Source: a virus | Direction: 5' to 3' (one strand) | Length of the DNA: 38,005 bases | IMG/VR virus record: IMGVR_UViG_3300025949_000057 | Coordinates: 1 to 38,005 of that record | Shown here: positions 1 through 38,005 of the stretch, in pieces | Layout of the letters: every line of letters begins with the position of its first letter | Position numbering within the stretch: the first letter of the stretch is position 1 | Position numbers and translations under genes: made by a program | The notes under the pieces: model-generated | What the model was told of the DNA's origin: nothing | The model's database searches: none | Seen by the model: the letters and a program-made list of their open reading frames with translations, nothing else

Positions 1-55
1 TTTTTATATTTCTGATAACCAAACTCATTCCATTTGATTATCAGAAATATAAAAA
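1..55. repeat. terminal inverted repeat (fold-back) at left contig end
   Basis: Bases 1-18 are the exact reverse complement of 38-55, with a 19-nt loop. The true upstream sequence of this gene is present at the right end (37861-37879) and does not match bases 1-16. I therefore read bases 1-16 as a fold-back or chimera at the assembly end rather than phage DNA. A covalently closed hairpin end is the less likely alternative, because the right end shows circular overlap. Confidence 0.8.
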
Positions 56-142
56 TGGTGCAAAAGCATATACTAAAGATGGTAGAGAAGTGGTGGAATG
101 TCATTTATTCGAAAAAAGAAAAAAATTTAATCTAGTAGCACT
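17..142. repeat. direct terminal repeat, left copy (126 bp, identical to 37880-38005)
   Basis: Bases 17-142 are identical to 37880-38005. Removing one copy and bases 1-16 gives a circle of about 37,863 bp and joins an open reading frame across the junction. This fits a circularly assembled or circularly permuted, terminally redundant headful-packaging genome, as expected for a P22-like phage. A physical 126-bp terminal repeat cannot be excluded from sequence alone. Confidence 0.9.
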
Positions 143-422
143 TATAAAAGAAGATGATGAGTGCCAATCATTGCTTGGTTATAATATTTTTGGAGAGCAT
201 TGCTTAAGATCAAACGCTGATACAACTGATTTAATGATTGAAGAGAAGTTAGAAGAAAGAACCTTCTGGGTGAATGTTTATCCATCTGGAGAAACATCTA
301 TTAAGAATTGTTTTGTAGGATTTTTTAATGATGAAAAACAAGCAGATCAAGATAATGATGGCTTACCAATTAGAATAGGAAAACTCAAGGTCACCTATAC
401 CGAAGAGGATTTGATCAAATGA
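18..422 (+). CDS. conserved small phage protein, C-terminal 134 of 138 residues (gene spans the circle junction)
   Basis: In the circle this gene starts at 37869 (ATG) and continues here in frame, giving a 138-residue protein. The GTG at 90 is not the real start. The N-terminus (FDYQKYKNGAKAYTKDGREV) has the same F-D-x-G-x-TxxG pattern as the protein at 35881-36273, so the two look like paralogues in one operon. It is acidic and soluble with no signal peptide. The stop overlaps the next ATG (ATGA). Function unknown. Confidence 0.8.
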   Translation, partial: TKLIPFDYQKYKNGAKAYTKDGREVVECHLFEKRKKFNLVALIKEDDECQSLLGYNIFGEHCLRSNADTTDLMIEEKLEERTFWVNVYPSGETSIKNCFVGFFNDEKQADQDNDGLPIRIGKLKVTYTEEDLIK

Positions 423-598
423 GATCGATAAAAGAATACCTCGATAATTATTTATATCAAATACAAGATACCATTAATATTTTAAGAAAAACTTTATTAC
501 AAATATTAGCCACTTTTCTCATTTGGCTTGCCATTGGATGTGGAATTGGATTTTCTATTTTAATATTCTTGTTTTTTTTAGAAAAATATATTTTATAG
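419..598 (+). CDS. small membrane protein (59 aa), one or two membrane segments
   Basis: ATG overlaps the preceding stop (ATGA at 419-422), which indicates translational coupling. A charged N-terminal part of about 25 residues is followed by a long hydrophobic stretch (LATFLIWLAIGCGIGFSILI and on), then a short tail EKYIL. The topology would suit a holin-like or other small phage membrane protein, but it is not next to the endolysin gene. No family recognised. Confidence 0.65.
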   Translation: MRSIKEYLDNYLYQIQDTINILRKTLLQILATFLIWLAIGCGIGFSILIFLFFLEKYIL

Positions 599-611
599 AG
601 GATTTTATAAA

Positions 612-789
612 ATGAACGAACAATTAAAATCTTGTCCATTTTGCGGTAAAGATCCAGAATTAGATCAATATGATGATGGACTTGATGGATTGAGTTTTAT
701 TAAATGCGAAACATGCAATATAAGTATTGCCATATTTTTGTGGGACTAAAATAGAGGATCTTATAGATTTATGGAATACTAGAAAATGA
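612..789 (+). pseudogene. Lar-like zinc-ribbon protein, broken by a +1-base frameshift
   Basis: The open frame 612-749 encodes 45 residues with CPFCG near residue 8 and CETC near residue 34, the pattern of Lar-type restriction-alleviation zinc ribbons. It stops early at TAA 747-749. Dropping one T from the T5 run near 733-738 restores a frame that ends CGTKIEDLIDLWNTRK at a TGA (787-789). The DLWNTR ending is typical of Lar-like proteins. Read intact, the protein is about 58 residues. The break may be a homopolymer error, genuine decay, or less likely +1 frameshifting. Confidence 0.65.
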
Positions 790-796
790 GGATTAA

Positions 797-1504
797 ATGA
801 CTATCTATATTCTTGACGATAATCCTGTCGAATGCGCAAAGATGCTTGACGACAAATCTTTGAATAAGATGATCAAAGATATTGCTCAGGTGCTTTGTAA
901 TGTTCATGAAGAGCGCCTAAATAAAGCATTTAAAATTATCAATGAGGCGAAGATAGCAGAAGATGAAGAACTAAGAAAAAACATGAGTTTTTATCAAATG
1001 GAGCAACTTATTAAATATGATGAAGATATTCCTTTGCAATACAAGACAAATAAATTTTTATTAGAATGGTCTCTATGGGCTAGAAAATGCAAAGCTAATT
1101 ATTTATATTTAGTTGAATTAGGCGTCACTTTATGTGACGAACATGCTTGTAGATTTTATAAAAAAGAAAAACCCCATAAAATTATAAAATATGAAAGTAC
1201 AATTGCTTGGGCAAAAGATAATATTCCTGACCTACCATCATGCATCAATAAAGAAAAATGCTGTACACCTGAATGCAGAAAAACATCTTGTTTTTGGGAT
1301 AGAGAGACAAGGCCAGTGCCTTTAATTATGCCTAAAAAATACTATTCTATATATAGTAAACAATATACACGATGGAATTCAGGCAAAAGCTTACATGATA
1401 TTGTAAGTTTATACAGAAATTATTATCAAGCTAAATTAAGACAAAAACCTGCATGTTTTATTAAATATACTAACCGCACTAAACCAGAATGGATTACCTT
1501 ATGA
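797..1504 (+). CDS. conserved phage protein of the xIYxLDxxPxxCAxxLDDKxxxKM family
   Basis: 235 residues. The N-terminus TIYILDDNPVECAKMLDDKS followed by LNKMIKDIAQVLC is a recurrent phage pattern, sometimes labelled as a DNA glycosylase without firm support. A second conserved block, WARKCKANYLYLVELGVTLC, follows at about residues 98-117. The C-terminal third has Cys clusters (CCTPECRKTSC) that could bind metal. It starts 8 nt after the broken Lar-like gene and its stop overlaps the next ATG. No biochemical role assigned. Confidence 0.75.
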   Translation: MTIYILDDNPVECAKMLDDKSLNKMIKDIAQVLCNVHEERLNKAFKIINEAKIAEDEELRKNMSFYQMEQLIKYDEDIPLQYKTNKFLLEWSLWARKCKANYLYLVELGVTLCDEHACRFYKKEKPHKIIKYESTIAWAKDNIPDLPSCINKEKCCTPECRKTSCFWDRETRPVPLIMPKKYYSIYSKQYTRWNSGKSLHDIVSLYRNYYQAKLRQKPACFIKYTNRTKPEWITL

Positions 1505-1665
1505 AAACCCTATTCGCCTATCTATCCTTCCTACTCCTAACACAATCCTGCTATCCAAGCTCCTATTGCATCCCAACAGACAATGGAATATTTGTCAAAA
1601 AAGACGGGGAAAATACCTTTTTCTATGTGGAAAATGATAGAAAAACGGAAAAAGATAAAATTTGA
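1501..1665 (+). CDS. small secreted or lipoprotein-like peptide (54 aa)
   Basis: ATG at 1501 overlaps the preceding stop by 4 nt. The N-terminus MKTLFAYLSFLLLTQSCYPS is a short positive n-region plus hydrophobic core, ending at a Cys that could be a weak lipobox (TQSC) or simply follow a signal peptide. The mature part is short, polar and charged (NDRKTEKDKI). Last gene of the operon before the RNA array: its stop codon overlaps the -35 of the RNA promoter. Confidence 0.6.
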   Translation: MKTLFAYLSFLLLTQSCYPSSYCIPTDNGIFVKKDGENTFFYVENDRKTEKDKI

Positions 1666-1690
1666 CAGAATAATACTAATGAATTACCAT
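1662..1690 (+). promoter_or_regulatory. sigma70-type promoter for the tRNA-like RNA array
   Basis: TTGACA (1662-1667), 17-bp spacer, TACCAT (1685-1690). The predicted start is about 1697, essentially the first G of RNA copy 1 at 1698. No ribosome-binding site or convincing ORF follows directly, which suits a promoter dedicated to a non-coding RNA. Confidence 0.6.
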
Positions 1691-1697
1691 TTTAAAT

Positions 1698-1830
1698 GGC
1701 AATTGCGGCGCGATAGGCGCGCACTAAGGGCGTTCGAATCGCCCGGTGGGAATGCTAAGGCTTATCCCGCAGCTAGCGGCTCGTGGAAAGCCCTCGATAA
1801 TATAGGTTCGAATCCTATCAATTGCCACCA
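1698..1830 (+). ncRNA. tRNA-like RNA copy 1 (tRNA-Ser(CGA)-like, 8-bp acceptor, encoded CCA)
   Basis: Acceptor strand GGCAATTG (1698-1705) pairs with CAATTGCC (1819-1826), followed by ACCA (1827-1830). A textbook T-arm, ATAGG/TTCGAAT/CCTAT, occupies 1802-1818. A D-arm-like hairpin GCGCG/ATAGG/CGCGC lies at 1708-1722. A 5-bp, 7-nt-loop hairpin GGGCG/TTCGAAT/CGCCC at 1728-1744 sits where the anticodon arm should be and would give anticodon CGA (Ser); its loop is also a perfect T-loop. A variable region of about 57 nt with possible small hairpins follows. The 8+5 stacking recalls tRNA-Sec or unusual allo-tRNAs. Whether it is charged or decodes is unknown. Confidence 0.6.
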
Positions 1831-1840
1831 GTTTATGGCA
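1824..1840 (+). repeat. 17-nt junction direct repeat, copy a (second copy 2036-2052)
   Basis: GCCACCAGTTTATGGCA occurs at 1824-1840 and again at 2036-2052, exactly 212 bp apart. Each copy joins the 3' GCCACCA of one RNA element to the 5' GGCA of the next through a 6-nt spacer, GTTTAT. This is what tandem duplication of a tRNA-like unit, or a shared processing site, would leave. Confidence 0.85.
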
Positions 1841-2042
1841 CTGGAAGCTCAAAAAGACAGTAGCACATAGGCATAGCTCCATATGGGTATATGACTATTG
1901 ATCGAAGAGTCTCTGATTATGCCATTAGGCGAAACTACGGGAAGCCCAGTGAAGATAAGAGCGCAGGGCAATAATTGGCGAATCTATTAAGCCTGCGGGT
2001 ATCCAGAGAGGTTGTGGCTGAAATAGCCTCACAGCGCCACCA
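1837..2042 (+). ncRNA. tRNA-like RNA copy 2 (divergent, about 206 nt)
   Basis: It lies between the two 17-nt junction repeats, starts GGCACTGG and ends CAGCGCCACCA. End pairing GGCACTG/CAGCGCC has one mismatch. A T-arm-like hairpin precedes the 3' end (GTGGC/TGAAATA/GCCTC, one mismatch). The interior folds strongly: CACTGG with CCAGTG, GTAG with CTAC, GGCATA with TATGCC, and a 7-bp hairpin CGCAGGGC/GCCTGCG with one bulge. It lacks the CGGCG part of the 5' motif of its siblings. It may be a separate structured RNA captured inside a tRNA-like frame. No coding potential recognised. Confidence 0.45.
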
Positions 2043-2048
2043 GTTTAT

Positions 2049-2070
2049 GGCAATCGCGGCGTGGACAGCT
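2049..2070 (+). repeat. 5' motif of the tRNA-like RNA family, copy 3 (truncated, fused to a small ORF)
   Basis: GGCAATCGCGGCGTGGACAG at 2049-2068 nearly matches the first 20 nt of copy 5 (34369 onward), one difference. No partner D-arm or 3' half follows directly. Instead an ORF begins at 2071. The only downstream CGATTGCC is the 3' end of copy 4 (2362-2369), so copy 3 could be a 5' remnant or an alternative 5' partner for that end. Confidence 0.6.
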
Positions 2071-2223
2071 ATGAATTTAAACATTGATACAATGACCATA
2101 GATGAACTAAAAGATGTAGTTAAAATGCTACTGACAAGCAGCTTTTTTGAGCACGATAGATTAACTGCATTGCAAGATAGGGTTTTAAAATTAGAAATGA
2201 AACAATTTGAGAAAACCGATTAA
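2071..2223 (+). CDS. small hypothetical protein (50 aa)
   Basis: MNLNIDTMTIDELKDVVKML and so on, ending KLEMKQFEKTD; predicted mostly helical and acidic, with coding-like composition. The ATG at 2071 has a weak GGACAG upstream. An in-frame upstream ATG at 2047 would add eight residues encoded by the RNA 5' motif (MAIAAWTA). The gene sits inside the RNA array, and its TAA runs into the ATGGCA of copy 4. Function unknown. Confidence 0.45.
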   Translation: MNLNIDTMTIDELKDVVKMLLTSSFFEHDRLTALQDRVLKLEMKQFEKTD

Positions 2224-2224
2224 T

Positions 2225-2370
2225 GGCAATCGCGGCGTAGTTTAGTGATACGCAATCTAGCCGTCGGAGTGACAGCGACGGAACGTGTCGGGGCCAATAG
2301 GCATCCTTACAACCGAAGGTGAAATGGTTGAAGATAAAGTCATTGAGCAGTGCAATTCTGCCGATTGCCA
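2225..2370 (+). ncRNA. tRNA-like RNA copy 4
   Basis: GGCAATCG (2225-2232) pairs with CGATTGCC (2362-2369), extendable to 10 bp by flanking AT/AT. D-arm-like hairpin GCGTA/GTTTAGTGA/TACGC at 2235-2253 has a D-loop-like sequence. T-arm-like hairpin GCAG/TGCAATT/CTGC at 2347-2361 keeps T54, C56 and A58 positions. The interior has CCGTCG/CGACGG (2261-2281) and CAACC/GGTTG (2310-2330). No 7-nt anticodon loop with a T at position 33 is visible and no CCA is encoded, so decoding looks unlikely. Confidence 0.55.
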
Positions 2371-2374
2371 TCTT

Positions 2375-2407
2375 TAAATTAACTAAATTAACTAAATTAA
2401 CTAAATT
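2375..2407. repeat. 9-bp tandem repeat TAAATTAAC, about 3.7 copies
   Basis: Three full units of TAAATTAAC from 2375 to 2401 plus a partial fourth. The array covers the stop codon of the endolysin gene (minus strand) and the end of RNA copy 4 (plus strand). Extra or missing units would change little, since the stop lies inside the array. Possibly a slippage-generated spacer between convergent units. Confidence 0.8.
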
Positions 2408-2828
2408 TACCTGTGTGAATAATATTAGCTAGATCGGTTGCCCTATGACCCACTTCTTTCGCATAATCAGAATTCAAAATTTCCAATGCTGCATGATCAT
2501 ACTTTTCTTCTTCCAAATATTCTATCATTTTTTTAAATTCTAAAAACTTTTGCCATCCCATAAAAGCCATATCAATGAGAGCTATTTGTCTTGCTTCATT
2601 AAGCTTTATATACCAACCGAATTGACTGAGTTCAGAATAAAAATAATCCACATCATTTTGATACATTAAATCAACTTCGGAAGGATCAACACCCTTTCCC
2701 GAAAGGTTGCGTCCCACGCCGATCGTAATGTTACCGTAAATATCTTTATATGGCTTATAGCGTAGACCTTCATGCAGAATTAATAATTTCTTGAGTTCAA
2801 TTTTCTGTTCCGGTGTCAGCTGAGACAT
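2397..2828 (-). CDS. endolysin, T4-type lysozyme (GH24 muramidase)
   Basis: 143 residues from ATG 2828; the ATG two codons upstream lies too close to AAGGA, while this one has an 8-nt spacing. The catalytic triad is visible as E20 (ILHEG), D29 (YKDIYG) and T35 (GNITIGVGR), with the same 9- and 6-residue spacing as E11/D20/T26 of T4 lysozyme. It hydrolyses peptidoglycan for lysis. There is no signal peptide or signal-anchor, so a holin is needed; none adjoins it (small membrane proteins lie at 419-598 and 34566-34784). The start overlaps the upstream Cys-rich gene. Confidence 0.92.
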   Translation of the reverse strand: MSQLTPEQKIELKKLLILHEGLRYKPYKDIYGNITIGVGRNLSGKGVDPSEVDLMYQNDVDYFYSELSQFGWYIKLNEARQIALIDMAFMGWQKFLEFKKMIEYLEEEKYDHAALEILNSDYAKEVGHRATDLANIIHTGKFS

Positions 2829-2949
2829 GATCATCGTCCTTGCTTAATTGGAGTGGAAATAGTGTATCACAAGATCTATAACAGTTCATGCATACATAAT
2901 AATCAACCAAGGCTTTCACATCTTCCTTGCAACATCGACTTATCATCAT
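2797..2949 (-). CDS. small Cys-rich protein (50 aa), putative zinc ribbon
   Basis: AAGGA lies 5 nt before ATG 2949 (MMISRCC). Cys residues group as CC near residue 6 and CMNCYRSC near residue 20, a likely metal site. The 3' end overlaps the endolysin start by 32 nt in another frame, suggesting coupling. A still shorter ORF (2902-2982, about 26 aa) overlaps its start and is doubtful. Function unknown. Confidence 0.55.
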   Translation of the reverse strand: MMISRCCKEDVKALVDYYVCMNCYRSCDTLFPLQLSKDDDHVSADTGTEN

Positions 2950-3009
2950 TTAATTCCTTTTCATCCTTACTCTTTTCTTCCATTTTATTTTCTTTTGAAT
3001 ATAACAATT

Positions 3010-3327
3010 TTAAATCGCTAAAGTATTTTGTGCTATAGCTTTTACATATTTTTTTCTTTGTCTCCATGAATATTTTTCCTTTTCTCTTTTATGATAGGGG
3101 ATATTCTTACACCAATGCCAGAATTCAACTATTGATGGAATTTTATGTGAATATCTTTTGGCAACTCTTAAACCATTTCTAATTTCTTCTCGTGTCAAAT
3201 CACGAAGAGCGGATTCATAAATTGTTTTCAATAAAGAAAGATTAAATCCCGAAAAATGATATTTATCTCCATAAATACCGCGAAATGCTGCATAAAGTTT
3301 ATCTAATAATTCAGACGTAAATTCCAT
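3010..3327 (-). CDS. replication protein P-like (helicase-loader family), small
   Basis: 105 residues from ATG 3327, chosen for GGAAATTAAGC upstream; a longer start at 3372 is possible. The pattern LLDKLYAAFRGIYGDKY, then EIRNGLRVA, then a Pro-containing segment and EFWHWCKN resembles the helical domain of phage P-like proteins that load the host helicase on the origin. The C-terminus is strongly basic. It lies about 7 kb along the circle from the O-like initiator. Assignment by pattern only; an unrelated HTH-like protein is possible. Confidence 0.5.
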   Translation of the reverse strand: MEFTSELLDKLYAAFRGIYGDKYHFSGFNLSLLKTIYESALRDLTREEIRNGLRVAKRYSHKIPSIVEFWHWCKNIPYHKREKEKYSWRQRKKYVKAIAQNTLAI

Positions 3328-3463
3328 GCTTAATTTCCATATATTCAAATCAATGTCAATAGTATACAGCAAATATGACCCTGACTTATCCCCAATTTCT
3401 GTGGATAACTCGGTGTATAACCATGAAAAATTAATAAAGATTAAAATTTGTCCTAAAAAGGGA
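3328..3463. other. divergent intergenic region
   Basis: Region between the leftward P-like gene and the rightward early operon. It is AT-rich and contains TTATCCCCA near 3390 (one mismatch to a DnaA box) and tgtggataa at about 3400-3409. A leftward promoter for the P-like and lysis genes may lie here, but I found no convincing -35/-10 pair. The rightward promoter is listed separately. Confidence 0.4.
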
Positions 3464-3491
3464 TTGACTCCTTGTAATACCTGAGTAATAC
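3464..3491 (+). promoter_or_regulatory. early promoter with shared spacer motif (PR-like 1)
   Basis: TTGACT (3464-3469), 16-bp spacer, TAATAC (3486-3491). The spacer ends with GTAATACCTGAG (3474-3485), the 12-bp motif found in two other early promoters, and GTAATAC is repeated 11 bp downstream. It would drive 3523-5598, which starts about 30 nt later behind AAAAGGAAATTA. Confidence 0.6.
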
Positions 3492-3522
3492 TAAAAGGGT
3501 CTTAACTTAAAAGGAAATTAAT

Positions 3523-3855
3523 ATGACAGCCTCACGAGATCTTATCAAACATATCGAAACCATGATTATGTTCCAAGGAATACACTTCAAATATGAATCA
3601 TTATCATTAAGTGACAAATGCTTACTTAAATCTTATTGGTTCAAATATACAGAAGAAATAGATATGAAATTTATATGCACTGATTATGGAAAATTGCATA
3701 GCTCAATTATCGATCTTCTTCAATTAAATTCAGAGACAAACAGAAATGCTGTTATAGAACATCTTTTAGAATCGCTAGCTGACGAAGATATAAGGTTAGA
3801 TCAATTCATCGATCAGGTTAAATATAACTATGAACAGGAGCATTTTTATGAATAA
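3523..3855 (+). CDS. hypothetical early protein (110 aa)
   Basis: First gene of the second early operon, with AAAGGA upstream of ATG 3523. All-helical, acidic C-terminal half (ESLADEDIRLDQFIDQVKYN). No motif recognised. Its last codons overlap the start of the next gene. Being first under a regulated early promoter suggests an early host-takeover or regulatory role, which is inference only. Confidence 0.7.
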   Translation: MTASRDLIKHIETMIMFQGIHFKYESLSLSDKCLLKSYWFKYTEEIDMKFICTDYGKLHSSIIDLLQLNSETNRNAVIEHLLESLADEDIRLDQFIDQVKYNYEQEHFYE

Positions 3856-4024
3856 GACACCTCATGATTTTGTTTTACCCAGACAAAGACTAATAAATAT
3901 GACTCAGCTTGAAAGATTCCATAAAAAAATGAATAAATGCTTATTATTGGACACTTGTTATTTTGTTTTCTCTATATTTGCACTCATTATTTTTGTAAAT
4001 ATTTACTTGAATGGAGGATATTAA
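3848..4024 (+). CDS. small single-pass membrane protein (58 aa)
   Basis: ATG 3848 has CAGGAG eight bases upstream and overlaps the previous gene by 8 nt. A basic N-terminal half is followed by a hydrophobic segment, CYFVFSIFALIIFVNIYL, near the C-terminus. No family recognised. Confidence 0.6.
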   Translation: MNKTPHDFVLPRQRLINMTQLERFHKKMNKCLLLDTCYFVFSIFALIIFVNIYLNGGY

Positions 4025-4025
4025 T

Positions 4026-4253
4026 ATGAACAAGGAAGAACTATTTTATGTAATGCATAGCGAAAGACAAACAATATCATTGTGCTTAGAGCAAGTAGGA
4101 AAAACATTATTAGCTAAAAATGCACTTTATTCCACAACCTCTCCAGCAGTATTAAACTTTTTTGTAAAAATTATTAAAAAAGAAGCCTATGCACAAGAAA
4201 GACATGATATTTTAGAGCAATTATTTTTTGCTGGATTGATTTTAACTTATTAA
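4026..4253 (+). CDS. hypothetical early protein (75 aa)
   Basis: GGAGG at 4013-4017 sits 8 nt before ATG 4026, so I prefer this start to the in-frame one at 4011. Helical, no Cys, no membrane segment. Lies between a membrane protein and the recombination genes. Function unknown. Confidence 0.65.
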   Translation: MNKEELFYVMHSERQTISLCLEQVGKTLLAKNALYSTTSPAVLNFFVKIIKKEAYAQERHDILEQLFFAGLILTY

Positions 4254-4264
4254 AAGGATGATAT

Positions 4265-5143
4265 ATGAAATTAAGAGCCAAAAAACCCGAAATTAAGCAA
4301 ACACGATTTAAAGCATTAGTATACGGAAATGCAGGATCAGGGAAAACCCATTTTTGCTGTTCTTTTCCGTCTCCTTATTATATTGATACAGAAGGGCTCG
4401 AAGATTATGAACATTTCCAAAAAATGATTATCGATAATCAAGGTGACGTAGTAAAATTAAATCAGTTAGAAGAAATCATAGAAGAAATTAAAGCCCTTTT
4501 GTCTACAAAACATGATTATAAAACCTTAATAATTGACTCTATTTCTTTTCCTTATACCTGGTTAGCTCAAGCTGAAATAGAGCGCTTAACCAAGCGTTCT
4601 CCTGATACAGAAGGAACAGAATATGCAGCAAATACAGCAAAAGGGAAGCGTTTAGCAGCTAAAATAGGCATTCTTCTTTCTCAATTAGATATGAATGTAA
4701 TCGTTATATCTCATGAGAAAGTTAAATATGAAAAAGGAAAAGAAATAGGCCATATTTTTGATATTTCTGATAAACTTGCTTATAGTCTTGGCGCTGTACT
4801 TCGAATAGTTAAAATGGGAAAATCTCGTAAATTATTTATCGCTAAGTCTCGTTACACTCAATTAGAAGGCGATACTTTCATTGATTTTGATGATCAATAT
4901 AAAGTAATTGAAAATTTATTCGGTAAAGAAATATTTTACCGAGAATCAACTGTTTTTGATATTGCATCTGAAGATCAACTCAAAGAATTAGATAAATTAA
5001 TAATAAATATGAATATTAATGAAGATACACAAAAGAAATGGCTTAAACAATTAAATGCAAGCTCTTTCGAATTTGTAGAAAAAGATAAAATACAAAAATT
5101 GCTCGATCATTTAAAATCTAAATTAGAAGGAGAAATAGCATGA
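4265..5143 (+). CDS. Sak4-like / AAA_24 RecA-fold ATPase (phage recombinase)
   Basis: 292 residues. Walker A GNAGSGKT at 21-28; Walker B KTLIIDS with Asp at 91; IVISHEK near 155-161. This layout is that of the AAA_24/Sak4 proteins, RecA-like ATPases that anneal single strands with a cognate SSB during phage recombination. An SSB-like protein follows with a 4-nt overlap, which supports the assignment. The C-terminal 80 residues are helical and lysine-rich. A general ATP-binding role in replication is the main alternative. Confidence 0.75.
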   Translation: MKLRAKKPEIKQTRFKALVYGNAGSGKTHFCCSFPSPYYIDTEGLEDYEHFQKMIIDNQGDVVKLNQLEEIIEEIKALLSTKHDYKTLIIDSISFPYTWLAQAEIERLTKRSPDTEGTEYAANTAKGKRLAAKIGILLSQLDMNVIVISHEKVKYEKGKEIGHIFDISDKLAYSLGAVLRIVKMGKSRKLFIAKSRYTQLEGDTFIDFDDQYKVIENLFGKEIFYRESTVFDIASEDQLKELDKLIINMNINEDTQKKWLKQLNASSFEFVEKDKIQKLLDHLKSKLEGEIA

Positions 5144-5598
5144 GTTATACATTTAATCCATTAAGTGATGAAGAAATTGATGCACTTAGTTTAGTAGAGC
5201 CAGGTGAGTATCCATTTACTATTGTTAAATCGACTCGTAGAACTTCTCAAGCTGGAAATCCTATGGCGGAGTTAGTTATTGAATATTGGGACTCATCTGG
5301 TGTCTCCCATACTTTATTTGATTATTTAGTCTTTTCATCCGTTCCATTGAATATTAGAAAAGTAAAACATTTTTGTGATGCTGTAGGATTACAAGAACAA
5401 TATAAAACAGGGAGTCTTCCAGAAGAATTAGAGGGATTAGGAGGAGCATTTAAAATTGGAATAAGTGAAGAGACGCCAAAAAAAGGTGGTGGGTTTTATC
5501 CTAAGAAAAACATTGTGTTAGATTATCTAAAGAAAACAGAGATAAAAAATATAAATCCATCTTCAGAAATAGTATTTGATGATTCAATACCATTTTAA
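5140..5598 (+). CDS. SSB-like protein (DUF669 type) with DDSIPF tail
   Basis: 152 residues, ATG overlapping the ATPase stop (ATGA). The first 110 residues are predicted beta-rich (YPFTIVKSTRRTSQAGNPMA, AELVIEYWD) like DUF669 single-strand-binding proteins. The C-terminus ends DDSIPF, matching the acidic tip used by bacterial SSBs to recruit partners. With the upstream ATPase it forms a recombination or annealing pair. Terminator follows at once. Confidence 0.75.
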   Translation: MSYTFNPLSDEEIDALSLVEPGEYPFTIVKSTRRTSQAGNPMAELVIEYWDSSGVSHTLFDYLVFSSVPLNIRKVKHFCDAVGLQEQYKTGSLPEELEGLGGAFKIGISEETPKKGGGFYPKKNIVLDYLKKTEIKNINPSSEIVFDDSIPF

Positions 5599-5605
5599 AA
5601 AGCAC

Positions 5606-5635
5606 ATATAAGGGGCACTTATGTGCCCCTTATAT
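5606..5635. terminator. bidirectional Rho-independent terminator
   Basis: Perfect 13-bp stem ATATAAGGGGCAC / GTGCCCCTTATAT with a 4-nt loop between the convergent ends of the early (plus) and late (minus) operons. On the minus strand it is followed by GCTTTTTAAAA, a good U-tract. On the plus strand the tail is weaker. Confidence 0.9.
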
Positions 5636-5638
5636 AAT

Positions 5639-6259
5639 TTACAATAAAACTTCCTGAGACGATGAAATAGTCGTTGGAACAGTTGCACCGCCTGTTTGAG
5701 ATAATGCAACTTTTCTATATTTTCCAGCTGGAATTCTACCAGAAACCTGCAATCTTCCAGACAAAGTTAAACTTAATATACCAGAACATCCCGTTACATC
5801 ATTGCTGACAGCAACCAAATTCGTACTCATGCCTGAATCATCAGCATACTGCAATGTAGCAGTTAAAGCTTGATTAGCCAATAATGAAGTTAAAGATGTC
5901 GGAAATACATAATTTACTGAAGCATCCCGTGTAGATGACAATTGCGTCGCAGTTGTTACATTGGAGAAGCTCGGTGAAGAATAAGAGGGAGATAAAATAG
6001 TTGGAATAGTCGGCTTATTCTTAATAAAATCAAGAGAAGAAGAATTAGATTGGTTCCAATCATCTTGTATCTGACTTATCTTGATCCAAACCTGCGATCC
6101 AAAAGTTGCGTCCGTACACATCCATTGCTCATTAGTTGTAGTATTTAGAAAATAATTATTTACTCTAATCGTTCCTGCCTCTGGATCTTCACTTGCACCA
6201 GGATTATGATCTCCCAACCATACATCTCCAAAATTCTGGCCTGCTATACAAGTAGACAT
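5639..6259 (-). CDS. tail fibre-associated protein (206 aa), last late gene
   Basis: ATG 6259 follows AGGAGGTTCAGT; the upstream in-frame start at 6277 is not needed. The motif DDWNQSNSSSLDFIKNKPTI at about residues 66-85 is a recurrent phage fibre linker. The C-terminal 90 residues are beta-rich and Ser/Thr/Gly-rich with no membrane segment. Position after the giant fibre gene suggests a fibre tip, receptor-binding or capping protein. Confidence 0.6.
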   Translation of the reverse strand: MSTCIAGQNFGDVWLGDHNPGASEDPEAGTIRVNNYFLNTTTNEQWMCTDATFGSQVWIKISQIQDDWNQSNSSSLDFIKNKPTIPTILSPSYSSPSFSNVTTATQLSSTRDASVNYVFPTSLTSLLANQALTATLQYADDSGMSTNLVAVSNDVTGCSGILSLTLSGRLQVSGRIPAGKYRKVALSQTGGATVPTTISSSQEVLL

Positions 6260-6281
6260 ACTGAACCTCCTTTTCAAATGA

Positions 6282-9200
6282 TTAATTGTTTAAATATGTG
6301 AAATTAAATAATACAGAGCTATTATTTGCAAATGCGGTATTTGCTACCCCGCTTAATCCTCCGCCATTATAATTTGTGGAATCAATATTAGCTGTTGTAG
6401 CGTTATTGTTAACTTGTAATACCGGAATAAAACCGGCTCCCACTGTAATGGCTGAAGGAACAAACAAATAAGCTGTTGAACTGGCATTCGCCCCAGAAGT
6501 AGTTGGAAGTCCAGTTAATGTAGCATTTCCAGTGCTAGACCCTTTGTTACTCAATGTAATTGTTCCCCATACTTGAGTCTCAATCGACCCATTGGGATAA
6601 GTTAAAGTCCTATAAAATCCTGTTTGAGTTGAATAAGTAATACCTGTTGTGCCACCACCAAAAGCAAGTGCAGGAGTAAATGAAGTAACACCACTTACAG
6701 ATGGAATATTAACTGTTCCAGATGGGAATGTTTTTACACTGCCACCAATGCTCAATGTATTAGCAGCGGAATTAACTGCCGTAATATTATTTTGAACAGC
6801 AGAAGGAAGTGTCGAACTGATAGAAGGAACTCCCGAACCGGAAGTAATTAAAGTTCCATTATTGGCTGTGGCTAATCCTGTTACTGTATTTGATCCATTA
6901 GAATATAATAAATTACTCGCCGTATAAGTATCGGAAAAAGTAGATGTCGAAACAGCCCAATTTGTCCCATCTGACCGTAAAATAGTTCCTGCCGATGTAG
7001 CTGTTGCAGGATAGGTTGCCGTTGACCAACTTGGAGCAGCAGTAGCACCCGATCTTAATATTTGACCTGCTGTTGAAGTTCCAGACAAAATAGCTAAAGC
7101 AGTCGAAGTTGAATAAACAATTCCTCCATTGGAGGCAGTTAAACTTGCATTCGTACCTCCTCTGGTAAGACCAAGTTGCCCTGTCCATCCTAGTGTAAGA
7201 GAAGTTGCTGCTAATAATGCAACAGTCGGTGAACCTCCCAATGTTAAAGTCACATTGGTATCATCGGTTTTAGTTAATGCTGAAGGAGTTGGCAATTGAC
7301 TCGTGGTTGCTAATGTTCCACTCGTCGGAAAAGTAACGCTCGTATTACCTGTTAATGTTCCTGTAAAAGTAAATGCACCGCTAAAGGTTGTATTTCCTGC
7401 AATACTAAATGTATGAGAATTTACTGTTAATCCTTCATCTGCATGTACAATGCCATATAAATAAGTATCCGTAAGATTACCTGAACGACCAATTCTACCA
7501 ATAAAAGATTCACCCAAAACACCAGGATTGCCTAGTAAAAGATTGTTTCTTTCAGATCCCGTATAATTTTGTCCAGCTCCACTTCCAATACAAATATTTT
7601 GTTGACCATCAATTAAATGTTGTAAAGCAGAAGCTCCAATCGCAATATTGTCAAATCCATTAGTTAAAGTATTTAAAGAAAGAGTGCAAACAGCCACATT
7701 ATTTTGCGCAGAAGCTGCGATATTCTGTAAAGTTCCCGTTCCTATCCCTATATTATCATTTTTAGGGCTACCACTTGTGAAATTACCTGAATTTGATCCA
7801 ATAAATATATTATCTGTTCCAAATGTATGAATAAGTGGACTGCCGTTTTGGGCAATGACGCCATTTGTTGAAGTGGTAGTCGTATTAATATTTAAATCTG
7901 GAAGATTTAATGTTCCAGTCAATGTGCCACCTGTTAAAGGCAAATAACCTGGAATAGTTAAACCTGTTGGCAATGTTGAAGATAAACTAGGAACACTTGA
8001 ACCATTTGTTACTAAAACACTATTTGCAGCTGAAGAAAGTCCTGTTATTGTATTATTAGAACTTGAATAAAGAAGCTGATTAGCGGTTGTTGTTGATGGA
8101 TAAGTAGCTGTTGTCCAAATAGGCGTAGTCGCACCTGCTGATTGGAATAATTGTCCTGAACTTCCCACCGCAGAAAGCGCCAGTGCTGAAGCAGTTGAAT
8201 AAGCAATTGCTCCATTAGAAGCGGTTAAACTTGCATTAGTTCCTCCTCTGGTAAGACTAAGTTGCCCTGTCCATCCTAGTGTCATGGAAACAGCTTGTAA
8301 TAAAGCTGTTGCCGGCGTTCCACCCAGTGTCATCGTAACATTAGTATCATTAACTTCTGTCAACGCAGAAGGAGTCGGTAATTGCGCCGTGGTTGCTAAT
8401 GTTCCCGTTGTTGGGAAAGTGACATTGGTAGCGCCGGTATAGGTTTGTGTTACTGCAAAATTTCCGACAGTTACAAAAGAATTAGCAAAGTTTAAATTTC
8501 CTGCATAGGTTGCCGTATTTGATCCATTATTAACTCCCGTCCCACCTCTTGATCCGTCTAACTGACCAGTCCATCCCAATGTTAATGAAGTTGCTTGTAA
8601 TAAAGCAGTAGTAGGAGATCCACCCAATGTTAAGGTTACATTGGTATCGTCGGTTTTAGTTAATGCAGATGGTGTAATACCATTACTAGGAACTGCCCAT
8701 ACACCGTCTCCTCGCCAAAATGTAGTATTGGATGCACTTGTTCCTGAATCTAAATGCGTTACGGCTAAATTACCCGAAACATAAGAAGCCAAATCAATGG
8801 GAGTTCCATTCCATAAACCAGTAGTTATTGTTCCAAGTGTTGTAAGAGAAGTTTGTCCTACATAAGTGGCATCAATATCTATTATAGGGGCAACTCCACC
8901 CGTAGATATTATACGATTAGCAGTCCCTGATACGCTTGTCACAAAACCGCTTGCTGTGCTATCTACATAGGCTTTAGTGGCTGCATCTTGCGGAGATGCA
9001 GGATTGGACATATTGTTTATTTGATTAGCGCCCATATTAATAGCGCCCGTCATTGTGCCACCACTTAAAGGCAAATAACCCGTAATAACTATTCCTGGCG
9101 GTAAAGTCGTACTTAATTGAATACTTCCACTTCCATCTGTTGAAAATAAAGCATCTGGAATAAGTGATATCATAGAAAATTGATCTAAAATAGGACTCCA

Positions 9201-9686
9201 TGCTTCCACGTTAGATCCAATTGCGACACCTAAATTGGTTCGCGCAATCGATGTATTGTTTAAATCACTTAGATTATTTGCGGATTGTAAAAATGTACTC
9301 AATGGAATGACTGTAGGAACAGCGGAAGCACCTGTATTATTTGCCCAAAGAGAATTAGCCGCAATTGCCGCAAAAGAAATAGTACCGGTAGTCGTAATCG
9401 GGCCACCTGTTAAACCGGTTCCTGTATTCACTTGCATAACAGTTCCCGTTCCACCCGAACCAGTAGGAACCCAAGTAGTACCGTTATAAGATTCGATGCT
9501 TAATATATCTGTGTTATATCCATACATGCCGATTGAAGCAGGACTAGGTCGAGTTGCTATTGTCCAATGATTATAAAGAGAGGTATAAGTATTAACCCCA
9601 TTTGATAATTTATCTAATCCAACAATTTGATTATCAGCTGCTAAATTAGCTTGCGTGAATTGACTAAACTTTAAGGTATTGACCAT
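6282..9686 (-). CDS. large tail fibre / adhesin-like protein (1134 aa)
   Basis: AGGAGAAGGTAA precedes ATG 9686. The N-terminal 170 residues (MVNTLKFSQFTQANLA..., MYGYNTD, GTGLTGGPI, IARTNLG) match the N-terminus of the 380-aa protein at 10393-11535, likely the virion-anchor domain. Then come three near-identical beta modules (TNVTLTLGGSP...LGWTGQL), and a block of NIAIGxxAL / NICIGSGAG repeats at about 635-700 like the heads of trimeric adhesins. Low-complexity Ser/Thr/Gly/Asn composition and no Cys-rich region are fibre-like. Receptor-binding probably lies in the C-terminal 150 residues. Confidence 0.8.
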   Translation of the reverse strand: MVNTLKFSQFTQANLAADNQIVGLDKLSNGVNTYTSLYNHWTIATRPSPASIGMYGYNTDILSIESYNGTTWVPTGSGGTGTVMQVNTGTGLTGGPITTTGTISFAAIAANSLWANNTGASAVPTVIPLSTFLQSANNLSDLNNTSIARTNLGVAIGSNVEAWSPILDQFSMISLIPDALFSTDGSGSIQLSTTLPPGIVITGYLPLSGGTMTGAINMGANQINNMSNPASPQDAATKAYVDSTASGFVTSVSGTANRIISTGGVAPIIDIDATYVGQTSLTTLGTITTGLWNGTPIDLASYVSGNLAVTHLDSGTSASNTTFWRGDGVWAVPSNGITPSALTKTDDTNVTLTLGGSPTTALLQATSLTLGWTGQLDGSRGGTGVNNGSNTATYAGNLNFANSFVTVGNFAVTQTYTGATNVTFPTTGTLATTAQLPTPSALTEVNDTNVTMTLGGTPATALLQAVSMTLGWTGQLSLTRGGTNASLTASNGAIAYSTASALALSAVGSSGQLFQSAGATTPIWTTATYPSTTTANQLLYSSSNNTITGLSSAANSVLVTNGSSVPSLSSTLPTGLTIPGYLPLTGGTLTGTLNLPDLNINTTTTSTNGVIAQNGSPLIHTFGTDNIFIGSNSGNFTSGSPKNDNIGIGTGTLQNIAASAQNNVAVCTLSLNTLTNGFDNIAIGASALQHLIDGQQNICIGSGAGQNYTGSERNNLLLGNPGVLGESFIGRIGRSGNLTDTYLYGIVHADEGLTVNSHTFSIAGNTTFSGAFTFTGTLTGNTSVTFPTSGTLATTSQLPTPSALTKTDDTNVTLTLGGSPTVALLAATSLTLGWTGQLGLTRGGTNASLTASNGGIVYSTSTALAILSGTSTAGQILRSGATAAPSWSTATYPATATSAGTILRSDGTNWAVSTSTFSDTYTASNLLYSNGSNTVTGLATANNGTLITSGSGVPSISSTLPSAVQNNITAVNSAANTLSIGGSVKTFPSGTVNIPSVSGVTSFTPALAFGGGTTGITYSTQTGFYRTLTYPNGSIETQVWGTITLSNKGSSTGNATLTGLPTTSGANASSTAYLFVPSAITVGAGFIPVLQVNNNATTANIDSTNYNGGGLSGVANTAFANNSSVLFNFTYLNN
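7165..8680 (-). repeat. three intragenic repeats encoding TNVTLTLGG...LGWTGQL modules
   Basis: The segments at about 7165-7300, 8250-8380 and 8560-8680 (minus strand) encode closely similar modules of about 40 residues with the frame TKTDDTNVTLTLGGSP ... TSLTLGWTGQL followed by RGGT. Nucleotide identity is high enough for recombination between units, which could change fibre length. Confidence 0.75.
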
Positions 9687-10382
9687 TTACCTTCTCCTGC
9701 GCGCATAGATTCCACCGCATGCTGTTGCTGTTCCACTTCCAAAAACAGCACGTGTACTCAAGAAAATTGTTTGATTACTCGCGGAATTAAATCTTAAAGT
9801 TGGAACAGGTTGGCCAATGACATTAGCTGGATTAGCCGGAAATTCTTGAGTTACTAATGATACATCTGGAAGAGTAGCCGATGTAGAACTAATCCACATA
9901 GTTACTGCTGTTAAATTAGCCGCAGAACCTGCGACTAAAACATTACCCCACACATCATAATCTCCTGCCGATAAAGTAATAGAAGTAACATTTGCAGAAG
10001 TTCCCGATGATAATGAAATCGCTGATGCTGATAGAATTAAACTTGAAAAAAATTCACCAACAAATGTGGGATCGGCATTATTTGCTCCCCGTGTTCCTTG
10101 TATTTGAACATTCCCAACCCCTTTTCCACCGAGTGACCAAATAATATCAGAATCACTTCCTTTGGCTCCCCATCCTACAGCATTTGTTGTTGCAGAATTT
10201 TGTATATCCACATAATTAACTGCATTTGCAATAGGAGTAAGAGTTATTAATTTATTCCCATTTGTATCTAATATTTCATTGACGATTGTTGGATTAGTAA
10301 TAGAAGGAGCGGTTGATCCCACAAAATTTCCAGTTCCTGTTTGACCTGAAAGACCATTATTCACAGCATTATTTGTGCTCAC
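9687..10382 (-). CDS. fibre-region structural protein (231 aa)
   Basis: N-terminus MSTNNAVNNGLSGQTGTGNF is fibre-like; the middle contains VGWGAKGSDSDIIWSLGGKGVGN; the C-terminal 120 residues are beta-rich and end in basic YARRRR. It ends immediately before the ATG of the giant fibre gene. Most likely a fibre or fibre-partner; no enzymatic motif. Confidence 0.6.
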   Translation of the reverse strand: MSTNNAVNNGLSGQTGTGNFVGSTAPSITNPTIVNEILDTNGNKLITLTPIANAVNYVDIQNSATTNAVGWGAKGSDSDIIWSLGGKGVGNVQIQGTRGANNADPTFVGEFFSSLILSASAISLSSGTSANVTSITLSAGDYDVWGNVLVAGSAANLTAVTMWISSTSATLPDVSLVTQEFPANPANVIGQPVPTLRFNSASNQTIFLSTRAVFGSGTATACGGIYARRRR

Positions 10383-10392
10383 AATTTATTCC

Positions 10393-11535
10393 TTATGCAA
10401 CTGTTAAGTTTCCTTGCGGGCCAGAACCAAACTGCCACTCTGTATTTGCTACGGTGCAAATGATATATCCCGAATCTTTTCTATTTGTTGAAGCAATTGA
10501 TCCGCCAGAAGATGTTGTAGAATTTCCCAAAACAATAGTTTGACCTATACCACATTGAATTTTCCAACCGCCTGCGCCGAGACCCATTATGTCAATCTCA
10601 TCTCCTACCGCACTGGTTGCTGGCAATGTTCCCGTGACGAGCCCTGCGTTATTCATGAAATATCCATTGTTAGGCAATAGATTAACGGAGGTACTTGTCA
10701 CTGTATTCCAACTGAATCCCGCCAATCCTGTTGCTGAAATGGTGATACTATTCGCAGCATTCACAATGGAAATATTAGCACCTGCTGTTAATGTGGCAGG
10801 AGAAGGAATACTTCCAGTACTGCCTATCATAAGCTGTCCATTTGTAAGAGCAGCCGAAAGAGCTAATGCGCTCGCAGTGGAATAAAGCATTGCACCATTC
10901 ACAGCTGTTAAAGATGCATTTGTTCCGCCTTTAGATAATGGGATATTACTAGCTGACCACATGCCTGATGAAATATTGCCAACCGTTGTAATGCTTGAAG
11001 CGCCAGGCCACACACCACTTGCGATCTGATCTAATTGGACATTCCATGCTTCAACATTTGTACCTATGACTAGCCCCAAGTTAGTTCGCGCTGTGGAAAC
11101 GCTTGGCAAGTCACTCAGATTATCTGCTGATTGAAGAAATGTGCTAGTAGGAATAACTGTCGGAACCGCTGTCATACTATTCACATTCGCCCATAAGGAA
11201 TTAGCAGCGATAGCAGCGAAAGAAAGCGTTCCTGTTGTAACAATAGGCCCACCGGTTAAACCAGTTCCACTATTTACTTCTGATACAGTACCTAACCCTC
11301 CCGCACCTGCTTGAACCCATATGAAGCCATTAAAAGATTCAATGGAAGGAAGATCAGTATTATATCCATACATGCCTTTAGCTGGCGGCGAAGGCCTTGT
11401 TGCAGTAGTCCATATATTAAAAAAAGAAGAATAAATATTATCGCCACCACTTAAAGAGCTTGCTCCTACTAATTTATTTGTACTTGTTGCTAAATTAGCT
11501 GGAGTAAATTGGCTAAATTTTAATGTATTTACCAT
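10393..11535 (-). CDS. tail fibre protein (380 aa), paralogue of the 1134-aa fibre
   Basis: The first 170 residues align with the start of the 1134-aa fibre: MVNTLKFSQFT, IWTTATRPSP, MYGYNTD, GTGLTGGPI, FAAIAANSLWAN, FLQSADNLSDL, TARTNLG, VEAW. The C-terminal part (about 280-380) has a beta-rich SGYIICTVANTEWQFGSGP fold common in fibre proteins. Two fibres with the same anchor suggest alternative or nested attachment to the tail hub. Confidence 0.7.
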   Translation of the reverse strand: MVNTLKFSQFTPANLATSTNKLVGASSLSGGDNIYSSFFNIWTTATRPSPPAKGMYGYNTDLPSIESFNGFIWVQAGAGGLGTVSEVNSGTGLTGGPIVTTGTLSFAAIAANSLWANVNSMTAVPTVIPTSTFLQSADNLSDLPSVSTARTNLGLVIGTNVEAWNVQLDQIASGVWPGASSITTVGNISSGMWSASNIPLSKGGTNASLTAVNGAMLYSTASALALSAALTNGQLMIGSTGSIPSPATLTAGANISIVNAANSITISATGLAGFSWNTVTSTSVNLLPNNGYFMNNAGLVTGTLPATSAVGDEIDIMGLGAGGWKIQCGIGQTIVLGNSTTSSGGSIASTNRKDSGYIICTVANTEWQFGSGPQGNLTVA

Positions 11536-11570
11536 AATTTACTTCCCTTTAAGTGGAATAATTTATTTTT

Positions 11571-11927
11571 TTATTGTTCAATTAATAACAATTGAGCACT
11601 TACTGATGGAGTTCCTGTCGCTGCTATGAAGCTCAATGAATCGCCTCCATTAACATATCGACATTCTTCTAATGGTAATAATTCTTGATTAGATACAGTC
11701 GAAGCAGTGCCGGCACTTGGAACAGCAGCCGTTGCATTATAAGCAACCCAAATATCCGCTGTATAAGAAGCTCTAAATCTTACACGATATTTTTGCGTAG
11801 CAATTCCAGGAACCGTCCAGGCAAGAGCAGTATTAGTTGCTAATGCAGCATTCATATTCGTGTTAGAAAATGGCGATGCATTTTGAAAGTTTTTATGATA
11901 AGGCGTACAAGCGCGAGGTGATGACAT
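11571..11927 (-). CDS. small beta-rich structural protein (118 aa)
   Basis: Start ATG 11927 (MSSPRACTP) has AAGGA 8 nt upstream; the longer frame from 11966 overlaps the previous gene and lacks a site. Sequence such as YRVRFRASYTADIWVAYNAT and ECRYVNGGDSLSFIAA is beta-sandwich-like. Sits between the anchor-type protein and the fibres; possible fibre decoration or chaperone-like component. Confidence 0.6.
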   Translation of the reverse strand: MSSPRACTPYHKNFQNASPFSNTNMNAALATNTALAWTVPGIATQKYRVRFRASYTADIWVAYNATAAVPSAGTASTVSNQELLPLEECRYVNGGDSLSFIAATGTPSVSAQLLLIEQ

Positions 11928-11938
11928 ATTTTTATTCC

Positions 11939-14074
11939 TTAAGGTAAGGTTGGATTGCCTAGACAAGAATTCGCCGTAAAATGTAATGTAATATATCCAT
12001 AATTAGCAATATCTGTTGTGGATGTAGGACCAAACAAAGGCGAAGCAGTTGCTCCAATATAATTTACTGACTTATTGGTAGCTGATAATTGAGTCCAAAA
12101 AGTACCGATAACTGCATTAGCAGCCGTACTTGGAACTCCATTTATGAAAAATGTAGCCCTTACACTTCCTGCTGTTCCATCTAAAGCATAAACGTTCATT
12201 ATTGGATTTGCTCTTTTTACTGTATTAAATTGAAATCCAAAATTTGTCGGATAAAGAGTCGCATGTGATCCACTTGTATATATTCCTTGTGGAAATGTAA
12301 GAATAGAAGCTCCACTATTTGTTCCAGGGACGACACCGACATCATATGATGTCTCATAATAAAACTGACATTGACCTAATACTTCATCAAATGTTTGAGG
12401 AACAGCTTCAAGAGCAAAATCATTTGGAACAAGGGAGACTTTATCAACAATAATATAATCTACTGCCGAAGTAGAATTCATATTATCCAATGTATAAATT
12501 ACTACTCCCAATGTTTGCGTTTCTCCTAAACTAGCATTCCCAGGCAATGGGAATCTATTAAATGGGACTTCTAAAAATATACCAGCCACACTGGGTGTTA
12601 ATGTGTAAATAGGATCATTTTCAGGCGCGATAGATGACCAATTCACAGAAAATGTAGGATCTGTCGAAGCCCATGAAGCGATTGGCTCTGTATTACTTAT
12701 TGTTGCTGGTAAAGCAGAGCTTGCAATTAAGCGCATTTTAAATCTCACAGAAGTTGAATGAGCTGAATTAAGCCTAATTCTAACTAATGCAGAAAGATTA
12801 TAATTCCAATAAGGCAAGATGGTGGAAGGATCAATGTATTGGATTAATGCAAATTGAGTCTGAGTAGCGCTTACCACCGGATTTATTTGCAATGCAAACT
12901 TATCCAAATTACTAGTAGAAGAACCTGTTTGTAATTGACTACCTGCTTTTTGATACATAATAGTCTGATCACAAATGTAGGACGTTTGCGCTGTTACAGT
13001 TGACACCGTTGTTGTAATAAACTGAAATGGATTTAATGAAAAATTCCATCCCACTAATAATGAGCTTTTCGGCTGAATTAGAATAGAATTCTTATAAACA
13101 TGAAATTCTTGATCCACTATTCTTTCATAGGTTAATTCATTGAATGGCGGAATAGAACCACTATCAAAGTTTGTAGGTAATGGAACACTTTGTCCTGTTA
13201 GTTGGATATTAGTTAATGTAAGCGTTCCCGAAGGAGGAAGAACAAAATTAATATTAACAAATGCATTTGTCCCCGTCGTCGCATTCATAGAATCAGGCAT
13301 TGTTACCGCATTGGAATAGAATGCCAAAGACCCCGTTAAAATAGAAGTAGTAGGGAATAGATTTACTGTGCTACCACCTGAATCAACATAATTGACCGTT
13401 AAAGTCTGAGATGCACCGGTTGCAAATGCCAAGAAAGAAATGGCAATCGCTCCTCCACTAAATATTGCCCCATTGTTTGAAAATGTTTGCTGCAATGTAG
13501 CCGTCGTCCATCCAGAATTAGCAATAGTCAAATAATAAGGAGGATTGGTACTAATATCGGAATCGCCAGGATTCGCAGTTTGCGTAATAGTCGTTGTGCC
13601 TGCGCCTGTTAATACTAAATTCCAACCTGGGGCAATGGATAATGTATAGGTGCTCGATGATCCTTGCGTATAGACAAAAGGACTAGTAAAAGAAATATCT
13701 GCAAATTGAGGATTCGTGACTAAGCTTGGGGCCGTTAAAAGCAAAGTGCTTGACGGAGTACTTTCCGCATTTCCAGGTGAATAATTCTGTATGGGATTTC
13801 CAATTAATGGATCAGCTTGAGTGGGCCCTTTCCTAATTTCAATCCGATAAACCAATGTATCATCAAAATAAAGATTGTCGGGCAGCGTACCATTCGCATA
13901 AAACTGAATCGGATTAGACCATGGAATCATGCCATTTGGGTCTTGGTAAACATTTTGTGGCAAATAGGGCAATGTATTCGTTAAAAAGAATGCATAATAT
14001 TGATCATTTAGGGGTCTTCCTATTTGATCAACCATATACCATATAGGATTAGCGCCGCGAATGTAGGATGTCAT
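11939..14074 (-). CDS. tailspike / fibre-anchor protein (711 aa)
   Basis: The N-terminal 100 residues (GANPIWYMVDQIGRPL, QNVYQDPNGMIPWSNPIQFY, GTLPDNLYFDDTLVYRIEI) follow the logic of the P22 tailspike head-binding domain: a short beta domain specifying quantity, values and NPI/NG turns. The remaining 600 residues are beta-rich with Ser/Thr and no Cys cluster. I infer a tail-attached spike or the adaptor for the downstream fibres. No glycosidase motif was identified. Confidence 0.6.
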   Translation of the reverse strand: MTSYIRGANPIWYMVDQIGRPLNDQYYAFFLTNTLPYLPQNVYQDPNGMIPWSNPIQFYANGTLPDNLYFDDTLVYRIEIRKGPTQADPLIGNPIQNYSPGNAESTPSSTLLLTAPSLVTNPQFADISFTSPFVYTQGSSSTYTLSIAPGWNLVLTGAGTTTITQTANPGDSDISTNPPYYLTIANSGWTTATLQQTFSNNGAIFSGGAIAISFLAFATGASQTLTVNYVDSGGSTVNLFPTTSILTGSLAFYSNAVTMPDSMNATTGTNAFVNINFVLPPSGTLTLTNIQLTGQSVPLPTNFDSGSIPPFNELTYERIVDQEFHVYKNSILIQPKSSLLVGWNFSLNPFQFITTTVSTVTAQTSYICDQTIMYQKAGSQLQTGSSTSNLDKFALQINPVVSATQTQFALIQYIDPSTILPYWNYNLSALVRIRLNSAHSTSVRFKMRLIASSALPATISNTEPIASWASTDPTFSVNWSSIAPENDPIYTLTPSVAGIFLEVPFNRFPLPGNASLGETQTLGVVIYTLDNMNSTSAVDYIIVDKVSLVPNDFALEAVPQTFDEVLGQCQFYYETSYDVGVVPGTNSGASILTFPQGIYTSGSHATLYPTNFGFQFNTVKRANPIMNVYALDGTAGSVRATFFINGVPSTAANAVIGTFWTQLSATNKSVNYIGATASPLFGPTSTTDIANYGYITLHFTANSCLGNPTLP

Positions 14075-15895
14075 TTATTGTTCTCCCTGTTTACTTGTAT
14101 TAGCGGCACTCGTCATAGCTGAAATGCGACCTAATAAATTGAAAACTTCTCCTGCACGCTTTCCAGGACTCTTTATTTTCATAATCTCATCAAATTTACT
14201 GTCCCATTGAGGATCAGTAATAAGTTCCACTGCTGCTTTATCATATTTTTCATTTGCCATTCGATGCTTTATGAATTCTATAAAAGGTTTGGCGCTATTT
14301 CTGTTCTGATTCATTCCAGCTTTATTAAATCCAGCTGCTGTTCTAACTGAAGGAGGATTGATTAAATCGCCAAATACTTGCCTCATATCGTGTAATTTTT
14401 GCTGTGCTTCTGGCACATTTCTCAATGAATGAATAAGTGAATTGAAGTTTTTATCATTTTTAAGAATTTTTGAATAAAAACTTGTGCCTTTTTCTTCCTT
14501 ATCATTCAATTTATCTTCTATATTTCTGCGCGTAATTTCTCTTTCAGATAATGCACGAGCCTGTGGATATTCAGGGCTAATCGTATCCATTTTATTCAAC
14601 AAATCATTCTTAGCACTTTTAATAAGACGAGATTCTTTATCAGGCGCTTTTTCTATCATATCATCTAGAGATTGTTTCACTCGATCTAAATAACCAATGC
14701 TATTTTGAGGAACTCCTTTAAGAGATTCCCTATAAGAAGGACTACGCAAAACATTTTTTTCAGCCTGTTTGAAAATTTCATTTTGACGCAACTTTATTAA
14801 CTCTTCTTCAGGAACAGATTTCTGATAAGATTTAGCGTAAAGACTTTTAACTTCAGGCGACAATTTCTCTTTATCAAAAATAGTCTTATAAAGATCATTA
14901 ATAGCATTTTTTTCAGAAGCTAAACGCTCTTCACCTTTCTCATATAAGAATTGCGAACCTTCGCCTGTTTTACCTAAGTTACCTTGTGTTGCTCCTGCAA
15001 ATGGATTTCCCGAAGCTTCAGCAGGTGTTAAATGAGTCAGGCCTAAGCGTCGGCTTGCCGCTAATTTTTCTTTTGCTTTTTCAAGATCAACCCCTTTGAA
15101 TACTTTTTGTTTATTTTCTAATGAAGGACTTGCGCCCAATAATCCTAAAAGTGCGCCACCTCCCATGGCCATTTCATTTGCCAATGGAGATTCAGGTGCC
15201 ACATTTTCAGCAGCTAAATGCCCACCATAAGCGCCTATTCCACCAAGGCCTAATCTACCCATTAATTTAACAAGCGGACTAGTTGAAGTAGCTACGGTCG
15301 ATAAAGCACTGAAAGGTAATGTAGCTTCTGCTGCATTAGATGCTGCGGCACCAGGTTCTTCAGATTGTGTCGCGGCAAAAGCTGCTTGTGGCGCAGCATT
15401 GGATAGCATCTTCGACAATAAACGCCCTACTTTTGGTGTTTTTTCAATTAAAGCACCCACTTTACCCAAATTAGCCTCTGGAATGGCTAATCCTGGCAAG
15501 AATCCCGCTATACTCCGAGTCATTTCATCTTCAGGCGTATTAGGCAACTTCAATAATTTAGCAAAATCTGTCTTTCCTTCGGGTATATCACTTGATTTAA
15601 TACCTAATTGAGCGGCCAATGTTCCTTTAGATGGAGCATGTTTTTCTGCAAATTCAGCGGTTCTACGTGGAACATTTGCGATGTTTTGTGCTGCTTGACC
15701 TAAACCAGCCAAAATATTAGGCGGAATTCTCGATCCAAATGAAGTAGCATTTTCAGGAAGCAATGAAGATGTATCCATTTTAGGCGCACCATATTCTTTA
15801 TGAATCGCAGATTGAATTTGTTCATCTGACATTTCATCAGGAAAATTCAACGCATGCGTTGATCCATCCGGTAATTTAAGATTAATGGTTTGCAT
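14075..15895 (-). CDS. ejection (DNA-transfer) protein, gp16-like position (606 aa)
   Basis: The N-terminus has the LPDG-x-FPDEMSDEQIQSAIHKEYG motif seen at the start of many podovirus internal virion proteins. Gly/Ala-rich hydrophobic stretches (about 130-245) could be membrane-active, and the C-terminal 330 residues are helical and lysine-rich. Order after gp7- and gp20-like genes matches P22 gp16, an internal protein ejected into the host to pass DNA across the envelope. Start overlaps the previous stop by 1 nt. Confidence 0.6.
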   Translation of the reverse strand: MQTINLKLPDGSTHALNFPDEMSDEQIQSAIHKEYGAPKMDTSSLLPENATSFGSRIPPNILAGLGQAAQNIANVPRRTAEFAEKHAPSKGTLAAQLGIKSSDIPEGKTDFAKLLKLPNTPEDEMTRSIAGFLPGLAIPEANLGKVGALIEKTPKVGRLLSKMLSNAAPQAAFAATQSEEPGAAASNAAEATLPFSALSTVATSTSPLVKLMGRLGLGGIGAYGGHLAAENVAPESPLANEMAMGGGALLGLLGASPSLENKQKVFKGVDLEKAKEKLAASRRLGLTHLTPAEASGNPFAGATQGNLGKTGEGSQFLYEKGEERLASEKNAINDLYKTIFDKEKLSPEVKSLYAKSYQKSVPEEELIKLRQNEIFKQAEKNVLRSPSYRESLKGVPQNSIGYLDRVKQSLDDMIEKAPDKESRLIKSAKNDLLNKMDTISPEYPQARALSEREITRRNIEDKLNDKEEKGTSFYSKILKNDKNFNSLIHSLRNVPEAQQKLHDMRQVFGDLINPPSVRTAAGFNKAGMNQNRNSAKPFIEFIKHRMANEKYDKAAVELITDPQWDSKFDEIMKIKSPGKRAGEVFNLLGRISAMTSAANTSKQGEQ

Positions 15896-16899
15896 TATTC
15901 AAATTTTCCAGTTTGTAAATTATAAGTACGTGATTTAACTTTAGGCTCATCCGCTTTCTTCATATTTCCTGTTGCTGCGCTCGCATTAATGCCATATTTG
16001 TTTCTCGCATGAAGCGCATCAGTCAATGCATTACCAATAGTCTCTAATGCCACTTGTCTCGCTTTGTCGGACATACGTGGGTATTTAGCATTAATGGTTT
16101 GCTGGGCTCTTTTCATGACATCTTCAATAATTGTCACACCACTTTCCGTGCCAGCTATTCGGGTTTGTAATGCTGCTTTATCAAAAGCCAACATGTCTGA
16201 GGCAATATACTTCCCCAGTCTTTGGGCTGCTTCTGGATTATTAGGCGCTAACGAATCCTTTATCTGCTGAGGAGACATTCCCATGACCGTATCGCCATAA
16301 GGTTTTCGACCTTCGCTGATATATTTATCAAACACCGGCATTTCAGCTTCAGCCGCATTTGCTCTAATACCTTGCGTTAATAAAGGTGATGTAGTGCGAG
16401 ATTTATTAACAATATCCAATAAAGAATTGGTTTTAAAAGAGGGTGCATTAATCTTTGTGCCATCGGATAATGTATCTTTTCCTTCTGCCACAGCTGTCAT
16501 TGCCTCTCTTTGTTGATCTTCTGAAAGATGAGGATTATCTTCAGCAATTGATCGTTGTAATGCCCATAGATTCTTTATGCTTACACCGCCAAATCCTGAA
16601 CCTAAATCGCCGCCACGCTTTCGTTGACCAGCTAATTCATTTTCAGCATTAATACGCGCTTTTAATAATTCCAAGTTAAGAGGGGATTCTTTTTGTGCCC
16701 GATTTTCTGCTTGCTGACGAAGTCCTAATTCCCCTTGCTGAATACCAAGTTCGCCTTGATGATATTTAGCTGTCTCTGCATTTTGCTGCGCTTGCAATCG
16801 TTGCTGTATAATGCGATTCATTATTTCGCTTACATCCTTAGGAACGGTCGAGAGGATTTCTCCCGAAATCGAAGGCATTGGAATGCGTGATAGACCCAT
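15895..16899 (-). CDS. ejection protein, gp20-like position (334 aa)
   Basis: Long helical protein with a Gln-rich coiled-coil segment at about 35-75 (IIQQRLQAQQNAETAKYHQG and ELGIQQGELGLRQQ). No membrane segment. Located between the gp7-like and gp16-like genes, as gp20 is in P22. Function is inferred mostly from position and composition. Confidence 0.5.
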   Translation of the reverse strand: MGLSRIPMPSISGEILSTVPKDVSEIMNRIIQQRLQAQQNAETAKYHQGELGIQQGELGLRQQAENRAQKESPLNLELLKARINAENELAGQRKRGGDLGSGFGGVSIKNLWALQRSIAEDNPHLSEDQQREAMTAVAEGKDTLSDGTKINAPSFKTNSLLDIVNKSRTTSPLLTQGIRANAAEAEMPVFDKYISEGRKPYGDTVMGMSPQQIKDSLAPNNPEAAQRLGKYIASDMLAFDKAALQTRIAGTESGVTIIEDVMKRAQQTINAKYPRMSDKARQVALETIGNALTDALHARNKYGINASAATGNMKKADEPKVKSRTYNLQTGKFE

Positions 16900-16908
16900 C
16901 TTCTTCTC

Positions 16909-17565
16909 CTATGAATTAAAGCTATTCTTTATGCCACTCCAGGGACTATCTTGTCCGCCAGCGAATAAACTGGTGCCTGTTTTCAATAAATTTTCAAACA
17001 TATTTCCAGGTGCATTTGTTCGACCATATTCTAATCCCGCCAAATCTTCTCCGGTTTTTTGGCCCATTTGTCCCATATTTATAGCTTGGCCTCCCAAATT
17101 AGAAGCCATACTTGCGCCTGTATCGTAAATTTTGGAAGAAAGCCCCAAACCTTGTAGAAATTTATCCATTAAATCTTGCATATATTGCTTACGATCTGCT
17201 GACACAATATTTCCAGCACCGCGTTGAATATTATTCAATGCAGCACTGCTTCCCATAAGTCCCATACTGCTTGCCGCATCTAATCCCTCTTCTTGATTCA
17301 TTCCTAATAAATTTTTTGCATAAGGTGACATTTCATAGGAATTTGCCCATTGGGATTCTAATTGAGTTGGATCTAAAAGCTTATTGATATTGCCCTGTAA
17401 TTGCGGATAGACACCTTGTCCCTGAGATATATAAGGCGTTTGATAACTTTTTGCTTGATTCCAATTGTTTTGCGCTTGATTCCAAGCATTATTAATAGGT
17501 TTCTCCGCATTCTCATAGCCTTGCTGAGGATTCATGAAGCTACTAATCATATCGAATATACCCAC
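16909..17565 (-). CDS. ejection protein, gp7-like (218 aa)
   Basis: MGIFDMISSF with tandem NNAWNQAQNNWNQAKSY, then Gly/Ala/Met-rich segments (AASSMGLMGSSAALNNI, QAINMGQMG) typical of small podovirus DNA-transfer proteins. Followed 10 nt later by the gp20-like gene. Assignment rests on composition and order. Confidence 0.55.
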   Translation of the reverse strand: MGIFDMISSFMNPQQGYENAEKPINNAWNQAQNNWNQAKSYQTPYISQGQGVYPQLQGNINKLLDPTQLESQWANSYEMSPYAKNLLGMNQEEGLDAASSMGLMGSSAALNNIQRGAGNIVSADRKQYMQDLMDKFLQGLGLSSKIYDTGASMASNLGGQAINMGQMGQKTGEDLAGLEYGRTNAPGNMFENLLKTGTSLFAGGQDSPWSGIKNSFNS

Positions 17566-17576
17566 TTCATGTCTCC

Positions 17577-17957
17577 TTATTGTGGCTGTTTTGTAAACGC
17601 AGTGTAAACAATTATAGCAGAAGCACCCGGATTACCGCTAAATGTAATCGCAAATTGATTCGTTCCCGGCACAACACTTACAATGCTAATATTCGGATTC
17701 GTCGTGCTAATTAATGTGGCATTAACATACCCGGAAGGAGTTAATCCTGTAACAGTCACATTAATTGGACCGGCACCGCCCCCTCCGACATTCACGCCCT
17801 GCGCCGTAATCACATTAGCGAAAGCTTGATTCAACGATGCAAAACTGGCATTGATAATATCAACAACATTGCTTAACCAGCGCTGCATATCCGGCGAAAA
17901 ATTGGTTTGCTCGACAATTGGTGTATCAAGCACATCTAAATTAATAGGCCCCGCCAC
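17577..17957 (-). CDS. small structural protein (126 aa)
   Basis: An N-terminal helical part with NVVDIINASFASLNQAFANVI is followed by a Gly-rich hinge (GVNVGGGGAGPINVTVTGL) and a beta-rich C-terminal half with Thr/Val. A helical stem plus small beta tip resembles tail-needle-like proteins (P22 gp26 is at the equivalent place), but it is much shorter. Overlaps the gp10-like stop by 17 nt. Confidence 0.45.
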   Translation of the reverse strand: MAGPINLDVLDTPIVEQTNFSPDMQRWLSNVVDIINASFASLNQAFANVITAQGVNVGGGGAGPINVTVTGLTPSGYVNATLISTTNPNISIVSVVPGTNQFAITFSGNPGASAIIVYTAFTKQPQ

Positions 17958-19785
17958 TAATCCTCCTTACATTCATTGTCGCGCCTAGAATCACAATAGG
18001 AACAGGGCTGACACAAATGAGCTTATAAACGCGATTACGTGATGTACTTAATTGATACCAACGCATACGCCAGCTATAAATACCTGATTGTGAAAATTCT
18101 CTGACATCGGCTGAATTAAAACTAACTCCACCATCATCGGAATAGAATAACTCCACTTGTGGGTTATAAAGATAGTTATATGTCAAATCTGCAAGAGTGG
18201 GTGTATTGCTTCCCTCTGCAATTAAATAGACTGGTTGTCCATCACTGTCTGGATCTTCTGCAATTAAATATTGTGGTTGTCCATCCGAACCATTTGTTTC
18301 AGCAATTAAAAATTGTGTATTCAAAAAAGGCTCTGTTGAATAATGAATATTACTTTCACCCCATACAAAATCTATTTGAACGAATTCAGTTTCAAATTCT
18401 GAATAATCTTTTAGATAAATAATGGGAGTAACTCGCTCATAGCGAAATGGATATGCAATATAAGCATCTAATGCTTGGGGATTTGGCTGATCTGGATTTC
18501 TTATTTCATTAAAATAAAACTGACCACTCATTTGATAAATTGTATTTTCGCCAATAACTGTTACTAAATGTAGATTATTAAAATATTGATGGAATTGAAT
18601 GCGGTTTCTTTCCCCGTTCAATTCAATACAGCGATGCCATTCTTTTGTTTCAAAATTATATTCAATACTATTTGCATTAATTGTTTGATCTAATATTTGA
18701 TCATCAAAGTAATCGCCGCCCGACATACGATAAAAAATCGTATTTTCATATTGATAAAGAAATCCACTTGAATCATCGGCAACAAAGGGATTATTGCTAC
18801 CAAATTTATTGGTGTATTTTTGTAATAATGTGTCAATAGCTTTAGAAGGCTCTAATTTTCTAGGCTGATCCCCTGAGCTCGTCATGAATTGAAGCAATCC
18901 ATCCGAGTTTTGAGCTAGAAAAACCATAATACCAAAGTCAATGTCTAATGATTGTGGATTAGCTATTCCAAAATTCCAATCATATGTCGAATTCTTTTTC
19001 CAAGGGAAAGTGACGCCTGTTCCTGAAAATACAGCCGTAATATTCGACCAAACGCCAGTCGTATAATCTGTAAATATATAAAGAGTATTATTTAATACCC
19101 CCATTTGACCAATAATGCCGCCTTCTAATGCAAATACTTGTCCATCTGCATTAGTAAAACAAGTAGCAGGATCAAATGTTGTTGACCCATTGCCTATTAA
19201 ATTAATGGCAGACAATACAAATTGTGAGCTATTTGCTACTGAAACTGTAATTCTATTACCAAATGCGGCAATAAATCCTGGCTTAGTTGTAACGCCATTA
19301 ATTTGGAAAATACCTGGCGCATTTGGATCTGTTATTTGCTGTAATCCATTAACAGAATCTTCTTGATAAATATAAATGAATTCATCATCAACAAAGCATG
19401 CATATACTGTCGAAAAAACAACAAGAAATGTAAAATAAACATCACCAGCAATGGTTTGTAATGGATCGCCGCCCAAGGCAACTTGGTTCCAATTTTTATC
19501 GTATCGATAAATCGTATTCCCATCGACCACATAAAAATATTTAATGGTTTTAAATATACCGCGTGGTTCAGAGCCAAAGACTAATTGATTGACGCCATTA
19601 AAGTTGAAATGGGATCTTCCCATCACCGGATACATTGCGAATTGTTCTTTGGTATTTTCTGCCGTAGCAATATACCAATTGGCATTATCTTCAGGCGACC
19701 ATTGCTTAAACCGCTGTTGATTATAAGAACCAATAATAGGACATGGCTTGATTTCAAATTCGCCCGCATTGGAGGCAGAGAACAT
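17941..19785 (-). CDS. packaged-DNA stabilisation protein, gp10-like tail hub (614 aa)
   Basis: MFSASNAGEFEIKPCPIIGS then NWYIATAENTKEQFAMYPVMGR and IYRYDKNW follow the pattern of the P22 gp10 family, which plugs the portal after packaging as part of the tail. Longer than P22 gp10 (about 470 aa); the extra length includes an insert at about 490-530 with three repeats of QYLIAE / VYLIAE spaced by acidic SDGQP. Lies directly after the gp4-like gene, as in P22. Confidence 0.7.
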   Translation of the reverse strand: MFSASNAGEFEIKPCPIIGSYNQQRFKQWSPEDNANWYIATAENTKEQFAMYPVMGRSHFNFNGVNQLVFGSEPRGIFKTIKYFYVVDGNTIYRYDKNWNQVALGGDPLQTIAGDVYFTFLVVFSTVYACFVDDEFIYIYQEDSVNGLQQITDPNAPGIFQINGVTTKPGFIAAFGNRITVSVANSSQFVLSAINLIGNGSTTFDPATCFTNADGQVFALEGGIIGQMGVLNNTLYIFTDYTTGVWSNITAVFSGTGVTFPWKKNSTYDWNFGIANPQSLDIDFGIMVFLAQNSDGLLQFMTSSGDQPRKLEPSKAIDTLLQKYTNKFGSNNPFVADDSSGFLYQYENTIFYRMSGGDYFDDQILDQTINANSIEYNFETKEWHRCIELNGERNRIQFHQYFNNLHLVTVIGENTIYQMSGQFYFNEIRNPDQPNPQALDAYIAYPFRYERVTPIIYLKDYSEFETEFVQIDFVWGESNIHYSTEPFLNTQFLIAETNGSDGQPQYLIAEDPDSDGQPVYLIAEGSNTPTLADLTYNYLYNPQVELFYSDDGGVSFNSADVREFSQSGIYSWRMRWYQLSTSRNRVYKLICVSPVPIVILGATMNVRRISGGAY

Positions 19786-19788
19786 ATT

Positions 19789-20517
19789 TTATATCCCCGC
19801 TCTGAGACGCCAAGATCCATTTAGATAACTTTCATTCGCGCTATCAATAACCAAATTAACCGGTGAAACAGATTCCATTTGATCTAATAATTCTTGATAC
19901 ATTGCTTCTAGTTTTTGATCCCATGCAGAAGATCGGCCTTTATAGAAGGATAAATCACGCGCTGTCGCAAACTGTAAAAAACGATATTGATAATAAGGAA
20001 TATCGACCATCGTGTCATTTTCAGATAGATAAGGAAGCTCAAACTTCGCATACATCCACACATTATATTGCTGAGATGGGCCAGGATAAAATTGCACTGT
20101 TGTTAAGTTCAAATCATTCGTAACAATGGCAAAACGAGGCAATCCCAATTGTGGAAAAAATTTATAACTTCCGAAGAATACATTTCTATCTTCAATGATA
20201 AGCGGATAATCAACTCCATCCAATTCTAGCCATGCATTTTGCAAATTGGATAATCGTCCAATTGCTACCGTAGGCGCTGGCGTATAACTCGCATCTGCAA
20301 ACGTAGCAAATAATTGACCTTCTGGAAGGATGAAATTGATCTTCTGCGCGATCGTCGTCAACAATCCGCTTGAACTAAAAGATTTCAAGAGACGATTCAT
20401 AACATTAACGCCAACAATCATGTCGCTCCCATGCAAAGGAACAATAGGATTATTAGCACTTATTAATTGATAAGATTCAGTAATGAATTGCTTAACTGTT
20501 TGCGCATACAGGGCCAT
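19789..20517 (-). CDS. tail accessory factor, P22 gp4-like head completion protein (242 aa)
   Basis: Helical N-terminus (TVKQFITESYQLISANNP), GSDMIVGVNVMNRLLKSFSSSG, then beta part and a helical C-terminus with LQFATARDLSFYKGRSSAWD, a layout like P22 gp4, which binds the portal base to begin tail assembly. Adjacent gp10-like gene supports it. Confidence 0.65.
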   Translation of the reverse strand: MALYAQTVKQFITESYQLISANNPIVPLHGSDMIVGVNVMNRLLKSFSSSGLLTTIAQKINFILPEGQLFATFADASYTPAPTVAIGRLSNLQNAWLELDGVDYPLIIEDRNVFFGSYKFFPQLGLPRFAIVTNDLNLTTVQFYPGPSQQYNVWMYAKFELPYLSENDTMVDIPYYQYRFLQFATARDLSFYKGRSSAWDQKLEAMYQELLDQMESVSPVNLVIDSANESYLNGSWRLRAGI

Positions 20518-20740
20518 CTTTTTTCACCTCTTTAGGTTTAATTGGAGGCTTATTCTCGGGTTTAACTGCAAACCAAAGGCCTGTTGCAATCATTGATTCA
20601 TATTCAGAATAGGTATTAGCAAGTTTTTGATCGCCATTTTTATCATAAACAAATGTACGAAAACCTTGTTTAGGTACCCATCTACCTAAATACATGACAT
20701 CTTCTGTTTTATTAACTGCTTTCTTTGATGACTGATCCAT
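20492..20740 (-). CDS. small protein (82 aa) after the coat gene
   Basis: Contains MYLGRWVPKQGFRTFVYDKN then YSEYESMIATGLWF and a Lys/Pro-rich tail. First gene after the coat terminator; its end overlaps the start of the gp4-like gene by 26 nt. Likely a minor head or assembly protein; family not recognised. Confidence 0.6.
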   Translation of the reverse strand: MDQSSKKAVNKTEDVMYLGRWVPKQGFRTFVYDKNGDQKLANTYSEYESMIATGLWFAVKPENKPPIKPKEVKKDGPVCANS

Positions 20741-20752
20741 TTACAATCCTTA

Positions 20753-20788
20753 AAAAAACGGCCATTGAACTCATCACAATGGCCGTTA
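20753..20788 (-). terminator. Rho-independent terminator after the coat gene
   Basis: Minus-strand hairpin ACGGCCATTG / CAATGGCCGT with a 9-nt loop followed by T7. It lies directly downstream of the coat stop and before the next late gene, so it would make coat mRNA abundant while allowing partial read-through into the tail genes. Confidence 0.9.
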
Positions 20789-20793
20789 GCTCA

Positions 20794-22047
20794 TCAAGAC
20801 ATCACGCGTACTGCGAACTCTGGATTAATAGCAACACCAGCGATGATATCGATACGATCTAATTGAACATAGTTTCGGATATCGGCACCAAGTGAATAAG
20901 TCATTGCCATTTTATAGAGATCACTATACGAAGTTACTGCTTCAACACCGCCTTTCAATTCCTTGATCGGAGGAGCAGCAAATACGACAGCTTGATTGTG
21001 GAATGCCAAAGAAACATTATGGCTGTTAGCGCGATAGAGCTGAGCGCCATTAGGAATAGCAGCCGAAATGTTTTGACGTGCACCGCTGGTTACAATGGTT
21101 GGACTAACAGTAATAGTTGCATTACCGGAACCATCAGCAAGTACCGGAGCAGTCACAACAAATTGCGCTGTCTGAGACAAAGGTTGATAGGTGAGCGGAT
21201 TAACCATGAATACGGATGAAGCAGCATCAATGGTAATAATATCACCAACATTTAATGCGCCTGTACTAGCAGTCCATCCAGAAACAGTAATAGTATTACC
21301 GCTGCTAATAGGACCATTCGTCACAACACCCGCTGCGGAATAACCTGTTGGAGGTGTGCCCCCTGTTGCACCCGTTGTGCCTGCTGTTTGTCGGACTAAG
21401 AAGTTCGTTTTGAAGAAATCAAAGCCGGACAAGTGCCCAATGAAACCATCTAACAATGCACCACGGTTCACCGTCATATTGAATACAGTATAAAGGTCAT
21501 TTGTTAAAGTAGCAGAAACTGCCGGAGGGTTAGCCCAATAACGATTACCGTCTTCAGGAATACCAAGACCTGTCATATAAGCATCTGTTTGCAGAACCGT
21601 ATTGAAGTCAATAGCAGTACCTGGCGAGCCATATGCTTGATAAGTATCTAATTGGAAATTGGTTTGGGCGATAAATTGCTCAACCATGTTAGCCAAGCGC
21701 TTAGCACGTGGATTTAACATCATATCCAAATAGGGTTGATCACGAGCACGATCAAAGGTTAATTCAAAACCAGAGAATTCGACCATGGTATGGAACTGGG
21801 TATCAATGGTAAGCGGACGAACGACCTGAACACGCGCTTCAGATGTAGCTGTAGCACCAAAACCGCCTAAATATCTTTCTTCTAAACGATAGTTAATGGT
21901 TTGGCCGGTTGCGTATTTTAAGCCTTTGAAATCGCCTTCAAGATTGCGGTTTGCGACCTTAGCGAAGTTAAGATAATTGATGAAGCGAATGAATGTTTCG
22001 TCAAGAATATATTGCGTAGTTTGAAAAGTATTTCCAGAAAATGACAT
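20794..22047 (-). CDS. major capsid (coat) protein, P22-like HK97 fold (417 aa)
   Basis: Start ATG 22047 (MSFSGNTFQTTQYILDETF); a 23-residue upstream extension to 22116 has no ribosome site. KYATGQTINYRLEERYLGG, HTMVEFSGFELTFDRARDQ and AKRLANMVEQFIAQTNFQLD match the P22 coat layout; the 417-residue length is close to the 430 of P22 gp5. The central segment (about 250-330) is Gly/Thr/Ser/Val-rich, likely the extra I-domain-like region. Own promoter and terminator flank it. Confidence 0.85.
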   Translation of the reverse strand: MSFSGNTFQTTQYILDETFIRFINYLNFAKVANRNLEGDFKGLKYATGQTINYRLEERYLGGFGATATSEARVQVVRPLTIDTQFHTMVEFSGFELTFDRARDQPYLDMMLNPRAKRLANMVEQFIAQTNFQLDTYQAYGSPGTAIDFNTVLQTDAYMTGLGIPEDGNRYWANPPAVSATLTNDLYTVFNMTVNRGALLDGFIGHLSGFDFFKTNFLVRQTAGTTGATGGTPPTGYSAAGVVTNGPISSGNTITVSGWTASTGALNVGDIITIDAASSVFMVNPLTYQPLSQTAQFVVTAPVLADGSGNATITVSPTIVTSGARQNISAAIPNGAQLYRANSHNVSLAFHNQAVVFAAPPIKELKGGVEAVTSYSDLYKMAMTYSLGADIRNYVQLDRIDIIAGVAINPEFAVRVMS

Positions 22048-22239
22048 ATGGATTTCCCCGAACAAATGATAAATGACCCTCATGGGTCGCCTATTTCGTT
22101 GTCCGGCGGGAGACATAAGAAGTAATCTTGCTTGCTTTACGCACCTAATTTAACGTCCAGGAGGAGGACAGCAAACAAGGCTTCTATACACAGCCATTTT
22201 GAGAGAAGTGGCGCTCTCTTTTGCTACGCACTTGAATAA
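22048..22239 (-). promoter_or_regulatory. long structured leader of the coat mRNA
   Basis: About 185 nt lie between the predicted start and the coat ATG. Hairpins include GAGAG/CTCTC, GTCC/GGAC around CTCCTC, and GACCC/GGGTC near the start. The strand carries CCTCCTCC, complementary to a ribosome-binding site. It may stabilise or time coat translation. No ORF with a good start was seen in it apart from the in-frame coat extension. Confidence 0.5.
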
Positions 22240-22268
22240 ATTATGCGATTTTTGAGCAGAAATAGCAA
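22240..22268 (-). promoter_or_regulatory. late promoter for the coat gene
   Basis: Minus strand TTGCTA (22268-22263), 17-bp spacer, CATAAT (22245-22240) followed by TT. The same layout (TTGCTT-N17-CATAATTT) precedes the late gene at 31959. It lies in the gap between the coat gene and the plus-strand cassette. Confidence 0.55.
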
Positions 22269-22329
22269 TGGAAAGTTAAATTATGATGAGATATACTTCT
22301 CAGGTCATACCTATAAGGAAATATAATGA

Positions 22330-22515
22330 ATGAATAAATTCATAAAAATAAGAAATATGATAATGGCTATCGATATAATAGAAATCATTGGTATTGAAAA
22401 TAATATAATTACAATTTTAGCCAGAAATAAAAATCCATTAAAACTAGAGCATATTGATAATGAAGATGCGAAAAAAGTATTTAATGAAATATTGGAGCAA
22501 ATAATCCATGAATAA
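22330..22515 (+). CDS. hypothetical protein (61 aa), first gene of plus-strand accessory cassette
   Basis: AAGGAAAT lies upstream of ATG 22330. Rich in Ile and Asn (IIEIIGIENNIITILARNKN), acidic helical C-terminus. Overlaps the next gene by 8 nt. It faces against the surrounding late genes. Function unknown. Confidence 0.6.
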   Translation: MNKFIKIRNMIMAIDIIEIIGIENNIITILARNKNPLKLEHIDNEDAKKVFNEILEQIIHE

Positions 22516-22756
22516 TAATCCTGTAATTCCAAAAATGTCCCATAAACAAGCCAAAATATTGTGGAACAATCTAACTCCCCAGCAAAAGGTTCAGTTCAAC
22601 GAGATGTATCAAAAGATGCAGCGCGGGGAACTTATGCTAAAAGACATCAATGTAGATGATAACGAATGGATACAGAATATCGTGCTTGAGCCGAAAGATA
22701 AGCCGAGTACACCGATTGCGCCATTTGCTAAGAATTTTCACTTGAAGGATGAATAG
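22508..22756 (+). CDS. hypothetical protein (82 aa)
   Basis: PKMSHKQAKILWNNLTPQQKVQFNEMYQKM is an amphipathic helical region with a QKVQFNEMYQ repeat-like pattern; the C-terminus is Pro/Lys-rich. Second gene of the plus-strand cassette, immediately followed by the next ATG. Unknown. Confidence 0.6.
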   Translation: MNNNPVIPKMSHKQAKILWNNLTPQQKVQFNEMYQKMQRGELMLKDINVDDNEWIQNIVLEPKDKPSTPIAPFAKNFHLKDE

Positions 22757-23026
22757 ATGAGTTCCGATATCTGTCCTCATAATTTACTCAAAAATCTGGG
22801 ATGCGGATATTGTGGATTCGAAGATGTTTATAAAATGGTAATTCATTATGATTTTGATCTACCTAATCAAGAACCCATCTATGAATATGATGCTAATAGA
22901 ACAAATAAAAAATGCACAAAATGTTTAGAAAGATATGGAATGAACATGATTCCACATAGATGCTATCCATGCTTTGATGAAGAATGTAAAAATGGAACAT
23001 TTAATATTGATGATAAGGATAAATAA
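22757..23026 (+). CDS. Cys-rich protein (89 aa), putative zinc-binding
   Basis: Two Cys groups: CPHNLLKNLGCGYCG near 6-20 and CTKC...CYPCFDEEC near 52-77. The pairs suggest two metal sites. Adjacent to a second protein that also starts MSSD. No enzymatic motif. Confidence 0.6.
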   Translation: MSSDICPHNLLKNLGCGYCGFEDVYKMVIHYDFDLPNQEPIYEYDANRTNKKCTKCLERYGMNMIPHRCYPCFDEECKNGTFNIDDKDK

Positions 23027-23278
23027 ATGAGTTCTGACGGCTATTACCTTTTGGCTTATGATATACATGGCTATTTAGAACCAACTCCTCAGAAAAGAGA
23101 TATTCGATTTCTTGAAGAAACCTATGGTGGAGAATGTCAAAGAATCACTGAATATCTAACCTATTGGGAAAAACCTAAATATTGCCTATTGCCTGAGGTA
23201 ATCGATCAATTGCATGCAGATCAGGTGATTGAGCGGATAAATGCAGATGATTGGAAAATAGTGAAAGGATTAAAATAA
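23027..23278 (+). CDS. hypothetical protein (83 aa)
   Basis: MSSDGYYLLAYDIHGYLEPT then RFLEETYGGECQRITEYLTY. Shares its MSSD start with the upstream gene but not the Cys residues. Stop overlaps the next ATG (TAATG). Family not recognised. Confidence 0.6.
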   Translation: MSSDGYYLLAYDIHGYLEPTPQKRDIRFLEETYGGECQRITEYLTYWEKPKYCLLPEVIDQLHADQVIERINADDWKIVKGLK

Positions 23279-23751
23279 TGGATATTATTGCCATGTCAAT
23301 TGAAATAACGCAATTAAAAGAAAGAATAAAACAATTAGAAGAAGCTTATAAAGCAGATGCATTGGTTGCAAAAGATATTATATTCGATGGCGCTAGACGC
23401 AATGAAGAGATACGAAATATTAAATCTGAAGCTGATATGCATTGCGGTGCCATTAGTGTTCTCGAAGATAAAGTCAAACAAATACAAGAAAACATGTTTA
23501 GCAATACTTATAAAGAATGTTTGAATGAGCATGATGAACGAATTTCAGTAATAGAAGAAATGTCGATTGAAAAAAAATTATTACAATTAGAAAAAGAAAC
23601 CAATACTCATTGGAAATTACTAAGTGATTTGATGCCTAAATTGGATAGGAAGCCGCATAAGTGTCCTGTTTGTGATGGAGCAGGTGGTTTTTTAAGTAGC
23701 CACCCTAACCAATGCATACCTTGTGAAGGCAAAGGAATAGTGTGGGGATGA
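23278..23751 (+). CDS. coiled-coil protein with DnaJ-type zinc-finger tail (157 aa)
   Basis: ATG 23278 overlaps the previous stop; an upstream start at 23251 is in the wrong context. Residues 1-120 are heptad-rich (TQLKERIKQLEEAYKAD, EDKVKQIQENM). The C-terminus has CPVCDGAGGF and CIPCEGKGIVWG, two CxxCxGxG motifs as in DnaJ Cys-rich repeats, which bind one zinc. Role may be chaperone- or scaffold-like. Confidence 0.65.
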   Translation: MDIIAMSIEITQLKERIKQLEEAYKADALVAKDIIFDGARRNEEIRNIKSEADMHCGAISVLEDKVKQIQENMFSNTYKECLNEHDERISVIEEMSIEKKLLQLEKETNTHWKLLSDLMPKLDRKPHKCPVCDGAGGFLSSHPNQCIPCEGKGIVWG

Positions 23752-23752
23752 T

Positions 23753-24045
23753 ATGAGCTGGAAATCAGAGCAAGGGGAAGTAGAAGACCTAAATTCATGG
23801 GAAATTGGCTATAAGACTGCTTTATCTAATGAATGGATTAGTGTTAAGGATAGATTGCCTGAACATAATCAAACTGTTCTGCATATGTAAAATCCAACCA
23901 TGAAGAAGTTCAAGATGAACTCTGCCTAATGAGATGCAGTTATCATCATAAAGTTTGGACTGACTCAAGAGGTTATTTCCTAGGCTTTCATATGGAAATA
24001 ACACACTGGATGCCATTACCAGGCATACCAAAAATGGAAATATGA
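23753..24045 (+). pseudogene. DUF551-like protein broken by a one-base frameshift
   Basis: Frame 23753-23890 ends SNEWISVKDRLPEHNQTVLHM then TAA. The other frame continues as AYVKSNHEEVQDELC and ends ITHWMPLPGIPKMEI (stop 24043-24045). EWISVKDRLP at one end and THWMPLP at the other are the two signatures of DUF551. A single added G after GTTCTG near 23882 would give TVLAYVKSN and an intact protein of about 97 residues. It is a deletion, sequence error, or less likely a -1 frameshift. Confidence 0.75.
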
Positions 24046-24050
24046 ACTGA

Positions 24051-24123
24051 CTCCCCGAACTGGACTCGAACCAGTGACCTATTGATTAACAGTCAAGTGC
24101 TCTACCAGCTGAGCTATCGGGGA
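24051..24123 (-). tRNA. tRNA-Asn(GTT)
   Basis: 73-nt cloverleaf: acceptor TCCCCGA/TCGGGGA with discriminator G, D-arm GCTC-AGCTGGTA-GAGC, anticodon loop CTGTTAA (GTT), T-arm ACTGG-TTCGAGT-CCAGT. The anticodon stem has one C-T mismatch at its base. No CCA is encoded. It lies on the late strand between the accessory cassette and the small-gene cluster. It likely supports Asn-rich structural proteins (the fibres and tail hub are rich in Asn). Confidence 0.95.
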
Positions 24124-24136
24124 ATGTTAAGATTAT

Positions 24137-24289
24137 TTATTTCTTCTTCTTAGCCCCATAAGCATCAATACGTTTCTTAGAAACCATTGACATACCAGGC
24201 TTAGCTTTAGATGCTGCGCCGTCTTTTTCCATCTTCTTTGGCATCTTATCTTTAGACATTTTCTTTTCTTTCGCAGCATCTTTTTTCAT
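24137..24289 (-). CDS. tiny Lys-rich protein (50 aa)
   Basis: ATG 24289 with AGGAACT upstream. About one third lysine (MKKDAAKEKKMSKDKMPKKM, ending AYGAKKKK). Likely nucleic-acid-binding or a packaged basic peptide. Last member of the cluster of tiny genes before tRNA-Asn; not present in the P22 map at this site. Function unknown. Confidence 0.6.
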   Translation of the reverse strand: MKKDAAKEKKMSKDKMPKKMEKDGAASKAKPGMSMVSKKRIDAYGAKKKK

Positions 24290-24298
24290 GATAGTTCC

Positions 24299-24472
24299 TT
24301 ATTGTTGATCTTTTTTAGCCTTTTTAACGACTTTCTTTGCTTTCTTAGGGATAGCTTTTCCAGAAAGAAAGGCTATTTCAGATTGAGCCTTTTCAACATG
24401 CTTAGCCGCACGAACATAAAACTTATGAGCCTGATCTAAATGTTTCTTTGCTTTGCTGAGTTGCATTTTCAT
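24299..24472 (-). CDS. tiny Lys/Ala-rich helical protein (57 aa)
   Basis: MKMQLSKAKKHLDQAHKFYV, then AAKHVEKAQSEIAFLSG and a lysine-rich tail (PKKAKKVVKKAKKDQQ) like histone-H1 tails. Its ATG overlaps the upstream stop (ATGA at 24472-24469). Possible DNA-associated virion protein, by composition only. Confidence 0.6.
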   Translation of the reverse strand: MKMQLSKAKKHLDQAHKFYVRAAKHVEKAQSEIAFLSGKAIPKKAKKVVKKAKKDQQ

Positions 24473-24648
24473 CTATGTTCCTTGTGTCTTGTTTGTTTAG
24501 AGCTAGAGTTTTTAGGAATATGAGCGCCGGATTTTCGAGCTTGATTTAACGAAGCTGCGATCGCCTGTTTTTTTGGGTACCCAGAATGAACCATTTCAGA
24601 AATGTTTTCACCAATGACTTTTTTACTTCTACCTTTATGGAGCGGCAT
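24469..24648 (-). CDS. small conserved phage protein of the MPLHKGxSxK type (59 aa)
   Basis: MPLHKGRSKKVIGENISEM, then GYPKKQAIAASLNQARKSG. This start and the xKxxAIAAxLxxARxSG helix recur in small phage proteins of unknown function, usually near head genes. Overlaps both neighbours by a few bases, so it is part of one translational unit. Confidence 0.75.
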   Translation of the reverse strand: MPLHKGRSKKVIGENISEMVHSGYPKKQAIAASLNQARKSGAHIPKNSSSKQTRHKEHR

Positions 24649-24787
24649 AAATTAATCCTATAATTAATGGTATACCAAGAATTATGGCCATTATTCCTAA
24701 GCCAATTTCATCTTTTGGATTTGCTATCATTTTACAAAAAACACAAATTCCATAAAATACAAGATATATACGAAGGAAGCCCATCAT
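24635..24787 (-). CDS. small membrane protein (50 aa)
   Basis: Two hydrophobic segments: LRIYLVFYGICVFC near the N-terminus and GLGIMAIILGIPLIIGLIYA near the C-terminus, separated by KMIANPKDEI. ATG overlaps the previous stop (ATGA) and its end overlaps the next start by 14 nt in another frame. Unknown; holin-like size. Confidence 0.6.
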   Translation of the reverse strand: MMGFLRIYLVFYGICVFCKMIANPKDEIGLGIMAIILGIPLIIGLIYAAP

Positions 24788-24969
24788 CTATGTTCTTTTC
24801 CCCGTAAATTCTCTTTCACATATTCTGAAACATTATCAATTTGCTCATACTTTTCTTTCATCGGCTTTTTCTTAACCGATGATCGGTTCATAATATAGTT
24901 CGGATTGCGCTGTTTTGCAATTGTCATGTTTGATAAATCTAGATTATTACGCTGAGATTTAATCGACAT
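24784..24969 (-). CDS. tiny basic protein (61 aa)
   Basis: MSIKSQRNNLDLSNMTIAKQ, then KKKPMKEKYEQIDNVSEYVK, ending RGKEHR. The KEHR end recurs in the proteins at 24469 and 25275, suggesting a shared tail or duplication within the cluster. Unknown. Confidence 0.6.
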   Translation of the reverse strand: MSIKSQRNNLDLSNMTIAKQRNPNYIMNRSSVKKKPMKEKYEQIDNVSEYVKENLRGKEHR

Positions 24970-24971
24970 GA

Positions 24972-25118
24972 TTAAACTCCTAAAGTTTCCAACGCAGTAA
25001 TAGCATTTTGCAATTCAATAACAACTTTGTTATGTGCTAAATCAGGCTTGAACGCTTCAACAATAGCAATGAGTGATTTGATTGATCCGATGATTAATAA
25101 GATTTCGGCTTTATTCAT
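24972..25118 (-). CDS. small hydrophobic-helical protein (48 aa)
   Basis: MNKAEILLIIGSIKSLIAIV, then EAFKPDLAHNKVVIELQNAI. AAGGAAAAATC precedes ATG. One amphipathic or short membrane helix at the N-terminus. No family recognised. Confidence 0.55.
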   Translation of the reverse strand: MNKAEILLIIGSIKSLIAIVEAFKPDLAHNKVVIELQNAITALETLGV

Positions 25119-25278
25119 GATTTTTCCTTATATTTGCTAAATCAAAGTTAATAGTTTTACCAAGATCTGCATACTTTCCTGGGTTCTTTTTAAGATCTTT
25201 TTGGAATTTAATAAGATTTTTTCGCTTTTCTTCCGCTTGGACTAATTCATTAATATATTCCTCCAATTCAGAAGTCAT
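25111..25278 (-). CDS. small coiled-coil protein (55 aa)
   Basis: Helical, MTSELEEYINELVQAEEKRK then LIKFQKDLKKNPGKYADLG. Start and stop overlap both neighbours by 4-8 nt. Possibly a minor structural or assembly factor. Unknown. Confidence 0.6.
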   Translation of the reverse strand: MTSELEEYINELVQAEEKRKNLIKFQKDLKKNPGKYADLGKTINFDLANIRKNHE

Positions 25279-25493
25279 CGATGCTCCTTATGTCTTTGAT
25301 GTGGATGCATCATCTTTTCATGATGCTTTACGGCTTTCTTAACATAGCCTTTGGTAGCAGGTTCTTCGCTATCCTGAGGCATCTTGCTTCCTTTACCTGT
25401 TTGCTCTTCGCTATTAGGCATGCGGCGCTTAATGTTCTTTTCCTTAGGACCAGTTTCATAGGCTACTTTGGATTGGTCGTATTCATTGTCCAT
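25275..25493 (-). CDS. small basic, His-rich protein (72 aa)
   Basis: GGKGSKMPQDSEE-like acidic middle and a HHEKMMHPHQRHKEHR tail rich in His and Arg. The tail could bind metal or nucleic acid. Ends KEHR like two neighbours. Unknown. Confidence 0.6.
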   Translation of the reverse strand: MDNEYDQSKVAYETGPKEKNIKRRMPNSEEQTGKGSKMPQDSEEPATKGYVKKAVKHHEKMMHPHQRHKEHR

Positions 25494-25495
25494 GA

Positions 25496-25660
25496 TTACT
25501 TTCCTTTCATTCCAGACTGATCCAAACCATTAGAATTATAGCCTTTGCGCGAATTCTCATAAGAGTTCACATAAGGTTCATTCCAATATTCCTGCGACTG
25601 ACTTTGACCACCAACCTTATTCGTCATTTCTTCATAGCAGCAATCTTTATTGTCTTTCAT
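25496..25660 (-). CDS. small Gly/Asn/Ser-rich protein (54 aa)
   Basis: MKDNKDCCYEEMTNKVGGQS, then QEYWNEPYVNSYENSRKGYN. Disordered-looking with two adjacent Cys. Stop is 2 nt before the next ATG. Unknown. Confidence 0.55.
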   Translation of the reverse strand: MKDNKDCCYEEMTNKVGGQSQSQEYWNEPYVNSYENSRKGYNSNGLDQSGMKGK

Positions 25661-25661
25661 A

Positions 25662-25817
25662 TTAGATTTCTCCAAAAATACACTTCTCTTTGGGCGCAGG
25701 CTTATTCATGATTACTTCTTTTTGAACGCAGGCGCCAGTGTTCGCAACATCGATAATGCGCTGCTCTTGCTCTTTCTTTTCCTTCATCGGATTACCATTA
25801 TCACCGGGTATTGGCAT
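25662..25817 (-). CDS. small protein (51 aa)
   Basis: MPIPGDNGNPMKEKKEQEQR then IIDVANTGACVQKEVIMNKP and APKEKCIFGEI. AGGAGTCTAAT precedes ATG 25817. Two Cys. Unknown; part of the same compact minus-strand unit. Confidence 0.55.
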   Translation of the reverse strand: MPIPGDNGNPMKEKKEQEQRIIDVANTGACVQKEVIMNKPAPKEKCIFGEI

Positions 25818-25826
25818 ATTAGACTC

Positions 25827-26078
25827 CTATAAAATTGGGACAACTATTTCAATATCAACTCCATAACACGAAGTTATGAAACTACTATGCTGAATTTTCA
25901 TTTCTTTCACTGCTTGTTCATATAAATCTTGAAACATAGGTTTAAATGCATTTATCATTGAATTAAATTCTTGCACAAGATCGGAATGCTCTTTATAAGT
26001 TAATCTATAAGGAGGGATATTCAATCCTGCCTGACGATAAATGTCAGCATGTATTCTAATTCGTTCACTTATAGTCAT
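25827..26078 (-). CDS. hypothetical protein (83 aa)
   Basis: MTISERIRIHADIYRQAGLN, PPYRLTYKEHSDLVQEFNSM, helical, then a beta-like end CYGVDIEIVVPIL. Overlaps the upstream gene by 14 nt. No recognised domain. Confidence 0.6.
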   Translation of the reverse strand: MTISERIRIHADIYRQAGLNIPPYRLTYKEHSDLVQEFNSMINAFKPMFQDLYEQAVKEMKIQHSSFITSCYGVDIEIVVPIL

Positions 26079-26229
26079 CTGATTGCCTTATCTTACTCTT
26101 TTCCACAATAAACTTCACGTATGAGCCATCATTAGTCACAACATGATAATGCTCTCTTCGATAAGGAAAGTTATGAGGGCATTCTTCATCGTGGCAAAGA
26201 TTATTTGCGCTTTGCCTTTGCATAGTCAT
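26065..26229 (-). CDS. small hypothetical protein overlapping the scaffold 3' end (54 aa)
   Basis: In-frame ATGs at 26229 and 26223; neither has a clear ribosome site, so it is probably coupled to scaffold translation, whose last 29 codon bases it overlaps in another frame. Contains CHDEECPHNFPYRREHYHVV and then DGSYVKFIVEKSK, coding-like. Unknown. Confidence 0.45.
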   Translation of the reverse strand: MTMQRQSANNLCHDEECPHNFPYRREHYHVVTNDGSYVKFIVEKSKIRQSDDYK

Positions 26230-27061
26230 GTATTCGCTGCTCCAAGCTTGGCTGATTATTCATTTTGGTCGGCATATCTTGCACGGGTGGCTGCAAGGGA
26301 CGAGAAGATTGACTAACTAAGCGTTTCTCTTTAATCATGCGTTCATGTAATCGACCAACTTCTAATGCCTGCCCAGCAGGATCATTAATCTGAGCAATAC
26401 GTTCAATTTCTTTTGGATGAAGCTTTGCAGCAGCATAAACGAATGCGGCTGGATTCTCTAAGCTACGAATACCCATAAGCATAGAATCGGTAATAGGTTT
26501 ACCAGCGACAACTTTTTCAAAGTCAGCATACTTCCTCATTCCATCATGAAATCTTCCTTCGAACTCAGCCTGACGCCTATCTTCTTGTTCTTTCCATCGT
26601 CTATTGTTTTGCTCTGTATGACGCTGCTCTAAATGGTGATCGATGAAATCAGATAACTGCTTCTCCCATGAATCTGAATTATTAGGATCAGCTTGAAAGT
26701 TTTGAGCTTCATTGCGTAAATTTTGTTGAGCTTGATTATTTTCCGGTGTTTTAACGCGTAATAGCCTTTCACGTATTCGTTGTTGTACTTCTTCTTCGGT
26801 ATAGAGACGTGGCTTTTCTAATGGATTGCCATATTCATCTATTGGCGACGAATCCGATTTTTCTTCGACTTTTGGTTTTTCTGCCGGTTTTTGATCGTCT
26901 GCCCCATAAGGATCGGCTGATTCAGTTGATGAGATCTCTGGTTCAGGTGTACTTTCTGGTACCGATTCAGTAATAATTGGTACTGGATTGGTAACTGATA
27001 CTTCACCAGCTGGTGCCGTTAAAATACTATCGACATTATGCGGTTGATTTACTTCTGGCAT
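26201..27061 (-). CDS. scaffold protein, P22 gp8-like (286 aa)
   Basis: Position directly after the portal (26-nt overlap) and before the coat. Pro/Glu/Ser-rich acidic N-terminal half (PESTPEPEISSTESADPYGA), helical, charged middle (EEEVQQRIRERLLRVKTPEN) and a basic helical C-terminus (RIHDYAKAKRK). P22 scaffold similarly uses a basic helix-turn-helix C-terminus to bind coat. No conserved motif beyond this layout. Confidence 0.75.
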   Translation of the reverse strand: MPEVNQPHNVDSILTAPAGEVSVTNPVPIITESVPESTPEPEISSTESADPYGADDQKPAEKPKVEEKSDSSPIDEYGNPLEKPRLYTEEEVQQRIRERLLRVKTPENNQAQQNLRNEAQNFQADPNNSDSWEKQLSDFIDHHLEQRHTEQNNRRWKEQEDRRQAEFEGRFHDGMRKYADFEKVVAGKPITDSMLMGIRSLENPAAFVYAAAKLHPKEIERIAQINDPAGQALEVGRLHERMIKEKRLVSQSSRPLQPPVQDMPTKMNNQPSLEQRIHDYAKAKRK

Positions 27062-29183
27062 TCGCTATACCTTCCTTATTTTTAAGTGTCATATGATGAG
27101 TGATTAAGTTTACTAAATGATCGCTGTGTTGCATTTCCATATCTGCATTAATACGCTCTTGCTCTCCGCGATAACGTAGAATAGTTTCTTGCAATTCAGC
27201 GGCCGCTTTTTCTCGGTCTACTTCTAATTTTTCGAGTTCCATTGTCATATCTTGGTGTGTCTGTAATGATTTTAGTTGCAATTCACCTTCTTTGAGCTTC
27301 AATTCTTTCATTTTGAAATTGAATTCCATTTGAGCTTCCTTCTCTTGCAATTTCAATGCAGCTTGTTGCAATTGTGCTTGTATTTGCTCAGGAGAAGGCT
27401 GATCTTGCTTCTTAGGAAGTGACTTACCTGTTTTGCCTGCCTCAATCACTTCTGGAGGCACAATAGTGCGTAATCGATTACGAATCTCGATATTATTATC
27501 AAGCGGCAAGTTTTCAGCATAGAGGTCTGCCAATAAAGTGAAGGCTTGGCCTGTCCTGTCATTTTCAATGATAGACTGTAAAGATTGCCGTGCTAAGTCT
27601 TTTTCTCCCTCATAACTGGGACCAGGTTTCAATCGAATATCATATTCACCCGTCGTCATATCGTTTTGAATCATCATACCGTAAGGATCGAGTGGCTTAT
27701 TGATTTCGACTTTCTGAGCTTCAGACTCAGGCATCGGTAAAACAAGCTGCTGATGCGTATCATATACATTCGGAATCATCTGATTGGTGATCTCACCATC
27801 CGTTGCAATAGCATAGTTGAGTGAATTGAATGGAACATATGTATTTTTCGTTCCACGTTGAGTACGCGCATCAGTTGCTTTACCCGACGCTTGTTCATCT
27901 TCAGCGCCTAATTGAGCATTATACATACCGGTTGAAGTCTGAATGTCTGACAATGTGCGTTGATATTCATTACTCAATGATGCCGATAATTCAGGTGGTC
28001 TTAATTGCTCTGGTTTAGCACCACTTTGCGTCTCATCATAAACCAATGCACCACGAACCACTGAGGGATCGCGCCACATTTGCTGTGTATCGGGATTGGA
28101 AACGGCCTTCCTTGGCGCCATGAATTGATCGAAACGTGAAACTTTAAGGATATAAGCCGATTGCGTCATTAGATAGTTCAAATACTTTTGCGCATCTTTA
28201 GCGTCTTTAAAGAAAGAACGGGTGATTTGCTGACCTGATTTAGAATAATAACTTTTTTGATCTAAAAAGATAACAGGAAGCCATTCACTTGGAAAATCTG
28301 TTTCATCCAATATGAAGTCACCCGCGATTTGACGATGAGTTACTTTGTATTTCATCACCTCACGCTTATCAAGCACAGTCACAGGCTCATTTTGATAAAG
28401 CAAATAGGTTTTTTTATTGATCTTTTCGCGTTTCAGTTTTTTATATTCATCACTATCAATAACAGTCCCACGTTCACCGAATGAAATCTTATAAATCATC
28501 GCTTTTTCAGGCTTACGCTCGAAATCATCAATCTGGGTAATAGAATCATCATCCGCAAAAGCCATTGTACTATCTTCAGTAACGGCAACCGCCCCAATCT
28601 GACGCTCAATATCTTCGCCATATTGATCTCTGAACATATCGCGCGATACACGGCTTAGATAACCCGCATAGCGACCATCTACTTTGCATTTATGCTTAGC
28701 AGTCAAATCCCAATAGCAACGATTAGGATCGGTAAATGACATGCGATCAATATCTTTATCAAATGACTTATCACTTCTGAATTTGGTATTCATCGCCCAT
28801 GCGCTATAACCACCAATAATGGATTGCCAAAATGCGGTTTGATAAACATCTTTTGCATCTGAATTGAGATTGATATGCTTAATGAGAGCAGCACGCACAT
28901 TGGCAACTTCAGCAGGTACATTTTCGCTAGGCTGTATTTGCAGATTAGGCGTATTCTGCATTTGATCACCTGCGAGGTGATTAGCCAATACACCTAGTTT
29001 ATTCACGACTAATGGAATCTTATTGTAACGTTCAAATAACTTAGATTCATCTTCTCGCCATTGATCACCTAATATGAAATCCATCCATTCATAATACAAT
29101 GAACGATTGATAGTCCAATACTTATTCCATTTATCAATTCTATCTCGGACTTTCACGCACAGATCGGGGCGGTGTTCAGGCAT
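27036..29183 (-). CDS. portal protein, P22-like (715 aa)
   Basis: WNKYWTINRSLYYEWMDFIL and GDQWREDESKLFERYNKIPLV at the N-terminus, GYSAWAMNTKFR with DPNRCYWD near 140-165, and a long C-terminal coiled coil (about 590-690, LQLKSLQTHQDMTMELEKLE). Length close to P22 gp1 (725). It forms the dodecameric DNA entry ring and C-terminal barrel. Lies between TerL and scaffold. Confidence 0.85.
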   Translation of the reverse strand: MPEHRPDLCVKVRDRIDKWNKYWTINRSLYYEWMDFILGDQWREDESKLFERYNKIPLVVNKLGVLANHLAGDQMQNTPNLQIQPSENVPAEVANVRAALIKHINLNSDAKDVYQTAFWQSIIGGYSAWAMNTKFRSDKSFDKDIDRMSFTDPNRCYWDLTAKHKCKVDGRYAGYLSRVSRDMFRDQYGEDIERQIGAVAVTEDSTMAFADDDSITQIDDFERKPEKAMIYKISFGERGTVIDSDEYKKLKREKINKKTYLLYQNEPVTVLDKREVMKYKVTHRQIAGDFILDETDFPSEWLPVIFLDQKSYYSKSGQQITRSFFKDAKDAQKYLNYLMTQSAYILKVSRFDQFMAPRKAVSNPDTQQMWRDPSVVRGALVYDETQSGAKPEQLRPPELSASLSNEYQRTLSDIQTSTGMYNAQLGAEDEQASGKATDARTQRGTKNTYVPFNSLNYAIATDGEITNQMIPNVYDTHQQLVLPMPESEAQKVEINKPLDPYGMMIQNDMTTGEYDIRLKPGPSYEGEKDLARQSLQSIIENDRTGQAFTLLADLYAENLPLDNNIEIRNRLRTIVPPEVIEAGKTGKSLPKKQDQPSPEQIQAQLQQAALKLQEKEAQMEFNFKMKELKLKEGELQLKSLQTHQDMTMELEKLEVDREKAAAELQETILRYRGEQERINADMEMQHSDHLVNLITHHMTLKNKEGIANARSKSTA

Positions 29184-29248
29184 AGAGGTTATCCATTAAA
29201 AGCTAAAAGAATGACTGTTATCTTAACATAAACAACATTGTTTACTCA

Positions 29249-30775
29249 TCATCTAAACATACTACGCTCATAAGGTGAAAGCGGTTGTTCTTCAAACTGT
29301 GTATGATTTTCGCCATAGAAACCACCAAAATATGTGAGGCTAAGTGCATCCGCTCCGTCGGGCGATGCCATACCTCGTTTGCGCAATTCGTCTTTTCCCT
29401 CGATCTGCAATTGACCAGACGATGTTTCTTTAAAGCCAAGCGATATCAATTCACCATGCAAAATATCATCATCAGGTATTTGAACTTGCATCTCACCATA
29501 TAACCAATCACGCATATCTGACCAAAGCTCGGCACGGAGATTCTTAAACTTCTCTTTATCATTAGCTGAACGCCCTACATTGATGCCTTCAACTTGATTA
29601 AATCCCATTTCACGCAATCTATCCACGACTCCAGCTCCAATACCAATACAATCAATATACATTTTTGCAGGCTTTTCTTCATTCAAAATACGTTTTAATC
29701 GCCCTACAATCTCCATAGTATTATAATTAGAAAGACGCTCAAGATTATAGGCGCAACGACCTTTTCTACGAATAATAGCCGTGCGGTCTCGCTCACTGAT
29801 AGCAACATCCACCCCAATAATAAGCCTACCAGTATGCTCAATATCATTTTTACGGGCTCTCTCCACATACTTCGAAAGTATAAAGACATTCGAAATCGGG
29901 TTCTTAAAAGCTTCATTCGCAGAAAATGGATATTCTTGTTGAAATTTCTCAACTCCAGCCTCCCAATCTTTACTAAATTCAGCGATTTTTAATCGACGCC
30001 ATGATAAATGCTCGCGAGTGAGCCCATTATCACTATACAAACTCATCAAATGCTCTTCTTCATCGCTCAGATGCATGTTTTCAGCTTGATGCGTGTATTC
30101 ATCTTGCCAATACCATGGAAGAAAGATAGCTTGATATTCGCTTTCACCATCTAAAGCATTCAACCAACGGCTATGATAGTAATTTCCAATGCCATTTGCT
30201 GTGCTTTCTAGAATGATTTCAGTACCAGACTCATTGCTAATGGCTTGCATGATACCTTTCGAGTGCTCTTCAGCGAATTGCCAAAAACCGAGTTCACTTC
30301 CATGAAACAATTGAATAGTCTGAGAACGTCCTACAGCCTTATTACCTGCCGTACCAATCGCATATCCGCTATCCATTTCACGAAAATACAGCTCTTTGGC
30401 GTTAGATGTATCAGCAGTAGGGATAAAACCTGGCTCCATGTTTTCATAGAAGCGCTGAGCCATGCTGAAGAGGTTTTTAGTGGCCTCTTTATCATGTGTG
30501 AGAATGAAGGCTTTCTTTCCTCTGGAAGTGATGACTTGATGGAAAAAACGTGCCTGTATATATGTTGAGCATCCAGCTTGACGGCCTTTCAGGATCACGG
30601 CTCTCACTCTGCCTGTCTTATCACGCTGAGCTTGTAATCTTTGATGTAAATAGATTTGTGCTCGATTGAACTTAAACGCCTTTGGTTGCCCAGATTTACT
30701 CCGGACAACCAAAAATTTAGGAGAGAACTTTTCAAAGTTTCGAATGGTATCTAACTGTGCTTCCGTGATTATCAT
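29249..30775 (-). CDS. terminase large subunit (508 aa)
   Basis: Walker A KGRQAGCST at 63-71; coupling motif ESTANG at 190-195; nuclease part begins GVDVAIS with Asp 323, then IDCIGIGAGVVD and SPDGADALSLTYF near the C-terminus. ATPase plus RNase H-fold nuclease that packages the concatemer by headful. The ATG overlaps the previous stop by 4 nt. Confidence 0.95.
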   Translation of the reverse strand: MIITEAQLDTIRNFEKFSPKFLVVRSKSGQPKAFKFNRAQIYLHQRLQAQRDKTGRVRAVILKGRQAGCSTYIQARFFHQVITSRGKKAFILTHDKEATKNLFSMAQRFYENMEPGFIPTADTSNAKELYFREMDSGYAIGTAGNKAVGRSQTIQLFHGSELGFWQFAEEHSKGIMQAISNESGTEIILESTANGIGNYYHSRWLNALDGESEYQAIFLPWYWQDEYTHQAENMHLSDEEEHLMSLYSDNGLTREHLSWRRLKIAEFSKDWEAGVEKFQQEYPFSANEAFKNPISNVFILSKYVERARKNDIEHTGRLIIGVDVAISERDRTAIIRRKGRCAYNLERLSNYNTMEIVGRLKRILNEEKPAKMYIDCIGIGAGVVDRLREMGFNQVEGINVGRSANDKEKFKNLRAELWSDMRDWLYGEMQVQIPDDDILHGELISLGFKETSSGQLQIEGKDELRKRGMASPDGADALSLTYFGGFYGENHTQFEEQPLSPYERSMFR

Positions 30776-30990
30776 TCAACAATAAGTTCTTCCTGTTGTG
30801 ATTCTGAAACATTATTTTCAGCAGGCATAAATAAAAATGATTCTTTAATCCATAGCCAAGCATTATCCAAATCTTTCAAGATAATCGTTTTCAAATGATC
30901 AGGAATTGGGGTGCTCTTTACAGATTCACTCAATCCTTTATATTGCGTCATGATCGAATGGAAAAGAGCATTCTTTGTTTCTTGTGACAT
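30772..30990 (-). CDS. small helical protein (72 aa), possibly Acb2-like
   Basis: MSQETKNALFHSIMTQYKGL, STPIPDHLKTIILKDLDNAW, LWIKESFLF. The segment P-x-x-x-x-x-x-L-x-x-LDxAWxWI resembles the P-x-SREKSLALTxLExAVMWAN pattern of Acb2-type anti-CBASS proteins, and the size fits. The match is weak and from memory. Alternatively a minor packaging cofactor, since it precedes TerL with a 4-nt overlap. Confidence 0.55.
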   Translation of the reverse strand: MSQETKNALFHSIMTQYKGLSESVKSTPIPDHLKTIILKDLDNAWLWIKESFLFMPAENNVSESQQEELIVE

Positions 30991-30993
30991 GCA

Positions 30994-31242
30994 TTAGCCT
31001 CTGTTTTTATCATAGTTGAACTTATCTTCTGCTGGCATAGTCGGGCTGAGCTGAACGTTCCTGCGGGCACCTTCCATCTTGGTAGCAGGATGTGGGGTAT
31101 TAGCCATGTCAGCCATATTGTTATATCCTGAAGCCTTATTCATTTCAGAATTATTACGTGCTTGCCAAGAACCAGGCATTGCAGAATATTGCTCATCTTT
31201 CTTATTTTCAACTGCACCACTTTCGCCGTCAAAATCACTCAT
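30994..31242 (-). CDS. small hydrophilic virion-like protein (82 aa)
   Basis: Disordered composition: MSDFDGESGAVENKKDEQYS, NNSEMNKASGYNNMADMANT, PTMPAEDKFNYDKNRG. No Cys, no membrane segment. Between a decoration-like protein and the packaging genes. Unknown. Confidence 0.55.
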   Translation of the reverse strand: MSDFDGESGAVENKKDEQYSAMPGSWQARNNSEMNKASGYNNMADMANTPHPATKMEGARRNVQLSPTMPAEDKFNYDKNRG

Positions 31243-31269
31243 GATTTTTCTCCTAAAATTCTATTTTAA

Positions 31270-31959
31270 TTAAGCTACCGCAATAGTTCTGTAGTAAATC
31301 GTGCCTGTAAAGCTTGCACCGGTACCTGTCGTAAATGCTGCTGTCGCATTTGAAATATAGAGCGCTGCATTAGATGCAGACGATTTCAATAATTGAGAAC
31401 CATTTCCAGTCGCTAATACGAAGTTATAGACGGTATTTGCAGTGGCGCCAGTGAAATCAGTAGCCTGTTCGGTATTCGTTGCTTTAACGCCCGCTAATGC
31501 AGCCGTATTACCATATTGGAAACCAACAGCACCACCTGCTGCGAACTGAGCAGAACCATAAATCAATTCCATTGTGATAAGCGTGGGAAGAATAATGGTA
31601 TTTGTACCTTGAGCCGCTAAGACTTGAACTGGTGCTGCATTCATTCCATTAAACTGAGCAGCTGTTAATGTGAATGTAGCGCTACTTACTGGAAGCGATG
31701 GGCCAATTGCTGAAAGGCTTGTAAATGTGGAATTGATAGAACATAAGCTTAAACCGTCAGAAGCGCTTAATAATACAGCATCATTGCTAAACCATTGGAA
31801 AGGGGGAGACACACCAACTGCATTATTAGCAAGTCCAATATTGGTTGCTTGGTTAGTAATGTAGTTAGCGCCTAATGCGGTTGCTGTGGAATCTGTAGTG
31901 GTTAATCGAACTATCGAAACATTAACGCCAGAATCGCGAGAAATAAAAGTGATGCCCAT
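31270..31959 (-). CDS. beta-rich late structural protein (229 aa), possible head decoration
   Basis: Starts MGITFISRDSGVNVSIVRLT; Ala/Thr/Ser/Gly-rich with alternating beta pattern and no Cys cluster (SSATFTLTAAQFNGMNA, TGTGASFTGTIYYRTIAVA). Has its own late promoter at 31998-32026. The composition fits a head decoration or tail surface protein. Its place upstream of TerL is not part of the P22 core. Confidence 0.55.
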   Translation of the reverse strand: MGITFISRDSGVNVSIVRLTTTDSTATALGANYITNQATNIGLANNAVGVSPPFQWFSNDAVLLSASDGLSLCSINSTFTSLSAIGPSLPVSSATFTLTAAQFNGMNAAPVQVLAAQGTNTIILPTLITMELIYGSAQFAAGGAVGFQYGNTAALAGVKATNTEQATDFTGATANTVYNFVLATGNGSQLLKSSASNAALYISNATAAFTTGTGASFTGTIYYRTIAVA

Positions 31960-32082
31960 GAACTCAACTCCTTGAGGGTAGGAAGGAAATTGAGGAAATT
32001 ATGACGCAAGGGTTGACAAAAAGCAATTACAGTTTGTTGCGTCCGTCGAGATTATACTGCTCGAACAGCCGCATGCGCAGTT
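31960..32082 (-). promoter_or_regulatory. intergenic late promoter region
   Basis: Minus strand TTGCTT (32026-32021), 17-bp spacer, CATAAT (32003-31998), the same layout as the coat promoter. A second perfect TATAAT lies near 32053-32058 on the same strand but lacks a good -35. A palindromic CTGCGCATGCGG sits just upstream. No ORF is visible here. Confidence 0.5.
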
Positions 32083-32241
32083 TTACTCGTAGAGCTCAAT
32101 CTCTTCAATGAAACATCTATGCTCTAAATTTTCCTCAGCCATGAAATCTGACTTAAGCGCATTATCTAAATTTTTAAATGCTGCTATAGGCTGTTCTTCA
32201 TCGTTATCATAAAAATGTTTAATCACAACGAATATTTTCAC
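32083..32241 (-). CDS. small acidic protein (52 aa), GTG start
   Basis: GTG at 32241 overlaps the TerS stop (GTGA). MKIFVVIKHFYDNDEEQPIA then FKNLDNALKSDFMAEENLEH. The conserved I/V pattern and acidic tail look coding. Coupled with TerS, so perhaps a packaging accessory. Unknown. Confidence 0.6.
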   Translation of the reverse strand: MKIFVVIKHFYDNDEEQPIAAFKNLDNALKSDFMAEENLEHRCFIEEIELYE

Positions 32242-32663
32242 AACTTATCCAACAACTTCTCAATCAAACTTTGCGCTTCTGGATTTTTGGAGAGGAGATT
32301 ATCGCCATAAACTTTGGGAAGTAATTTCATCGCTAACCATTTATTCGTTTCAATTTGTAAGCGTGATCTACTAATTCGAACAGAATTACCTACTGTATTT
32401 CCATCTTTATCAGTCAAATAATCTTTCGAATCATCTTTGGATATTTCCAACATATCATCTATCAAAGATTCGATCTGATCTTGTTTAGCTTTTGTGTATT
32501 TATTAGAAAAATCCTCATATTTTGCACGCCAAGCAAAGATAGTAGTTGGAGCTGGCCAATGAGGATTTTCCTTGCAAAGTGTAGGCAATCCTTTAGGAGA
32601 AACAGCTATCAAATTACAAATTTCATTTGCTAATTCTACTGTATAATCTGAAGGCCTGCCCAT
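32238..32663 (-). CDS. terminase small subunit, Sf6-like (141 aa)
   Basis: MGRPSDYTVELANEICNLIA, PTLCKENPHWPAPTTIFAWR (helix-turn-helix), YEDFSNKYTKAKQDQIESL, RLQIETNKWLAMKLLPKVYGD. This is the Sf6 gp1 pattern (GRPSDY, HEDFRDKYAKA, RLRVDTRKWALARMNPRKYGD). It recognises pac DNA. ATG 32663 preferred over a TTG one codon upstream. Confidence 0.85.
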   Translation of the reverse strand: MGRPSDYTVELANEICNLIAVSPKGLPTLCKENPHWPAPTTIFAWRAKYEDFSNKYTKAKQDQIESLIDDMLEISKDDSKDYLTDKDGNTVGNSVRISRSRLQIETNKWLAMKLLPKVYGDNLLSKNPEAQSLIEKLLDKL

Positions 32664-32674
32664 CAAAAATATCT

Positions 32675-32878
32675 CTAATAGTTAAAATATAATTTAATTT
32701 CGTCGTGAGAAAGATTTAATATTTTTATTAAATTTCTTTTATTTATGCCAGATGGAATAAACCTATCTGTTTCCCATTTTCTCAAAGAACCGTATGTAAT
32801 ATTTAACGCTTTAGAAAAATCTATTTTTTCGTATCCTAATTCAATTCTTTTTTTTCTTATGAATTCACCTAGCGTCAA
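32675..32878 (-). CDS. XRE/Cro-like helix-turn-helix regulator (67 aa)
   Basis: Starts at TTG 32878 after GGGGAG. LGEFIRKKRIELGYEKIDFSKALNITYGSLRKWETDR is a standard XRE HTH (helix 2-turn-helix 3 at about 18-40). Short, no C-terminal dimer or cleavage domain, so Cro-like rather than CI. Overlaps the tail of the previous unit. It might bind the shared early motif. Confidence 0.65.
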   Translation of the reverse strand: MTLGEFIRKKRIELGYEKIDFSKALNITYGSLRKWETDRFIPSGINKRNLIKILNLSHDEIKLYFNY

Positions 32879-32881
32879 ACA

Positions 32882-33085
32882 TCACTCCCCTTCTGCCAAA
32901 TCAAACTGCCCAATATCACTTTCTGGTTTCGACGAACACTGAACGATGATATCTGCTGCTCGATCAATTGTATTATTTAAGTTTTTAGTTGAACTCATAT
33001 TCAAAACAGCTGTTGGTATTGCAACAATCGCTCCGCAAATATTCGCGATAAGTAACCAAATCAGCTGTTTTTGTTTTTTATCCAT
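32882..33085 (-). CDS. small membrane protein (67 aa)
   Basis: Basic N-terminus MDKKQKQLIWLLIANICGAI, one hydrophobic segment to about residue 30, then a polar C-terminal tail with CSSKPES and acidic end. GAGGA is directly against ATG 33085, an odd spacing. Type-I anchor topology could suit a spanin-like or superinfection protein. Unknown. Confidence 0.5.
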   Translation of the reverse strand: MDKKQKQLIWLLIANICGAIVAIPTAVLNMSSTKNLNNTIDRAADIIVQCSSKPESDIGQFDLAEGE

Positions 33086-33121
33086 TCCTCAAGTTTAAAA
33101 CATTTGCGTATCCAAAACAAT

Positions 33122-33310
33122 TTATTTGGTTTTTTTGGGTACATCATTTTTAAAGTGCTGCTGATAAAACGATTCTAATGCACGAAGCATGATATGTGTT
33201 CTTGGCTCTCCAAACAAAGTTGAAAGTGCTCGCAATTGATTATGTGATCGTTCCGACATTTTAAACGATGTTGATATCAAATGCTTTCGTGGCTCTGTTA
33301 TTTTTACCAT
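33122..33310 (-). CDS. putative ribbon-helix-helix-like regulator (62 aa)
   Basis: ATG 33310 with AAGGG 5 nt upstream, preferred to 33334. Basic N-terminal strand (MVKITEPRKHLISTSFKMSE), then helix RSHNQLRALSTLFGEPRTHI and LRALESFYQQHFK. Strand-helix-helix layout resembles Arc/CopG-type repressors. First gene after a promoter carrying the shared motif, so probably regulatory. Confidence 0.45.
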   Translation of the reverse strand: MVKITEPRKHLISTSFKMSERSHNQLRALSTLFGEPRTHIMLRALESFYQQHFKNDVPKKTK

Positions 33311-33460
33311 GTCTACCCTTAACATTAAACGCATTCGCCATGGGCGATTTGAAACGAGGCTGGCAGATGAGGAATAAGTTATCTTAACCTATCGTGGTTC
33401 ATTTCATCTGGTCCATGGCGAAAACCGTTTCGGTACTTGTTGCATCTTTAACGAGGATGC
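33311..33460 (-). promoter_or_regulatory. structured leader upstream of the RHH-like gene
   Basis: Between the predicted start (about 33460) and ATG 33310 the minus-strand RNA can form a long stem: TTCGCCATGG pairs with CCATGGCGAA (33422-33413 with 33343-33334) and, inside it, CAGATGA with TCATCTG. A 13-codon upstream ORF overlaps the stem. It may be an attenuator or small RNA. Evidence is pairing only. Confidence 0.45.
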
Positions 33461-33466
33461 GGAGCC

Positions 33467-33495
33467 AGTATAGTAATACGGGAGGGGTTTGTCAA
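33467..33495 (-). promoter_or_regulatory. early leftward promoter with shared motif (PL-like)
   Basis: Minus strand TTGACA (33495-33490), 17-bp spacer, TATACT (33472-33467), near consensus. On the opposite strand the spacer starts with GTAATACGGGAG (33473-33484), the shared early motif. The promoter overlaps the end of the initiator gene. Confidence 0.75.
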
Positions 33496-34085
33496 CTTCC
33501 ATCCAAAACTTTCCCTAAATTTAATCTTTCCCAATCTGGATGCCCTGGTCCCCAGAATTTTGCTGTTTGTTTTAATCCATGTGGTTGAGATTCACCCCAA
33601 TCATGCTTCTTTTGATTGTTCTTTTTTTGATCTTCTCTGCAAAAGCTTTTATTAATATTCATTATATTATTATTATTTATATTATGGGGCCGATTCTCCG
33701 GCGGGGGGGAGCCGATTCTCCGGCGGGGGGGGGCCGATTCTCCGGCGGGGTTATCCACAGGAGCTGATTCACTTTCTATTTCAACATAAAGGGAAGGTTG
33801 AACTAGAAATCTTTGACCAGTCTTCTCATTATTCATTCGTTTAAGGACATTGTGTTTTTCAAAAAAGACAAAAGCCTCTTTAATGGTGCTTTCAGATTTA
33901 ACACCAGTCCGCTCCATAATGGCTTCATTGGTTAAAAAGCATTTTTTACCCCGATGCCAAAATTGAAATATAGTTTCATAGATGCGCAAAAAACTGAGGG
34001 TTATTCCTTCTAAATCCCAAATATTTGATGGAATAACGATAAATGCAGGTTTATAAGAATTTGAATCCGTATCAGATGTGCTCAT
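33492..34085 (-). CDS. lambda-O-like replication initiator (197 aa)
   Basis: ATG 34085 has AAGGA 5 nt upstream; an earlier in-frame ATG at 34106 is less likely. Residues 15-110 (AFIVIPSNIWDLEGITLSFL, CFLTNEAIMERTGVKSESTI) form a winged-helix-type DNA-binding domain as in phage O-like initiators. The middle (about 118-145) is low-complexity because the iterons are encoded in it. The C-terminal part is basic. Contains its own predicted origin, as lambda O does. Stop lies inside the PL-like -35. Confidence 0.65.
   Translation of the reverse strand: MSTSDTDSNSYKPAFIVIPSNIWDLEGITLSFLRIYETIFQFWHRGKKCFLTNEAIMERTGVKSESTIKEAFVFFEKHNVLKRMNNEKTGQRFLVQPSLYVEIESESAPVDNPAGESAPPRRRIGSPPPENRPHNINNNNIMNINKSFCREDQKKNNQKKHDWGESQPHGLKQTAKFWGPGHPDWERLNLGKVLDGS
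33646..33759. other. predicted replication origin inside the initiator gene (iterons, AT tract, DnaA box)
   Basis: Three exact 18-bp copies of GCCGATTCTCCGGCGGGG start at 33689, 33711 and 33733, a 22-bp period (two helical turns). Each has the dyad GCCG/CGGC. A perfect DnaA box TTATCCACA (33751-33759) abuts the third copy. On the other side 33646-33685 is 40 bp with a single G/C. The order in the gene (iterons, then AT-rich) is that of lambda ori. Confidence 0.75.
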
Positions 34086-34120
34086 AAAAATCCTTCCCAT
34101 GAACATTAATAGTTGATTGT

Positions 34121-34179
34121 GGAAATGAAATCACTATAATGATCATAGTGATTTCATTTCCTATGCTCATAGTAATTTC
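34121..34179. promoter_or_regulatory. inverted repeat with three half-sites upstream of the initiator gene
   Basis: Perfect 17-bp inverted repeat GGAAATGAAATCACTAT / ATAGTGATTTCATTTCC (34121-34137, 34145-34161, 7-nt loop). A third half-site ATAGTAATTTC follows at 34169-34179. It sits about 40 bp upstream of the initiator ATG. Likely an operator or secondary initiator-binding site; a leftward promoter may overlap it. Confidence 0.7.
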
Positions 34180-34235
34180 TTCCCAGTTAGACTATACGCT
34201 TGTGAAATGTTAGTCGCAATTCCTGATGTAACAAA

Positions 34236-34270
34236 TAGTTAGCTAAGATTTCGACGATCTTAGCTAACTA
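34236..34270 (+). terminator. strong hairpin with T-run, possible terminator
   Basis: Perfect stem AGTTAGCTAAGAT / ATCTTAGCTAACT (34237-34269), extendable by one pair, 7-nt loop TTCGACG, followed on the plus strand by AGCTTTTTCC. It stands before the early rightward promoter. It could block read-through into RNA copy 5 or serve as an element of that promoter region. Confidence 0.6.
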
Positions 34271-34319
34271 GCTTTTTCCTCTAAATACTCCTTTTCTGAA
34301 AATATTTTTATCCCACTTG

Positions 34320-34348
34320 TTGACTATTTGGTATTACGGGAGTAGTAT
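34320..34348 (+). promoter_or_regulatory. early promoter for RNA copy 5 and the early operon (PR-like 2)
   Basis: TTGACT (34320-34325), 17-bp spacer ending in GTATTACGGGAG (34331-34342), TAGTAT (34343-34348). The arrangement matches PR-like 1 at 3464. Predicted start is about 34355, 14 nt before RNA copy 5. Confidence 0.65.
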
Positions 34349-34368
34349 TTAATTGTTGATATTGATAT

Positions 34369-34543
34369 GGCAATCGCGGCGTTGACAGTGAAACGCACAG
34401 ACCAATGGTCATAAGGTGGTTAGCTCTGGAATGGGTCGAAAGATGCCAAACTGAAACGCTAACAATAGAATATACGGATTATAAATCCGTTAGGTCATAA
34501 GACCCGATAACCGAATAGCCGGTGCAATTCCGGCCGATTGCCA
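34369..34543 (+). ncRNA. tRNA-like RNA copy 5 at the head of the early operon
   Basis: GGCAATCG (34369-34376) pairs with CGATTGCC (34535-34542), then A. D-arm-like GCGTT/GACAGTGA/AACGC (34379-34396). T-arm GCCGG/TGCAATT/CCGGC (34518-34534). An anticodon-like arm ACGGA/TTATAAA/TCCGT (34474-34490) resembles tRNA-Tyr but would give AUA. A variable hairpin GGTC/ATAA/GACC follows. About 75 nt lie between D-like and anticodon-like arms, with GACC/GGTC, GTTAGC/GCTAAC and a GAAA-loop hairpin. No CCA encoded. Probably a 5' leader processed out as a stable RNA. Confidence 0.6.
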
Positions 34544-34565
34544 CTTAATTAAATAGGATAGAAAT

Positions 34566-34784
34566 ATGATAACTCCACTAATAATTCCCATGAATTCCTG
34601 TATACATCTCTCTCCCCATCAAGTAGGCATTGGACTTATCTTAGGTTCATTAGTTGTAATTTATATAATATTCATTACGTGGTTATCTGAGAGATTTTAT
34701 GAAACAGGTGGCTGGATTTTATCAATCGGACTTATTTCTCCCTTTATGATTGCAGGCCTTTTATTAACTTTATTAGGAAACTAA
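34566..34784 (+). CDS. small two-span membrane protein (72 aa)
   Basis: Start ATG 34566 after GGATAGAAAT. Two hydrophobic segments: VGIGLILGSLVVIYIIFITW and GWILSIGLISPFMIAGLLLT, joined by SERFYETG. Size and topology fit a class-II holin, but it is in the early operon, far from the lysozyme. Function open. Confidence 0.65.
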   Translation: MITPLIIPMNSCIHLSPHQVGIGLILGSLVVIYIIFITWLSERFYETGGWILSIGLISPFMIAGLLLTLLGN

Positions 34785-34787
34785 ACC

Positions 34788-34913
34788 ATGAAAAAACTAT
34801 TCACACTAATCGCTTTAACCTTACTCACAACCATCGCGTATGCAGAATACTGCAAAAGTGACTGCTATACCGATCCAAATGGCACTACTCATTGTGATCA
34901 AAGATGTTTTTAA
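34788..34913 (+). CDS. secreted Cys-rich mini-peptide (41 aa)
   Basis: MKKLFTLIALTLLTTIAYA is a clean Sec signal peptide with a likely cleavage before EYCKSD. The mature part of about 22 residues has four Cys (C-x3-C-x9-C-x3-C), as in a small disulphide-bonded peptide. Starts 3 nt after the previous stop. Periplasmic role inferred; no family recognised. Confidence 0.65.
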   Translation: MKKLFTLIALTLLTTIAYAEYCKSDCYTDPNGTTHCDQRCF

Positions 34914-34928
34914 CTTAGGAAATAACTT

Positions 34929-35243
34929 ATGGAATTAAAACTTTTACCAGAAGATATCGATAAATTTATCAAAGAAGCTGTGCTTAAATCTGCGCTTGGT
35001 AAAAATATTGAAGAAACTATCGATGAAGCTGTTTCTAATGCAATAAATTCTTATAATAGCCCCATAAAAAGATTAGTGAACGAGGTAATTGCTTCTTTAA
35101 TTAAAGAACAATTGGATAGACCTGAATATCGACAACTAATAACAGATCATATTGTGAAAAGAATAACTCCTACGACAATAGATGATATTCTAAAATATGG
35201 AATTGAAAAACTTAGATCGTATATGAAAGACAGCGATTATTAA
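34929..35243 (+). CDS. hypothetical helical protein (104 aa)
   Basis: LPEDIDKFIKEAVLKSALGK, then NPIKRLVNEVIASLIKEQLD-like helices and ITPTTIDDILKYGIEK. All-helical, acidic start, no Cys. AGGAAATAACTT precedes ATG. Reminiscent of phage proteins annotated only as conserved hypothetical. Confidence 0.65.
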   Translation: MELKLLPEDIDKFIKEAVLKSALGKNIEETIDEAVSNAINSYNSPIKRLVNEVIASLIKEQLDRPEYRQLITDHIVKRITPTTIDDILKYGIEKLRSYMKDSDY

Positions 35244-35257
35244 AAGGAAATCAAATC

Positions 35258-35548
35258 ATGGAAAAAAACAACGAAGAAAATTTCATGGAAATAATTGCTA
35301 AAATAAGCGGTGAAAAGGCTTTTTTAGAACATATTTTAGCAAGAAATTCAAGTTTGGAAAGCTTTAGAAACACGAAAATGATATCTGATCAAATGTCCTT
35401 AGCTATTTTTCAACTAGTTTTCTTAGCTTCTCATCATCAAAAAGAAGAATATATGAGAGCTCTATCATCATTTCAGATAAATGTTAAAAACATAATAGAA
35501 GAAACCAATAGAATTCTCAATCAAGAATCTGACTCTAAAGCTCACTAA
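35258..35548 (+). CDS. hypothetical helical protein (96 aa)
   Basis: MEKNNEENFMEIIAKISGEK, helical throughout (DQMSLAIFQLVFLASHHQKE, NVKNIIEETNRIL). A mildly hydrophobic central helix is not long enough for a clear membrane span. AAAGGAAATCAATC precedes ATG. Unknown. Confidence 0.65.
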   Translation: MEKNNEENFMEIIAKISGEKAFLEHILARNSSLESFRNTKMISDQMSLAIFQLVFLASHHQKEEYMRALSSFQINVKNIIEETNRILNQESDSKAH

Positions 35549-35558
35549 AGGACTAAAT

Positions 35559-35714
35559 ATGATTTTTAACCAAGAAGAAATATTAAAATTACTGACAATT
35601 TTTGAATTATTTCACAAAAACTTACTTAATCAACTTGAAATTCATGAGGCTATGAAAGAAATTACAAGTAAAATAAAAATTAACCTTAACATGCCTACAG
35701 AATTAAAGGACTAA
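35559..35714 (+). CDS. small helical protein (51 aa)
   Basis: MIFNQEEILKLLTIFELFHK, then EIHEAMKEITSKIKINLN. AAAGGACTAAAT precedes ATG, and the same AAAGGACTAAATATGA string closes the gene and starts the next, a local repeat linking the two. Unknown. Confidence 0.6.
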   Translation: MIFNQEEILKLLTIFELFHKNLLNQLEIHEAMKEITSKIKINLNMPTELKD

Positions 35715-35716
35715 AT

Positions 35717-35872
35717 ATGACTGTTCATGAAATAGGAAGCTTTATTTTATTGTTTATCGGAGCAATTCTTTATCTGGGATTTATTAGATGGATAGGAAAT
35801 GACAGTGAAAAATTAACATTTTTAGGACTTATTGCTTTAGCCTGCTTAGGTATATTTCTTTATTTTAAATAG
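35717..35872 (+). CDS. small two-span membrane protein (51 aa)
   Basis: Two hydrophobic segments: IGSFILLFIGAILYLGFI and LTFLGLIALACLGIFLYFK, with RWIGNDSEK between them. Starts 2 nt after the previous stop. Unknown. Confidence 0.6.
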   Translation: MTVHEIGSFILLFIGAILYLGFIRWIGNDSEKLTFLGLIALACLGIFLYFK

Positions 35873-35880
35873 GATAAATC

Positions 35881-36273
35881 ATGAAAAACAAAAAACCATT
35901 TGATTTAGAAGCAGCTTTACGTGGTGAGCTATTGATTACAAGAAGTGGTGATGAAGCAAAAATTATTGCTCAATTAAATACAGATGATGAATATAAACTA
36001 ATAGTAAAAATAAAAGATCGTGAAACTCGAAATGAATCTGTCGAATCATGCACCATCGATGGAAAACGATATGTTAATGATGGAGGCCGTGGTGATCTTT
36101 TCATGGCCCCAACATCCAGAAAACTCTACGGCTGCTATTTCGAATCCGATTCAATTTTAGAATACCCATGTAGCAATTTATTTACGACAGAAGAATTAAG
36201 AGAAGATTATATTTCCAGAATGAAAGAAGTGATTAATAAAGAAGTCCATAAGTTTGAAGTCGAGATGGAATAA
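35881..36273 (+). CDS. conserved phage protein (130 aa), paralogue of the junction gene
   Basis: FDLEAALRGELLITRSGDEAK at the start is the F-D-x-G-x-TRxG pattern also found at the start of the junction-spanning protein (37869/18-422). Then EYKLIVKIKDRE and a Cys-containing middle; helical acidic end. Two members in one operon suggest duplication and divergence. Function unknown. Confidence 0.7.
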   Translation: MKNKKPFDLEAALRGELLITRSGDEAKIIAQLNTDDEYKLIVKIKDRETRNESVESCTIDGKRYVNDGGRGDLFMAPTSRKLYGCYFESDSILEYPCSNLFTTEELREDYISRMKEVINKEVHKFEVEME

Positions 36274-36281
36274 GGAGACTT

Positions 36282-36461
36282 ATGCCAAAAATAATCGAAT
36301 ACAAAACCATATGCTCCCTAGACATGATCGAATTAGATAGAATGGTTAACTTCTACATCAAAGAAGGTTGGCAACCATTTGAGGAGCAAACTCAACAAGT
36401 AGACAATAGTTATCATCGATGGACTCATCAAGTTTTGGTTAAATATAAAGAAGGAACATAA
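36282..36461 (+). CDS. DUF1737-like small protein (59 aa), copy 1
   Basis: IIEYKTICSLDMIELDRMVN then FYIKEGWQPFEEQTQQ and HQVLVKYKEGT. The xEYK...V...IKEGWQP...hQxhVKY frame is that of DUF1737 proteins. A relative lies two genes on (36643-36810). ATG after AAGGAGACTT. Overlaps the next ATG by 1 nt. Confidence 0.65.
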   Translation: MPKIIEYKTICSLDMIELDRMVNFYIKEGWQPFEEQTQQVDNSYHRWTHQVLVKYKEGT

Positions 36462-36646
36462 TGAATAAAATAAAAGAATTAAAGCATAAACTTGTTGTAC
36501 ATAAGAAAATTATTAAAAGAAAATTAAAACATTTAAATAAACACATTATTGATGCAAAATCAGAAAAGGAATCCCTTAAATATCAATTATTTTTTTTAAC
36601 ATTAAACTTAAAAAATACAAATTTATCAAGTAGAGGTGAAATATGA
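36461..36646 (+). CDS. basic coiled-coil peptide (61 aa)
   Basis: MNKIKELKHKLVVHKKIIKR, KHLNKHIIDAKSEKESLKYQ: strongly basic long helix, then hydrophobic LFFLTLNLKNTN. May bind nucleic acid. Coupled by 1-nt overlap to its DUF1737-like neighbours on both sides. Confidence 0.6.
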   Translation: MNKIKELKHKLVVHKKIIKRKLKHLNKHIIDAKSEKESLKYQLFFLTLNLKNTNLSSRGEI

Positions 36647-36810
36647 ATAAAATAATTGAGTACCATATTTTCTATTATGAAAATATTTATGATTTATCAA
36701 ATGAAGTTAATAATGCCATCAAAAAAGGACTTCAACCTTTAGGAGGAATATGCGTTTATAAATCTGATCGAGTGTATCAAGCGATGGTGAAATATGAGGA
36801 ACATAAATAA
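36643..36810 (+). CDS. DUF1737-like small protein (55 aa), copy 2
   Basis: MNKIIEYHIFYYENIYDLSN, then VNNAIKKGLQPLGGICVYKS and VYQAMVKYEE. GLQPLGG...YQAMVK is the classic DUF1737 ending. Shares the frame of copy 1 at 36282. ATG overlaps the stop before it (ATGA). Confidence 0.65.
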   Translation: MNKIIEYHIFYYENIYDLSNEVNNAIKKGLQPLGGICVYKSDRVYQAMVKYEEHK

Positions 36811-37070
36811 TGCCAAATCTAATCAAACGCTATTTTCGCATAGAACCAGTTAAAGTTGATATTATTTGTGGAAATTGTCATCAATCGCTTCATCATTCTG
36901 GACAGATTAGCCTAAGATGTCCTCCATCTTATCTTCATAGCTGCAAATGCACAAATGATCATCAATTAGATAAAATATATCCCGCCATAGAATATATTGA
37001 AGAAAAGAATACTTGCGAGCATAAGTTTTTAGGAGAAAAAGATGAAACCACGCCAATTAACTCATTATGA
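36810..37070 (+). CDS. putative zinc-ribbon protein (86 aa)
   Basis: CGNCHQSLHHSGQISLRCPP then LHSCKCTNDHQ gives CxxC and CxC/H groups for one or two zinc ions. The last 29 nt overlap the next gene in another frame. Basic N-terminus. Possible small regulator; unknown. Confidence 0.65.
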   Translation: MPNLIKRYFRIEPVKVDIICGNCHQSLHHSGQISLRCPPSYLHSCKCTNDHQLDKIYPAIEYIEEKNTCEHKFLGEKDETTPINSL

Positions 37071-37206
37071 ACTTTCAATCTTAATCAAGAATGAAATAAC
37101 CAAAATGTACGATGTAATGATCCATAATTTTAATCCTAAACAAGCTAGAGCCAGAGCTGAAGATATCATAAAATACTGCGAAGAATATGATTCTTTGGGA
37201 TCATAA
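37042..37206 (+). CDS. small helical protein (54 aa)
   Basis: AGGAGAAAAAG precedes ATG 37042, which lies inside the previous gene. MKPRQLTHYELSILIKNEIT, then QARARAEDIIKYCEEYDSLG. Helical, one Cys. Unknown. Confidence 0.6.
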   Translation: MKPRQLTHYELSILIKNEITKMYDVMIHNFNPKQARARAEDIIKYCEEYDSLGS

Positions 37207-37229
37207 TCATCCGAGCTAAAGGATATAAA

Positions 37230-37400
37230 ATGAAGATTGAATTCAAATGGGAAAGAATGTATGAAGATCAATATTGCGTTACAGCTAGAGCCAAGGTAAT
37301 TGGAGGATGGCTGATTCATCCACTAACAGAATCTCCTCATAAAACCATTTGCGAATCCATGATTTTCATTTCAGATCCTAATCATGAATGGGAGGTATAA
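37230..37400 (+). CDS. small hypothetical protein (56 aa)
   Basis: AAAGGATATAAA precedes ATG. MKIEFKWERMYEDQYCVTAR, AKVIGGWLIHPLTESPH, ICESMIFISDPNHEWEV. Mixed beta-strand pattern with two Cys; resembles small host-takeover type proteins only in size. Unknown. Confidence 0.6.
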   Translation: MKIEFKWERMYEDQYCVTARAKVIGGWLIHPLTESPHKTICESMIFISDPNHEWEV

Positions 37401-37673
37401 ATGAATGAATTCATCAATAATGATTGGTATAAAATCATAGCCATTCGATTTGATGATATAATCTTATTCGGCCAAAGAGCTTTAGATACATTAAATCAAA
37501 AACAAGACTACGATCAATTAATATCATTAGCCGAATTCAAATTCATGTCTCGATTAGACCTAGGAGAAAAATGGGGAAAATATGCAGAAATTTCCCCTAT
37601 TTTATTTGAACTAAAACCAGGAACCGCATTAAATATTAGACAGCCAAAAATGATATGCCATAGGATAGTATAA
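37401..37673 (+). CDS. hypothetical protein (90 aa)
   Basis: Starts directly after the previous stop, with GGAGG 5-9 nt upstream. MNEFINNDWYKIIAIRFDDI and LISLAEFKFMSRLDLGEKWG; one Cys at the end. Its last base is shared with the next ATG. Unknown. Confidence 0.6.
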   Translation: MNEFINNDWYKIIAIRFDDIILFGQRALDTLNQKQDYDQLISLAEFKFMSRLDLGEKWGKYAEISPILFELKPGTALNIRQPKMICHRIV

Positions 37674-37867
37674 TGACGACCTCTAGAGATCGCTTCTTCA
37701 CAGTAAGACCAACAAGCCCTAAAAAAGAGAAAAATACTTTTCATCCTGAATTAGAGACAATAGACGAATCTAAAACAATTTCTCGAATCAATTCTAAAGA
37801 AGATGTAGCCAAAGGAGTAAGGATTCTTTTGAATCATGATGGATGTTATTCACCTAGGAAACGATGA
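37673..37867 (+). CDS. small basic protein (64 aa)
   Basis: MTTSRDRFFTVRPTSPKKEK then VAKGVRILLNHDGCYSPRKR. Hydrophilic, basic ends. Stop is 1 nt before the junction-spanning gene. Unknown. Confidence 0.6.
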   Translation: MTTSRDRFFTVRPTSPKKEKNTFHPELETIDESKTISRINSKEDVAKGVRILLNHDGCYSPRKR

Positions 37868-37868
37868 C

Positions 37869-38005
37869 ATGACCAAAAAAACCAAACTCATTCCATTTGA
37901 TTATCAGAAATATAAAAATGGTGCAAAAGCATATACTAAAGATGGTAGAGAAGTGGTGGAATGTCATTTATTCGAAAAAAGAAAAAAATTTAATCTAGTA
38001 GCACT
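37869..38005 (+). CDS. N-terminal part of the junction-spanning protein
   Basis: ATG 37869 opens MTKKTKLIPFDYQKYKNG, which runs to the window end and continues at 143 after the 126-bp overlap is removed. Same gene as 18-422. The stop of the previous gene (TGA 37865-37867) is 1 nt away. Confidence 0.85.
   Translation, partial: MTKKTKLIPFDYQKYKNGAKAYTKDGREVVECHLFEKRKKFNLVA
37880..38005. repeat. direct terminal repeat, right copy (identical to 17-142)
   Basis: Exact copy of 17-142. The preceding base differs, and 37861-37879 supplies the true start codon that is missing at the left end. This shows which end carries the native sequence. Confidence 0.9.

Follow-up and report, generated by a model that had tools for sequence, protein, structure and literature searches.

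The question raised by this locus is whether a short array of G+C-rich repeats, situated in the middle of a phage gene, acts as a replication origin, as a site of transcription control or simply as coding sequence. The locus belongs to the IMG/VR virus record IMGVR_UViG_3300025949_000057, and the whole stretch analysed, positions 1 to 38,005 of this record (38,005 nucleotides), is referred to here as the window. Identical 126 bases were found near both of its ends (17-142 and 37880-38005), which suggests a complete, probably circular genome with a size of about 37.86 kb; the start of the window carries 16 stray bases ahead of the end repeat. The G+C content of the genome is 36.8%, and a tRNA-Asn (anticodon GTT) is located on the minus strand at 24049-24124 within the structural gene region.

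The repeats are situated in an open reading frame on the minus strand (33492-34106) which encodes an O-like replication initiator of 204 aa. The first-pass annotation, made from the DNA letters alone, had assigned them to an initiator gene with a product of 197 aa; this length is correct when counted from the second ATG at 34085. The assignment agrees with the profile matches of the protein to PHROG_270 (replication initiation, E 2e-6) and PHROG_678 ('replication initiation O-like', E 3e-6). The N-terminal part forms an HTH_36-like winged-helix DNA-binding domain (33792-34055, minus strand), as shown by Pfam and by an AlphaFold2 model of residues 1-112 with a mean pLDDT of 83. HTH_36 was matched in all 14 members of the set A1, the match of the window protein itself falling under the curated cut-off. 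In a winged helix the recognition helix is expected to be the third, and in the model this helix spans residues 65-77 of the 197-aa form (33855-33893, minus strand). A profile search against solved structures brought up only weak matches to winged helices (CodY, MarR), two of 14 members gave a weak Phage_rep_O match (best E 0.03), and no RepA_N domain was present among the Pfam matches listed at E 0.1. The C-terminal part of the protein is unusually short. It contains the motif TAKFWGPGHPDWERLN (33519-33566, minus strand), which is common to L020 and partly to L006, and a scan with its FWGPGHPD stretch found only the contig of L020; as a predicted docking peptide, this motif may dock a partner. 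A near-perfect palindrome of 41 bp with 20-nt arms, 95% complementary, is positioned just upstream of the initiator start (34121-34161) and is probably an operator, as predicted from its form and place. It is joined by a partial copy (ATGCTCATAGTAATTTC) within 34121-34179.

The array is composed of three exact 18-bp copies of GCCGATTCTCCGGCGGGG on the plus strand, starting at 33689, 33711 and 33733, and Tandem Repeats Finder (TRF) described it with a period of 22 and 97% match. The three copies and the 22-bp periodicity claimed by the first-pass annotation were thus borne out. No further copy of GCCGATTCTCCGGCGGGG was found elsewhere in the window or on the reverse strand, and Rfam detected no known RNA at the array. 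The longest word occurring at least three times in the local 1.4 kb was 18 nt long, compared with 11 nt or less in 200 dinucleotide shuffles, which ruled out a chance repeat. The dyad GCCG..CGGC noticed earlier is present in each copy, and the best description of the unit is an imperfect palindrome of 16 bp. In the direction of the gene, iteron 1 covers 33732-33747, iteron 2 covers 33710-33725, and iteron 3 covers 33688-33703 and ends 1 nt from a conserved A+T motif; all three (33688-33747) lie inside the initiator reading frame. The array has 79% G+C, so its description as a GC-rich element in an AT-rich genome is accurate. Since 22 is not a multiple of three, the copies are read in three frames, as had been pointed out, and are translated as PAGESAPP, RRRIGS and PPENRP. 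The spacers of 6-7 bp between iterons are G runs, on either strand, in about eight family members (the window at 33686-33751, L015, L020, L021, L022, L023, L028 and L038) and are ordinary in the others.

On one side the array adjoins an A+T tract of 36 bp (33650-33685, 97% A+T), a probable DNA-unwinding element which reads CATAATATAAATAATAA... on the coding strand. The tract had been predicted in this position with a length of 40 bp; its presence was confirmed and its length corrected. At the opposite end, the predicted perfect DnaA box, TTATCCACA, was found on the plus strand at 33751-33759, abutting the third copy of GCCGATTCTCCGGCGGGG. Two perfect DnaA boxes are present in the 38 kb, for which base composition predicts 0.47; the other is at 3400-3408. 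Cumulative GC skew, a check proposed along with the first annotation, was calculated on the circularised genome after detrending. The minimum was observed at 33,118, near the array, and the maximum at 14,015, near the point opposite it on the circle; the two are separated by roughly half the genome. The slope shifts at about 14 kb within a block of same-strand genes, and gene orientation partly confounds the skew, which gives moderate support to the array as a replication signal.

Relatives were collected to find which features of this layout are conserved. The first search of viral contigs returned 14 relatives and a profile search added more, and when other members served as queries in later scans, no new contig came up. 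The matches include one from Legionella londiniensis and another from a metagenome bin; in the order to which the Legionella match belongs, the initiator was present in only 1 of 143 genomes. After removal of duplicates, 27 distinct family genes were retained, window included. Searches by tblastn of 50,697 named phage records, in which the window protein or the N-terminal domain of L033 was the query, gave no relative, nor did a search of 72,556 plasmids with the protein of L043. The O-like family matches of some relatives were far stronger than that of the window (E 5e-27 in L009, E 3e-22 in L005) and cover most of their length.

Two to four imperfect palindromes of 16 bp were found between the winged helix and the A+T motif in 26 of the 27 members, the exception being L040, which has no clear palindrome set. 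The sets were taken from a finder, and a few (L005, L016, L020, L021, L028) were corrected by eye. In 17 members the last two iteron spacings are exactly 22 then 23; in six more the last spacing is 23, and two show 23 then 22. The window has spacings of 22 and 22 plus one extra base ahead of the A+T motif, so that the frame is maintained and the first iteron stays equally far from the motif. In the members with palindromes, the last copy abuts the A+T motif. The layout is constant and the palindrome sequence varies, with half-sites of the types GTCCG, GTCTA, TATCG, TACCG, TCTCG, GGCCG, GGGCG and others. The linker residues encoded by the arrays are unrelated between relatives and the palindromes and the 22/23-bp spacing are kept, which fits the earlier suggestion that DNA rather than protein is conserved here. 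Apart from this, the combination of N-terminal domain and origin module was found joined to several unrelated C-terminal parts (L005, L009, L013 and others), some of which match primosomal or DnaD-like loader families.

The A+T tract keeps its position and its codon choice in the relatives, where the motif reads CATAATATAAAGAA..TAAATAAAGAA. One lysine of the motif is encoded by AAG in 20 of 21 members (background AAG 27%), another by AAA in 19 of 19, and an isoleucine by ATA in 11 of 11 (background 30%). Such strong bias to single codons points to constraint on the DNA sequence itself. A synonymous-codon likelihood test over the whole tract was not significant (z 1.4), the signal being confined to particular positions. 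When 2.9 million contigs were scanned with a pattern built from the motif, 16 stretches were obtained, 11 of them on family contigs already known; for four of the 16 (L061, L068, L070, L073) no initiator was found at the motif. In the twelfth, L075, short repeats precede the same A+T motif near 8658-8682 and the N-terminal part of the protein is different, hinting that a second type of initiator may use the same unwinding motif.

The variation in half-sites was compared with the variation in the protein. Pairwise half-site difference correlated with difference in alignment columns 65-74 with r 0.69, and these columns correspond to the start of the third helix in the AlphaFold2 model. With the divergence of the rest of the domain regressed out, the partial Mantel r was 0.58 and none of 5000 permutations was as high, a figure to be taken as a guide and not as an exact probability because the members share ancestry. 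The partial correlation of the same columns remained at 0.50 with close relatives thinned and at 0.56 with one member per half-site. Alignment windows starting at columns 65-68 ranked top and the median alignment window gave 0.06; half-site divergence thus follows the N-terminal half of the predicted recognition helix and is nearly unrelated to the rest of the domain. L014 illustrates this at close range. It is 76-79% identical to L009, L016, L043 and L044, which have the helix sequence A(V/I)IY(K/R) and the half-site GTCTA; L014 itself has TQIYD and GTCCG and in both resembles the more distant members with SQIYE. The covariation is computational evidence that the initiator would read the repeats. 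Owing to the shared ancestry of the members, the observations behind it, like those behind the codon counts, are not fully independent.

The genes next to the initiator were also informative. A P-like helicase-loader gene lies directly downstream of it in L005, L009, L013 and L016, with strong matches in the last three, and a DnaB-like helicase gene takes this place in L015. Judged by predicted products, the order of initiator and loader in the relatives is an O-P arrangement like that of lambda. The sole loader candidate of the window is a weakly P-like gene of 120 aa on the minus strand (3010-3372; PHROG_109, E 0.0017), and the second DnaA box is situated 28 nt upstream of it. On the probably circular genome, this gene is about 7 kb from the initiator, across the junction. 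A perfect DnaA box in the linker was found in 5 of the 27 members (window, L005, L006, L014, L020), compared with 0.02 expected from shuffles. Four of the five have in common a longer form of the helix-turn region and may have inherited the box; L014 is the exception, and its box is positioned between iterons. DnaA boxes beside iterons are usual in plasmid origins, and the one next to the array is therefore a plasmid-like trait. Since 22 of the 27 members are without a perfect box, the family at large may do without DnaA; a role for it is plausible in the box-bearing members and would not be general to the family.

A side finding was a structured RNA of a family not in Rfam, about 120-190 nt long, with three plus-strand copies in the window (34363-34551, 2219-2378 and 1692-1835). 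Its closing stem is GGCAATCG/CGATTGCC, with compensatory changes in 7 of 19 consensus pairs and a tRNA-like T-arm beside the 3' strand. The copy at 34363 has a folding z of -3.8 and the copy at 1698 ends ..CAATTGCCACCA. Other contigs of the initiator family (L066, L074, L064, L080-L083) carry homologues of this RNA, and ARAGORN called no copy in the window, L064, L066 or L074.

The conserved layout, the O-like match, the covariation of helix and repeats and the O-P neighbourhood of the relatives all point to the same reading. With high confidence, 33650-33759 is proposed to be the phage replication origin, situated in the part of the initiator gene which codes for the interdomain linker; the initiator would bind the iterons and open the tract, and DnaB would be loaded. 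Dimers of the winged-helix initiator are predicted to bind each 16-bp palindrome, with the three iterons facing almost the same side of the helix. Once bound, the array would strain and open the A+T tract with the help of host DnaA at the adjoining box. Host DnaB would then be loaded at the opened tract through the C-terminal part of the initiator and the P-like loader, and theta replication would start.

Other readings of the array differ in how well they account for these features. Operators are typically palindromes to which a winged-helix protein binds, so the array could serve the initiator for transcription control with the true origin elsewhere, and the gene does have a separate 41-bp palindrome upstream of it. 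However, the array sits in mid-gene next to an A+T motif whose codons are conserved, and the gene is O-like and in five relatives adjoins a P-like or DnaB gene; we consider the operator reading quite unlikely. Initiators often autoregulate too, and the roles of operator and origin are not exclusive. Still less probable, to the point of being nearly negligible, is that the repeats matter as protein, as a proline/glycine-rich linker spread by tandem duplication. The array does fall in the interdomain linker and tandem repeats expand readily, but the copies are read in different frames, the residues are unrelated between relatives in which palindromes and spacing persist, and the half-sites covary with the recognition helix. 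A protein-level repeat was rejected on the ground of the three frames and the kept palindromes and spacing.

A plasmid-type replicon deserves more weight than these two and is still improbable on balance. According to this possibility the locus is a RepA_N-like iteron replicon as in pSK41 Rep, with an intragenic origin and a DnaA or primosome route, and without a P-type loader; the place of the origin would be the same and only the route of loading would depart from the one proposed above. The origin of pSK41 is central in rep, the N-terminal winged helix of Rep binds four Rep boxes, and the origin codes for the linker that forms the central part of the protein (PMC5703833). In the related pPR9, the Rep N-terminal domain is assigned to pfam13730 (HTH_36), the same Pfam family as the N-terminal domain described here (PMC5703833). 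In the window, a DnaA box abuts the array. Among solved prokaryotic initiators, Foldseek ranked the staphylococcal plasmid Rep structures (4pt7, 4pql, 5kbj) and DnaD (2v79) highest; however, the E-values were weak, and scores were similar for many unrelated winged helices. The family also differs from the staphylococcal RepA_N plasmids in its other C-terminal part, its phage context and the lack of RepA_N among the Pfam matches listed, and clear P-like loaders adjoin the gene in close relatives.

The proposed phage origin was then compared with known systems. The first-pass annotation had called it lambda-type, a term which holds for the layout and the inferred mechanism and is not supported for descent. 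In lambda, O dimers bind palindromic iterons in gene O and open the neighbouring A+T region (PMC5043065, PMC7466680). Both origins have imperfect-palindrome iterons with arms of about 5-6 bp in the middle of the initiator gene and an A+T region downstream. Lambda has four iterons, spaced by 20, 24 and 23, whereas three are present here, and the P-like gene of the window genome is not adjacent to the initiator. When the family profile of the N-terminal domain was compared with lambda O, no homology could be detected (hhalign probability 0.1%), and no DnaA box was found in the O-gene region of lambda, unlike in the phage studied here. With the O proteins of Pseudomonas phages, PAJU2 among them, L009 shares 43% identity in its C-terminal half. 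From the PHROG_678 and PHROG_270 initiators the family is set apart by an N-terminal domain without tblastn match in the phage records, and the window protein by its short C-terminal part. In the RepA of V. cholerae PLE, the DNA-binding domain at the N-terminus varies together with semi-palindromic iterons, the C-terminal part is retained, and the specificity modules swap (PMC8263062). The PLE iterons, in contrast, are about 30 bp and intergenic, and PLE RepA belongs to the RepA_N family. As intragenic iteron origins and the covariation of PLE initiator and iterons were known, the kind of system is known; the family is a new case of intragenic iteron origin and an unusually clear record, left by nature, of how specificity changes.

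For the family as a whole, we lean slightly towards a fixed chassis (22/23-bp spacing, codon-constrained A+T motif and sometimes a DnaA box) combined with a switchable 5-bp half-site set by a few residues of helix 3, the two evolving apart. If this is true, the members would represent mutually compatible, separately addressed origins in which specificity can switch by few substitutions, and their recognition helices would provide a natural, nearly readable code of initiator recognition. One clade would combine lambda-type iterons with a plasmid-type DnaA box. The 26 natural pairs of initiator and iteron array, with about a dozen half-sites, make the change of origin specificity directly testable in a setting where the gene encodes the origin, and the A+T motif together with the geometry may allow origins to be located in uncultured phages that have no match among named phages.
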